Assembly: GCA_009746045.1 (NCBI GenBank)
Contig: RPFO01000595.1
Span: 927,510-991,509, forward strand
Source: Mesostigma viride
Lineage: Eukaryota; Streptophyta; Mesostigmatophyceae; Mesostigmatales; Mesostigmataceae
Reading direction: 5' to 3'
DNA: 64,000 nt
Shown here in pieces: positions 1-64,000 of the stretch (position 1 is its first letter; each line of letters opens with the position of its first letter). Made by a program: the position numbers and the translations under genes. The notes beneath the pieces are model-generated. The model had not been told where the DNA came from and made no database searches. It was given only the letters and a program-made list of their open reading frames with translations.

Positions 1-96
1 GGTTGGAACCAGCGTTCATAACTATCATGCACTATGAAATGCAATGTCCTTGATGAACCATGAAACCCCGTCCCCCCCCCCCCCTCCCCCCCAAAG

Positions 97-606
97 GTCG
101 TCCGGTCACTTCTCCCAGGGTATGGTGGCCAGGAAGTCTGCGCCGAAGAAGGCTCATTCACCCTCGTCTTCCACGATCCCGTCGGTGCGCTCCGTTGGGC
201 CATGGACATGCAACATGGCCTTCTCTTCCCTCGGGCTGTGCTAGAGGAGGCTCCCGTGGGACGGTTGGCAGCGCTCAAGGTGCGCCGGCACAGCCTGGAT
301 GCCGCCCGATCGGATTGGCCATTGCCATTGCTCAAGTATGGACGCGGCGTGGATGTGCAATCCTCGTTCAACCGGTCGCTGCTCTACCGGGGCCTGCGGG
401 TGCGCATGGGCATCCACGTGGGGGTCCCTGACGCTCAGCAGGGGGTGTCAGTGGGCCAAAACTCGTACCAGGGGGAGTACGTGGACGTGGCAAGGGCGAT
501 TCGGGACATTGCGTCTGGCGGCCAGGTGCTCCTGTCGATGCAGGCGTGGCGCTCGCTTGGCATGCACATGACTTCTACCGTGTGCCACCACATGGGCATT
601 CATGAG
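97..606 (+). CDS. Cyclase gene copy 1, exon a (first cyclase homology domain)
   Basis: This exon encodes about 170 residues of a class III adenylyl/guanylyl cyclase homology domain. It has an acidic-Gly-Ser-Phe strand followed by LVFHDPVGAL, then a GLRVRMGIHVGVP block and GGQVLLS near the end. The start follows a C-rich tract and an AAAG acceptor at 93-96; the frame is open from there. The end is a GTGGGT donor at 607. The right-hand paralogue has a matching exon of 513 nt. The usual second metal-binding Asp (EGDSF in active algal enzymes) is replaced (EEGSF), and the VNxAxR motif reads VDVARA, so this domain is probably catalytically weak or regulatory. Exons further 5' lie outside the window. 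Family membership is clear; substrate (ATP or GTP) cannot be told. Confidence 0.8.
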
Positions 607-1879
<1,273 letters not shown>

Positions 1880-2370
1880 GTGAAAGAGGGCTTGCCCCCC
1901 ATCCACCTGATGCAGGTGCTCCCTGAAGAGCTGGCCAAGCGCGCCCCGTTCCCCCCCCTCAAGTCCACAAAGCAGCTGGGGCTGTCTTTTTTTGATGCGC
2001 CGGCGGCTGAGTGCTACGTGAAGGGCGAGCCACCCAAGGACCCTGTGGTGATCGCTTTCGTGTACGTGGCGTATGCCAAGATCCTGCGCAAGACGCCAGG
2101 GTACCAGGGGGGCGTGGACCTGCTGGTGGCATTTGTACAAAGTCGGTTGGCGGAATTTGAGGCGTACGAGGTGGAGGAGAAAGACGGGAACTTCCTGCTG
2201 GCGTTCCGGTCGGCGGGAAATGCCGTCCGGTTTGCCGAAACGATTCAACGGGAGGCAATGGACCTCCCCTGGAGCCCAAAGCTTCTGGAAGAAGAGCAGG
2301 CGGAGGAAATCGTCAAGCCCGCGCTGCCAAGTGTTGAGGGCGGCTTGGCAAAAGAGATGGTCGTGTTCAG
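1880..2370 (+). CDS. Cyclase gene copy 1, exon b (start of second cyclase domain)
   Basis: 491-nt exon beginning in phase 0 after CTGCCAG and ending in phase 2 at the GTATGC donor (2371). The opening is a linker (VKEGLPPIHLMQ, then FFDAPAAECYVKG). From about residue 55 it enters a second cyclase domain: KDPVVIAFVYVAYAKIL, then YEVEEKDGNFLLAF. By alignment with active family members, the first metal Asp (FTDVEGS) is Tyr here and the second is Asn. This is the pattern of a C2-type partner domain that supplies no metal ligands. The paralogue exon at 59891-60381 has exactly the same length and phase and most of the same sequence. Confidence 0.82.
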
Positions 2371-3260
2371 GTATGCGGATGACAGCATGACGCTAGAAAT
2401 TACAATGACGACAGCCGCCACTGGTGGTTAGGTGAACTAGCACGACATTTTAGGTGAGCAGAGAGCGTGTTAAGTGGCCTCCGTAAGTGCATGGTGGTTT
2501 AGTGTGCACGTACTAGCGATTACATATGTCGGAATAAGAACTTATCTGTTGGAATGCGATTTGATTATTCCTGTTGTAATAAGAACTAGTTATGTCTGCA
2601 ATAAGCAAGCTGTTTTTGTCTGTACGGTGTCTGACTGTGTCATCACAAGTTATGGAATCCCTTTGTCTGCGCTGGGGACGTAACGCCTGCACGACAATAA
2701 CTGACTTTGCCAGCAGCCATGATGCGAATGCATGTTTGCCCCGGTTATTCATTTCTTTGCTCTCATACTTCAATTACTAGCAGCACTTGAGCACAGTATA
2801 CAATAGCCACGACAATGTGTTTTAGCTTCTTGCTCGGGGGATGATATAGTGGATAGAAGGGTGGAGAAGCGGGGGGCAAGAGGCAATGTAGTCTTGATTT
2901 CGTGTACATACTTAAGTGCAGGGCTTGCATTAGCATTACAATTGTTGAGTTGAGTGGCTCTTGCCACTTATTTCTTATGAGTTACTACAAAATACGTGGG
3001 TTAATGATCGGTGAGTAATGGACTCTGTGAGCACGTGCATATGTGGGACAGCATACATGGATCCCCCCTGAAGAACTTAACTGCCCTTTCTATACACCCG
3101 CACACGCCATAGTCCATGACATGCAATACGAGCTCACATGAACCCGGATGGCATGAAATGCTGTCTCATATGGAACTGGGAGGTTCTAGGCCCCCTATCC
3201 TCCTCTTGCTATTGACCCCCATCCCCCATCCCGACTATGGATGCACTATGCACCCTGCAG
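2371..3260 (+). other. Intron 2 of cyclase copy 1
   Basis: 890-nt GT-AG intron in phase 2 (GTATGC donor; CACCCTGCAG acceptor ending at 3260). AT-richer than the exons; no mobile element or repeat recognised inside it. Confidence 0.75.
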
Positions 3261-3486
3261 GGGCCTGCGGCTGCAGATCGGCATGTGCATGGACGTGCCC
3301 AGCGACTGCCAGCCGCACATGGCCACCGGGCGCGCCGCCTACTTTGGGCCGGTCGTCAACCGGGCGGCCCGCATCGCCGCCACAGCCGCCCCCGGCCAGA
3401 CGCTGGTCAATCAGCCGTGCTATGCGATTGCCAAGGATCTGAGCGGGCCCACGCTATTTAAGGAGTTGGGCCAATTCCAGCTGAAG
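3261..3486 (+). CDS. Cyclase gene copy 1, exon c (catalytic core of second domain)
   Basis: 226-nt exon. The split AG|G codon joins exon b to give VVFRGLRLQIGM. It carries the strongest cyclase signature in the gene: GLRLQIGMCMDVPSDCQPHMATGR, then AAYFGPVVNRAARIAATAAP and GQTLVN. The Asn and Arg of VNRAARI, which stabilise the transition state in class III cyclases, are both present. The end is placed at CTGAAG|GTGCGG because the paralogue splices at the equivalent CTTAAG|GTAAGT; a GTAAAC donor 6 nt further on is the alternative. The length equals that of the paralogue exon. Confidence 0.85.
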
Positions 3487-4428
3487 GTGCGGGTAAACAC
3501 AATCTGGCCTATAAACTGTCGTATGTGTGGTGGTTAGAGAATATTGGTTATTGATCAACTTTCCGATAATGTATTACTGATAATACTATTAGCGGCAGTG
3601 TTATAATAGGATTACTAAACAGATTGTTGTTAAATAGTATTGAGGACATTAGTTTGTATTTGTCGGGAGCTGTGGTCTTCTTGTGAGTCTTGCGCCTTGG
3701 GTACCCCATTACATTTGGCCCCACCATTTTGGGGGCACCCATGTGTGGTCAACGGTACTTGCATCAGTCCTGCCTCCCACGGTGGGCACATTCGGCTGGA
3801 CGACTCTCTTACATGCACTGGCGCTTTTGTTGTTCTTGTCTGGATGGCTGTGTGTGTTTGTTTGCTGCTTAGCACTAGGTTTGTGTTAACGTGACAGCCA
3901 GGCCTTTAAAGTAAGCAGCAACTCTCACATGTCTTACCCCTATGCAGCGAATAAACGCTCCCTTTGACAGACAACTGACCCTTGGACCCTTTTGCCCTAG
4001 GGTTAAGCCCTCACTTCATGCCTGGGTCTAGGTGTTTGCCACATACTTCTTTGTTACATGCGTGTTAACTTTAACTCTAGAGTAAAGAAAGTCTTTTATC
4101 TAACTAAATAGAAGTGATAGTAATAGTAATTCTGATCCGTCTACTGTGAATGCGCACTGAATTTTGTGCGGAGTAGTCGTTTATCCCCTAGATCTGCACC
4201 AATTTGAATCCTTCTCATGTCCACCACATTGAAACGTTTTGTGCCTCAAGAGCTCATCGCAATAGAATTCATAGCATCGTAATAGAATTCATAGCGAAGT
4301 CTGAGTAACCCCCCGTGTTTTCTTTGGCCTCTTGATTCCACTTGTAAAGCACATCCTCGATCAAGTTTATTAACCCACAATCAGCAATGAATTCCCAACG
4401 TGTGCTCGTGCTTGCTCCGCATGTGCAG
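3487..4428 (+). other. Intron 3 of cyclase copy 1
   Basis: 942-nt intron, phase 0, acceptor ATGTGCAG ending at 4428. It contains a short tandem duplication of a TAGAATTCATAGC unit near 4264-4295; otherwise nothing recognised. Confidence 0.7.
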
Positions 4429-5034
4429 GGTGTCAAGCAGCCGATGCACCTCTACCAGGTGTCCAGCGCCGAGCTCAGTGTGCGGCTCTTTCCCCGCACG
4501 CTCAAGCTTGCAAAGGTCACAGAGCCCATCGTGGAGTTCGAGGTCACAACCCCCCGTGCACAAGACGCCGAGGACTCGGTGGCCGACGGCCTCCGGCTGC
4601 CGCCCCACCTGGTGCTCTCCATCTCCCTCAACGCCAAGACGACGCGGAAAAGCATCTCGATGCACGTCAACGCAGGTGGGGGCCTGCAAACCCTGGGCGT
4701 GACCCGGAATGGTGAGAGCCTGGCGCGCAGAGACAACCGCATCAGCCGGCTGCTGTCAGGTCTCTCGACTTCACCACCCATGTCTGATGCCCCCTCCGCT
4801 CCCCACTTGCCGACGAAATCGGGGGCCAACCAGGGGCATCGTAGGCGTGGGCGTCCCTCTGACGAGGCCAAGTCGCACGGACGGCGGTCAGAGGAGTCCA
4901 CCGCCACATGCGTGAGCATCGATGAAGCCTTGTATGACGAGATGTCGTATGATGAGCTGCTCAAGCTGGCCATGAAGCAGCACGAGCAGATAAAGGCGCT
5001 CAAAAAGCTTCCGACGAATGTGCCAGAGAAGTGA
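4429..5034 (+). CDS. Cyclase gene copy 1, terminal exon d with stop
   Basis: Last exon, 201 codons plus TGA (5032-5034). It begins GVKQPMHLYQVSSAELSVRLFPRTLKLAK, printed here only to define the join with exon c. The middle is low-complexity (Ser, Arg, Pro rich) and poorly conserved. The end is a short conserved helix-like segment (YDEMSYDELLKLAMKQHEQ, then IKALKK) shared with the paralogue (YDELSYNELVKLAVKQH). The paralogue exon is 111 nt longer, all in the variable middle. TGTAA at 5145-5149, 111 nt after the stop, fits the polyadenylation motif of chlorophycean algae. The protein is probably a cytoplasmic catalytic tail of a larger receptor-type cyclase; that last point is inference. Confidence 0.8.
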   Translation, partial: GVKQPMHLYQVSSAELSVRLFPRTLKLAKVTEPIVEFEVTTPRAQDAEDSVADGLRLPPHLVLSISLNAKTTRKSISMHVNAGGGLQTLGVTRNGESLARRDNRISRLLSGLSTSPPMSDAPSAPHLPTKSGANQGHRRRGRPSDEAKSHGRRSEESTATCVSIDEALYDEMSYDELLKLAMKQHEQIKALKKLPTNVPEK

Positions 5035-5894
5035 CGCCCTGAGATTAGAAGTGGAAGTCCTGAGAAGTGAAGTCCTGATGCTGGCGGGGATGGCTGGGGT
5101 GTTACCGGCGCCCAAGGGGCTGGAAACGCATGTGGTTTTGTATCTGTAATAATTTTCCTCTCTGATTTTTTGTACAGCAGGCTATGAGGAAGATTACTTC
5201 CTCGTAGAAAAGTTCTTCGTCGAGAAACTCAGGGCGTTTTTTGCTGGTCATTTCTGTGGGGAGGTTTTTTAGGAGGGCTTTTGTTGTTGTTATGATTAAG
5301 GTGGCTCCTGGTCACCAGGCGGACAAGTGTCGATTCATTAATTACTACTAATTGATTAATGAATTATTTAATTACACGTAGACTGTATCACGTGAGCATC
5401 AATCAATGTGGTGTAGACACACATTTGACACACATGAAGACAGTGCTTGCCAAATGCAGTGACACACTTTGCCCCATGGACTGACATGGGGATTCGATGT
5501 CGTTCATAACCTCGTGCCATCGCTCTTTGCGGGTCATCGATCTTACATCTCCAGATTACAGAGAAGTCAGGAGGCGAACCGGGGTTCATTAGCGCGTTCT
5601 TTCGAGGATAGCACATGACAGTCCATGGGGCAAAGTGCGCAGCTGCCGGCAGAAGCACGACGGCAAGGGGGCCTGGTTCTGGTACAAGCGCCTCGGGCAC
5701 CCGGACGGCCTCGGCCGGCCCCACCGCCACGACGTTCCTGGCGCCCCAGCCAAGCGGCTTCGTACCTGGGCCGCAGTCACTGCCGAGGTCGTGGGGACAG
5801 CTGCACCGCCCCGGCCCCTGCTCCCAGCCGCCGCCGCCCCCGGCCCCGCCTAGGTCAGCGGCAGACTACCTAGTCCCCCCGCTGATCGGCCCGC
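5035..5894. other. Intergenic: 3' UTR then repeat-derived DNA
   Basis: Holds the probable 3' UTR of cyclase copy 1 (to about 5150), a stretch of TTAAT-rich sequence (5335-5375), a copy of a dispersed repeat (about 5485-5625) and GC-rich, proline-coding sequence (5630-5890) without recognisable domains. This last part may be the decayed 5' portion of the LINE that follows. Confidence 0.5.
5485..5625 (-). repeat. Dispersed repeat, possible tRNA-derived SINE, copy 1
   Basis: Shares a CTCCAGATTACAGA core and flanking sequence with copies at 8205-8403 and 26540-26712. On the minus strand it contains GGTTCGCCTCC, close to an RNA polymerase III B box (GGTTCGANNCC). Assignment as a SINE is tentative. 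Confidence 0.4.
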
Positions 5895-7735
5895 TTGGCG
5901 CCCCGGCCGTCAGACATGCCTCCTTTCACCTCTCGCGAGGTCACGGAGGCGGTCCAGGGTCTGCGTTATGACGCCGCCACCGGCTCCGACGAGATTCCAG
6001 CCGCAGTTGTGAAACTTGCAGCCGAATTGGAGGACACTGGTGTCATGCTAGGCTCTTCCGGGATATCTGCAACCGCCTTCTGCTGTCGTCCGGCAACCAC
6101 CTCCAGCGGCCTGGCAACACAGTTTTCGCACTATGCTGTACAAGAACAAGGGGTCACCAGCCGTCCCCGGTAACTACAGAGGGGTGTGCATCCAAAGTCG
6201 GCCCCCCTCAAGCTTCTCATGCGGCTCATCCTGAACCGCCTGCGCACAGCCCTGGACGGTCACCTCAGCGAGACTCAGCACAACTTCCGTTCAGGTCGCA
6301 ACACAGTACAGGCGCTCTTCGCTACTCGCCGAGGAAAAACTGCAACGCCTTCAGCCTGGTGAGTCCCCTCGATCTGCACCTTGTGCTGGTGGACTTCATC
6401 AAAGCCTTCGATTCGGTTTTCTGGCCTGCGCTATGGGACATCCTCGCGCTGTTTCGGATCCCCCGCCCCCTTATTGCTGTCATCCGCAACCTGTAATATG
6501 AAGGGTCCACCACTTCGGTGCGCACTTCCTACGGGACCACGCCACCATGCCCTATACAGAAGGGGGTGTGGCATGCTGTCGCCCTACCTGTTCATTATTG
6601 TGGTCGAATACGTACGTAATGATTCAGGCGCGCAAGCGATTTGCCCGCATCGTGGGTAGGGCACCAGGGGTGCGGGTTGACAACCATTTCTGGCATGGCG
6701 GGGCGGAAACGGAGATTCGGCTGGCGGACATCATCTATGCAGACGACACCACCCTCTTCGAGGACACAGGGCACGTGCAGACGTGGCTTGACTGCCTGGC
6801 TATCGAGGCCCGCGCAGTGGGGCTTGAGGTCAGCAAGAAGACAGAGGCTCTGGCGATTGGGCTCACTCACCCACCGCCAGCCCTCTTTCTCCTTGACGGC
6901 TCTCGAGTCCTGTATCGGGACCGTGTCAAGCTGCTGGGCAGCCTCCTTCCCAGCTGCGACTCAGGCTGATGTGAACCACCGCATCTCCCTCGCCTGGCAC
7001 GCTTTACGCCAATACCGGGCCCTGTGGCGCAAGCCCCTGGGCAAGATCGAGAAACAGGACCTGTTTAAGGTTGTCGTCCTTCCTGTTCTTACGTATGGGG
7101 CCGAGACGTGGACCCTCACCGCCGACCTGGCCCGCAAGCTGGACGGCGCGGTCGCCAACTTGCTGCGATCCATTTTCAGAGTAGGATATGCTGCTCATGT
7201 CCGCAATGAGGACCTGTACCTTGGCATGCCATATATCACCAGCAGCATCAAGCAGCGGCGCCTGCAGCTAGTAGGGCACTTAGCTCGCACCAACCAGGTA
7301 GACACCTCACGTGGCCGCCCCCCCGCGGGACTGCGCCCAGCTCAGCCTGGCTGGTACCTCCAGACATGGGCCGGGCCCCGTGATGCTAGACGCCGCAAGG
7401 CCCGCACCTTCAAAGACCAGCTCGTAGAGGACATGGGGGGCCTAGGCCTCTCCGTGATTTGGAAAAAGATTATGGACAAGGCCAAGTGGGCCCAGGTCAT
7501 AGAGGACCGAACGAGCCCCCCCCCGTGGGGAAGCGCCCGCGTGTGCAAACATAGGGGAAGCACGCCAGACAGGTCCCCTAGGGTAGAATTGATCTTGATA
7601 GATGTTTGTAGTAGATAGCTGTTGTAGATAGATTAGACCGGTATGTAGGACTGTTTGCACCCATCCATCCATCCATCGGGGTTAACAGCTCCGTGACTCC
7701 CCAACGGGAGCACGAGTCTAATTAATTAATTTATG
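5895..7735 (+). pseudogene. Degenerate non-LTR retrotransposon (LINE 1), reverse transcriptase and 3' end
   Basis: Broken reverse transcriptase ORF readable in several frames: PPFTSREVTEAVQGLRYDAA near 5916, NYRGVCIQS, LLMRLILNRLRTALDGHLSE near 6215-6275, FIKAFDSVFWPALWDILALF near 6390-6450, the catalytic YADDTTLFED at about 6738-6767, then YGAETWTLTADLARKLDG and the RRLQLVGHLART motif (to 7290). At least three frameshifts and one stop separate these, so it is dead. No endonuclease was found, so it is probably 5' truncated. The 3' UTR (7570-7735) ends in a conserved hairpin tail and TTAA repeats that recur elsewhere in the window. The C-terminal motifs suggest an RTE- or L1-like clade; the clade is not certain. 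Confidence 0.85.
7665..7735 (+). repeat. LINE 3' tail: CATC repeats, hairpin, (TTAA)n
   Basis: CCATCCATC repeats, then GGGGTTAA, CTCCGTGACTCCCCAACGGG (small hairpin CTCCC-CAAC-GGGAG) and AGCACGAGTCTAATTAATTAA. The same tail is at 12800-12872 and 55681-55757. It is the conserved 3' end and probable reverse-transcription start of the family. Confidence 0.75.
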
Positions 7736-8560
7736 ACAGTCCATGCCTAGCCTATATCCCTGAGCAGGCCGGCGACCTTAGCTGGCCGTGCGCGGCCCAG
7801 GGGCTGCCATTTGAGGATGTTCCGCCCGGTTTGCGCGGGCTTGGTGCCTGCTAGTTTATCTTATGTAGGTGTCTACTACCTGAACTTTGCGAGCCAAGTG
7901 GCCCGGCTAGGCCGAGGCGGCTGTGCCTATAAGAATGAACCAGTCTCAGCCATTAATTAATTAATCAATTAATTCATGAATGAATTAATAGACACGTGAC
8001 TGCGTCACGTGAGCAAAAGTCCTCAGTGGGAGGGGAACATGGCGGGATGGAATGGATTAATCAATTAATTAATTAAGTAAGTAAGTAAGTAATAGACACG
8101 TGACTGCGTCGCGTGAGCAAAAGTCCTCAGTGGGAGGGGAGCATGGGATGGAATGGATGGTGTAAGCTATCTATGTGAAGTGTATTTTAAAAAAAAATTA
8201 TACAGGGTTGTGGGCACCGCGGCCCGAATCGCTATGAATGCCATACGCGGTCACAGGCGGAGCCCCCACAGGCTTGGGGGTGGTCTCCGGCTTCATCACT
8301 ACTTGCCATCTATCCTTGCGTACCATCTGCCTCCAGATTACAGACAAACCAGGAGGCTGCCCGGGTGTGAGCCCGTCACGTCTAGTGTAGCAGTAGCACA
8401 TGTCCATATATATTAACTAATATATTAAATAATATAATTACTTACAGCAGAGTGAAATCACTCAAACCAAAGCAAACGCCCAGCTATAAACATATATACA
8501 GAGCCATGTCAAAGCTCTATACTACGATAAGACCAATGGAAACGCCTAACGGGAGGAACC
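7736..8560. repeat. Repeat-derived DNA between two LINEs
   Basis: Holds a GC-rich repeat (about 7740-7935) related to 29575-29735, two tandem copies of a TTAA-flanked unit with the palindrome CACGTGAC-TGC-GTCACGTG (perfect at 7993-8011, one mismatch at 8097-8115), and copy 2 of the dispersed SINE-like repeat (8205-8403, minus strand). No gene seen. Confidence 0.6.
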
Positions 8561-10727
8561 TAATAGCCCTGCTGCACCGCAAAATCAGCCCGCGTACGGC
8601 GGAGCATGATGTCAGCCATGGCCCGAGTCAGCGCCACCGACAAGCGCTGACGCCAACATGACGTCCAGTTCCGCGCCGACCATGGGGCCCGCTGGCCCTC
8701 CAGGTCCAGCCGGTCCTCTCGGAGCCGGCAACACTCCTTGAAGAAGGCGGAGGTCAGGGGCCCCATGGCCCCAAACTCCTCCAGGACAAAGGGCACCACA
8801 CGATGGTGCCCGACGTCGCCGTAGGCCAGGAGCTTGGCCCGCTCCGCCCGGTCCGCCGTGTAACCTGCCGTGAGGGAGGCCCCAGCCACGTGGCTAAGAG
8901 CCGAGGGCCGCGCCACGGAAACGTCGATAAGCAGATGCCGGCCACCCCCCTCAAAGTCCAGCACCACGATGTCAGGCCGGTGGTTGGGGGAATAGAAGGC
9001 AGCGCCATCCGCATCCTCGGACCGGATGTTCGCGTGGGGGAAAACCGACCGAATCATGGCGAGCACCACCGTCAGGAGGACAGTGTGCAAATACAAATAC
9101 CAATTCTGATTCTGTTGGCCCCCCATGCAGGAAAGGTAGTGAGTCCCCGTGGGATCCAGCGGCTGCCCACAGCTACCACAAGGCCACCCGGCCGGAACAA
9201 GAGGCTGCGGGGCAAATAGCTGGTGCCGGAGCGCCACCGAGTAGTGGCTGGGAGCCAAGGCGAATGGGGGGGCCATAGGAAGAGCACGAAGGTACGCCGA
9301 GCCCACACTCCGCAAGGAAAGCGAGAACAGCCACGCACGTCCCTGGGCGTTGAGGTCCGCGAAAAGAGCAATCCAATTGCAGCCGTGTGCAGAATACCTG
9401 CGTAGGTTTTCTGGTGTTTATCGATGACGCGAGCAGGGAATGCGGCGGGAGATTGAACGGAGGCGACCGAGGGAGTGCCGCGAGGGAGGTGGCGCTGTAC
9501 CGCCTGAGCGGCACGGACGGGAGAACAGGCCTGCTGGATCTCAGCATAGGCCGCCTGGATGCATGGCGGTGACGAAGGGCAAAGGGCTGCTGGGGTCCAG
9601 GAGGTCAGGCGCTGCCGTTGCCAAAAGGGGCAGGAGCCGGCAGCTTTCCGCCCACGACTGAGCGACGGAGCCCAAAAATGCTGCTGGGGCCAGCCGGGCG
9701 GCACGAGTCAGACCACAGCCACCCATCCGTGCAGGCAGGGAGGCAATGCGAATAGCATGTGGCGGGAGGTCGGGGCCCGGGACCAGCTGCGCCAAGGCCG
9801 ACTGGATGCGTTCGTCGTGGCCCTCGGCGGCCAGCCGGACCTGAGCCGGAAGAGCGCCCCGGAGCCAGTGAACGACGCGAGGGTGAGCGCAAAACCACAG
9901 AAGCAGACCCTTGGTCTGCGAATCATGAAGGCGCGCAATCAAGGGCAGTACCTCAGTGCGTGCCTCGAGGGCGGCCCGCAGAGCATCGATGACAAACGCG
10001 GGGTCGCCAACCGGAACGCCGAGGACATCCAACCCATGGAGGCGCTCGTCCCGGCCCAAGAGCTGGGGCGGAAAGCCGGAGCAATCACCTTGGGGCGAGT
10101 ACACCGCGCACTTGGCCAGGGTCAACTGGAGGTTGATGTCGGCCACCGCGGTCTGCAGTGCCATGCAGCAGAGCCGCGGTGGTGTCCGGCACAGGGCCCA
10201 GAAGGTAGATATCATCCAAGGAGGCCTGAATAGCGACCGCCGGGTGGGCAGCATGGACCGCTTGGAGGCAACCCTGGAGGGGGGCGGCAAAGTACAGGGG
10301 TCCCAGGGGGTCCCCTTGCTGGGTGCCCGACCGCGACAGCAGGCCGCCGCGAGTGCCGTCCTCCATGATGTGAACCAGTTGGCCGGGCTGGCCGTAGCAC
10401 ACGGCTGTCCAAGCGTACAAGTCCTCGAAGGACTCCATGACGGCCGCAAACATGCTGGCGCGGGACAGACTGTTGAACGCGTTGTGGCAGTCGACCTTGA
10501 CGACAGCGTGGGTGGGGTGGGCCTCAAGGTAGGCCTGCACCGAATGGATGAGGATATCCGCCCCGCCGGGAGTCGTCACCCCCAGCTGGGCCGCCACCGA
10601 GGTCTCACCCGCTGCGAGGGGCGGGCAGAAAAAGGCACGGAGCTCGGGCGCCTTTTGGCGGCAGATCACTGTGCCCACGAGCTTGCGGATCGAGCACCTC
10701 ACCGCAGGCGATCGGGCGCACCTTGCC
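8560..10727 (-). pseudogene. LINE A, distal part: reverse transcriptase, zinc finger and restriction-like endonuclease
   Basis: Reading the minus strand from 10727: GKVRPIACGEVL, then the reverse transcriptase with KVDCHNAFNSLSRASMF, SGTQQGDPLGPLYFA and the catalytic LDDIYLLGP (canonical YxDD as LDD). Then GLDVLGVPVGD, ARMGGCGLTRAARLAPAAFL (about 9715-9775), a CX2C...HX4C finger (CGSCGQPLDPTGTHYLSC) and an endonuclease-like core RPDIVVLDFEGGGRHLLIDV (about 8920-8980) resembling the PD-(D/E)XK endonucleases of early-branching LINEs. Frames change near 10685, 10150, 9600 and 9300, so it is inactive. Its N-terminal part is at 27855-28450, separated by the 17-kb element. Confidence 0.85.
10724..10727. 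repeat. Target-site duplication TGCC, left
   Basis: TGCC immediately before the left TIR of the 17-kb element; the matching copy is at 27851-27854. Confidence 0.7.
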
Positions 10728-10800
10728 GGGTGGTCCCACGCGGAATGGGGTCATTTTTTGCGCATTTTGCAAGAAAAAAACGCTAGTTTCAATCGTCCGA
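10728..10800 (+). repeat. Left TIR of the 17-kb element
   Basis: About 73 bp; matches the minus strand of 27785-27850 except for an 11-base insertion (CATTTTTTGCG region) after GGGGT. Followed by AT-rich DNA with repeated GATCGCG/TTCG motifs. Confidence 0.8.
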
Positions 10801-11015
10801 TCGCGTTTTTTCGCGCGAATTTGGCGTCCGATCGCGTATTTTCGAGCTAATTTGGTGTCATAATGCTTAATTCATGTCAATTTGAGCGTACATTCCACAT
10901 CGAGAGGCTTGAAATTTAGTAAAACATGTCAATCTAAGGGTATATTTCACATGGAGAGACTCGACAACAACCTAAACTTCGAATCTAAAACAATAGGACG
11001 AGCACTGCCAACCAC

Positions 11016-11210
11016 ATGGAGCGCTCATCATTTCCCCTCAACTTTTTTCCTGTGGGGGAGGACGGAGGGAAGTTGAAGAGGCAGTTGTACTGGATGCCGC
11101 TAGACTACGTGATAAAGGTGGCAGAGCTGACGGACAGCAAGAGGAGGAAGTCGAAAACGCAAGAGCAGATTGCGGAAGCGAAATTACGGATAAGGCCCTC
11201 AAAAAATTAA
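11016..11210 (+). CDS. Small hypothetical ORF in the 17-kb element
   Basis: 64 codons with a charged C-terminal half (LYWMPLDYVIKVAELTDSKR, then RRKSKTQEQIAEAKLRI) that looks helical and coding-like. No family recognised. It could be an exon of a lost gene of the element. Confidence 0.25.
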   Translation: MERSSFPLNFFPVGEDGGKLKRQLYWMPLDYVIKVAELTDSKRRKSKTQEQIAEAKLRIRPSKN

Positions 11211-11389
11211 GTGCGACTGACGACCCTCCTATTGGTGTCGTATCCAGACATCTGCCCATAAAGCATCACGTCTTCTAACTTTGCATACATTGGATTCTCC
11301 GGATCCTTGTTCCCTGCCTTCATAACGGCAGAAGTCCACCCATCAGACCAAAAGGCCTCTCGTGCTCCAAAGTCTTTTTCCCCGTCCAT
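11207..11389 (-). CDS. Small hypothetical ORF in the 17-kb element
   Basis: 60 codons from ATG at 11389 (MDGEKDFGAREAFWSDGW, ending DTNRRVVSRT). Amino-acid composition is balanced and coding-like, unlike the shadow ORFs nearby. No domain recognised. Tail to tail with the ORF at 11016-11210 (4-bp overlap), so the two may be remnants of separate genes. Confidence 0.25.
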   Translation of the reverse strand: MDGEKDFGAREAFWSDGWTSAVMKAGNKDPENPMYAKLEDVMLYGQMSGYDTNRRVVSRT

Positions 11390-12409
11390 AGTTGTCTCAC
11401 TTAATAAGTCTCATTTCCAACGTGGGCTTCTCATCACCCTCATTGCCCGCCCCCTTAGCCTCTCTTCCGCCCCCTTAGCCTTCCCTCCGGAAGTGTCAGC
11501 ATGTTGAGCCGCTGGTCCGAAGTCCACCGCCACATTTGCCAAGTGTAGGATCCGCTCCACATCCTCCTTACCTGCGCGCATACCGATCAACCCATCAACG
11601 AGTGACTAAAATCGAGTTATTAGAAGAAGAGGGATTGCCAAAGTTTGGATATCAAGTGAGGACACAATCCACTCGCAGAAATTTTAGATTACCCTTCTTA
11701 TAATTTACCCTTGTTGTCTTTGCACATGGTGCGGTTCGTCCTTCAACCTCTCCTCGCAGATAGACCCGGGCTGGCATAATCTTACTACGTACTCAAGGCA
11801 CGGAAAGTTGGGGGGGCAAAAGTGAAAGTTCCTGAGAGCCGACATGAAGATTCAAGGGTCGGCGGAGGAATCGGGAAGTCGTCCGTCAAATACGGTAAGC
11901 AGAGATTCTTAATACCTGGAATCGTCTTTTCGACGCACACCAAACCCGTAAAGGAAGGTTGACCTGCGTTGGATACGTCCGATTTCTGAAATCCTGGACA
12001 CGGGGGCAACTAGCCAACTACACGAAAACTCACGAAAATCGGTGTCAAATGACTGGGCAGCAACCCAGAATTACTGCTTGATCAGGCATTTTTTTTTTTG
12101 AGAGTTTTATCGAGACAAATGAAAAAGACAATCCGAGCGTTATCCGTTCCTCGCTGCCAGATTCTACTGGATTCCATGCGCTGACTCGCGTTGACCAAGC
12201 TTTATTCTTTGGGTTATCGGCTTCCCAACTTTCCGTGTACTAGACTGGGCCTAAGCCTAAACATAGTACTGCTGGTTGTCTCCTTGATAGTACCACCGAT
12301 ACTAAATATATCCGGCCCTCGGCCACTACAGATTCTCTGCTGCCCATGTGCGGCGTGAGACACAACAACAACAACAACAAGCCTAAACAGTACGGCGTCC
12401 AGGTCCGCG

Positions 12410-12740
12410 CCGACCCAGGGGCCCGCTAGCCCTCCAGGTCCACGCAGTCCTCCCGGAGCCGCGGGCAACACTCCTTAAAAGAACTTCCGCAGGTACTTAC
12501 TTACTCCTTAAAGAAGCCGGCGGTAAGGGTCCCCAAGGCCCCGAACTCCAAGACGAAGGGCACCACACGGTGGTGCCCGACATCGCCTTAGGCCGTGGGC
12601 TTGGCCCGCTCAACCCGATCCGCCGGGTAGCCCGGCCGCCGCCTGGGATGCACCAACTGAACCATGCGCACATGGCTAAGAGCCAAGGGGCGAGCCACAG
12701 AAACGTCAATGAGCAAGTGCCGGCTGTCTTATATATTTGA
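12410..12740 (-). pseudogene. Fragment of a LINE A-type endonuclease region
   Basis: Nucleotide-level match to 8665-8945 (the C-terminal part of LINE A), with deletions. An extra piece, ACTTCCGCAGGTACTTACTT, separates two copies of the CTCCTTAAA(G)AA segment. A dead fragment nested in the 17-kb element. Confidence 0.7.
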
Positions 12741-12799
12741 AACATTAAGGAGACAACCACATGGCAGCAAGTATCACGGTTTTCCATATACACCGTTTC

Positions 12800-12872
12800 C
12801 ATCCATCCATCGATCCATCGGGGTTAATGCTCCGTGACTCCCCAACGGGAGCACAAGTCTAATTAATTAATT
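12800..12872 (+). repeat. LINE 3' tail, second copy
   Basis: CCATCCATCGATCCATCGGG then the CTCCGTGACTCCCCAACGGG hairpin and AATTAATTAATTAG. Only the tail is present, a strongly 5'-truncated insertion. Confidence 0.7.
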
Positions 12873-13459
12873 AGTATACATCCTTTCCCGTTCATCACAA
12901 CCCTCAAACTTGTACTTCTGGACTCGCCAAATCAATCAACGAGCGTCGCCCATAAAAAAGCACGACAAGGTATGACACTCCCAACATCCGACTTCAACTG
13001 TAAAATGCACGATTCGGCAATCTTCAAAACATGAAAAATGTAGTCCTCCTTGACACTGTTCCCGATTAGGGATCACGCTATGGCTTCCAACATCGCAATG
13101 TGGTCCAGCCAGTTATCTGTGTAAGCTACACTCTCGCACAACTTAATTTGCGCGCCGACGGCACCCGCACCCGCCATCTCAACACATAGCAAGCACTTAG
13201 TATGGCAAGCGGATTATGGCCTTATCCACTTAATAGCCCGCCTCACCCTTCAAAAGTTTCATTACCGTCAATGTCTCGGGCTGCACATAACACAACAAAA
13301 ACACAGTCACGCATACCGTCGTCAAGCACCTGTAGTCTACGACGCGTCGCTCGAAAACATTTACAAAAAATGATGCAAAGCAACGGAGGCATTTCGAAAG
13401 TATTCGACGAATCAAGTACCCCCGCACAAAAGCATGTTTCACAACCTCGAATTGGGGAG

Positions 13460-13995
13460 GGGTCTCGCTGCAGCTAGACCCTTCCGTGAACGCAAAAAAT
13501 AAACATCGAATAAGTGGGAGGTCTTCCTGCAACTAGACCCCTCAAATCATACAAAGATGAAACATTGAAGTTGGGAGGGGTCTAGCTGCAGCTAGACCCT
13601 TACAGGAATGCGAAAAAACAACCAATAATTGGGAGGGTCTACCTGCAGCTAGACCCTTACATGCAATCAAAAAGGATGAAACCTTGGAAGTTGGGTGGGG
13701 TCTAGCTGCAGCTAGACCCTTACAGGAATGCGAAAAAACAACCAATAATTGGGAGGGTCTACCTGCAGCTAGACCCTTACATGCAATCAAAAAGGATGAA
13801 ACCAGGGAAGTTGGGAGGGGTCTAGCTGCAGCTAGACCCTTACAAGAATGCGAAAAAACAACCAATAATTGGGAGGGTCTACCTGCAGCTAGACCCTTAC
13901 ATGCAATCAAAAAGGATGAAACCTGGGAAGTTGGGAGGGGTCTAGCTGCAGCTAGACCCTTACAGGAATTCGAGAACTTTATCACAAATGAGTAA
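13460..13995 (+). repeat. 120-bp tandem repeat with perfect 22-bp palindromes (left)
   Basis: Units repeat at exactly 120 bp (compare 13621, 13741 and 13861). Each has a perfect 22-bp palindrome, GGGTCTAGCTG followed by its reverse complement, at 13578, 13698, 13818 and 13938, plus one near-palindrome (GGGTCTACCTG half) 57 bp later. Because 120 is divisible by 3, one frame stays open (GLAAARPLQECEKTTNNWEG repeated), but this ORF (13684-13995) shows no signs of being a protein apart from the open frame. Confidence 0.85.
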
Positions 13996-14039
13996 CATCG
14001 TCTCTCTGCAAAGAGACCCTTGCCAAACATGCAAGGACT

Positions 14040-15010
14040 GGCGTGGGTGTGCTGGGTGGGATGCGTGGGTGTGGTGGGCATGTGTGCGTGGGTGTGGTGG
14101 TGGGCTAGCATGTGTGCGTGGGTGTGGTGGGTGGCTGGCATGCGTGCGTGGGTGTGGTGGGTGGGTGGCATGCGTGCGTGGGTGTGGTGGGTGCCTGGCA
14201 TGCGTGCATGGGTGTGATGGGTGGCTGGCCTGCGTGCGTGGGTGTGGTGGGTGGCTGGCATGCGTGCGTGAATGTGGTGGTGGGCTAGCATGCGCGCGTG
14301 GATGTGGTGGTGGGCTGGCCTGCGTGCGTGGGTGTCTGGGGTGGCTGGCATGCGTGCGTGGGTGTGGTGGGTGGCTGGCATGCGTGCGTGAATGTGGTGG
14401 TGGGCTAGCATGCGTGCGTGGGTGTGGTGGATGGCTGGCATGCGTGCGTGGGTGTGGTGAATGGCTGGCATGCATGTGTGGGTGTGGTGGTGGGCTAGCA
14501 TACGTGCGTGGGTGTCGCGGGTGGCTGGCATGCGTGCATGGGTGTGGTGGGTGGCATGCTTGCGTGCGTGGGTGTGGTGGATGGCTGCCATGCGTGCGTG
14601 GGTGTGGTGGATGCGTGCATGGGTGTGGTGGGTGGCTGGCATGCGTGCGTGGGTGTGGTGGATGCGTGGCATGCCTGTGTGGGTGTGGTGGTGGGCTGGC
14701 ATGCGTGCGTGTGGTGGTGGGCTGGCATGCATGCGTGGGGTGTGTGTGGTGGCTGGCAGGCCTGTGTGCGTGGGTGTGGTGGTGGATGCATGGCATGCGT
14801 GCGTGGGTGTGGTGGATGGCTGGCATGCGTGCGTGGGTGTGGTGGTGGGCTGGCATGCGTGCGTGGGTGTGTTGGATGGGTAGCATGCGTGCGTGGGTGT
14901 GGTGGGTGGCTGGCCTGCGTGCGTGGGTGTGGTGGATGGCTGGCTTGCGTGCGTGGGTGTGGTGGATGTGTGCGTGGGTGTGGTGGGTGGCTGGCATACG
15001 TGCGTGGGTG
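14040..15010 (+). repeat. 30-bp minisatellite array (left)
   Basis: About 32 imperfect copies of a 30-bp unit built from GTGTGGTGGGTGGCTGGCAT plus GCGTGCGTGG. The period is a multiple of three and lacks stops, which creates long open frames on both strands that I do not regard as genes. Confidence 0.92.
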
Positions 15011-15019
15011 CACCGGGAA

Positions 15020-15625
15020 GGGGGGTGTGACATTTTGTGATATTTTGTGACATATCACGTGACATTTTGTGATGTGGATGTGACAAAATGTGACACTTTG
15101 TGATTTTTTGTGACAAAACTGTGATATTCTGTGACATTTCGTGATAAATCATGTGATAAAACCAGCATATTCTGTGATTATCTTTGTGACAAAAACAAGG
15201 AATTTATCACAAAATATCAATGTCACGACTTGACAAAACGCACTGACAAAATCCGTGACATTATCACTGATATATCACGAAAAAAGGGTGACAAATCCGT
15301 GACATTATCACAAAAAAAAGGGTGACAAATCCGTGACATTATCACGAAAAAAGGGTGACAAATCCGTGACATTATCACTGATATATCAGGAAAAAAAGGG
15401 TGACGAAATCCGTGACGTTATCACTGATATATCAGGAAAAAAAGGGTGACGAAATCCGTGACATTGTCACTGATATATCAGGAAAAAAAGGGTGACAAAG
15501 CCGTGACAATGTCACTGATAAATCTAGGGAGAAAACAGTGACATAAAACCACGGGCGATCATGACATATCACACAGATATATCGTGACATATCACACAGA
15601 TATATCAGAACACATTCCAAAGCAA
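15020..15625 (+). repeat. TGACA/TTTTGTGA motif array
   Basis: Dense irregular copies of GTGACATTTTGTGAT-like words, then (15240-15540) more regular copies of GGGTGACAAATCCGTGACAT with TATCACTGATATATCA spaced about 33-48 bp. Many words are near-palindromic (TGTCAC...GTGACA). A related array is at 21520-21815. It could be protein-binding sites or an origin-like region; not known. Confidence 0.75.
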
Positions 15626-16430
15626 AACGGATGAAAAGCACACCTCGCGATTTCTTTATTACAAATATAAAGATAAATGTAACAGATCTTCATTCTTCAT
15701 TCTTGATTCTTCATTCTTCAACAGTGATTATCGATCAGTGACAATTTGCAAACGCCGGCTTGGCGCTTGTCGTTGCGTGACAGAAATCTCAGAATGTTCC
15801 TGGAATGCAATAAAAAACGCACATGCGCAAGAAACATGAACGGATGGTTGGTGTCAGCTGTCTCATCTGCCACCGCACCCTAGAAAACCAATTCATGAAC
15901 AAGAAAGCGCTCGATATAGATCAAGAAAACAAAAACAAACCTGCGCAGCCGTGGCGCCTAGATGACGATGTTAAGTGGACGACGACGAGGAGGCCGGCAC
16001 CTTGTCTCCCTGTGAGCAGAAAAAAAAAGGCAAGTTTGAACACTCAAGATTTGTCATAGCCTTTCACAGCCTCGATCAATAGAAATGTTGCACATCAAAA
16101 TCAATGTGTTGCCTAGAACATCCTTGAATGGGTTTCAAGAACAGCAAGGCGGCCTCCCCCGCCCGCAAACTCATAATCCCAGTGTTTACAACCCCCTCAT
16201 GAGGGGGTTGTAAAATTGCAATCAGTCATTTAAAAAAAAAAAAAAATCCCAGTTTCACACACTGCCCACTCATAAATAATCCCAGTTTCCCACAGCCCCC
16301 ACTCAGCCCACTCTGACATAAACCACCCCAGTTTAGACACCCCCTCTCATGAATAAGCCCAGTTTCCCACAGTCACCTGGGAGACCGCGCAACCTGGGGT
16401 CAGTCAGGTCAGTCACAGCCGGTGCGGCGC
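15626..16430. other. Non-coding part of the 17-kb element with a perfect palindrome
   Basis: AT-rich, contains TTCATTCTTGATTCTTC-type repeats (15690-15720), a perfect 30-bp palindrome (16185-16214) and several CATAA-TCCCAGTTT(C) words (16170-16370). No gene recognised. Confidence 0.5.
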
Positions 16431-19400
16431 TAGATTACAATACCGGTCCGATGTAGTGTAGTGGGGTGGGTGGGGTGGGGGTGGGGTGGGGGAAGGGGGG
16501 GGGGTTCCCCTCTCCTTTGGTGGGTGTCAAGGGGGACATTGGTAGGGGTTGATGATTTAGTAGTTGTGGAACGCAGTTGTAAATGTGGGTAGCTCGTGCG
16601 TAGGTCACAGGTTCTTGTGAGGGGTGGGGATGCTTGGGTTGCCGTGGTGGCTTGCCTACGGTACGTAGGTGCCTGAATACAGTGGTGGGCAGGTGCACTT
16701 CGTGCACCCAGAGCAGGTGGCAGTTTACATTCCCCCACCTGCAAGAAATAGCCAAGAGTGTATTAAAGGCCATATGCCCCTTCTCAGGGCTAAGTGCTAC
16801 ATATACTCCCAACGGAGTTATGTTCCTAATTAATTAATTAATTAATTAATTAATTAATTAATGGTACGTAGGCGGGCTTGGCGATGGTCTATGCAGCAGG
16901 GTCAGTTATGGTTGAGTGGACAAGGGGTTGGTTGCCCCGGAGGCCGGGGTGGGCGGGGTTGGTTATGGTTCACGTGGATGGTGGGGTGGAGTCATCGTAT
17001 ATTAGGGCAGCGGGGGGTGGGGTCACTGGGCGGGGTGCAATGGTGTAGGGGAACCTCGTTGTGGGGCGGTAGGGTGGTTTAGTGGATGGTTTGCGATGTT
17101 GGTGTGGAATGTGGTGGAGGTAATACGGAAGGGTGGTAGTCACATAGGTTGGCTAGGGGGACTCAAAAAGTGGATGGTCGGGTGGGTCAGCGTATGGTTT
17201 GGGAAGGAGGGCAGTGTATGGTTTGGGGAGGAGGGCGGTGTTACGGTGTTGTGGGGGACCTCAGGGTGGGGGCGAGAGTGGTCCGTAGTCAGGGGGGGAT
17301 GGATAGCGGCATGTGGATGTCCGTAATGTATCTTTGTGGGTGGGGTGGGTATGGAACAGGCAGGGGAGTGGGGCGAGTGGGGGTTAGCAGGGTGGAGGGT
17401 GCTGGCATTGTGGCGGGATGGTTGGAGGCACATGGACACACATAATGGCAAGAGTAACTGCATGCATAGCAACATGGGACCAGCTGTTCCGAGAACATCT
17501 GCAACCCTCACCATGCAACAACCAACAGCAACCGGCAACTGCCAACAGTGACAACGTTCGCAAGATGTGACGCCAAGGCCATTGGAGATCCTGATGTAAT
17601 TTCGGGGGGTTCCTAGTCCTGCCGTGTACTTAACTTAATTCAGGGCCGCACACTTCGTGTGGTGCAGTGGTGCAGCGAGGGCTCATGGCCGGTATGGTGG
17701 TAGCCGGTAGGTGAAGACCTTGCTGCGAATCGAGGGCGTGATATTGCATGGGAAAATGATGCCGAGAGTCTCAGGGCGTCTCGCGTGGTGACAGCTGCAG
17801 CGTGTGGGCCGAGGAGCTCGAGATGCAGGTCTCGTCGGTACATGTGGGCCACTGGTGAGGGCGCCAATGTGATGGAGGCCTTTCCATCGTGCCAGTTGGA
17901 CATCACTCAACAGCCAAAGGGGCGGCTGCATTGGCGGTGGGGCTAGAATTCTGGTAACTGCACAGAATTGACCCAAGAAAGCTCGAATCGCGGGCATGGG
18001 CAGGCGAGGTAAAAGAGGGAAACATTGCGCCAGCGGTTGAGGAAAGAAGGCCTGTTTACAGTGCTGGGCCTCAGAAGGAGTCGAGGCGTCGGCTCAGTTG
18101 GCAGGGCGACGATAAGTCTGTCAAAGCTGCGCATGGGTGGCGCAATGAGAGCTCATTAGGAAGGTCTCGCGCAGGAGGTTTCGATAGGCTAAAATTTTTC
18201 TCAGTCCTCGAAGATTAGGCGGGTGAAAATCGTAAATCCGCCATAGCCGCCATTTAAAAAATTTTCCCGCTTTCCATGGGATATACTGCCTAGCCTTACA
18301 GTAGCCAAATGGATTTGCGTGCGCCTCAGTCCATGCACCTAGTCGTTCGCCATCGGTTTCGGCGCAATATTTGAATTTTGCGCAAGGATCCTGACGGGTT
18401 GATTCCAGACTTGCGCTTGTTGCGAAAGATTATTGATTTATTTTGTCCATTCATTCCAGACTCCCAAGCTAGGGGCCGCCGTCGACTGTAGTCTGAACGG
18501 TACGGCTAACAGTTACGATGCCAGGCCAGCAGCAAGCGGTCAAAACCAAGCGATACTAGAGAGTCATGTCAGTCGTCTTTTTACTGGTTTCGTCACTCAG
18601 TTATTCCTCATGTATGTCAAACTACTTCTACTTGGGAAGATATGTAGTAGCGGCGAATCGGAAGTGGAAGTGGGCAGGGGGGGGCGGGAAGTACGACTGA
18701 TGCAATATACCGTACGTTAGTTATCGTCACAAAGCGAGTGACTGACGATAGTAAAGGGCCTCTAATGACGACAGTGATGACGATAGTATTTGGCACTGAT
18801 GAGTGATGACAGGAAGAGCGATGACCCCAAGTTACCAGACTTTGCGACGTTGATGAGACTTAGCGAATTGCGAGCCCTCATTCCAGTGGTTGCGCGGGTG
18901 TTACCGTTGAAGTTGAAGAAAAAAAAACTTGACTTGAACATCTATCCACGCTGCACAGGTGGGAAAGGTGGAAGGGAGCTGCGATCGGCTCGCAGCCAAG
19001 GCGGGATTATGTGCCTTTTGATTTCCAGCAATGTCGCTTCTGTATGAACGCACGTGGTGGTTGGAATAGGAGCATAGGCTTACTGATGACCGTCGTGATT
19101 TATGTAGCCATTAGGGCGTCGTCTTAAATGAATTCAGGAGCGAGCTCGGACAAGGCTACAAGCAGCCATCGGGGGAGAAACATAGGCATGGTCTGGAATA
19201 AAGCTTCAATCGATCTGTTCGCTCAGTGGTAGGCACAGCACATTCGGACATCCAGAAGCTGCCCACTCTTTACCAGTTGAGGTGAGCAAGGAATTCCTCG
19301 CCTGAAATTCTAATAAGTTTGCATCGACTTTAACATGCATGCCGTACGCACGTGGCATTCTCACGTATCGCCCTAGGGCCAAGGCTGCTATGGGCCGCTC

Positions 19401-21500
19401 GGTTTCATGCCAAGTTAGCCGTGCTTGCCATGAATGCTGCAGCAGTTTCACTATCTCATTCGTACAAGGTCAATAGACTATGCAAACGACATCCGATTTA
19501 GTTTTCATGAAGGGCATAACCTTGTTCAGATTGAGAGTTGCATGGCATGGGCTGCTCTTGCGCCACTTTCCTTGTCTTAACCTACTGATTCTCTGTTTAT
19601 GCTTTCGGTCGTTATACATTCGTATGTGTGCATCTGTGCTGCCATTGTGGTGTCAATTTTGCGCGTGTACTTGTGATGCCTGATACCGTTGGACTTGCAC
19701 GCGGCCCCATCGCATGTGGCAGCGACAAGCTCTTGGTCGCCTGTCCAGCGCGGCGAATTCTTGATGGTGAGCAACGGTGATCATTCTTTATGTAGTGCTC
19801 ATTCCTCAAATTATCAACGTGCTGTGCGTGTCAGCCACCATTGGCCTTGTTCTTCCAGCTTCCGTGCATGATTTTTTTGTAGCCCGCTGGTGATGCTCTG
19901 AGCTACAAATAGTTTGCATTATTTGTCCCAATTCCTTCGCTGTCGGTAGAATCTTCTTTGCAATCCAGTAGCCTTGGTTGACATTCGTGGCATTGCTGGA
20001 CTATATCTCGCTTCCTTGCATGGGTAGCATCTTTGCATATTTATCCTTTTTGCTCAGATCACAGCTTTTTGTCATTCCCTCCCCCCGCTCCCCACCCTGA
20101 ACGACTCCTGCTAGTGTCAACTGCAGACGTAGAGCCTTCAGCCTCGTTAGAGTTCATCCTACCTGTAACGGGGCATATTGTTAGTTGATTGGCCTTGCAT
20201 TTTCTTGGCACTATTCAGGCGTTTCTTTCTTATTGCCGTATTAACCATACAGAGATTGCAATGAAGTAGATTGTGAGGCCTCTTGGCATGTTAGGGAACC
20301 TTTGCGACTCCAGGATTTCTGGGTGTGCAGTTCCCTACAACTTGTGAGGCATGTAGATACAATTTAGGTGAACATCTATGGCCAATTTTTTTTCTCGAGC
20401 ACCCCTGTCTCTCTCTTGGCCCAGTATCTCACCTTTCTTTGTCCTAAAATTAGGCCGGTACTCATAGATAGCCACGCAACTGCTGCGATCTCCCCCGCAT
20501 CCTTACATACAAGTGAACTGAAGTCATGCAAAGTTGTTGGCACGTCCAGCGCGTAGCGTTCATCTCACTAACAAATTTTTGTGTGTACCGATGCGTGCTT
20601 TGCCGGATGATGTATTTTTGTCTTGCATGCAGGCAATATACCTAACACAGTCGGGCCGGGCACATCCGTCAGTCCAACACGGCGAGAGGCCACATGCGGA
20701 TGCAGATTTTGTAGGCTCTGAGCCTTCAATGGTCACATTGCCGTCGCACTTGACAGTGTCCTGTGATTGTTTCTAGAGAGTCATCCAGTTACTTCAGCAA
20801 TGGTGGCTGGGACAGCCCTCGTGATGGTTTCGGTGATGATGAGGATGATGACTTTGATGACGAGGACTGTTGAGCCCCGTTGTACTTCTCGGTCAACAGA
20901 TTTTATATTGCATTTGTGAGATGATTGTGGGTGTCCATTTTGCACACCACCCACAGCCATGCTTGAGTGCACCGTTCCTTGTGTGTGTATCAATACAGTT
21001 TGTGTTCGTATTTGATCAGTTGTGCCATTTCATCGGGTTGTTGCATGCCATCTGAATATGTTCACTCCCCGTTGCCATTTTATCATACTAGTGTTGTGAG
21101 CTCAGAGCAATGGATGCATGATGCAGTGTTGTGATTCAGTGTAGATATTGACGATTTTACCTTTGATCAGCATGATGGATGCTTGGCCAGCGATGGGTCG
21201 GAGGTTGACACTTGATGACCGTGATGATCATTGCCCTGAATGTTCAATATTGGTGTTTTTCTTAACATCCCAGTCGATATTTTTGCAATAAACCATGTCT
21301 CCCACGGCTCATGACATTGTGGTGCATTTTATCATGCACCTGAGAGTGTTTCCAGCTTGTTTTGTCAGTTCCTTTCAGTACGCTTGCCCCGTACCGCTGC
21401 ACGTGTTGTCTCTCCTGGCATTGCCACCTTGTCGTGTCCCACCTTGGCCTTTTCCTTCTCCGTCTCTGCTGCGGCACGCACTTCCTTGCTGCGGATGTGC
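16431..21500. other. Central part of the 17-kb element, no gene recognised
   Basis: 16450-17450 is G-rich on the plus strand (GGGGTGGG-type runs) and is interrupted by (TTAA)n at 16828-16861. From 17600 to 21500 the sequence is mixed with only short ORFs on both strands and no recognised domain. Stretches at 18720-18800 and 20800-20870 are rich in GATGA/GACGA. It may hold intron-rich genes that cannot be seen without homology searches. Confidence 0.5.
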
Positions 21501-21519
21501 ATTATGCGTGCTTTGTGAT

Positions 21520-21815
21520 ATATCACTTCCCCTGAGTGGTTGTGATTTATCACCTTGTCACATTTTGTTTTTCTGTGGGTTTGTGACATTTTGTGACACT
21601 TTGACATTTTGTGATAGTGACGTTATCACAAAATATGCTGGTTTTATCACGTTTGTCACGTTTTGTCACAATCATGACATGTCTCGATCACAATTTGTCA
21701 CAGTTTTATCACATTTTGTCACATTTTGTCACGTTTTATCATTTTTTTATCACAAAATGTCACAAAAGTGACATTTTGTGATAAAAAAATATCACAAAAT
21801 GTCACAGACCCCTTC
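21520..21815 (-). repeat. TGACA/TTTTGTGA motif array (second)
   Basis: Same words as 15020-15625 (ATCACAAAATGTCACAAAAG and so on). On the minus strand it is bounded by CACCGGGAAGGGG, as is the first array on the plus strand, so the two arrays are in inverted orientation. Confidence 0.75.
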
Positions 21816-21825
21816 CCGGTGTGTG

Positions 21826-22022
21826 GTGGGTGGCTGGCATGCGTGCATGGGTGTGGTGGGTGGCTGGCATGCGTGCGTGGGTGTGGTGGGTGGCTGGCAT
21901 GCGTGCGTGGGTGTGTTGGATGGGTGGCATGCGTGCGTGGGTGTGTTGGATGGGTGGCATGCGTGCGTGGGTGTGTCGGATGGGTGGCATGTGTGCGTGG
22001 GTGTGGTGGTGGATGCGTGGCA
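21826..22022 (+). repeat. 30-bp minisatellite array (middle, short)
   Basis: About six to seven copies of the same 30-bp unit as at 14040-15010, ending at the left TIR of the foldback element. Confidence 0.85.
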
Positions 22023-23630
22023 TGCGGGAAGTGACGCAACGAATGTTATGGCCGAGCAAACTGGGCCTCCTTGCCCGTGGCTGACGGAAATACAATTCAA
22101 ACAGACGGCCTCAAAGCATAGTAATGAATGCAACGACGTTCAAAAGCGTCCCAGATCGACATGAAAAGAAACCGAGCGCTAAAGCCGGTAGAATACATGC
22201 ATGGCGGGACATGATGTATTGGAAAAGCCTGGTTGCCTCCGTATCCGCTCCTGACGTGAACAAATGGAAAGAGACCGCCTGGAAGCCAACATATGCATGC
22301 GCCACTGTTCCGAAGCCCAGCAAACACGAACAGAGCTTACCCAGGCGTCATTCCGGGTGCCACCATCTTACCCTGACAGTCGTCATCCTAGCAACCTCTA
22401 GCAGAGCTTACGGCCCCCACAGTCCAGGAGTTTCCATGACCCATCATAACGTACCTCAGCATCGGTGACTTTAAAACCACGCTTCTAAGCGTACAAGAAT
22501 ACCACTAGCTTTCCTGTAACAAACATGACCAACTGAGCACGTCGCTGTCGACAGCCATACCATTTGTCCAGCGGCCATTTGCGACGCGATGCAATTGATG
22601 TGCATTATTTTGCTGGGCCCGTGGGCCACATCGCCGTCAACGGCTCAACGCTGCGCTCTGGTGGGTCTTCACGTGTGGACGTCAGCCTTCAAGTGTCGTC
22701 CAATCTGCTTTCTCGGTTTCGAAAAATTTGGTCGAGACGATTGCCATCGGCGCCGCGCTTCCACTTTCCGGCGACTGCGAGGATGCCACGTTACCGTTTT
22801 CTACCCTTTTACAGCCGTACGCTTTGCGACCGTTTTCATTACTAGTGTTCCTTTGGAATACGACATTATTAGTAACCGAGCAAGAAGATTGGACGACACT
22901 CGAGGGCTGACGGTTCACACGTAAAAACTCAAAGCGCAGCGTTGAGCCGTTGACGGCGATGATTGTGGCCCACGGGCCCAACAAAATGATGCACATCACA
23001 ATTCTAACAAAAACCAGCAGCCTACCTATTACCTACCCAACCCTAATTGCATCACGCTGCAAATGGCCACGGGATTACGGTATGGCTGTCGATAGGAAAG
23101 TGTTCAGTTCGTCATGCCGTTGGGAAAGCTAGCTCTCTTTTTGTGCGCTTAGGAGCGCGGTTTTAAAATCACCGATGCTTAGGTACGTAATGATGGGTCA
23201 TGCAAGCTCCTGGACTGTGGGGGCCGTAAGCTCTTGGAGAGGTTGCTGGGATGACGACTGTCAGGGTAAGACGGTGGCACCCGGAATGACGCCTGGGTAA
23301 GCTGCATTTTTGTTTTCTGGGCTTTGGAACGGTGTCGCCTGCATATGTTGGCTTCCAGGCGGTCTCTTTCCATTTGTTCACGTCAGGAGCGGATACGAAG
23401 GCAACCAGGCTTTTCCAATACATCATGCCCCGCCATGCATATATTCCGATATGCATATATTCCACTGTATTTTGCGCTCGGTTTCGTTTTATTTCGATTT
23501 GGGACGCTTTTGAACGTCGTTGCATGCATTACCATGCTTCGAGGCCGTCTGTTTGAGGTGTGTTTCCGTCAGCAACGGGAAAGGAGGCCCAGTTTGCTCG
23601 GCCATAACATTCGTTGCGTCACTTCCCGCA
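22023..23630. mobile_element. 1.6-kb foldback element with long inverted arms
   Basis: Starts TGCGGGAAGTGACGCAACGA and ends with its reverse complement. Arms of about 640-700 bp (22023-22665 and 22930-23630) match in inverted orientation with scattered substitutions and indels, around a spacer of about 270 bp. Flanks read TGGCA on the left and AGGCA on the right, a possible 4-5 bp duplication. No transposase; short ORFs in the arms mirror each other and are not credible genes. Confidence 0.75.
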
Positions 23631-23985
23631 AGGCAGGTATGACTCCCGCTCTTTGTTTATGTATTTCGATTATGGACAACGCCTTTTTATTCTCTTACCA
23701 GCAACCGGGCAGTGTTTTTCCGTTGTGTTTCGGTCAGCAACGCTTACCGAGCATCTCTGGTGCGTTATTCCCTGTCACGCAGATATTCCTTCGTTCTTCT
23801 AACTGGGGTCTGTTGTATTTCGATTGTAAGTTTTATGAAATTCCCATCAACTGATTTGTTGGCATATTTTGGCTGTTGCACTTACTGCATGCAACTTTGG
23901 ATAGGCAACGATTAATAGCTATTATATATTATGTTTGGTAACTATATGTCCTTTTTAAAACTATATTATTCTCAGTATATAAACG
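23631..23985. other. AT-rich spacer, nothing recognised
   Basis: No ORF, repeat or element recognised between the foldback element and the right minisatellite. Confidence 0.5.
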
Positions 23986-23987
23986 CC

Positions 23988-25110
23988 AGCCCCCCAACAC
24001 ACCCAGGCACGCATGCCACCCATCCAACACACCCACGCACGCATGCCAGCCACCCACCACACCCACACACGCATGCCAGCCACCCACCACACCCACGCAC
24101 GCATGCCAGCCACCCACCACCCCACGCACGCATGCCAGCCACCCACCACACCCACGCACGCATGCCAGCCACCCACCACACCCACGCACGCATGCCAGCC
24201 ACCCACCACACCCACGCACGCATGCCAGCCCACCACCACACCCACACACGCATGCCAGCCATCCATTACACCCATGCACGCATGCCAGCCATCCAACACA
24301 CCCACGCGCGCATGCCAGCCCACCACCACACCCACGCACGCATGCCAGCCCAACACCACATCCACGCATGCATGCCAGCCACCCACGCACGCATGCCAGC
24401 CACCCACCACACCCATGCACGCATGCCACCCATCCACCACACCCACGCACGCATGCCAGCCATCCACCACACCCACGCACGCATGCCAGCCCACCACCAC
24501 ACCCACGCACGCATGCTAGCCCACCACCACATTCACGCACGCATCCCAGCCACCCACCACAACCAGGCACGCATGCCAGGCACCCAACACACCCACGCAC
24601 ACATGCCAGGCACCCAACACATCCACTCACGCATGCCAGCCCACCACCACACTCACGCACGCATGCTAGCCCACCCGCGCACGCATGCCAGCCATCCACC
24701 GCACCCATGCACGCATGCCACGCATCCACCACACCCACGCACGCATGCCAGCCATCCACCACACCCACGCACGCATGCCAGCCCACCACCACACCCACGC
24801 ACGCATGCTAGCCCACCACCACATTCACGCACGCATGCCAGCCACCCACCACAACCAGGCACGCATGCCAGGCACCCACCACACCCACGCACACATGCCA
24901 GGCACCCACCACATCCACGCACGCATGCCAGCCCACCACCACACTCACGCACGCATGCTAGCCCACCCGCGCACGCATGCCAGCCTTCCACCGCACCCAC
25001 GCACGCATGCCACGCATCCACCACACCCACGCACGCCATGGCAGCCACCCACCACACGCACGCATCCACCACACCCACGCACGCATGCGACACACCCATG
25101 CCAGTCCTCA
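23988..25110 (-). repeat. 30-bp minisatellite array (right)
   Basis: The same 30-bp unit in the opposite orientation to the left array, about 37 copies, with an internal higher-order duplication: 24500-24665 and 24800-24965 are near-identical, including variant units. Confidence 0.92.
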
Positions 25111-25900
25111 CATGATTGGATTAGGTCTCTCTTCAGATCTGCTCCCATGAATTTGTGATAGAATTCTTGCCTTCGTTGAAGGGTCTACCTGCAGAGAGAC
25201 CCCTCCCAACTTCCAAGGTTTCATCCTTTTTGATTGCTTGTAAGGGTCTAGCTGCAGGTAGACCCTCCCAATTATTGGTTGTTTTTTCGCATTCCTGTAA
25301 GGGTCTAGCTGCAGCTAGACCCCACCCAACTTCCAAGGTTTCATCCTTTTTGATTGCATGTAAGGGTCTAGCTGCAGGTAGACCCTCCCAATTATTGGTT
25401 GTTTTTTCGCATTCCTGTAAGGGTCTAGCTGCAGCTAGACCCCTCCCAACTTCCAAGGTTTCATCCTTTTTGATTGCATGTAAGGGTCTAGCTGCAGGTA
25501 GACCCTCCCAATTATTGGTTGTTTTTTCGCATTCCTGTAAGGGTCTAGCTGCAGCTAGACCCCTCCCAACTTCCAAGGTTTCATCCTTTTTGATTGCATG
25601 TAAGGGTATAGCTGCAGGTAGACCCTCCCAATTATTGGTTGTTTTTTCGCATTCCTGTAAGGGTCTAGCTGCAGCTAGACCCCTCCCAACTTCAATGTTT
25701 CATCTTTGTATGATTTGAGGGGTCTAGCTGCAGGAAGACCTCCCAGTTATTCGATGTTTATTTTTTGCGTTCACGGAAGGGTCTAGCTGCAGCGAGACCC
25801 CTCCCAACTTGGAGGTTGCGAAAAAATTGTTTCTCAGGTCTACATGATTCTTACGGATACTTTCGAAATTGCTCCATGGCTTTGTATCATTTGCTGCAGA
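23990..25900 (-). repeat. Right internal inverted arm of the 17-kb element
   Basis: Counterpart of 13340-15010. Outside the 120-bp repeats, the match continues through GTGAACGCAAAAAATAAACA and GGAGGTCTTCCTGCA to ATTTCGAAAGTAT at about 25858-25870. Confidence 0.75.
25160..25810 (-). repeat. 120-bp tandem repeat with perfect 22-bp palindromes (right)
   Basis: Units at exactly 120 bp (compare 25261, 25381, 25501 and 25621). Perfect palindromes at 25301, 25421, 25541 and 25661, four as on the left. A lone derivative of the same word lies outside the arm at about 26373-26395. Confidence 0.85.
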
Positions 25901-27784
25901 TGTCTTGGAACGATGCGTCCTATTATTCAAAGGCCAAGGCCACCAATGTTTCACCGCAAACAGTGAGCCCCCCGGGATCTCCGGATTAGGTGGGGAAGGT
26001 TCCAGAGGACGTTCCAGCCTTGCCTCCTCGTGCGTCCCCTCAGACGCATTAGGGGTCTGTCATGTCCGTTAGGTCTCCAGCTCCGGCCACACTGCCCGCA
26101 TCGTTAATTTTGATTTAGCCGAAAGGCCCTTCGGAATTAGACGATAGCGTTTTATTAGCTGCAAGTGCTACTGTGCCCGTGCAAATAAATAATTAGTAGC
26201 TTGTTTTTTTTGTTAACGAACAACTCTTGAACTTGCTGCGCAACTTAATAATTCTTTGTTTGTTTGGTATAACCCAACGGAAGGGGGAGTTGAGGCACGC
26301 ATGTTGAGAACGGGGAGGTTAAGTGTGAAGTTGCACACACCATATGGTAGAATCGATGTTGAGCAAGTGGGCGAGGGTCTAGCTGCAGAGAGTCCTCAAT
26401 TGCAATTATTTTCGTTTCGCTTTGTGCAAGTATTCCAATTGGAGTTGAATTCGGAAATATATACCTGCGCTGGTTGTCTCCTTGATAAGCCGACTCAGTA
26501 CAGTCGAGTGTGATGGGATGGATGGCGCTTATTATCGAAGTCCTAGTGACAGGGGTATGTGGGCACCACGGCCCGAATCTGGGGTACTGTGAATGCCTCC
26601 CACCGGCTTGGGGGTGTCACACGCGGAGCCCCCACTGGCTTGGGGGTGGTCTCCTTCATTACTAATTGCCACCTATCCTTGCGAACAATTGGCCCCCAGA
26701 TTACAGACACATCGATGGATTACGACACTACTTTGCAATACTCGTCGCAAATGAGGGACGTCTTGAAGTCACATGTGACGGGATGGGCCGCGGCAACAGG
26801 GGTTATAATTTTGCTGCTGTTGTTCGAAGGGGCGCACTTTGACATGTATTTTCTACACTTTGACATGTATGCTCGGTTTCTTTCAAAGCACACCTAGTCA
26901 ATGTTTGCGGTGCATGGTTCACGCACGAGATGAAGGAGCAAGAGGTGGCCCGGAACGAGGGTGAGTAAAGGTGAGTCGTTTTTTGTTGAATTGAGGGAAT
27001 TACTATTCTATGCGGTCAAGATAGAGCCATCAGGTTTCTTCCTAGTATTCTGATCCTAGTATTGTTGGTGATGGTTGTTGTGAAGCCTCTTTTTGCAGCG
27101 CGACCTTGATTTTATTATTTAAGTTATGTAAATGATATAGGCAACGGACGAACTGAAGTGCACGCGATAGCAGGAACGGTAGTAGTCTGAAAGACTTCGA
27201 CAATTTCCGTCATCAGGTTGTCCCCGCACCTTTTTGTAGGCACATTGCCTTGTCAATTAGTACATGCAAATATATATACGATTCCATCAAACTTTTTTTA
27301 GAGTTTGTTGATTCCCTGAATTGATAGTAAAAAGCTGCTAGCAGGCCATGGAGACGAATTGTATTAGTGCAGGCCACGCACGAATTTTGAAGTGGCCCGC
27401 CGAGCGGCTGTACAATTTTTCCCAGTGAGCGCGCTGCCAAGTGTACTTGTGGGCAAATTTTTAAGTGCCCCGTCACTTCGAGGTATTAAAAATTAGGCTA
27501 CGGTACGAATTCAGCGAATTTCAGAGAATTTTCAGTCGAACGAAAGGAAGTGACGCCAATTGCCAAAAAGTTTCTGTTACGAATTTTCTAGTCCAACACT
27601 TGGCGCAAAAGGAAGTGACGGCCAAAACGTTTCCGCTACAAAAATTTCAGTCCCTGAGGCATGGGACAAAGTGCACGCGACAGCAGGAAAAGGTCAAGTT
27701 AAATAAAACTGGCGCAAAGTCCGGCCGGCGGAAAATTCGCTCGGCTGCAAAAAATTCGGCAAGAATTTCGGCGCAATGTCCGGT
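25901..27784. other. Right flank of the 17-kb element
   Basis: No gene recognised. Contains the lone palindrome derivative (about 26373-26395), the third copy of the SINE-like repeat (26540-26712) and, at 27480-27700, sequence in which CAAAAGGAAGTGACG-type words repeat. Confidence 0.5.
26540..26712 (-). repeat. Dispersed SINE-like repeat, copy 3
   Basis: Matches 8205-8350 (GTGGGCACCACGGCCCGAAT, GCTTGGGGGTGGTCTCC, CCAGATTACAGACA), with a local duplication of the ACGCGGAGCCCCCA/GGCTTGGGGGTG segment. Confidence 0.6.
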
Positions 27785-27850
27785 TTTCGGACGATTGAAA
27801 CTAGCGTTTTTTTCTTGCAAAAATCTACCCCATTCCGCGTGGGACCACCC
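27785..27850 (-). repeat. Right TIR of the 17-kb element
   Basis: Inverted match to 10728-10800; followed directly by TGCC (27851-27854). Confidence 0.8.
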
Positions 27851-27854
27851 TGCC

Positions 27855-28450
27855 CTCGGGGGGGGGCAAGACACCCTTGAGCAGAGCGAGGAGGCGAGCG
27901 CCCGCTAACCACTCGCGCGCAGCGGGAGGAACGCGACCAGCCGCCACTGACAGGTCAATGAGGGTGTCAAAGAGAATGTCCTCGCCCCCATGCCCCACCA
28001 GGACCTCCAAGTGCTCGTAGCGCCAGCCCGACGGCCCGGTAGAGGAAGCCCGCGGGACCGCGCGCATCACCTCCAGGAAGCAGTCGCGGTCCAGCCGGAG
28101 GGGGGCCGGCAGGGGGTCCGGCACGGGCAGCTGGAATCCGGGCTCCGCAGGGTGAAGAGCCTCCAAGGCCGCCAGGGTAGCCGCATTGGCGGGGGCCAGC
28201 TTGGCCATTTCCAAGCGGGTCATGGCCCGGCTGAGCTGCCCCTCGCGGACGAGGCGGATGACGTCGGCGGCCACCCGCTCGAAGCTGACCTCCCCCGACA
28301 GCCGGGCCGTGCGCGGGGGCGGCACGCCAAACAGCTAGCCCCTCCCAGTCCCCCTGCAGAAAGCGTCGGCAACGGGCAATAACCGCACCCTGGAGGCCGC
28401 GCACACCACGCCCGAGAGGGGTGAGGAGCAGGCGGGGGGTCACCATATGC
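27855..28450 (-). pseudogene. LINE A, N-terminal part
   Basis: Reads GVRGLQGAVIARCRRFLQGD (frame 1), then after a frameshift near 28330 RTARLSGEVSFERVAADVIR, TGPSGWRYEHLEVLV and ARLLALLKGVLPPPEG, stopping at the 17-kb element. TGPSGWRYEHL just before the reverse transcriptase core is typical of this LINE group. It continues at 10727 on the minus strand. Confidence 0.82.
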
Positions 28451-28676
28451 AGTAAAATATATATATTCATTGAGAATGATAGACTTACGGAGGTGAGATA
28501 GGCATGCAACATAAGGAAAAACCCGATAATCGGGAGAATAACCCTGAAGAAATTAATAGTAATCCGACACAGACATCCAAGGATCACGCCAGCGGCACAA
28601 GGTACAACTAACTATACATCACAAAACTACACGCAGCAACAGCGCTGCCGGCCCACCATGCAGGCCTGGAAGGGAT
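28451..28676. other. Spacer between two head-to-tail LINE copies
   Basis: AT-rich, no gene recognised. It lies downstream of the LINE B fragment and upstream of LINE A and may include the 5' UTR of LINE A. Confidence 0.4.
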
Positions 28677-29504
28677 CTAGACCGCATGGGTCGCGACAAA
28701 GTCGGCCCGGGTGCGGCGGAATAACACATCAGCCACGGTGCGAGTGAGGGCTAGTGACAGGCGCTGCCGCCAATACGAGGACCACGTGCGGGCCGACCAC
28801 GGGGCGGTCTGACCCTCGAGGTCGAGGCGGTCTTCACGGCGCTGGCAGCACTCGTGGAAAAACTCCGCTGTCTTGGGGCCCAATGATGGCCCCGAACTCC
28901 TCATGCAAGGACAAAGGGGATGACCCGGTGGGGCCCCACATTGCCGTAGGAGGCAAACTTGTCGCGCTCAGCCACAGCGGCAGCAGCGCCGGCATCCACA
29001 GCCGCCCGGAGGATGTGGCGACCGGAAAGCGGCCGAGCAACGGAGACATCGATGAGCAGGTGGCAACCCTGCCCGTCGTAGTCAAGCACGGTAATGTCGG
29101 GGCGGTGGTTGGGTGAGTAGAGGGCGGCCCCATCCGCGTCCTCGCACGTACTTGATGGTGGAGTGGGGAAAGACCGACCGAACCATGGCACACACCACCC
29201 GGAGGAGAGCGGTATGGAGATAGAGGAACCAGTTCTGGTTCTGCTGGCCACCCATGCACGCGATGTAGTGCGTCCCAGTAGTATCCAGAGCAAGCCCGCA
29301 GCTGCCGCAGGACGCACCCGCCGTGATGAGAGGTTGCGGGGCAAAGAGCTGGTGGCGGAGAGCGATGGCGTAAAGGGCCGGAACCAGCGTGAACAAAGGG
29401 CTCATGGGGAGGGCGCGCAGGAATGCGGACCCCACGCTCCCCTCAAGGGAAACGGAGTGAAGCCAAGCCTTCCCCTGATCGTTCAAGCTCGCATGCAGAC
29501 CCAT
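28677..29504 (-). pseudogene. LINE B fragment: zinc finger and endonuclease domain
   Basis: C-terminal region of a second member of the LINE A group: GSVGSAFLRALPMSPLFTLV, CGSCGLALDTTGTHYIAC (CX2C...HX4C), GGQQNQNWFLYLHTALLRVV, then in other frames RPDITVLDYDGQGCHLLIDV and SVARPLSG. Clearly paralogous to 8560-9315 but diverged. Two or more frameshifts; no reverse transcriptase upstream, so truncated. Confidence 0.82.
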
Positions 29505-29574
29505 CCAGTCGGCACAGTGTAGTAGACCCGCGTAGGTCTTAAATATATATATGCCAAGTCTATCACGAAAAGTC

Positions 29575-29735
29575 CACGGGTGGCGGCCCTGCCGCGCGCG
29601 GCCTAGGGCACGCCAGGTGAGGACATATCACCCAGGCTGGGCGGGCTTGGTGCGAGCTAGTCTATCTGATGTGTCTACCTGATCTGTGCGGGCCAGGTGC
29701 CCGGCTAGGCCCAGGCGCCTGTGCCTACTATTATG
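29575..29735. repeat. GC-rich dispersed repeat
   Basis: Related to 7740-7935 (GGGCGGGCTTGGTGC(G/C)(A/T)GCTAGT, GCCCGGCTAGGCC(C/G)AGGC). In both places it lies beside a LINE, so it may be part of a LINE 3' or 5' region. Confidence 0.5.
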
Positions 29736-30340
29736 TGGGAAACATAGGGCAAATCAGCGTACAAATCCTCATTGCTAATGTGCAAACCAAAGGGGATGTC
29801 AGTAAGGGCCTTGCGCAGCATCTTGGTGACGTTGCCGTCGAGTCGTTGCTCCAGCTCCTGCGTCAGTGTCCAGGTCTCGGCGCCGTAGGTCAGGATCGTC
29901 AGAATGACGACCTTGAAGAGGTCACGCTTGACAATCCGGGCCACTAATACTCCAAATTAATAGGGCGGTTACAGTTACTCCAAATAGGGCGGGGTTACTC
30001 CACCAGCGGCGGTGGTCATGGAGTTGCGCCCACGCCATGCCGATCCGTGTCGTCAGGTCGTCCTCGCAGTCCGGAAGCCAGCTGCTGAGCAGCTTGAACC
30101 GGCCTGAAGTAGGGTAGTTGACCTCGGTGTCGTCTAAGCCGGGGCGGAGTGTGGGTGGGGGCCCTGCCATGCCGAGGGCCAAAGCCTCCGTTTTGGGGCT
30201 GATTTCTAGGCCAACCGCCCGAGCCTCGAGCGCCAGGCAGTCCAGCCTAAGTTGGGCAGACTCCGGCTTCTCGATGAGCGTGATGTCGTCGGCATAAATG
30301 AGGTCAGCTAGTAAATTCTGCTTGTTAGTCTCAGCCATAT
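29669..30340 (-). pseudogene. Degenerate LINE fragment (reverse transcriptase palm and C-terminus)
   Basis: Minus strand: LLADLIYADDITLIEKPESA (catalytic YADD near 30293), LDCLALEARAVGLEISPKTE, FKLLSSWLPDCEDDLTTRIG; then in another frame RIVKRDLFKVVILTILTYGA and ETWTLTQELEQRLDGNVTKM. Same family type as LINE 1. Interrupted near 29950 by a short tandem duplication (TACTCCAAAT-AGGGCGGTTA). Confidence 0.8.
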
Positions 30341-30365
30341 ACCAAGAGTTATGGCAGCTTTTACT

Positions 30366-30540
30366 GGCGGGACCTCTTCAAGGTCGTCATTCTGACGATC
30401 CTGACCTACGGCGCCGAGACCTGGACACTGACGCAGAAGCTGGAGCAACGACCCGACGGCAACGTCCTGACTGATCAAGATGCTTCACAAGGCCCTAAAT
30501 GTTACGTCGCGGACCGGCCTACACCGCCTCCTGGACCACG
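30366..30540 (+). pseudogene. Inverted copy of part of the neighbouring LINE
   Basis: Plus strand encodes RDLFKVVILTILTYGAETWT again. It is the near-exact reverse complement of about 29825-29935, forming an inverted pair with a loop of about 430 bp. Confidence 0.75.
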
Positions 30541-30599
30541 ACCTATCAAAGAAGCTCGTCTAACCCTACCTAACTGACTAGTGAGGCCGCCGGTCACTG

Positions 30600-32731
30600 A
30601 GGAGCTACTCTGTACGTGCGAAAATCGGACGAGACGATTCAGATCTAAATGCATTTACATATGTATAACTATAGTATGCCATAATAAACCAGATATGCCG
30701 TGACCAATTCAATTCAGGATACATTACGAAGGAAACACCTGACAAGCCATGACCCAAGCTAATATGTGTTACAGTTCATAACAATCGACAAGTGCCAACA
30801 CGAGGGGTAGAACGTGCATCAATGACCACCAACGGCCAGACATGCTTGGGCCGACATGACCCTCGCATGTGGAAACCACGCTGGTCCACTACATCTACAC
30901 GAAGGATAAGGACCACTACTAAAGTACGCAGCGCGGCGCACTGAACTGCACCGAACTACAGTACCACACAATTTCGACGTCACCGGCCTGGGGAACCACC
31001 GGCCAAAGGTACTAACTACACGTAAGCGTAGCCGGAAAGCCCACGGTCATAACCACAGACCGTTACGGAATAACTGAGGCAGCTGGAACGTAAGATGTAC
31101 ATTTACGGCGTAACTACTACAGATTGTTACGTGCCATAACACCTGCCCCCCCCCACAAAGGTAAGGAGCCCTCTCCCTACGTCCAGGGAGGAAACAAGGG
31201 GTAGGAAAAACCTAACGCACCCAACTATATAACCCAACACAATCAACTAGCCACCCAAGGTCCACAGTATAAATATGTTAACCGCGAGTCCACGTACCCA
31301 AACGGTTGAGGGTTCACCAGCACCACGCCGGGTGTTAGGCTTCCCCTAACTGCCTGGCACAGAGGCTTGCCGGGAGGGACGGCACTAGGCAGCCGACAAG
31401 CGTAGGAAACAATATTCACACCAAGGGCAAAGGATGACCAACCAACTGGTCAGGCACAGAGGGCGACTCTTTATACCGGAGGGACAACACCCTCAGGTCG
31501 GGCCTAGGGCCCTCTATCTAGTTGCCATCTGTCTGGAAGGTACCGCGCGCGCATGGCCATCAGAACATCCACTGTATACGCATGGTAATGAGCCACATCA
31601 TCAGCATTGTCATGTCAGTCGACAGTGAGAAACACATCCGCCCTTGGAAACGCCATCTGGAAACAGGCCCAGGAAAGCCCAGTAGTATGTACTATGCAGT
31701 TGGTTATTCAAACCGACCATCGTCCTCTGATTCACCTGCAACCTGTCACAACCCAACCTCACTCCTCGGCAAGCGCGGTGGATTGAATTCCTTGCGCAAT
31801 TTGCTCGACCCTGGAGGGTCCCTGGCATGGAAATGTATCAAAATTGAAGCCCCCTAATAACTACAGAAATGCAACTGACAACCACTGAATGATGTTTGGG
31901 GACCATAAACATGATGTTTGGGCATGAATACCACCACTTGTTGGGGGTACTACCCCCAGCCACACACCGGCTATGTGCTAAAAATAGAAATAAAAACGCT
32001 GTCCGGGGCACATCTTGCCCAGAACAGTGGGAGAACCAGTTGCATGAAAAAAGCACAACCCATATAAAAATGTCATGGGACATGGTTTCTACCTAATTGG
32101 ATCAACAAAATCAGCACATCCCTATGAGTTATTAATTTTTGGGCCAAAAATACGCTTTTTTAGGCGGGGCGTCCCCATACACACTCATAACACATCAATT
32201 AGGCCTGAAAAGCACAAGTCAAATTCTGTCATGAACATAGAAGGCACTGTCAAAGTTTGGTGGCATTCTGAGCTCAGCTGTAGCAGTTATTAATTTTGGC
32301 AGTTGGCCACCTGTGCAGACGCTAAGGAAGGCATTAGTGAGTATTAAGCACACTAACACTTCCTATGCCATCCAAAAGGCTCCTGACCATGCCCAATTCG
32401 ACCACAATGTACAAGGAGGTGGCTGGGCACGTCATGTGCCCTTGCCTTACCTCGACACGGGTAACCTGTTGCGTGTGTGCACAACAATGAGGCAGGTAGC
32501 TCTACATGCCTAGCCAACACTTCTAAAGCATATTCCAGGTTTATGGTGTGGGCATCATCCCAAAACCAAGCTCAAACACACCCTAGAAAGCCATATCCAC
32601 TAATTGCCCAACAAGGGTACTGTAACAACAGACAGTCCACAGAGAAAGCATTATTATCATACATGCTGCTTGCCAAGGCTTCTTACCATGGTTACCTTGC
32701 CTTGCTAGCATATGAATTAGGGCTCTCCCAT
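30600..32731. other. No gene recognised
   Basis: AT-moderate sequence with short ORFs only. The 31300-31400 segment has an inverted-repeat feel (GCCTGGCAC...), and 31860-32300 resembles the intergenic style of 34900-35380, but I could not define an element. Confidence 0.4.
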
Positions 32732-32735
32732 TTTA

Positions 32736-35398
32736 GGGGACCCGTCCCTCCGAATTTTTGGCGCCAAAAAATTCGCGCCGGTACCGCAGGTCATAAATTT
32801 CACGTGCACGGTGCGCGCACCCCTTGCGGAAGTGGCCATGGCGACTGCGTTCAGGCGAAACTACCACACTAGGGCAGGCGAAATGCAAAAATTTTACTCG
32901 AATCTAAAAGAGGATGAGTTTATGATGTTAGTCTGTGGCGGAAATCAGCTGGTTTACAATATCGCTGTTGTTTTTTTATGCCATCGGCATGGGGGGTAAT
33001 CTGAATTTTTTGGTCGCGCGGAATGAAATATAATTCATGATAGCGGCTGTCAAATCGCGGTTTTGGGGGTTGTTCTGACCGTGAAGCAGGCGTTAATATC
33101 GGTTGCATCGAATTCTGAACCGAGCTGGTGCTTTTTGCCATATTTTCGGCCATTATCGGTAAGTAATTGTTCAGACCTGCGCAGTGCGTGTCTGACCTGT
33201 CCATGGAATAACGGCTGTTATTGCGCGCCTGGGCGAGGGATTTACGAGGGCGAGTTACAGATTTGTCGCGAATGTTATATGCTGTCAGTGCCTTCTTCTA
33301 TGAGCTCATCGTTCGATTTTTTTTGCGTTCTTTTTGGGCAGTTTCCGCCAGCTAGCTTGCCGTCGCTTGCCGTTGTGTTGCCGAATACCTGGCAGCTTTA
33401 GATTGTTTTCGTTGATGTCGTGATCAGGGCCGCTTCAGTCGCAGCCTATAGCTCTTCGGAAAGGTATAAGGCATTTCATAAAACGTGTTCTGGCAAGGAT
33501 GTTGTGCGTATGGACGCTTCTTGTTGTTTGAGAGTGACGCACCCTCTCTTCGCAGGCCGCAGCGGCATCACAGCGCTCATGCGCTGAAGGGCCGCCAATG
33601 GTTTCTTTGCATTTTATCGTGCAGGGATGGAAGTGTTATAGTGATGATGATGTTGGAGATATTGCATTTGTGTGACTGCATGTAGATAGCTGGCACCAAT
33701 GGTTGTTTGAGCTTTCCTTTGTTATGATGATGTGACAAGACTACAATGTGCTGAGCCAACCATGGTTGACATGCATGACTGCATGCAAGCTATATATACC
33801 ATGTTCCTACTTGGTTCCTTGCCCTCCATAGTCCCAGTTTGTCATCCATGCCGGGGAGGACAGTTTAGGAGGTGTTGTTGAGCTGATTAGCTTGGTTGGC
33901 ATCAACCTTACACTCTAACCTGGGAGAAACATAGGAAATGCTGCTTAGGCATGTTAGGGCTACCATCGTCAAGGCTATGAACATATTTACAAGGCTGGCC
34001 ATGCTGGAGGGATGATGAACACATATGAGGTGCGTGGCCACCCCTTTGTACTTTGTAAACATACTCTGCATGGTTTGGGTGCATGTTGGATGGCATATTA
34101 AGTGGCACTGTGGGGTTACTAACTTACTGAGTGGTCCTTAGCGCCTTGTCAGGTGGTCATATAGGAAACCCATCAACTTGAGTAGTTCTTGTCACAATGA
34201 CCCCCCACGTTGAGCATGCGTTGCCGTCAGCGTGCAAGAGTTAATCATGTGTGCTTTGGTCAGTTTGCAGATGTCTTTGATGAAGAAGGAGGTGCTAGTG
34301 TGGCTGAATGGTTACTATAATTTCCTTGTAGTGTCTACATGGGTGGCCGTCTTGGAATGGTTGTAACTTGGGCAGTTCTTGTCAGAACGTCGTCAAACCT
34401 TGAACATAGGAGGTACCATATGTGCAGAGGATGGTAGTATGTGGTTGGGAATCACGGTCACACGTCCGGCTGTGGAGGAGCAGCTGGCCTCCCTCAAGCT
34501 GGAGAGGGCACGCCAGCAGGCCAAGAAGAGGGACCCAAACTGGCGCAGGATGCGCAAGAAGAAAAAAACTGAGGCCCAGGGGGGCAAGTGGAAGGATAAC
34601 AAGGCCGGGGGGGGGTATGAGCATGGCAGTGGCTATGCCATCTACGGGCAGCCCGTGGCTGGGCAGGAAGGGGGGGGGGAATCCAGTGACAGTGGCAGTG
34701 ACAGTGTGCTCTGCACGGTGTGTGGCGGTGCAGAGCACAAGAAGGTGAACCCCTTTCTCTTGTGTTCCAACCAGGATCCGGGCGACCATGGGGGCCACAT
34801 GTTGTGCTTGGGTTTCACGCTGTCCACCGTGCCTGGTGATCCCTGGTTTTGTGCAGCATGTGATGACACGGGGGCCAACAGTGTGCTTGATTGACAGTTT
34901 TTCCAGTTTTTTCCAAGTCCTGAAAAGGGCTATAACCATGATCATATGTGTGTTTTACTGGTCAGATTGAGCTGAAAATTGGTCAGTATACATTTCCCAC
35001 CATGTAATATTTGATTTTAACCCCGCTGGCCATATAACATGTGTTATTGATTTGATTTATTTTTTTATGTGCTAAAAAAGACCCTTTTTAGGTCAAAATT
35101 TAACACCTACTAGTTTGAAGTACCATTTTTGGGACCCAACTAGCCAGGTTTTTTGTAAACAGTGGGAACTTAAAGAAAATATCATGGCTGATTCAATTTG
35201 GTCTTGCCATGACCCTATGGTTTAGCGTATTATGCTGGCATCCGGTGTATAGCCAGGGGTCATGAACCCTACAGGTGGGGGGATGCATGCCCAAACATGT
35301 TGTTTTGATGCCCCAAACTCAAATCTGGACATATCATGTGGACTTACAATGTTATTACATGAGTTCACTTTTGGGGTGGTTAGAAGGGACGGGTCCCC
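32736..35398. mobile_element. 2.7-kb TIR DNA transposon, Harbinger-like by its ends
   Basis: Begins GGGGACCCGTCCCT (32736-32749) and ends AGGGACGGGTCCCC (35385-35398), a perfect 14-bp TIR. TTTA flanks both ends (32732-32735 and 35399-35402). GG-starting TIRs with short A/T duplications resemble PIF/Harbinger, which normally duplicates TWA; this is inference. No DDE transposase was recognised; the one notable ORF encodes a PHD-like finger. The outer copia element inserted 11 bp beyond its right end. Confidence 0.6.
34379..34894 (+). CDS. PHD-finger-like protein fragment
   Basis: Open frame of 171 codons ending in TGA. Residues about 35-65 are a basic helix (KLERARQQAKKRDPNWRRMR then KKKK), followed by a Gly/Ser linker. 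The C-terminus is CTVCGG, then FLLCSN, GGHMLC and WFCAAC: the C-x2-C, C, H-x2-C, W-x-C-x2-C spacing of a PHD zinc finger, though the fourth ligand is not an obvious Cys. Such fingers bind histone tails. The 5' end is uncertain; this may be the last exon of a longer gene carried by the element. Confidence 0.5.
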   Translation: MSERRQTLNIGGTICAEDGSMWLGITVTRPAVEEQLASLKLERARQQAKKRDPNWRRMRKKKKTEAQGGKWKDNKAGGGYEHGSGYAIYGQPVAGQEGGGESSDSGSDSVLCTVCGGAEHKKVNPFLLCSNQDPGDHGGHMLCLGFTLSTVPGDPWFCAACDDTGANSVLD

Positions 35399-35409
35399 TT
35401 TAGTGGGAG

Positions 35410-35638
35410 AGTTGAGTAACTCTAGAGCCCTAGGATCTGGCTCTAAGTTCCCCATGTCCGTCCGCACGCCTTCCGCTAGCGTGCGCTAAGCCGCCGGCTA
35501 TAATCCGGCGGTCCGATGCGGTCGACCGGTCTAAGGGCGGCGCCTAGGGTCGGCGCCACCTAGGCCCCAGTCCGGGGCCTTATCCGGGTCGGTACGGACA
35601 GCTAGCCTGTCCCACGGTTACGGCTTACCGGATAGGCT
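35410..35638 (+). repeat. Left LTR of outer copia, 5' part
   Basis: 229 bp matching 53141-53369 with one substitution near the CTAGCGT(G/C)CGC stretch. Cut by the 3.4-kb TIR element. Confidence 0.9.
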
Positions 35639-38600
35639 CACATCACCTAAAAATGGCCTTTTTTGTTACATGGGGTCATATCTCCCACACACATAGTCAG
35701 ATCGGGGTGCCTTTCTGGACTTAAGGTCCCCCTAGGACCCTGTTCACATCACATAAATTGGGGGGCCAACTGAACTAGTTTTAGCATCAAACCGTGACGT
35801 GGAAAAGTGCAAAATACGATGTTTTCCAGGCATAAGGAGGCATAGCAGCCACACACAAGTAGTAAATGTAGTCCAATTCAGCTGGAAATGGTCATGCTTA
35901 TTAATTTACATCCAAAGACAAAGGCCGCCCTTAAGTATGCAATGTAGGACCAAACTATGTGCTATAATTCTGGCATACATGAGCCAAAACACCGTTTTAG
36001 TGCATTATTTTCAAACTTATGAAGCCCCTGCCAGCACATATATGTGGCCCAATCATGCCAGAATTCGTCACATTAATAGCACAATACTTGAATTTACACT
36101 AGAACACAAGTTGGACATATTAGGACCACTGCCGGCCCACTTAAAGTGACGGATGCAAGCAGAAATAGAGCGATTTTTGCCAAAATACTCCATATTCTGC
36201 GCCATTGTCTCGTAAAACTTTGCATTCTTCACTCAATTATCGTCATGGCTGTCATGGGATTCATATACATGCCACTGGGGCTGGATACATTAGCCAACAC
36301 AGACTAAAAAAGCGATCTTCAAGGGAAAAAATCACCATCAATCACAGTAGATGCTGGCATTCGGAACAAGCACCGTAGTGCCTACAAGCCTCAAAAGGGG
36401 AGCTTGGCTGACCAGTCGTGCCTGTCGGCTGACCAGTCTCTTTTCTAAACGGGCCCCGCTCGGCAGCACACACAATCTCCTTTGCAGTACTTGGCCCACT
36501 CTGCTGGGCACCCCTGCTGTGCGTGTCTTATAGCAGCTAATCCAAATATATATCTGCCAGGTGCCTCTCTGCTACATGGAAATACAAAGCGCAATCAAGG
36601 ACAGCAGTGGCTTGGGCTGCTATTCGATTGAGCTCAGCACCTAGCTGCTGTGCAACATGATTCTGCATCAGTGCCTGTCCTAATTGCGCCCCCCCGCCCC
36701 CTTGCCATCATCGTCATGCTCATCATAGTCTTTGGAACGTGCACTGAACTCCAACCCTTGGACAGTCCATAGGTCATTAAGAATCTGTGCATGTAATGCT
36801 AGCTCTTCTCAGTTGAACTCATCTACCACCCTCTCATGGTCGTGTCATCTCTCATGTAATCCACCTAGGTTTATCGTGGCCACTGATCTTTCAGCCCCTC
36901 CTGACATCAAAATCTGGGCAAACACACTGTTGACATCGCCCTTCCTTTTTAGCCTGCATGGCTCCTCATGTTTACCCTTATCTCATCCCTCAACACACCT
37001 AGAACTGTCTATTCATCCCCCTTGCATAGGCGGTGCATAACTGCGGCGTGATGGGGGATTGCCAAAAATAGGTGTAAAATGCATGGGATGGCACGGGGAG
37101 GCTCACACTCATCTTTACAATCACACTCATGTGCTAACAATGTCCCTCTCTGCTTTTGACACTGCATGCACATGCATTTCCTACCGGCTATATCAAGCCT
37201 TTAGTGTGGTTTGGTGCATCAAGAGACATGGCAGGTCAGCTGAGTGCATCAGACCACATTTGTGTTAAGTGTACGCTTGCAACGCTGTTTGCCCACCGCA
37301 TGGAGCTCCCCTTTCGGACAGTGGCACAAGTAGCACTTACACCTTACTCCCAGCCGCTCACCCTGCCCATGCTAGCAACAAGAACAAATGCATGGTCCCC
37401 ATCCCAACGTAAGGTGCATCACATTGATGGCCCTGCCATCACCTAGCAGTGTGCCACCCCTCTCCACCTCAACCTACTCTGAAAGGCCAGGGCCCCAACA
37501 AACCTTTCAAGACATGGCACTCCTCAAAGAAGGCAACCCCTCAAAGAAGGCGAGGCAGTTTAGGTCTAGGGGGGCTTTGGGTAAGTTAAAAGATGATAGA
37601 GTTCACTAACACAGGCCACGGCAACGACAACCTGCTTCACCCGCTGCATCCATACATCACAAGCCATAAACTGCACAGCCTGGCATGATTGCCTAAGGGT
37701 CACGTGATCCAAGATGCCCTTCAGGCTCACCCCAGCACACCGGCCCATCCTCACCACCCCACTGGTCATAGTCATCTACAGTGGCATCAAACTCCTCTAG
37801 GACAGAGTGCAGTAAAGGCAACATAGACGTCCTGACACAATTGAATAAGAACGTGGCTGCTACCTACTGCCCTTAAAAAAAATGTCGATTGCTTGCACAC
37901 ATACGCATTCAATTCTTCAAGCAAGCATGCTAACACCTTCACAGCACATCCCAAGGTTGACATCCATCGAGCTTTGTCAACAAGCATGACTTCCTGATGC
38001 AAACTTAGCTGTCAAGCTAGGAGGAGGAAAGCTAGGTAAAGAGGTGAGATAGACCCCCCCACAGCACCTTCCTGCACCAAAACCATGACAATATCATCCA
38101 GAGCTTGCTAAATACGTACAGCTAACCGGTAGCGGGCGACCTTGCAGTCCAGGTTCAGCGCGAACATCTCGTGTCAGCACCCGGCGGAGATGGCGGACGC
38201 GAACCCACAATGCTTTAAAAGCGAGTCATAAGACTATTTCGGGGAGCGGTGAACGGCTTGGAACACCGAAGGTATGCCGCGACAAAAGCCTGAAGTTTTT
38301 CTCGGAAATACACGCCTGGATGTGGATAAGGGCACCGTTGTCGTGCTTGTGCTTGCGTTGCGAGCAGGCAACCAGTGTTTCTTGCAGTGTCGAGCAGTAA
38401 CAGATGGTGGCGCGAGAGCAATATGTGACTTTTAAATCATGGCTACACAGCTTACACCTCCGCAGGCATGTTGGAACAAGCCCCGCCATGCCGTGAGCCG
38501 AAAAAAAGGAAGAAACGCATCAAGCAAGGACGGTCGTAAACGTCACTGAAAAACAGCAAAATCTGACCTGCCGGCAGGTAATGCGACAGCCTGGAAAATG

Positions 38601-39035
38601 TGATTCGTTTCTCGAAAAACTGATTAGCGCTCGTGAAAGTAGACTTGAAGCCCATTCGGATTCGACCTTTTGGGAATTGTGAGCTTCCAACAAAAAAGTT
38701 TCCCCCACAATTAATAAACATGCATTTTCGCTGCCAATTCCAGATCTGGCCGACACAAAAAAACAGCGTCTCAGTTTGCGAATTATTTTGACGCATGAAC
38801 ATACGCGAATAATATCTACCATGCATCGTCGCAAAGCAGGAGAGTTTACGCGTCGTTTGCATCCATCGCAGCGACTTAACATGCATAATTGACTTATGAC
38901 TGATATTCCGGCGGACATAGGGTCGACAGCCATGCGAGGTGGAATTTTTCTGGTCCCGTCGTCCTCAACGCGACGCGTTCGCGCCAAAATTCCCAGGATC
39001 TCATGTAACCGGACGGACCGATTTTAGGTGATGTG
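35639..39035. mobile_element. 3.4-kb TIR element inside the left LTR of outer copia
   Basis: Starts CACATCACCTAAAA and ends with its reverse complement; a second matched block, GTTACATG, lies at positions 27-34 of both ends. Comparison with the intact right LTR shows that the element plus one extra T was gained, so the target duplication is 1 bp or hidden in the T run. Internal ORFs (for example 38452-38987, minus strand) match nothing I recognise, and it is probably non-autonomous. The CAC start recalls CACTA elements, but the motif is not CACTA. Confidence 0.75.
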
Positions 39036-39154
39036 TTTGCTGGCTAAGACATAAACCAGTGGTTGGCCAGCTCCGACAGCAGTTCTCTGTGTTCACCTTA
39101 TCCCAAGCTCAACGTGACCGACCGCCATAGCTCAGCCGGTCGGGGGCTTTAACT
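39036..39154 (+). repeat. Left LTR of outer copia, 3' part
   Basis: Matches 53370-53487 (TTTGCTGGCTAAGACATAAA to GGGGGCTT(T/A)AACT). The internal region starts with TGTATTCATAAAAATCCCG; no tRNA primer site is obvious. Confidence 0.9.
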
Positions 39155-39173
39155 TGTATTCATAAAAATCCCG

Positions 39174-40805
39174 ATGGCTTCCGGTACACGGAGCCGCACG
39201 GGCGAACACACAGATACGCCAAGTGGCGAGGCCGCAGGGACTGTCCTGCCACGCTTTAGTGCGGACGAGGCCACGAGGTTGATGCAAACCCTCGTGGCGC
39301 AACCTGAACTGGCCAAGCAGTTCAAGCATTTGATGCTTGCTGCTGACGATGCACTGAATCGCGGCCCTCTGAAGCAAACGGAGGTGCCCGCTGATCTACC
39401 TGCCGACTATACGGCGGGGCGACGCAGCAGATTTTCTGGCTGCTCTCAAGCGTCTGCGCGATGGACGCGCGGACAAAGATTCGGAGCTGATTGGTAAGTT
39501 CCGTGCAGTATTCTGCAGTACAACCAAGCACCCAAACATTGCCAATCTAGTTCGCATTGCGGACGACAACAAACAAACCTGGGAAGTTTTTTACAACGGT
39601 CTAGATGCCCACTTGTCGCGGTCTAAGGAAGAGGCCGACGAGCAAGCCTTCAACGACTTCGAGGGCTATGCAGTTAATAAGGCAAATTTGCCCGGGGCTG
39701 CACGTGATTTCCAGGTCTTCGTGCACAAGCACAAGCTGCTAGATACTCTCAAGCCCATTTTCCTGTGCAATCGATTTCTCAAGAAATGCGACCTGTCGTC
39801 GGATGTGCATCTGACCATAGCGACGGAACTCAAAAAGAAGAGTGCTGTCAGTTTCGACGAGGGCATGCTGTATTTGATCTCATGCTTCAAGAGTGCGCAG
39901 TCCAAGCCCACTGCCTCGGCCGCTCTGCCATCCCTGCGCAAGGTGGATACCGGCGCGTCTTCTTCTTCAGGCGCATAGGCTCCAATTACGCGGTCGGAGC
40001 TTACGGCCATCCTGAAAAAGGTCGTCGGCCACGGCAACAACGGGGGCCAGCAGGGGCGCAAGCGCAGGCATGGTGGCGACGCCAAGCAGGGTGATAATGC
40101 CCCGGCCAAGCGGCAGCAGGGGGCGTCTACCATGACCGCAAGCAACGCTGTGAGCGCTGCTTCGGACGTCGCCATGTCCGGGATGACTGCCGAGTTCGCC
40201 CGGACCTGGAGCTCGAGGACAACCTATGCCGCAAGTGCCACGACGTTCTGCGTGGTCACAGCGTGGAGGCGTGCAAGGCCAAGCGCATCGTCGTCCACGG
40301 CACACGCGAGGAGTGGGCAGAGCGACGGGCAGCACGAAAGTCAGGTGAGAGCACGCTCGATACCCCTTCTTTTGCTCCATGTGTCACGCTGAACCGGGCC
40401 GTCGTAGAGCCTGACGTCGTTCCTAAAAGCAACGTGACTGCATCCCCTGTCTCATTCCGTGATGTGCTCACACAATCCGTTGATGCTGCTCTGGCACTGT
40501 CGCGCCAGGATCACGTGCTTACTGAGCACGGATCTACAATGCGTGACCTAAGCAATGTGGTGCCTTCTAGGTCGGGTGTGTACAACGCCGAGCGACCAAG
40601 CACTACTGCAGCACCCCAGCTAGATACTGGGGCGGTTGGGCGTATGAGGAATGTTGAGACAGTGCAAGAGAATGCTGGGCGGGCAGATGTTCTCGGTACA
40701 CACCACCCTAGTGTGGATCTTCACATTGGCAAGGTGCTCACACGGGCGGCCTTTCGTGCAGCCTCTGAAGCTGCACAGTTAGCCAATGTCACTACCCATC
40801 CGTAG
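39174..40805 (+). pseudogene. Gag of outer copia, frameshifted, two zinc knuckles
   Basis: Starts at ATG 39174 (MASGTRSRTG), shifts frame near 39410, then continues (DFLAALKRLRDGRADKDSEL, GLDAHLSRSKEEADEQAFND) to an in-frame TAG at 39976. It reads on (APITRSELTAILKKVVGHGN) and shifts again near 40127. There follow two zinc knuckles, CERCFGRRHVRDDC (CX2CX4HX4C) and CRKCHDVLRGHSVEAC (CX2CX6HX4C), and a linker to the stop at 40803-40805. Capsid plus nucleocapsid, inactive as read. Confidence 0.8.
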
Positions 40806-40862
40806 TCACCCCATCTGTTGAGAATCCTGACAATGCCACTGCACCTCAGGCTGTCACGCTGA

Positions 40863-41785
40863 AACTGTTAGCATACCAGATGCACCGTGCATACGGGCAT
40901 GAGGCCCAAGCCGAGGTAGAGGGGGCACACATGTTAGGGGCACCTTTATACAACGAGCTGAAGAATGTGCGTGCTCAGTGTCCTGCCTGCATCAAGATCA
41001 GGAAGAAGTCGCGTAGGCGGCATGCCAAGACTCCACCCTTGGAGCGAGGGTACCTTGTGGGGGATGTCATGCACATGGAAGGGGGGAACACCTATTTCAT
41101 AGTCAAGGATAGGTTCAGCAAGGTCACCTACATTGAGCCGCTGCCTCACATGTTTGAGGCTGACCTGCACAGGGCTATCAAGATCAGCCTGGCTTTCTTT
41201 GATCCCATAGTGGAGCTCATGCTAGACCAGCAGTTCCGCTGTGTGCAAGGTTTGCCGGGGATGGAGGCCGTGGTCATCGTGGGGCGTGAGGATCACGGCA
41301 ATATGGGCATGATAGATCGCACTGTAAGCTATGTCAAGACTGTACATGGCAGCCAAGCGACAGGATAACCCACATGGCAAATCCTACACGGCCAAGACGG
41401 CGTGGTGCAAGGAGCTCATGCATGTGTGCAACCATAGGCACGTGCTCGATGTCAAGGGCTTTGGGCTAGTCACGCCTCGGGGGCTGTCAGCGGGCACCTA
41501 CTCACCCGAGGTAGTCGAGGCATACCAACAGCATCTACAGGATACCGCCGCCAAGCTGCGGCTCAAGGATGCCACGCTGCCTGATTTGTCTAGCGCTTTT
41601 GAGGTCGGGCAGTTGGTCATGTTCCACAAGGAGAGCTCGCCCAGCGGCAAACAGGGCACCATGCAGGGGCCTGGGGCCATCACAAAGTTAGACTGGCCGC
41701 TGCGGGTCATAGACATAGAGTGGAATGATCGGGTGTATAGGGTACCATGGGCATCGGTGCCGGCAGGCTATAAGCAAGGGGATGG
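40863..41785 (+). pseudogene. Integrase of outer copia, interrupted by the inner element
   Basis: Zinc-binding HRAYGH...CPAC, then the core: GDVMHMEGGNTYFIVKDRFS (first Asp), LMLDQQFRCV (second Asp), and HGNMGMIDRTV where the usual catalytic Glu appears as Asp. A frameshift near 41335 leads into the C-terminal domain (VGQLVMFHKESSPSGKQGTM, WNDRVYRVPWASVP). It stops at the inner insertion; with one GATGG removed, the frame continues at 50256 (GDG|MESELAANRALG). Confidence 0.85.
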
Positions 41786-42432
41786 AGTTAGACGAACCAG
41801 CCCAGAGCGTGTGAGCTCTTGGTCTTTCACGCAAAGCTTGAGCCAATTGCTGGGGACAGCAACCTTTAGCCCAAACACCAAGCCACACCTTGTTGGTCAC
41901 TTCCACGTTCAAGTGGGCAACCAGAGCGCGTGCTTCCGAGATAGCTTGGCCATCCCCATGACCAAGCTATATGCCTCTTTGTTGCTCCTCGTTCCCATCG
42001 GTGTGACGAGGCATGTTGCAGGCTTGCTAGCAAATCCTCAACGTCCACTGGCATCCTTGCAGAGCCAGGACGAACTGGATTTACCTAGCTACCTGCAACC
42101 TAGGAAGTACAGGACCTGTCACAAGCCTGCAAGGCCTAGTATCCTTGCAGCCTTGTGCCAGTTCCAGCACCCCACCAGTCGCAGGCTGCTGTCCCTCCTG
42201 GTCTACGTGGACTACAGTCACGTGATAGTCAGGCTAAGCCTGTGCAGGCACGGCCTGCCACGTGTCCTGTCCACTACCCCAGAAGGTTGCATCCTCGCCA
42301 ACCGCGGACGGCTAGGACTTCGGGACCTCATATCTTTCTTGTCCCTTGTCTGTTTCAGGCGGTCAGCACGGCGTTGGAAAGGTCTTTCCAAACTGCATCC
42401 ACTTAGCATATTGGTTGCCCAAAATGCTAACT
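41786..42432 (-). repeat. 3' LTR of inner copia
   Basis: Near-identical direct repeat of 49605-50250; differences include GACGAACC/GACGAAACC and TACCCCAG/TACCCAG. Confidence 0.93.
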
Positions 42433-43433
42433 CCAACCCTTTCTTCTTTTTGGAGCTGGACCAGCTTGAAACAACCTAGCCTAGCTTGTGCCCACTCAGC
42501 CACAGATCGCTTGGTCCCTTGAGGTTGATCAGACCTGTCAGGGCCCAGGTTCCTGCCTTCCTTTTGGGAACACAACATATGTGCCCTTGGAACAGCTTAG
42601 GTATGCTGGCCAGTGAATCAGAGGTCACCCCAGGTTATCCCCTGACCCCTTGGTCAGCTCCCAACCTTTCCTTGGGAACTTGGTGTTGGATTAATGTCAA
42701 GGTACATTACCTAGCTCAATGGCTGGGATTACAGGATGCCAAGAACGTACTATTGTGAGTTCCTGGTCTTTCACAGTTATCACAGGCGCCCGTTCTTATG
42801 GCGCCCGCCTTGGCCAACCTTTCCCTTCTGCTCAAAGAACCCAGGTAGCACCTAGATTAATGCTGTCTCCTTGGGGAGCCCATGTCTTCACTGGGTGTTA
42901 AGCCCAGGAGTCATTCACGCCAGGCTGTGGCTCTGCTGGGGAATTGAACCCCACCCCAACCTCCAGGTTTATAGGTGACCTGGAACTTTCACAAGACAAA
43001 CATGACAACCATGAACAACATGAGAATGACATGATTATGTTTTATTCAAGCATTATATAACCCAGAATGTGGCTCCCTGGCAACCATGTCACATGGTCAC
43101 ACAACCAGGTTCTTTATTAGCAACAGGTTGGAAACAAGCACTAGAAAACATATGTACAGCAACCTGTAAGAACCAGCATTCGGGTTGCCCTTGCATGGCC
43201 TAACTGTTTGAGGCCAAAGGCGTCGACTTAAGTCCTGGCGACTCTTCTGAACCCCATGGGGAGGGCCAGGCATGATTCTCAGCTGGTAGGAGTGACATTC
43301 CACACCAACTCCTGTCCAGGAGGGTGTACCTAACCCTGAAGGACCAGTTGTCAACCAGCAAGCACCAGTCACCACTTGGCACTTTGGTCAAACAACCCAC
43401 CGGGGACACCCAAGCTGAAGCAAGGCCTGGTCT
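42433..43433 (-). other. Non-coding 3' region of inner copia
   Basis: About 1 kb between the RNase H stop and the 3' LTR. No ORF of note; it holds the purine-rich tract beside the LTR. Confidence 0.6.
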
Positions 43434-46133
43434 CTATGGCCGCCCGTGCAAGGGGTCCATGAGCCCACGGAGCAGGGGGTACTGCCGCTCCGCCTTCTCC
43501 TCCAGCTTGGTGAGGGCATCTGCAGGGTTATCCACACCAGGCACATGTTCAATGTGAGCTAGGTAGGACATCTCCTTGAGCAACAAGTAGTCAAGGTCCC
43601 TGCTCCTGGCTAGCTGCCTGTGCACAAATTGCACCATGCCCATGCTATCAGTCCTCACCAGTGTGTGCAGCTGCAACCTACAGGAAGCCACTTGACATAG
43701 CTGGTAGAAGAGCTCCCTTAAGTAAAGAGCAGTATGCAGCCCTTCACAGATTGCCCTGCACTCAGCAATATCACTGCTGGGTGTAACCCTGTTCTGCAAC
43801 CGACTGTACCAGGTAACAAGTGAGGTGTGATCTTGCTCCAGGGTGACTAATGCTGCTGCCCTGCCCCTGACTTCTGTGACCTTCCTATTGTCCATAGAAC
43901 TGTCCACATAAAGGATCATGTCAAGGGGCTTGTACAAATCCACAGGACCCAGTATAAGAGGGGGAGACATCATGACAGCCTGCACCACACTCTCAGCACC
44001 CACCTCAACCAGCTGGGAATCAGTGAGTCGACTCAAAACCAGCAGGTCAGGGGCACATATACTTGCAAGCCATGCCAGCATGCCCCTGATGGTAGCACAC
44101 CTAGCCTGCGTGATGGGCTCCTGCAATGCATCTACAATCTGCTGTGGGTAGTCCTTACCACCCTCCATCCTGATGAACCACGAGCCCTTGGCTTGGAACA
44201 ACGTAGCCTGCATGCCACAGAAGACCATAGGCTCATTCTCCACCATGTGCTGTATCTTACCCAGCTCAAACCGCTTCTGGATCTTGGCCAAAACAGCCTC
44301 AACCCAGTCTGGTGGACCTATGAGATGCAGGTCATCACCATGCAGTGAGGCAAAGACAGGAAGGCCATTGTGGGACCCTTGGAACAAACAGGGATCCACT
44401 GGAGACACAGAAAACCCACAAGTATTCTTCAAGAATTTCTCTAGGCTCTTTCTCCAGATAATGGGACTGGACCTGAGACCTTCCAACCCTTTCAGAATTC
44501 TCAGGTACCTGGCCTTTATCTCTGCTCTCCATACAGCAGGTACAGTCACAAAGAAAGGAGGGATATCTCTCCAAGTCTGCCTAGCCTGATCTTGGTCACC
44601 CTTGAGAAAAGCCCTCTTGAAATCAATCAGCACAGAGCTATAGGGCACACCCTTGACCAGAAAAGACAGAAATATACACAGCAGAATCCTCCACGTGTCA
44701 TGCAGCATCCCTGGAGTATAGAGCTCCTCATCTAACAACTGGCCAGTGCCATGATACTCGGTTACAACTGGTCTGACATGTGGCACCTGGACACCATCTA
44801 CCTCCTTGAGCTTGAGGACAAACATCAATCTGAGCAGCTGGTGAACTTCTGGCAGCTCATCCACAGGTTCTGCACAGTTGGAAACTATCCACTCATGCCC
44901 AGAAGCAACAAAGCCAAGAGTCCATGCCTTAGCCATCTTGGGGCTTTGCATCATCTCGACTAGCTGGCGCCAGGGAATAGGACTGTGAGCAGCTATCTGA
45001 TACCTGTTTACCCCTAACTGCCGTGGATCAAAGGTGGTTGGGATTATCAACAGGTCCTCAGCTATGGGCTCCTGACCTTGAGGACCCTCAGCTGGCTGAC
45101 TCTTAACAGCCTTCACCGCCACTGCAAGACCCTGGGAATAGTGATATCTTTCAAGGGGGAGGCTGCCCCTGCCTTCTAGTGCCAACTCATCAGAGGTCAA
45201 AGTAACCCCTGGCATGCACAAGAAGTTCTGACCCAGAATGGCAGGCCCCTGATAGCCCTCTACCACACAGAACGTGGTGGGCACCCCTAAGATAGGCACA
45301 CTCACTTCCCCAAGGATCTTCATGGACACCTTTCCTGAGAAATCAGACACAGCAAGGCAACTGGGATGGGACATCTGTAAGCCTACAGCATCCTCTTCCC
45401 TGATGACAGACACCTGTGAGTTGGTATCTACCTCCATTGTAGCTGCCCAGCACGACCCCCACCCCGTGAGCTTGGATACCTTGGGATCATGTTTGCTGCG
45501 CATGAGTGCTCGGATGACGTCCGCCATGAGAGGCCCCCGGGCCTTAGGTGGCTGCCCCGTCCCCTCTGGCCTTGTGACAGTTGCTTCAGCAGCCTCCTGC
45601 TCGTCATCTTCCAGTAGGGACAGACCATCATCCACCACCAGAGGATTGTTAGCTGCTGCTGCCTGGCTCTGGCCTGGCTCCTCAACCCAACTGGGAGGGC
45701 CTGGCCCGTCTGCAGGCCAGATTGCATGTGGCCTTCTCTCCTTGACATGAGCCCAGGACAACCTGTACACGTGCCTTGGATCCTTTTCCAAAGCCACCAG
45801 GCAAGATCTGTTAGCTTCCTCCACACGAGTGACAACCCCATCCTGCCACTTCCCCCGCTTGCCTGGAATAGATGGTTCCTTCCACATCCTGACCTTCAGC
45901 CCCACCTGAGGCCTCAGCACATTCCAGTTCTTGTCCTTACGTCTCAGCTGGGCAAACAGCCTGTCTGCCTTTCTAAGACTGGCCTGCACCACATTCTCAG
46001 GTAGTAAGCTATACTGCAGGGCCAGGGGAGAGACAGCCACACCATCAAAGTAGTAATTAACCCTGTGGTTCAGCTGCTCTTCTATCCCCTTACACCAGGC
46101 TGCCCTCTCTAAGGCAGATGCCACAAGTGGCAC
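43434..46133 (-). CDS. Inner copia Pol: integrase C-terminus, protease-like, RT, RNase H
   Basis: 899 codons, intact. Residues 1-150: integrase C-terminal domain (VGLKVRMWKEPSIPGKRGKW). About 225-330: retropepsin-like fold, EVDTNSQVSVI at the active-site position (Gly of DTG replaced by Asn), VSVPILGVPTTFCVVEG and the ILGQNFL flap-side motif. About 390-690: copia-type reverse transcriptase (VPHVRPVVTEY, LIDFKRAFLKGD, catalytic LHGDDLHLIG near 598). About 735-885: RNase H (YVDSSMDN near 744, AECRAICEG, NPADALTK near 871). The protease sits between integrase and RT, not before integrase as in canonical Ty1/copia. Preceded in the same frame by the integrase core ORF after two stops. Confidence 0.88.
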   Translation of the reverse strand: MPLVASALERAAWCKGIEEQLNHRVNYYFDGVAVSPLALQYSLLPENVVQASLRKADRLFAQLRRKDKNWNVLRPQVGLKVRMWKEPSIPGKRGKWQDGVVTRVEEANRSCLVALEKDPRHVYRLSWAHVKERRPHAIWPADGPGPPSWVEEPGQSQAAAANNPLVVDDGLSLLEDDEQEAAEATVTRPEGTGQPPKARGPLMADVIRALMRSKHDPKVSKLTGWGSCWAATMEVDTNSQVSVIREEDAVGLQMSHPSCLAVSDFSGKVSMKILGEVSVPILGVPTTFCVVEGYQGPAILGQNFLCMPGVTLTSDELALEGRGSLPLERYHYSQGLAVAVKAVKSQPAEGPQGQEPIAEDLLIIPTTFDPRQLGVNRYQIAAHSPIPWRQLVEMMQSPKMAKAWTLGFVASGHEWIVSNCAEPVDELPEVHQLLRLMFVLKLKEVDGVQVPHVRPVVTEYHGTGQLLDEELYTPGMLHDTWRILLCIFLSFLVKGVPYSSVLIDFKRAFLKGDQDQARQTWRDIPPFFVTVPAVWRAEIKARYLRILKGLEGLRSSPIIWRKSLEKFLKNTCGFSVSPVDPCLFQGSHNGLPVFASLHGDDLHLIGPPDWVEAVLAKIQKRFELGKIQHMVENEPMVFCGMQATLFQAKGSWFIRMEGGKDYPQQIVDALQEPITQARCATIRGMLAWLASICAPDLLVLSRLTDSQLVEVGAESVVQAVMMSPPLILGPVDLYKPLDMILYVDSSMDNRKVTEVRGRAAALVTLEQDHTSLVTWYSRLQNRVTPSSDIAECRAICEGLHTALYLRELFYQLCQVASCRLQLHTLVRTDSMGMVQFVHRQLARSRDLDYLLLKEMSYLAHIEHVPGVDNPADALTKLEEKAERQYPLLRGLMDPLHGRP

Positions 46134-46157
46134 TGACTGCTGCTAGCACCACTGTCT

Positions 46158-46949
46158 TCACTCACGTATGGATCTTTCTACAGCCCCTTGCTGCCCATGA
46201 CTCTCCCTGGGGACTACTACCAGCTTACAAGGCAGCTGGTCCTGATGCTTGAGCAAACAGTCAAACTGCAAGTCTGCCTGCACACTCTTGCATACCCCAA
46301 AGCCTGGGATCAGGGCCTTCATACCCAACAACAAGTGATGCTCCTGCATACCAGGTAGAATGTCTATCAGTCTATATCTACTGAACCTGTCCACCCCCAC
46401 TAATATATACAAGCCCCTGATATGCTGGATATCCATCTGGATGTCGCCACGCTCTCTAGCAGGCTCCCTAGCATGGGACTGGGGTGGGTGAACAGCATTC
46501 TCCTGGCAACCACAGTTCTCAGCAGCAGCCTGGCATGCCTCCCACAAAGGTTCCCTACCTAACTTCCAAGCAAACATTGCTGCCTGCCCAGAATGTCCAA
46601 ACATGTGATGCAACCTATGGCCAGCCTCAGCATAGCTCAGCACTCTCTCAGTACTGACCTGGCGAGACGTCTGAACCGTGTGTGGGGACACATGATCCAC
46701 TCCTGAGGTTCCAGGGCTTCCCTGCAGGCCATCCTGACGCCCCAAGCCAGGCCCTGCACCCTGGACCGCTCCAGGCCCTTCCAGCAAGGTCCTTTGGCCT
46801 CCAGGCCAGCACCTGCTGGAGACCCACCACCTGCATGAGGCATAGGGATTCAGCTGCAGCATTGTTATTGCAATCCAGTGGAAGAACAACATCCTTACAC
46901 CCTTGGTGCTGCACAAGGGGCACACCCCCATCCTTATGTACATCAGCAC
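46158..46949 (-). CDS. Inner copia integrase core
   Basis: In the same frame as Gag upstream and Pol downstream. Zinc-binding HRLHHMFGHSG...CGCQ, then the DDE core: GDIQMDIQHIRGLYILVGVD, KSVQADLQFDCLL and ESHGQQGAVERSIRE, with both Asp and the Glu present. Ends at TGA (46158-46160), followed 12 nt later by TAG, after which the frame is open into the 899-codon ORF. No DTG-type protease motif occurs in any frame between Gag and this core. Confidence 0.85.
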   Translation of the reverse strand: MLMYIRMGVCPLCSTKGVRMLFFHWIAITMLQLNPYASCRWWVSSRCWPGGQRTLLEGPGAVQGAGPGLGRQDGLQGSPGTSGVDHVSPHTVQTSRQVSTERVLSYAEAGHRLHHMFGHSGQAAMFAWKLGREPLWEACQAAAENCGCQENAVHPPQSHAREPARERGDIQMDIQHIRGLYILVGVDRFSRYRLIDILPGMQEHHLLLGMKALIPGFGVCKSVQADLQFDCLLKHQDQLPCKLVVVPRESHGQQGAVERSIRE

Positions 46950-46997
46950 ACCTTCCCCAAGGGGTGATTGACTATTTACAGGGGATGATGTAGCTAG

Positions 46998-48413
46998 TCA
47001 CTGCTGCCCAGACTGGCCCCCTGCCCCAGCAGGCTTGGCCTTCCTGTCAGGGCACTCACGACGCCAGTGACCTTCCTTGCCACACACAAAGCATGCTCCA
47101 CCCTTCTTTCCAGACCCAGCCCCACCCTTGCCAGGCTTCCCCTGGCCTCCCTGAGGCTGCCCACCCTGCTTGCCCTGATTGCCTTGAGCTTGGCTCTTGC
47201 CTTGCCCTTGGCCACCCTTGCCCTGCTGACCACCAGCTTGCTGGCTCCCAACCCCTCCTTGGGAACCTGCACCCTTGCCACCCTGAGCCCCATTCCTCTG
47301 GCGCCTGAAGCGCCTACGCTTGTTAGGCCTTGCCCCACCACGGGCTGGGTACCCGGGGACATCACCTTGGGCCTGTGCAGCGGAGGTGGCATTGCTGCCG
47401 TGGGACTGAATGGCTTTGCAGGCAGGGTCTGGCTTCCTGATACTAAGGATAACCAGCTCTAGAGCACGCAAGGTCCCATCTGTCTGGTTCAGAAACATGC
47501 GGGCACTGTTCCTCCCATCCACACTCAACCCCATTCGGTCCAGGAAATAGTCTGCCAAGGCTCTATCTGTGACCAGGAAGCCATACTTGGCCCCCTTGTC
47601 TCTGATACGGTTGAGCCTGGCCCACTCCTCTGCAACAGGGCCAATGATCTCGAACGTGTCATACTGGTGTTTATAGTAGTTTGTGAGGTTCAAAACCTTG
47701 TCTGAAAACTCCTCCCTCAGTCCATCCAGGAACTGTGCCCAGGTTAGCTTGTCCTTCACAGCCACCCTAGTCTTCTCACGCACACGTTCAGAGGAATCCC
47801 GGTTGCATGTTGAGGAATGAAAGACTTGCACCAGATTCACGGTGGGATCCACAGAGAGCACCACCAGCTCCATGTCCTCAAGCCATTTATCTAGTGCTTC
47901 CTGCGCTAATGGTGGACAGAGAGGCTTTTGGCCATTCATGACGGACACGGCGCTCATGTGAGGCCTCGACCCCGGTAACGCCCTAACTGTCTCAGCCACA
48001 GGGGGCGTCACAGCAGCGACACCAGTCACAGCGGGCGTCACAGTTACGACACCACTTGGGCCAGCAGGGTTGGGGGAGGGCACGTCTACATGACGACGCT
48101 TACCATTATCGTCAGAGGACAAGTCCCTCTTACGTTTCTCCAGCGTTGGTTGTCCGCCAGCCACCAGCACAGCATCTGAAGGCCACTCCGCCCGCGCCCG
48201 CTTGGCCTCCTCCATCGCCTCCTCATGTTTGCGCTTGCCTCCCGGCCTCTTGCTCCCGTCACCGTTGCTAGCAGGGATTGCTTCCCCCGCCATGGGCTCC
48301 TTCTCCTTTCGCACCACCTGGCCCGTTTCCACAGGCCTCTCCTCCTCGCCTTTGTCGCCGTCGCCGGCCTTCCCACGAGGCATTATATTATGTACAAAGC
48401 GACACTGCAACAC
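46998..48413 (-). CDS. Inner copia Gag
   Basis: 471 codons. A charged N-terminal region (Lys/Arg/Glu-rich) is followed by a capsid-like segment of the copia/UBN2 type (LDKWLEDMELVVLSVDPTVN, WAQFLDGLREEFSDKVLNLT, LADYFLDRMGLSVDGRNSAR). Then a long Gly/Gln/Lys low-complexity stretch and one zinc knuckle CFVCGKEGHWRREC (CX2CX4HX4C) near residue 445. The stop TGA is followed by CTAG and then by an open frame into Pol. Start taken at the first in-frame ATG; MPRGKAGDGD, 10 codons later, is an equally good start. Confidence 0.85.
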   Translation of the reverse strand: MLQCRFVHNIMPRGKAGDGDKGEEERPVETGQVVRKEKEPMAGEAIPASNGDGSKRPGGKRKHEEAMEEAKRARAEWPSDAVLVAGGQPTLEKRKRDLSSDDNGKRRHVDVPSPNPAGPSGVVTVTPAVTGVAAVTPPVAETVRALPGSRPHMSAVSVMNGQKPLCPPLAQEALDKWLEDMELVVLSVDPTVNLVQVFHSSTCNRDSSERVREKTRVAVKDKLTWAQFLDGLREEFSDKVLNLTNYYKHQYDTFEIIGPVAEEWARLNRIRDKGAKYGFLVTDRALADYFLDRMGLSVDGRNSARMFLNQTDGTLRALELVILSIRKPDPACKAIQSHGSNATSAAQAQGDVPGYPARGGARPNKRRRFRRQRNGAQGGKGAGSQGGVGSQQAGGQQGKGGQGQGKSQAQGNQGKQGGQPQGGQGKPGKGGAGSGKKGGACFVCGKEGHWRRECPDRKAKPAGAGGQSGQQ

Positions 48414-48441
48414 GCAAGGGTATGCAAAAGAAGACAGGACT

Positions 48442-49434
48442 TCAAGCGTCGGGCAGCTCCTCTGCCTCGCGCTCTGCCTCAGCGGCGGCTTCTCTCTCCC
48501 GCTCTTCAGCAGTGACAGCCACCGGCGTCCTCACCCGAGGAATAGCTCGCACCTCCTCCTCAGAATAAGGTCCAAGAAGGCGACTGACGGGCCTCCCGTC
48601 TGTGGTTTGGTCAAACGGCACACTCCTCTCGTTAGGGCGCCTGCCCCACACCACGTTACGCACCCAGCGTCCTCCCCACCTCGTCGCTCGTTGTATGCCC
48701 CAAGGCCGTAGGTGCTGTAGTCGTGCAACGGCTCCGGCGGGATGTGATAATCTGCACGTTGCCGCTCGGAGAACCCTGCTGCAGAACCGTCTCCCTCGTC
48801 CAACTGCTGGGACGAGCGTACAATAACACCCGACGGGCGGTCGACGAACTCGTCGTGCACTGCCTGTGGGACAGCTCCCGACCTGTGACGATTTCCACCG
48901 ACGGACCGTATGCACCGGGGGCTCCAACAACACGAGGGTGTCTAATGTGGACCAGATGCCGGCAGGACGCGTGGTGATAAGCCACCGATCTGCGTGGCCT
49001 CGCGACTCTTGAAGCAAAATGTTAACAAGGTGCTCACAGGTTTGAGCAACTACTTCTTGCGAGGACCAGGGGCTGTCCTGCTCACGCACCTGCGCGTCAC
49101 GCACGAGATGTGAAGCGTTCGTCCCTTCACCGAGGGAACTCGTCGCGACCCAATGGTTAAATAATCGGGTGGCACCAAGGCTGATGGCGACTAACTGTCC
49201 CAACGCCTCTCGAGCAAGATCCAAACCGTGCAGCGTAACGTGACCACCTTGATAGGCGATCTCAAGGCTGTAGATAAGCGCTGCGACCTCGTCTCTCAGC
49301 GCAATCAAGCGCTCCACCGTCACACGACTCGTCTCCCCCGGAGAAGTCGTGGCCCGCACACGCATCACAACAGGGTCGTTGGCAGACGGCCCTTCCGAGT
49401 TGCCGAAAACAGCTACCCAGCCTCCCCGCGCCAA
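48442..49434 (-). CDS. Extra ORF between 5' LTR and Gag of inner copia
   Basis: 330 codons with no recognised domain. The N-terminal half looks coding (RLIALRDEVAALIYSLEIAY, HLVNILLQESRGHADRWLIT), the middle is Arg-rich and less natural, and the end is a Glu/Ala/Arg run. Plausible protein sequence appears in another frame between about 48560 and 48860 (YHIPPEPLHDYSTYGLGAYN), so there may be compensating frameshifts. Not typical of Ty1/copia elements; function unknown. Confidence 0.5.
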   Translation of the reverse strand: MARGGWVAVFGNSEGPSANDPVVMRVRATTSPGETSRVTVERLIALRDEVAALIYSLEIAYQGGHVTLHGLDLAREALGQLVAISLGATRLFNHWVATSSLGEGTNASHLVRDAQVREQDSPWSSQEVVAQTCEHLVNILLQESRGHADRWLITTRPAGIWSTLDTLVLLEPPVHTVRRWKSSQVGSCPTGSARRVRRPPVGCYCTLVPAVGRGRRFCSRVLRAATCRLSHPAGAVARLQHLRPWGIQRATRWGGRWVRNVVWGRRPNERSVPFDQTTDGRPVSRLLGPYSEEEVRAIPRVRTPVAVTAEEREREAAAEAEREAEELPDA

Positions 49435-49604
49435 GCCCTCGCCAAATGCGCAGCTTGTACAAACGTGGACGCGGTTTCTGGCTGGCTGTATGGATGCAGA
49501 GGTCCTTCTGCCTCCTGCCGCGGCACTGCGGCTCCTTGGCTTGGCGATTGCTCAAGCGCCGGAATTTCTTCCGACATGAAATGCGCCACGGAACCAATAG
49601 TACG

Positions 49605-50250
49605 AGTTAGACGAAACCAGCCCAGAGCGTGTGAGCTCTTGGTCTTTCACGCAAAGCTTGAGCCAATTGCTGGGACAGCAATCCTTAGCCCAAACACCAA
49701 GCCACACCTTGTTGGTCACTTCCACGTTCAAGTGGGCAACCAGAGCGCGTGCTTCCGAGATAGCTTGGCCATCCCCATGACCAAGCTATATGCCTCTTTG
49801 TTGCTCCTCGTTCCCATCGGTGTGACGAGGCATGTTGCAGGCTTGCTAGCAAATCCTCAACGTCCACTGGCATCCTTGCAGAGCCAGGACGAACTGGATT
49901 TACCTAGCTACCTGCAACCTAGGAAGTACAGGACCTGTCACAAGCCTGCAAGGCCTAGTATCCTTGCAGCCTTGTGCCAGTTCCAGCACCCCACCAGTCG
50001 CAGGCTGCTGTCCCTCCTGGTCTACGTGGACTACAGTCACGTGATAGTCAGGCTAAGCCTGTGCAGGCACGGCCTGCCACGTGTCCTGTCCACTACCCAG
50101 AAGGTTGCACCCTCGCTGACCGCGGACGGCTAGGACTTCGGGACCTCATATCTTTCTTGTCCCTTGTCTGTTTCAGGCGGTCAGCACGGCGTTGGAAAGG
50201 TCTTTCCAAACTGCATCCACTTAGCATATTGGTTGCCCAAAATGCTAACT
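49605..50250 (-). repeat. 5' LTR of inner copia
   Basis: 646 bp direct repeat of 41786-42432. Carries the element's promoter presumably; no TATA box asserted. Confidence 0.93.
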
Positions 50251-50476
50251 GATGGCATGGAGAGTGAGCTGGCAGCCAACAGGGCACTGGGGTGCATGGT
50301 AGTGAAGGATAATGCGCCTGTCGTAGCATCTGAGGTGGTACCCCACGGGTCGCTCCCAGGGGCAGACACAGCTACACCCCCCCCCTCCCCTGGGCCCCAA
50401 TATGACCCCGTGGATGGGTGGGATGAGGATGGGGTGGGTTTGACGGGGGCCTAGTGCACGTAGTGACTCACCTCCT

Positions 50477-50965
50477 GTGCTAGCCACGGATAATGTGGGA
50501 GGCCCGCCTAGTAGCGTGGCCTCGCCGGAGGGTCAGGGTCCTGCCCATGCGCCTCGCCCACCTAGGGACCTGGCTTCAACGGTCACGGCCTTGTGGCGTG
50601 CTCAGGCGCTTAAAGCGAAAGCTGCATCAGGGGTGGCTCAGGTCAAAACTCTCTCACAGGGGGTCAGGCCGGTTAAGTCAGCCTTGTTTCCTACGTGTAG
50701 ACCGTGGCAGCTAGTGGCTGTGGACACGCAAGCATCCGTGTCTATTATCTCTCGTCGGGCGGCCACCCTGTATCCAGTGCTAGAGTCGCCGTACAAATCA
50801 GTGACCGACTTTGCAGGCACTTCGGCATATCAAGTTACCGGGATGGTGGTGCTGCCGGTGTTGGGCATTGACACGCCATTTCACGTCGTGGATGGCTACG
50901 AGGATGTGGCCTTGCTGGGCGAACCTTTCGTATCATACCCAGGGTTCTCAGTGTCCACTGCATGA
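50477..50965 (+). pseudogene. Outer copia protease-like domain
   Basis: Retropepsin-like: LVAVDTQASVSIISRRA (DTQA at the active-site position), VTGMVVLPVLGIDTPFHVVD, then VALLGEPFV. It lies after the integrase and directly before the RT, as in the inner element. Ends at TGA (50963-50965), with the RT continuing in another frame. Confidence 0.75.
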
Positions 50966-52752
50966 CTTGATGTCGGTCGCGGGGGTGGGCAGCATCCCGC
51001 TTCGCGAGTACCATGCTCCATTGGGGGTGGTGGTAGGGCAGCCCGGCGTCGTGCGGCGCTTACCGATGGCGGCGTTTTCCACACCGCCGCTCCTCCAGTC
51101 CATCATTCAGCCTCAGGATTGGCACCCGCGCAGCTCGAACGGCCTCCACTCACACTCACTGGCGGCGGATAGCCCTGTGACGTGGGAGCAACTTGTCCTG
51201 GACTGTCAAGATCCTCTCAAGTTTGCTTCGTGGCGCGACGCGTTCATTCGAGCCAAGGAGCAGTGGCGAGAGCGCGAGGTCTACCGAGGATTGGAGAGTG
51301 TGCCAGCCGGGGCCACGCGGTTGCGGTTGAAGTTCGTGCTCACCTACAAGCCGGAAAAGACCAACTCTTCGGTGGTGTTCCGGGTTAGGCCCGTGGTCAC
51401 GGAGACGAAGGGGTCCTCCCCGCTGGATGCCAAGGATCTTTATACCCCTGGGCTCAACCAATGATGTTTCGCATCGGCTACTGACGGTCATCTACTTGGG
51501 CAAGCGGAACGCGGGCAAGGACTACGGGATGTGGTGCGGTGACTTTCAGCGGGCATTCCTTCACAGCGACGCTGGGGTCGCGCAGCAAACATGGCAAGGC
51601 ACCGTACCCGCTACGTGGTGAAGGTCCCGGTGGTCTGGCTGGCAGGATGGCACCATTGGCAGCGAGTATATCGAGCTGTTTACAGGGGTGGAGGGGCTGC
51701 AGAGCTCTCCCATCATCTTCCGCATTTCCGCGGAGGAGGTCTTGCAGAGCTTAGGGGCCACGTACCATCGCGCTGATCCTAACTTCTTTGTGGTCCCCAC
51801 CGGCGTCCCTGGCGAGCCCGCCCTCTTCGTGTGGCATGGCGATGACTTCAAGCTGGTGGCACCTCGCACATTTGCTTCCCAGTATCTTGCTGCAGTGGCG
51901 GCTAAGTTTCCCCTGGGCAGGGCGGTGGATCATGAGGAGGGTAAACCCGTGGTGTTTTGCGGCGTGCAGTCTACGTTGCAGCGGGATTCGTGTTCTGGCG
52001 AATGGGTCATGCACATGCAGGATAGCCGCAACTATGTGGTTGACCTGCTGGCCGACTTCCCGTCCCCGCTGTTGGCAACCCATGGGCCCTCGGTTAAGGG
52101 CAAGCTCGGGTGGTTGGCGGACACGGTGGCACCTGATTTGGCAGTGCTCGCTCGCCTGCCCGATGATGTGCTGGAAGGACTCGGGTCCATTCATGTTTGG
52201 CGGCAGCTGGCCATGACGCCCGGCATTGTGCTTCGTGGGCTCGATTGCTCACAGCCGGTGCACCTCGAGATAGTGACGGATGCTAATCTAGAGACGCGCA
52301 CAGTCAGCCAAGTGCGGGCCCGCATGGGGGCACTGTTCTTTATCAGAAATGAGGGCCAGCCTGGCATGTTGTTAGATTGGTACTCGCGCCTGCACAGCCG
52401 CATTGCCACTAGCCCCAACACGGCTGAATGCCGGGGCATTGTTTCAGCTATCTCACATGGCATGTGGCTGCGGTACTTGCTGGGTTGGGTATTTGGCTCG
52501 TGTGGGTTCACTCTTCACTGGACTAGCACGGTGCACACTGACTCACAAAGTTGTTTGGCCTTCCTTGACAATCCCTATGCGCGGTCACAGGACGTTGATT
52601 ACCTCGTACTCGCTGAGGCGGCCTCCTGCGTCACGCGTCTCCAGCACATCGCGGATGAACTCAATCCCGCGGATGCACTCACCAAGGAGGCGCGGGAGGC
52701 TGCCCCGCAGTACGCAGTGTTGCGCAAGCGCATGACGATGCAACACACGTGA
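50966..52752 (+). pseudogene. Outer copia reverse transcriptase and RNase H
   Basis: RT N-terminus in one frame (SPVTWEQLVLDCQDPLKFAS, LRLKFVLTYKPEKTNSSVVF, RVRPVVTETKG), a frameshift near 51465, CGDFQRAFLHSD, a stop at 51619-51621, then a 354-codon frame (51688-52752) with GLQSSPIIFRIS, the catalytic WHGDDFKLV at about 51832-51860, and RNase H (VTDANLETRTVSQVRARMGA, AECRGIVSAI, NPADALTK). Clearly the same lineage as the inner Pol but well diverged. Confidence 0.85.
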
Positions 52753-53140
52753 GCCACACAGGGTTACGGCTCGGGCGCTTTATGAATACAGCCATAACTC
52801 ACCCTGTGTTGCTAGCATTCACGAGTATCTTGGTGGTAGTTTTTTTTTGCTTGTCCTCGGACCATACCCTAGCCACGTTGGACGGTGCCTTGGGCTCGTC
52901 GGCGGGTCACTGGTCCTAATAAATGGGTCACCTTTTGTCTGGTGGCATAATAGTTGTTTTTTTTCTCGATACTTCTTACATCACTATTCATGTGTGATCA
53001 CAAGGGCGCGGGTCGATACCGTGGTGATTTTGACGGCCTTGTTGAGGCCCCCTTGTGTTGCCTACCTTAGAGGGTTTTGTATGGTCTGCATTTGATGTAA
53101 TTTTTTTGATAATTAATCAAAGAACAAAAGAGTATGTCGG
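52753..53140 (+). other. 3' non-coding part of outer copia
   Basis: No ORF; ends in a purine-rich tract before the right LTR. Confidence 0.6.
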
Positions 53141-53487
53141 AGTTGAGTAACTCTAGAGCCCTAGGATCTGGCTCTAAGTTCCCCATGTCCGTCCGCACGC
53201 CTTCCGCTAGCGTCCGCTAAGCCGCCGGCTATAATCCGGCGGTCCGATGCGGTCGACCGGTCTAAGGGCGGCGCCTAGGGTCGGCGCCACCTAGGCCCCA
53301 GTCCGGGGCCTTATCCGGGTCGGTACGGACAGCTAGCCTGTCCCACGGTTACGGCTTACCGGATAGGCTTTGCTGGCTAAGACATAAACCAGTGGTTGGC
53401 CAGCTCCGACAGCAGTTCTCTGTGTTCACCTTATCCCAAGCTCAACGTGACCGACCGCCATAGCTCAGCCGGTCGGGGGCTTAAACT
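53141..53487 (+). repeat. Right LTR of outer copia
   Basis: 347 bp, intact copy. Includes a CCGCCGGCTATAATCCGGCG hairpin and GGCGCC(T)AGGG(T)CGGCGCC palindromic stretches. Confidence 0.92.
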
Positions 53488-53492
53488 GGGAG

Positions 53493-54369
53493 AAAGGCCA
53501 ACAAGACAACGATAACCCCTACCTATGTTGTGCAGTTCCACCCATGCAGTATGCCCCTCAGAAAAACCACTGCCACCTTTCTTTCCAGCGCAATTGTTTG
53601 CCAAGAAACAAACTCAAGCTTGTGAGCCTCTATAACCACAATGAAGCCTCTGCTAAGAAAGGCCGCGTCAATATTCACACAAAACTGAGTGCTGTTAGCA
53701 ATCTCCTTCCAAAAAACCACTCAGCAAATCCCTGACAACTCGATGATATGCCACGGTCACGCTTTGACACGTCCCAGCCATGCAACGTACATAAAAACCA
53801 CTGAAAGGTGCCAGGAATCTGGCAATGCGCAGCACGGAATGGCATTATACCTGGCGCTAACTGCACGGAAAGAAGCCGAAAACTTGCGTCGATAACCCAT
53901 AAAGGAAGCGAAACATTCATAGGGTCACGTTGATCACACGATCGTACCATTACCGGCATTGTCCTTCGCCCAGCGGCGCAAGAAAGAACAACCTTCCATG
54001 GAATAATAAGACGCGCATCCCGCGAGCCTGGCGGAGTGTCTTACCGATCATGACGGAAATCTTGCCGAAACCCAGCAATTAATTTTTTAAAGCTTTACCA
54101 ATAACAACTTAAACGCATCCTTGACGCTAGGTAAAGCCCATAAAACCTGACAATCACCGCCGCCAGCGTGCATTCTAATTTATTCCTCTCGACGAAAACA
54201 TCAGATTGGACCCCCGTGGCGATGGTCATCAATAAAATCATCGACACAGTCTGCAAAAAACGCGAACTCCGCTACGAAGTAGTATCATTTACTCACCGCG
54301 TCTTTAAGATTCGCTCAGTTTCTCTGCATTCCGCGAGCTATCTTTTTCTACTCTGCCTGAAAGCACGTC
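53493..54369. other. No gene recognised
   Basis: Sequence that adjoined the right end of the Harbinger-like element before the outer copia landed. Short ORFs only. Its right part (from about 54170) resembles, inverted, the interior of 32850-33060. Confidence 0.4.
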
Positions 54370-54478
54370 GCCATGGCCAGCTCCGGTAGGGGTGCGCGCC
54401 CCGTGCACCACTTTTTCACGGTACGGACGGGTACCGCGAATTTTTCGGTGCCAAAATATTCGCGCCGGGACCGTCCCC
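54370..54478 (-). repeat. Transposon end related to the 32736 TIR
   Basis: Reverse complement begins GGGGACGGTCCCGGCGCGAA, and continues with GTGCGCGCACCCC(T) and GGCCATGGCGAC as does 32736-32845. Flanked by TTA (54479-54481). A third, more diverged copy is at 56180-56305. Confidence 0.65.
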
Positions 54479-54481
54479 TTA

Positions 54482-54687
54482 AATTGCAATACATCAAGGG
54501 TGTAGATAATATTGTACCTAATGCTTTATCCCGACATCCTGACTATTCCTTTATCGAGGATTTAGATGTCCTTCTACCACCCTCGTTCCTACTCCTCTTG
54601 CATGGTGATTCCCCCTATGGTGACATCCCTCATCACGGGCAGTATACCTACCTTTTCCATACCTCTGTTCGCTTTCCTGATCACTAG
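54482..54687 (+). pseudogene. Ty3/gypsy RNase H fragment
   Basis: LQYIKGVDNIVPNALSRHPD is the end of a Ty3/gypsy RNase H domain (YIKGxxNxVxDALSR signature). It is cut on the left by the transposon end and soon leaves recognisable homology. A small relic of a third retrotransposon class. Confidence 0.75.
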
Positions 54688-54699
54688 TATTGGCCAGCC

Positions 54700-55426
54700 T
54701 TCTTTTGATGTTCATCCCTGATGATCGACTGTTGCCAGGGACATCATAGTTTGCAGCCTGTTGTTTGAGTCTGGAAGAGCATTTGCAGCATGTGTACCGA
54801 GTACGGGGGGTGTCAGAAGTATCTGGATACACCTGCTTGGCAACCGATAAGTTAATATAATTTGGTCAAAGTATTTACGTTTGTGGCAGGGAGTAGATGC
54901 TGACTCATGAGACTAGAATATTTGCGACTGAACAGAACAAGTATTCCTTGATCATGGAATAAATAGTCATCGTACTTAAGCTAATTAGCTACTTGGACAT
55001 TTTTGTTGTGATTGGCCACGTGATCCGGATTAATTAATTAATTATTAATAAGCACGTGACTGCGTCACGTGGGTGCCAATACAGAGTCAAGGAACCTTCA
55101 ACTCTATATACACAGCGAGAAGGATCGAGAGAGGGCGCCCTAGCTTCTCTCACTGCCGCAACTTAGTGGGGAGGCCACAGAGCGCTCTCTCCACAGCATG
55201 GTGCCGGGGCGCAACACTGTGGGTGCGATACAACCAGTACAATACCATAGGCAGGATGACGCATAGCTTATGCTACAAAGGTGAGGTGGGCTAGCTCAAG
55301 ACGTCGGCTATGTGGTGATCCGAAAGAACGGAACGTACAGTGGCAGAGGATAATGTAATGCATCAGAGCAGCTCCAGTCCATCGTGCTGCGGTCCCCGCG
55401 TGTGCTAGTGGCCACTTTTTCGGCCA
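54700..55426. other. Repeat-rich spacer
   Basis: Contains a TTAA-flanked perfect CACGTGAC-TGC-GTCACGTG palindrome (55053-55071) like those near 8 kb. No gene seen. Confidence 0.5.
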
Positions 55427-55757
55427 CTGAGGGGGGGCCTAGGCCTCTCCGTGATTTGGAAGAAGATGATGGACAAGGCCAAGTGGGCCCAGGTCATAGA
55501 AGACAACGAGCCCCCCCCTGTGGGGAAGCGCCCGCGTGTGCAAACCCGCGGGAGGCACGCCAGACAGCTCCCCTAGGGCAGCGTGATGCTGCTTAGATAG
55601 ATGTTGTAGTTAGTGATGCTGTTAGATAGATGTTGTAGGTCGCTGATGTAGATAGATTAGACCGGTAGGATCCACCCATCCCTCCATCCATCGGGGTTAA
55701 TGCTCCGTGACTCCCCAACGGGAGCACGAGTCTAATTAATTAATTAATTAATTAACA
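55427..55757 (+). mobile_element. 5'-truncated LINE 3' end
   Basis: Matches 7436-7735 of LINE 1 (GGGGGGCCTAGGCCTCTCCG through the AGATTAGACCGGTA 3' UTR to the hairpin tail) and ends in (TTAA)n at 55736-55757. A short dead-on-arrival insertion. Confidence 0.85.
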
Positions 55758-56179
55758 TCAAAGCCGTCATCAATAGCCCAGACGCCCAAGGAAGGTGCGT
55801 CTTCCATGAGTACGTTGAAGGTGACATGCGCAGGCCTGCGTAGGTTTTTACCGTGAATGCCGGAAATGTAACAAGAACGGTCGGGAAGCTGCGGCACAAA
55901 TTCGATAACACTGTTAAGTTAGCTTCATAATCGCTCTTTAGAGCCTGCGTTGCCTCACAATCGCTGCTGCAAACCTGCACTAAGTTTCATTATTCGCAAA
56001 AGAAATTCCATCCTGGACCCCTGCGCCCGTAGCTTCTGATCAGGCCCGTAGCTGTTCGAGAAATTAACGATATTGCAAACCGTAAACTTCCCGCCATTAA
56101 ATGAGGTCATCAACTAATCTTCTGCAAAATTCATGCAGTTTTTCTAGCTTTTCCCATGCCATATTAATTAATATTGCCT

Positions 56180-56305
56180 AAACGCACGCCGCCATGGGCA
56201 CCTTCGCTAGGGGTGCGCGCTCCGGGCACACATTATACACGGTACAGACGGTACCACGATTTTTTTGGCGCAGAAAATATTCGCCGTCCTGGTAAACGTA
56301 CCATT
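56180..56305 (-). repeat. Third copy of the Harbinger-like end sequence
   Basis: Shares GGGGTGCGCGC(T/C)CCG, CACGGTAC(A/G)GACGG and AAAATATTCGC with 54370-54478; the outermost GGGG of the TIR is replaced. Confidence 0.55.
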
Positions 56306-57174
56306 CAATCTGGACCTTAGATGTTCAGTAAGTGTCCAGGCTTCTGCCTCATTCGTCAGAACAGTAAGAACAAGGGCCTTGATAAGATCCCGTTTCCGGC
56401 CAGCGCCTGGGTCCTTCGCGTGCCGCACTCTGTCTGATTTTCGCAAAGCCGTCCACGCAAGACCTATGCGTGTATCGATGTCATCCTTGGTGTTTGGAAG
56501 CCAACTGCCCAAGAGCTTAAAATGCTCGGTGTAGAACCGCTGTGCCATCCAGGTGTAATAGCGGTGGGGGGCGACCGTTAAGGCCCAGGGCCATTGTTTC
56601 AGTCTTCTTGCTGATTTCCAGGCCAACTGCTCGTGCTTCCAGGGCCAGGCAGTCCAACCAGAGCTGGACATGCTCGGTATCCTCGATGAGACTGGTATCA
56701 TCGGTGTAGATCAATTCTGCCAGGCGGTATTCCGTCCCATCGGCATTGCCACCCGGCGTGCTGGGGTCGTTGTGCATGACCAGGCCAGGCGCATGCCCTA
56801 CACCATTGGCGAAGCGGGCGCGCGCCTTGCGCATGACCTAGTCCACGACAACGATGAACAGGTATGGTGACAGAACACAACCTTGCCACCCCTGTTTGGA
56901 GGGGAAAGGGCGGGCGGTGCCATACGACGTACGGACTGATGCCGTAGACCCCCTCATACAACTTGCGGAGGGCAGCAACCAACGGCTTGGGAACCCGGTA
57001 GAGAGCAAGTATATTCCAAAGGGCAGGCCAGAATACTGAGTCAAAGGCCTCGACATGATCCACGAAGACCAAGTGAACAGGGTACTCACCCGGGCTCAGC
57101 TGCCGCACTTCCTCCACAAGCCGGCGTGCAGCCAAGACTGCCAAAATAGTATTACGGCCACAATTAGGTTGCAT
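56306..57174 (-). pseudogene. Degenerate LINE next to cyclase copy 2
   Basis: Minus strand: GRNTILAVLAARRLVEEVRQ, LVFVDHVEAFDSVFWPALWN (RT), LAELIYTDDTSLIEDTEHVQ where the catalytic YADD is YTDD, LDCLALEARAVGLEISKKTE, FKLLGSWLPNTKDDIDTRIG and AEAWTLTEHLRSRLNGTF. At least three frame changes. Same group as LINE 1 and the 29.7-kb fragment. Ends about 200 bp from the cyclase stop. Confidence 0.82.
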
Positions 57175-57369
57175 GCCAATCTCATCTCATCAGTCAGTCT
57201 GTTGGATCCCACGCCGGTCATATACAGCCAGACATATACTATAGAAGGCCGAGGGCCGGATAATATATCACGCACACGAGGCGTGGGATCCTACATCTCC
57301 GTCGCAGGGAACCCTCTGAGGCTCCAACACAGGGCCCACAGACCCCGGGCCCTTGCCATTTAAACCTTG

Positions 57370-58086
57370 TCATTCTACTGGGTGCATGGCCGGCCGCTTC
57401 TTCAACTCCAGGATCGCACGGTGCTGCTTCACGGCCAGCTTCACGAGCTCGTTGTACGACAGCTCGTCATACTTGATGTCCTCCAGGCTCGTCGTCCGAC
57501 CAAGCGATCCTGCACCATCTGACGTCCTGCGCTTTCCTTCCTCGGATGAATGCCTCCCCTCACTGGACTGCTGCCGTCGTTCCTCGGATGATCGCCGCCG
57601 CTCCTTGCCCTGTTGCCCATTCATCGAAGCCGTCGGGCTCGCGGTGGCAATGGGCGCCAACCGCGACTTTGGGCTCTTTCCTTCCCAGTTCCCCCCCTCC
57701 CTCGCGAGAAGCCCGCTCAGGCTCATGAGGTGGCGATGCCGGCTTGGCTCGGCCGCATTCCCTGATGGGGATCCCAGCGGGGACTCAGCACCGGCAGGCA
57801 TGGAGGCAACGTTCAGACCCAGCCCTTCCGCAAGTCCTTCCACAAGTCGCACCACGATGCTCTTTCGCATGGGCCTCGGCGCGGAGGAGGTCTCCAGCGC
57901 GAGCCGTGTGGACGACTCTCGAATCGACTGCATGCTCGTGTCTCTCTCCGAGTCGCTCTCTGTTAACGTGCCCTTGAAGGTGGACACCGTGCGCGGGATT
58001 CTCGCGAGCTTGAGCGTGCGGGGGAAGAGGCGGGCGCTCAGCATGGGGGAGGAGACCTGGAACAGGTGCATGGGGTCCTTGACACC
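57370..58086 (-). CDS. Cyclase gene copy 2, terminal exon d with stop
   Basis: 239 codons including TGA. Begins GVKDPMHLFQVSS after CCCTGCAG, matching copy 1 (GVKQPMHLYQVSS). Long Ser/Arg/Glu-rich variable middle (QQGKERRRSSEERRQQSSEG) and the conserved C-terminal helix YDELSYNELVKLAVKQH...LELKKRP. 111 nt longer than in copy 1. Confidence 0.82.
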   Translation of the reverse strand, partial: GVKDPMHLFQVSSPMLSARLFPRTLKLARIPRTVSTFKGTLTESDSERDTSMQSIRESSTRLALETSSAPRPMRKSIVVRLVEGLAEGLGLNVASMPAGAESPLGSPSGNAAEPSRHRHLMSLSGLLAREGGNWEGKSPKSRLAPIATASPTASMNGQQGKERRRSSEERRQQSSEGRHSSEEGKRRTSDGAGSLGRTTSLEDIKYDELSYNELVKLAVKQHRAILELKKRPAMHPVE

Positions 58087-58575
58087 CTGCAGGGCGTGGG
58101 TGGGGCGCGTACAAAGTCATGTGCGTGTTTGGGGAGGTGTGTGGGGGGGATGCGTGGTAATTCATAGGAAAGCACATGCAGGCGCCACGGAATAAGAAGA
58201 AGAATCAAGAAGAAATCGGAGTTGAAAATAGGGTCGAAAAAACGCGAATGGAAAACCCGTTTGGGGCACAAACACACCATATGCAATGGTGATCCACAGA
58301 AATACCTTGATAGAATCAAGGCAACGGATAGCTCGATGACCATTGAACTCCTGTTTTTTACGGGTAGGTTGGAAGTTGAACTGGTCTTCATAGGTAGGTC
58401 CCAGCATCCTGCGGTGGCTGACATAGTAGAGATGGTACAGGGTACGTAACAGTATACTACTATGCGGGTATGGAAGATAGCGAAAGGCCAAGCCTGGAGG
58501 TTGGCTTTAGCCGGTCTCGTGGGATACCGCGGTACTAGCTGGGGTGGCACTAGCAGCGAGGACTTGAAGACTTAC
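58087..58575 (-). other. Intron 3 of cyclase copy 2
   Basis: 489 nt, GTAAGT donor, CCCTGCAG acceptor, phase 0. Contains no recognised repeat and no similarity to intron 3 of copy 1. Confidence 0.78.
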
Positions 58576-58801
58576 CTTAAGGTCAAACTTGCCCATCTCG
58601 CTGAAGACGACCCGACCAGAGTGATCCTTGGCCGCCCGATAACACACATCATTGACCAGCATCTGGCCGGGGGCGGCCGTGGCGGCGATGCGGGCCGCCC
58701 GGTTGACGACCGGCCCAAAGTAGGCGGCGCGCCCGGTGGCCATGTGCGGCTGGCAGTCGCTGGGCACGTCCATGCACATGCCGATCTGCAGCCGCAGGCC
58801 C
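58576..58801 (-). CDS. Cyclase gene copy 2, exon c (catalytic core of second domain)
   Basis: 226 nt, same length as in copy 1 and nearly identical up to GQ(T/M)LVN: GLRLQIGMCMDVPSDCQPHM, AAYFGPVVNRAARIAATAAP. Diverges afterwards (DVCYRAAKDHSGRVVFSEMG). Catalytic Asn and Arg of VNRAARI present. Confidence 0.87.
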
Positions 58802-59890
58802 CTGCAGGGTTCCGGGGAAGGTCCAAATGAGCGCACTTCAAGGACGTTACGTTCCGATTCCTGTCGATATTCTATGGGGAGTAGACATATGCCCGGCCCA
58901 CGGCTATTAAAATAATCGCTATGCATGACGGCTACGCTACGGAACTGCATGAACCCAACAGCGATAGTCCATTTCAAGCAATATGGAGCTGGCCTTTCTC
59001 ACACGAGCAAACCAGAGTTTGCCCGTAACCTACGATTACACGAGTAAGCAAACGCGGGCGCATGGATGCAGGCTTTCGAATGTAATGCGCGGGGTCAGGG
59101 AAGCCTAGAAACACATACAGACATGCCAACCTTTCTGGCGCCAGCGTGAGAAAACCCTTACTTCCTAGCGCCCATGCTATGTTCTACTGGCGCCTGCCGC
59201 AGGGATCAGCTAGTAACGACTAGCAGGCGCCTGCTTACGATAATTTACTAGGCATGTCCTATTCGGAGCCTGGGTGGCAAGGGAGGGATCTAACAAGGTG
59301 GCAAGGAGTGAGACACAAAGGCGCACAGAGCCCTACACCCGTGACACTTTGGCCTGGTAAGTTGTAACCAAAGAGAAGCTACAGTAACATAGTGTGAATA
59401 AAGAGCCATCTGTCATAGTAGTAACAACAATAACAATAACAATACCGATAGCGATAACAATTGCAATATCAAGAACGAACGATAACGATGGCGATGGCGA
59501 TGGCGATGGCGATGGCGATGGCGATGGCGATGGCGATGGCGATGGCGATGGCGATGGCGATGGCGATGGCGATGGCGATGGCGATGGCGATGGCGATGGC
59601 GATGGCGATGGCGATGGCGATGGCGATGGCGATAACGATAACGATAACGATAACGATAACGATAACGATAACGATAACGATAACGATAACGATAACGATA
59701 ACGATAACGATAACGATAACGATAACGATAACGATAACGATAACGATAACGATAACGATAATAATAATCATCACAAAGTGCAGGGGCTCATTTACCTGAA
59801 CACAACCTGGTCCTCTGCAGGAGTAAATAATAGCAATAATAAAATAACAATAACAATTACAACAATTACAAAGTGCAGGGGCTCATTTAC
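58802..59890 (-). other. Intron 2 of cyclase copy 2
   Basis: 1089 nt, GTAAAT donor and AACCCTGCAG acceptor, phase 2. Contains a large hexanucleotide satellite (59484-59760) and a local duplication of the exon-proximal AAAGTGCAGGGGCTCATTTA CCTGAA sequence (59776-59802 and 59869-59895), which also duplicates the donor site. Confidence 0.78.
59484..59769. repeat. Hexanucleotide satellite (GATGGC)n-(GATAAC)n
   Basis: About 25 copies of GATGGC followed abruptly at about 59632 by about 21 copies of GATAAC, then AAT triplets. The sharp switch suggests two expansion events from one ancestral GAT-NNC array. Confidence 0.97.
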
Positions 59891-60381
59891 CTGAAGACGA
59901 CCTGGTCCTCTGCTGGACTGCCGTCTGCTGGTGGCGTGACAGGTTGCAGAACTTCGGCCGCGAGATCCTCCCCAAGTAGTTCTTCACTCCAAGGGAGGTC
60001 CATAGCCTCTCTTTGCACCATCTCACCAAACTGGACGGCCTTGGTGGCACTCCGGAACGCCAGCAGGAAGTTCCCGTCCTTCTCCTCCACCTCGTACGCC
60101 TCGAATTCCGCCAACCGACTTTGTACAAATGCCACCAGCAGGTCCACGCCCCCCTGGTACCCTGGCGTCTTGCGTAGGATCTTGGCATAGGCCACGTACA
60201 TGAAAGCGATCACCACAGGGTCCTCGGGTGGCTCGCCCTTCACGTAGCACTCAGCCGCGGGCGCATCAAAGAAGGAGGGCCCCAGCTGCTTCATGGACTT
60301 GAGGGGGGGGAACGGGGCGCGCTTGGCCAGCTCTTCAGGGAGCGCCTGCATCAGGTGAATGGGGGCCATCCTGGGTGACAA
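59891..60381 (-). CDS. Cyclase gene copy 2, exon b (start of second cyclase domain)
   Basis: 491 nt, exactly as in copy 1. The acceptor is placed at CATGCACCAG|TTG because this keeps phase 0 and gives the same length; a nearer CACCCAG would break the frame. Encodes LSPRMAPIHLMQALPEELAK, then FFDAPAAECYVKGEPPEDPV, FMYVAYAKILRKTPGYQGGV and YEVEEKDGNFLLAF. Metal-binding Asp positions are replaced as in copy 1. Confidence 0.85.
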
Positions 60382-60862
60382 CTGGTGCATGAAACGCAGA
60401 TGGAACGTACAGAGAAGGGAGGTGTCGGAAAAATAATTGCTGCCCGACTCAAGCCCACACGCCGACATCCCAAAATATTCCGATCGAACGTATTCCAATC
60501 AAACACATTGCACTCAGGCTACGTGTCGTCGCTAAGTAAGGTCAGGGCTCTCCTAAGCTCCCCTTAAAGCGAGCAACAGCTGACAAAACCTACAACAACT
60601 AAACGACAAGGGTTAAACACCGGCCTACAAGGCAAGCCAAGCACAGCAGATGTCAATTGTGTCAACCTCTGGAAGTAAACGGAAAATGTTGGAAGTCCAC
60701 TGTTTCAACCTCTGACAGTGCACCTTTTCGACCAAAGGAAGTCAACCGTTTCAACAAGGGATTGCCTCTGCAACGCCTGGGTCCAAGGACAGGCCCTACC
60801 GCCCGCCCTACTATACTCATCATGTGCAGGCCTACATACATCAGGCCCTATGTAATACTCAC
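60382..60862 (-). other. Intron 1 of cyclase copy 2
   Basis: 481 nt, donor GTGAGT, phase 0. Nothing recognised inside. Confidence 0.75.
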
Positions 60863-61375
60863 CATGTGCATGCCCATGTGGTGGCAGACGATGGACGTCG
60901 TGTGCATGCCCAGGGAGCGCCAGGCGGGCATCGACAGGAGCACCTGGCCGCCAGATGTCAAATTTCGTATCGCGGCAGCCTGGTCCACCACCTCCCCTTT
61001 CCACCGGTGGCTTAACCCGACGGCACGAGGGCTAAGATTATCCATGATCCCTACGTCAATGCCGACCCGGGCCCGAAGCCCCCTGAACAAGGTCTGCCCG
61101 GTGACCGGACAGCCCGCCTCGGCCGACTGCCTCTGCTTCAGCAGTGCCGAGGGCCAATCGGAGGCAACGTCTCCCGCGCTGTTGCGCCGCTGCCGGAACT
61201 TGGCGAGCGCGCCCGTGGACGTGGTGTCCAGGAACCGCGGTGGGTGGAGCAGGTGGTGCTGCAGCTCCATCGCAAAGGTCAGCGCGTCGAGCGCCTCGTG
61301 GAATATGAGCATGAAGGCGCCGTCGTCTGAGGCCGCCTCGTGGCCGTAGTGGTGCGGCAGCTGTGCGCGGATGAC
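60863..61375 (-). CDS. Cyclase gene copy 2, exon a (first cyclase homology domain)
   Basis: 513 nt (171 codons) from CACAG|GTCATC to ATGCACATG|GTGAGT. VIRAQLPHHYGHEAASDDGA, FMLIFHEALDALTFAMELQH, GLRARVGIDVGIM, GGQVLLSMPAWRSLGMHTTS. The expected EGDSF reads DDGAF and VNxAxR reads VDQAAA, so catalytic residues are absent here too. Further 5' exons must lie above 61375 or outside the window. Confidence 0.82.
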
Positions 61376-61490
61376 CTGTGCCAAGGAAGGAAAGGAGCAA
61401 GGAATATGGGATGGTTATGAATTGGGCTTTAGGCGTCATGGGCTATGAAAGGGGCCAACACCGCGCGGATGACCTGAGTAACGGAATACG

Positions 61491-61539
<49 letters not shown>

Positions 61540-62770
61540 TAGTAATGATGATATTGCAAGGTGCAACAGCGTGCGAATGACCTGAGTAAAAGGGATAAGG
61601 GAATAAAAGATACTAGTAGTTATTTATAAGATTTGCTGAAACATAACATAACATAACAGAAACATGTGCATAACCGGCATCCGTAGTGACATATGGGGGG
61701 TTGTATGGAGACCATCCGTAGGGAATGGAAGGTTTATCTCAAGGGTCATATCTGTTTAACAATGAATACATTTCTTGTTTTTGGTCCATTGGAGGTCCTT
61801 CCCACCAAGAGAAAAATCGATTTTACATATTTGTGTGCTATGCTTTACAACACCTTCAAACGCAGTGCACATCATTATCAAGTTGGTTATTGTAGCACCA
61901 TGCTGGGGGCCCAGCATTCTCGAACACAAGGTGTTGCCCCTCTTAGCAGCGTGGGTGGGTGGGTGGGTGGGTGGGTGGGTGGGTGGGTGGGTGGGTGGGT
62001 GGGTGGGTGGGTGGGTGGGTGGGTGGGTGGGTGGTGGGTGGGTGGGTGGGTGGGTGGGTGGGTGGGTGGGTGGGTGGGTGGGAGCTGAAAAGAGGCCTCC
62101 CTACGTCCCCTACACCACTCTAAGTACTAACTATCATTCACATTGTGCCACGCAGGCCTCCCGGCTGGCGCAGGTACAAGGTGTACTGACTGCCCATCAC
62201 AGTTGCTCCACGCCAGGCGGCTGGCGCAGGTACAAGGTCTAGTGATGTACGTTAGAAGCTACCTAGGCCTGCACTTCGGAACCACACTCAACGTCGGCAC
62301 AAAAAGGGCCGGCCGGTGCAGAACCCTCGTGACAAGCGCTAGTTTTACGCTACCTACGGCAGGTCGGTCTGCTTTGAGCCCGTCCACGCGTCATGTATAA
62401 AATGAGCGAAGCTCAACAAGTAGCTGTGGAAAGGGCTACTAGAACTGCGAGTATCCCTTGGACCCAAATGAGGCCCCATTTACGACAGTAATCACGTTTT
62501 TCGCATGCAGCAAACAAGGTAGACGTCACGGGCACCTGTGACATCGCATCCGTGGTTTGCTGAAACCCCTCACCCCAGGCAAGGGGACCACACTGGCCAG
62601 GTTGTGAAATAGCTGGAAATTCTAATCTAATCTGATCATCTGTGCAATATACATGTGGCTACTGCTGTCATTTACCTGCCATCCAATCCTCGAGCAAGAC
62701 TTCCAGAGATAATTCATCCAATGGTTTAAGGGTTAATGCAATTTCAGTAGAACCGTAGGTGCGATAGATT
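61376..62770. other. Upstream intron/intergenic DNA of cyclase copy 2 with satellites
   Basis: Contains (AAT)n at about 61495-61536, a GGGT satellite at 61951-62082 and short direct repeats (GGCTGGCGCAGGTACAAGGT at about 62162 and 62219). No exon recognised. Confidence 0.55.
61951..62082. repeat. (GGGT)n satellite
   Basis: About 33 copies of GGGT with one missing-base interruption near 62031. G-quadruplex-capable on the plus strand. In-frame Val-Gly-Gly-Trp ORFs are artefacts. Confidence 0.97.
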
Positions 62771-62775
62771 CAAAC

Positions 62776-62955
62776 ATCCATGGCTGCTGCAAGAAATATG
62801 CGTGGCTGCTGTAAGTAACATGTGTGGCTGCTGCAAGTAATATGCGTGGCTGCTGTAAGTGATATGTGTGGCTGCTGCAAGTAATATGCTTGGCGGCTGC
62901 AAGTCATATGCGTGGCTGGAGTATGTAGCACGTGTGGCTGCTGCAAGTAACATGT
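62776..62955. repeat. 22-bp minisatellite
   Basis: About eight copies of GTGTGGCTGCTGCAAGTAAT plus AT, alternating with a GCGTGGCTGCTGTAAG variant, suggesting a 44-bp higher-order unit. Confidence 0.85.
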
Positions 62956-63119
62956 GTGTTGTTTCTGTATCCTACCCTCGAACAAGAGTTACATAACGAC
63001 TGGGACGGCCTCAGGGCCTTGTTGGTCATGGCAGCATCCTAGTACATTTACATCCTACTATCATACATCTTACTATCATACTTCTAATGATTTATTACTA
63101 GCTCTATCCAATCACATAC

Positions 63120-63240
63120 TGACTGAAACAGCCCCAGGGCCTTTCTGGTGGTGGATGCGTCCCACACCAGCAGGTCTTGCAGCCCGTCCACATCTGAAGC
63201 CATGCCGAAGTAATGCCGCCCGTTGTCACAAAGTTGGATG
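63120..63240 (-). CDS. Possible upstream exon of cyclase copy 2
   Basis: The minus strand holds a short coding-like frame, LCDNGRHYFGMASDVDGLQD then LLVWDASTTRKALGLFQ, followed by TCA|GTATGT, a good donor. No clear acceptor was found, and I do not recognise the family. A related but diverged segment (DAAMTNKALRPSQSLC) is at about 62985-63045. Supported only by the look of the peptide, its strand and its position 5' of the cyclase exons. Confidence 0.35.
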
Positions 63241-64000
63241 CATGGAAACATGACACGTCAAAAAACACAAGCAAACATGGCACATCCAAAAACACAAGCA
63301 AACAGGGTGCGTTCAAAAACACAAGAAAACAGGGCACGTTCACAGAACACAAGGAAGAAACAGGCTGGGAAGTGGGATGAGACAGCACGGGCATGCTACA
63401 GAAAAGTTGAGGAACGTTTCTAGATTGCGACCTAGCCGCAGGCCCACCAGAGCTGAAGATCCCTGTAACAGGTCAACGACAGCATTTAGGGAAGTTGGGT
63501 GGGAAGTAAGAAGAAAAGAGGAGCTCGAGAGGAGCTTTCGAGCTGACGTTGCGGGTGCTTCAGCAAGGTATCCTATTTCAATGCCTCCCATAACCGCAGC
63601 CATCCAACAACACACCCATCCATGACAGCCCCCCCCCCCCCCTATAACCTCCACCCACCATAACACCCATCGATGACTGCTGCCGGGATACTTCCCCCCC
63701 CCCCCCCCCAAGAACATCCACCCAACAACAAGACCTCCCCCAACACCCAGCCATTTATGCCGACACCCCCCCTCGCCCTTCCACCCACCCACCCCATACC
63801 CCATGCTACACCTACCCACGACCGCTCCCACATCCTTACCCCCCCCCGCGTCCCCATCCGGTACCCAACATGACACCCACCCATCACCGCACCCACCCAC
63901 CCACCAACCCACCCTCCCATCACAGCTGCCATGATACTTGGGACCGCTTCCCCACCCCCCCTTCCCCCCACCCACCGATGGCGACCGCCGTGATGCAAGC
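63241..64000. repeat. Minisatellite and C-rich low-complexity DNA
   Basis: 63240-63350 has about four imperfect copies of an ACACAAGCAAACAGGG-type unit of about 29 bp. 63610-64000 is C-rich (CCACCCACC, poly-C runs) with no credible gene; the open frames there on the minus strand are Gly-rich artefacts. Confidence 0.7.

Follow-up and report, generated by a model that had tools for sequence, protein, structure and literature searches.

Most cut-and-paste transposons measure a few kilobases. EnSpm/CACTA elements have CAC...GTG ends with 2-3-bp duplications and a repeat-rich subterminal design, and include two-product autonomous elements with deleted derivatives, while foldback-type elements have long inverted arms made of tandem repeats. 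The target of piggyBac is TTAA, Polintons duplicate 6 bp of their target, and Sola was reportedly defined in a paper from 2009. In the parts of the literature cited here, Polintons are presented as giant DNA transposons of 15-25 kb, and transposition efficiency is said to fall above a cargo of 6 kb (both PMC6431247). Ginger elements are described there with TGTNR ends, CCGG/CCGT or RTATAY targets and a Gypsy-like integrase (PMC2836005), and Sola2 elements with 4-bp AT-rich target duplications, short terminal inverted repeats (TIRs) and a DDE-type transposase (PMC3627910).

The window, that is, the whole stretch of 64,000 nucleotides of Mesostigma viride DNA analysed here, contains at 10728-27850 an interval that the first-pass annotation took for one insertion of 17,123 bp. 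We consider it very probable that this interval is a 10,314-bp non-autonomous cut-and-paste transposon with a second element nested in it, the former most likely moved by the transposase of a 21-kb autonomous relative. The best reading of the family is a young two-gene giant cut-and-paste transposon together with its non-autonomous derivative. The features of the locus are the following:

10085..10723, minus strand: LINE frame, 3' half, frameshifted near its start
10724..10727: left copy of the target site duplication (TSD) TGCC, a perfect 4-bp duplication
10728..10800, plus strand: left TIR, 24 bp perfect, 73 bp alignable
10801..13436: left subterminal region, with degenerate fragments of the 21-kb relative's gene 2
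13437..13976, plus strand: array of 57/120-bp repeats that contains the 22-bp palindrome GGGTCTAGCTGCAGCTAGACCC
14077..15010, plus strand: tandem array of 30-bp units that forms the left arm of the central mirror
about 15011..21821: nested second element with CACCGGG...CCCGGTG ends, TSD TG (or GTG)
21822..22009, plus strand: remainder of the left 30-bp array, split by the nested element
22010..23984: mirror centre, with inverted arms inside
23985..25064, minus strand: 30-bp tandem array, right arm (inverted)
25179..25823, minus strand: array of 120-bp repeats, matching 13437-13976 in inverted orientation (97% over 540 nt)
25824..27786: right subterminal region
27787..27850, minus strand: right TIR, 24 bp perfect, 64 bp alignable
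27851..27854: right copy of the TSD TGCC
27855..28334, minus strand: LINE reverse-transcriptase frame, 5' half, interrupted by the insertion

As first annotated, the interval is bounded by inverted repeats, with termini at 10728 and 27850 (a perfect match over 24 bp, alignable over 73/64 bp with a gap), and is flanked by TGCC on both sides. The TIR termini of the outer element read GGGTGG, and the left TIR has the same end in the nine loci, out of 20, whose outer flank was read (one being the window itself). All ten copies read across both ends, namely the window copy, eight other copies of the 10.3-kb type and the 21-kb copy C446, carry a perfect 4-bp TSD; these are ten different 4-mers, and 18 of their 40 bases are A or T. 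The length of the duplication is thus constant, and many copies carry the TIRs in a fixed place. When the flanks are joined, the minus-strand LINE reverse-transcriptase frame is open across the junction (...LLALLKGVLPPPEGKVRPIACGEVL...). The earlier claim that the LINE is restored once the insert is removed applies to the junction, where the frame is continuous, but not to the LINE as a whole, because a separate frameshift follows about 11 residues further on according to our reading of the frames.

The TIR pair is not confined to this locus. A genome-wide search with the first 20 TIR bases, allowing up to 2 mismatches, returned 470 sites (238 plus, 232 minus), compared with 0/0 for the reversed-sequence control. 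Three canonical copies of the outer element showed 2, 2 and 4 differences in 10,314 positions, which indicates that movement was recent.

Elements of a second class, about 21 kb long, have the same TIR as the 10.3-kb element and two divergent coding arms. Their left gene comprises three exons and about 1,050 codons, typically lies 2.7 kb inside one end, and contains an RNase H/DDE-like signature (HGDWAENY ... CSDNC..QFKS.Y ... EQHGKGEVDG). The three-exon model has GT-AG introns and is open in L045, and exons 1 and 2 are joined alike, except for two residues, in a Mesvir1 gene model. The DDE exon has 138 genome matches, 84 of which span residues 2-302 with 98-100% identity and no stop. C446, the only 21-kb copy whose whole sequence was read, has a DDE frame shortened to 303 codons, compared with 353 or 358 in most full-length matches; it is also the sole 21-kb copy read across both ends, and its TSD, AGCA, lies within a CAG repeat and is weak on its own.

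The conserved D/E-rich signature is located in a gene that is linked to the TIRs. Among 100 listed TIR sites, all exact matches, 30 have a DDE exon on the expected strand at an inward distance of 2.4-5.2 kb (2,700-2,728 bp in 19 of them, two of the 30 sharing one exon), and none has it on the wrong side or strand. The same sites form 31 neighbouring convergent pairs. The exon is missing from all six pairs spaced 10.3-10.7 kb and present in all 16 spaced 16-35 kb; five further pairs lie 39-58 kb apart, three of them with the exon, and four are separated by more than 370 kb. Of the 100 sites, 35 fall outside the DDE ends, the gene-2 ends and the 10.3-kb pairs alike, and 8 of the 37 DDE-exon matches used had no listed TIR. 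Judged from its sequence, the DDE-like protein is a putative transposase, which would mobilise both classes, the 10.3-kb element most likely in trans. The autonomous relatives with a transposase that the first-pass annotation proposed to look for may be represented by this TIR-sharing class with a DDE-like gene; the gene matched no Pfam or NCBIfam family at cut-off.

Protein searches gave no named transposase relative, and a search of solved structures gave no hit. The catalytic-type signature of the DDE-like protein is also kept in an unnamed protein and in one dinoflagellate record. A public proteome contains two gene models, P0004 and P0005, that seem to belong to this transposon or a related one; over the signature, P0005 matches DUF7869 below threshold (E 0.12), as it does TniQ further on (E 0.11), and P0004 has no such match. 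DUF7869 was rejected as the family, being one sub-threshold match. A DDE_Tnp_1_7 protein (L041, in C998) was likewise rejected as the transposase of the family: it belongs to a nested 4.4-kb element that has separate ends and a TTGT duplication. Among the titles and abstract starts listed in literature searches, none pointed to this transposon family, and no paper was found on HGKG together with transposase or on DUF7869.

It is possible, though we rather doubt it, that the family is a divergent Sola lineage close to Sola2, a reading based on the 4-bp TSD, a Cys-rich region before the DDE domain and the HGKG..DG motif. The DDE/HGKG motif of the left gene presumably resembles that of Sola2. The 4-bp duplications and short TIRs agree with the Sola2 description in the cited part of PMC3627910, yet the duplications described there are AT-rich, whereas here A/T bases are in the minority. 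The protein searches argue against this assignment as well, and the elements differ from Sola2, with which they were compared by description only, in their length of 10-21 kb, their two coding arms and their mirrored central arrays. Ginger1 and Ginger2 share the 4-bp duplications and the TIRs, but the ends found here are GGGTGG, the targets vary and no integrase was matched in Pfam at cut-off. The repeat-rich, two-product design with deleted derivatives recalls EnSpm/CACTA, as do the CAC...GTG ends of the nested element; the outer element, however, has GGGTGG ends and 4-bp duplications, and its arrays are central rather than terminal. Long inverted tandem-repeat arms are shared with foldback elements, but here they are internal, 2.0-2.7 kb from short true TIRs. 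The piggyBac target was not matched by the TSDs of the window or the other copies.

The second coding arm of the 21-kb class, gene 2, lies nearer the other end and reads toward it, in divergent orientation to the first. It is probably a single gene, with 120 genome matches, and its exon was found 3.9-6.8 kb inward in 23 of the 100 listed TIR sites and never inward on the wrong strand. A division of roles in which gene 2 supplies the recombinase, with the DDE-like protein as an accessory, is unlikely. In its spread and its linkage to the TIRs, gene 2 roughly equals the DDE-like gene and, like it, reached no Pfam family cut-off; a catalytic-type signature kept in other sources was seen for the left gene only, gene 2 having been searched in this genome alone.

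A virus-like origin, in which the 21-kb class would be an integrated Polinton or polinton-like virus from which the 10.3-kb class derives, is very improbable. The size of 16-25 kb, in the Polinton size class, the TIRs and the coding right arm would fit, and an ORF of the right arm gave a sub-threshold match to Nucleo_P87, a viral capsid name (E 0.5); this ORF is of low complexity, and two non-viral families score better. On the other hand, none of the 14 ORFs scanned in C446, a single copy, reached the Pfam cut-off, hence no capsid, DNA polymerase, packaging ATPase or retroviral integrase was matched. Furthermore, no relative of the DDE protein was confirmed in IMG/VR contigs, and the TSD is 4 bp rather than the 6 bp of Polintons. 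We therefore rejected this origin.

The preferred reading, a 10.3-kb element with a nested one, rests on comparison with other copies from the same genome, of which 10 were fetched and 8 included both ends within the sequence retrieved. The outer element comprises window positions 10728-15008 and 21824-27850 (with a small junction ambiguity), and its length is exactly 10,314 bp in 3 of the 8. In the copy alignment, 15011-21821 was absent from all eight, so that none covers the 17.1-kb interval, which is too long by the nested piece; longer copies of the 10.3-kb type (e.g., C667) hold nested inserts of their own. Therefore, we conclude that the 17,123 bp consist of a 10.3-kb element whose 30-bp array later received an insertion of 6.8 kb. 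The 6.8-kb piece has its own ends and its own 2-3-bp duplication, as in EnSpm/CACTA elements (seen in one copy), and carries TGTGACA/TGTGATA repeats near both ends. No CACTA transposase or other recognised gene was found in its five scanned ORFs (Pfam, E ≤ 1), though a non-autonomous copy would lack a transposase too. A single intact 17,123-bp mobile unit can be ruled out almost entirely by these copies, even though the outer TIRs and TGCC bracket exactly that interval. Segmental duplication or misassembly as the source of the copies can be dismissed, for although the cited part of the Mesostigma genome paper reports many segmental duplications (PMC6947507), the flanks are unlike between the copies compared and each has its private perfect 4-bp duplication.

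The mirror-image repeat arms and motif arrays described initially are present in the 10.3-kb element, and further inverted arms lie within the mirror centre (22191-22514/23123-23446, 90%; 22013-22212/23441-23640, 87%). With five ORFs of the outer part added to those of the nested part, 0/10 had a Pfam match at E ≤ 1, in agreement with the initial view that the window copy holds no recognisable transposase or viral gene; none of the ORFs tested in the 10.3-kb copy was gene-like. By tblastn, remnants of gene 2 were found at about 11043-11204 on the plus strand (54.9% identity, E 2e-18) and at about 11195-11605 (59.4%, E 2e-43) and 12937-13065 (55.8%, E 5e-11) on the minus strand. Beyond the first 24 bp, the two classes share only matching pieces of 81.5-95.7% identity, and their 30-bp unit sequences are unlike.

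The 10.3-kb element probably arose from an autonomous relative through gene loss, retaining the TIRs, the mirrored core of 30-bp arrays and the 22-bp palindromes, the last being candidate binding sites. It inserted into the LINE, now frameshifted, with duplication of 4 bp, most likely through the transposase of the related 21-kb element, present in many near-identical copies in the same genome, acting in trans, and the 6.8-kb CAC...GTG element later entered the left 30-bp array. The initial suggestion of a new family or a non-autonomous giant was essentially right: the element appears non-autonomous and belongs to a large young family, with a longer same-ended class that carries a candidate transposase. 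As a tentative proposal, a little short of probable, we suggest an undescribed giant cut-and-paste group of superfamily level, in which autonomous copies of about 21 kb carry two divergent intron-bearing genes without a known family, arranged to point away from a central mirror made of 30-bp satellite arrays, and in which the 22-bp palindrome, spread across introns and spacers, is read by the element's own proteins; one or more dinoflagellate records would contain a relative of the group, and its movement in Mesostigma may be continuing.

The near-identical 10-kb copies and the 21-kb copies, with a DDE exon of 98-100% identity in 84 of the 138 matches, suggest that a giant element without recognised viral genes has recently been mobile many times in a unicellular streptophyte. 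With an autonomous and a non-autonomous partner that have arrays and palindromes in common, the cis requirements of a giant element become testable.

The inverted ends of the window copy start exactly at positions 10728 and 27850. Their first 24 bp are perfect, the TIR likeness extends to 73/64 bp with one gap, and TGCC flanks the copy on the left and on the right, as the first-pass annotation had reported. The claimed restoration of the interrupted LINE holds at the junction, where the minus-strand frame is open once the flanks are joined and one TGCC is removed; however, as we read the frames, a separate frameshift lies in the LINE shortly past it. The interior, described as highly organised, is indeed so: a 57/120-bp array, a 30-bp array and a centre are followed by a mirror-image repeat of these.

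Searching the genome that holds the window (439.9 Mb, 2,243 contigs) with the left 173 bp gave 40 matches, 23 of them identical including the window (best 40 of 469 candidates), and with the right 200 bp 41 matches, 26 identical (best 40 of 480 candidates). The TIR, which the annotation had proposed as a query, recurs elsewhere in the genome among the matches scored. Ten other copies were fetched, of which eight had both ends inside the stretch, with lengths of 10,314 (three copies), 10,383, 10,562, 11,184, 13,819 and 16,946 bp. All eight are flanked by a perfect 4-bp duplication, each different (TCCC, TGCT, CACG, AGAG, TGCA, ATTA, AGCC and TGGA), and comparison of the three canonical copies gave 2, 2 and 4 differences in 10,314 positions. 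In the copies on contigs C1469 and C557 the right end is absent from the 19.7 kb read. The former continues into what we take, from its motifs, to be LTR-retrotransposon-like coding sequence; past 6.3 kb (stretches L027/L028), frames presumably of this kind are nested in both orientations. The latter continues into a run of N within the copy (C557:2183050-2194505; L039 1-1456 and the whole of L040), which is either an assembly gap or withheld sequence.

The eight other copies with both ends lack window positions 15011-21821. Therefore, the 17,123 bp is composed of 10.3 + 6.8 kb, and the proposed single insertion has to be abandoned. Other longer copies (C667 and C998) carry inserts of their own:

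Nested inserts in copies of the 10.3-kb element
Window 15011-21821: nested element, extra relative to the other copies; ends CACCGGG...CCCGGTG; TG (or GTG) duplication
C667, approximately 11.8-16.7 kb of the stretch (L031/L032): insert of 4.9 kb with a 1,020-aa frame
C998, L041 885-5261: nested 4.4-kb element; ends TGTC...GACA; 4-bp duplication TTGT

TGTGACA/TGTGATA repeats form motif arrays close to each end of the nested element in the window. Judged by its motifs, the C667 frame is presumably a Penelope-like RT with GIY-YIG. The 736-aa protein of the C998 insert is DDE_Tnp_1_7 (Pfam E 3.3e-33), a piggyBac-type protein, yet the duplication is TTGT instead of TTAA.

The genome has 470 sites that match the initial 20 bases of the TIR with at most two mismatches (control, 0). 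One hundred of these, all exact matches, were enumerated, and the pair and linkage tallies rest on them. Convergent neighbouring pairs fell mainly into two classes, six of 10.3-10.7 kb and 16 of 16-35 kb, many at about 21 kb; the remainder were five of 39-58 kb and four above 370 kb. The long copy read (C446:1408900-1430467; 21,568 bp) has the duplication AGCA, a left arm with three minus-strand exons, and a right arm with eight consecutive plus-strand ORFs of 198-436 aa, which are taken as predicted exons of one second gene (gene 2). Its centre holds mirrored 30-bp arrays with a unit different from that of the 10.3-kb element. In a second copy, read in the putative transposase region only (L045), all three exons are open, are joined by GT-AG introns and make up 1,052 codons when counted from the initial Met. 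In the Mesvir1 gene model P0004, the junction of exons 1 and 2 has two extra residues and the third exon is read differently. The frame of the DDE exon, the left-arm exon with an RNase H/DDE-like signature, is shorter in C446 than in most copies, and the longer frame does occur in others. None of the 14 C446 ORFs (four left-arm, two central and eight right-arm; one truncated) and none of the three L045 exons reached the Pfam cut-off, the best sub-threshold name among the scanned ORFs being Cnd2 (E 0.022) in a low-complexity ORF, and NCBIfam gave nothing for the five pieces searched.

The linkage tallies cover the contigs of the 100 TIR sites and C356, with 37 of 138 DDE matches and 33 of 120 gene-2 matches; three DDE matches of about 31 residues on these contigs were excluded. 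A DDE exon lies within 6 kb inward on the expected strand at 30/100 sites, 19 of them at 2,700-2,728 bp, and on the wrong side or strand at 0/100; one exon is common to two of the 30 ends. At 23 further sites a gene-2 exon lies inward and is transcribed toward that end, while none of the 100 has one inward on the wrong strand. Twelve sites are the ends of the six 10.3-10.7-kb pairs, and 35 belong to no DDE, gene-2 or 10.3-kb group. Conversely, 29 of the 37 DDE matches could be assigned to one of the 100 sites; some of the other eight may have a TIR with one or two mismatches, since the set is exact-only. DDE/gene-2 pairs at most 40 kb apart were divergent in 23 cases versus three otherwise arranged. 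Genome-wide, 84 of the 138 DDE matches (130 of 978 candidates scored) span residues 2-302 with no stop codon and 98-100% identity, and five copies at 87% form a group with two stops in each.

The first 24 bp are identical in the 10.3-kb and 21-kb classes. The 21-kb copy aligns by its left 140 bp to the right end of the 10.3-kb element (95.7%) and by its right 900 bp, in pieces, to the left end (82.7-89.8%), and decayed gene-2 pieces lie inside the 10.3-kb element (protein identity 54.9-59.4%, best E 2e-43). Based on these piecewise end matches and decayed pieces, the 10.3-kb element is best read as having arisen by deletion from a relative rather than from the exact 21-kb copy read. Both classes also have in common the palindrome GGGTCTmkCTGCAGmkAGACCC (22 and 23 sites, respectively, at most two mismatches in the 16 fixed bases), whereas the remaining 46.9 kb of the window and the nested element have 0 sites each; 20 base shuffles of the 46.9 kb gave one. 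In the 21-kb copy 18/23 sites lie in introns and spacers, outside the stop-to-stop ORF extents used, and 5/23 inside. At L045 2753-2780, the splice donor predicted for intron 2 in the putative transposase gene shares bases with the 22-bp palindrome.

Outside the copies, the nearest database proteins were two Mesvir1 gene models (90% and 69%), followed by an unnamed protein (47%), a record from the dinoflagellate Prorocentrum lima (45%, covering one third of the query) and a further weak relative (E 0.16). The 69% relative, P0005 (1,018 aa), suggests that this host has a second family or an older lineage. In the host genome paper (PMC6947507), the section on repeats (2.3) deals with LTR elements and does not describe any individual DNA-transposon family.

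This anatomy is consistent with DDE cut-and-paste transposition and a 4-bp stagger, by which the elements would move, the 10.3-kb copies using the enzyme of the 21-kb copies in trans. We infer catalysis by the DDE-like protein, this trans action, and roles for the arrays and palindromes. The family has the duplication length of Sola2 (4 bp) but not its AT-rich target feature, and the DDE-like protein has what we take to be a Sola2-like motif. We class the family as a DNA transposon family of novel construction and not as a member of Sola2.
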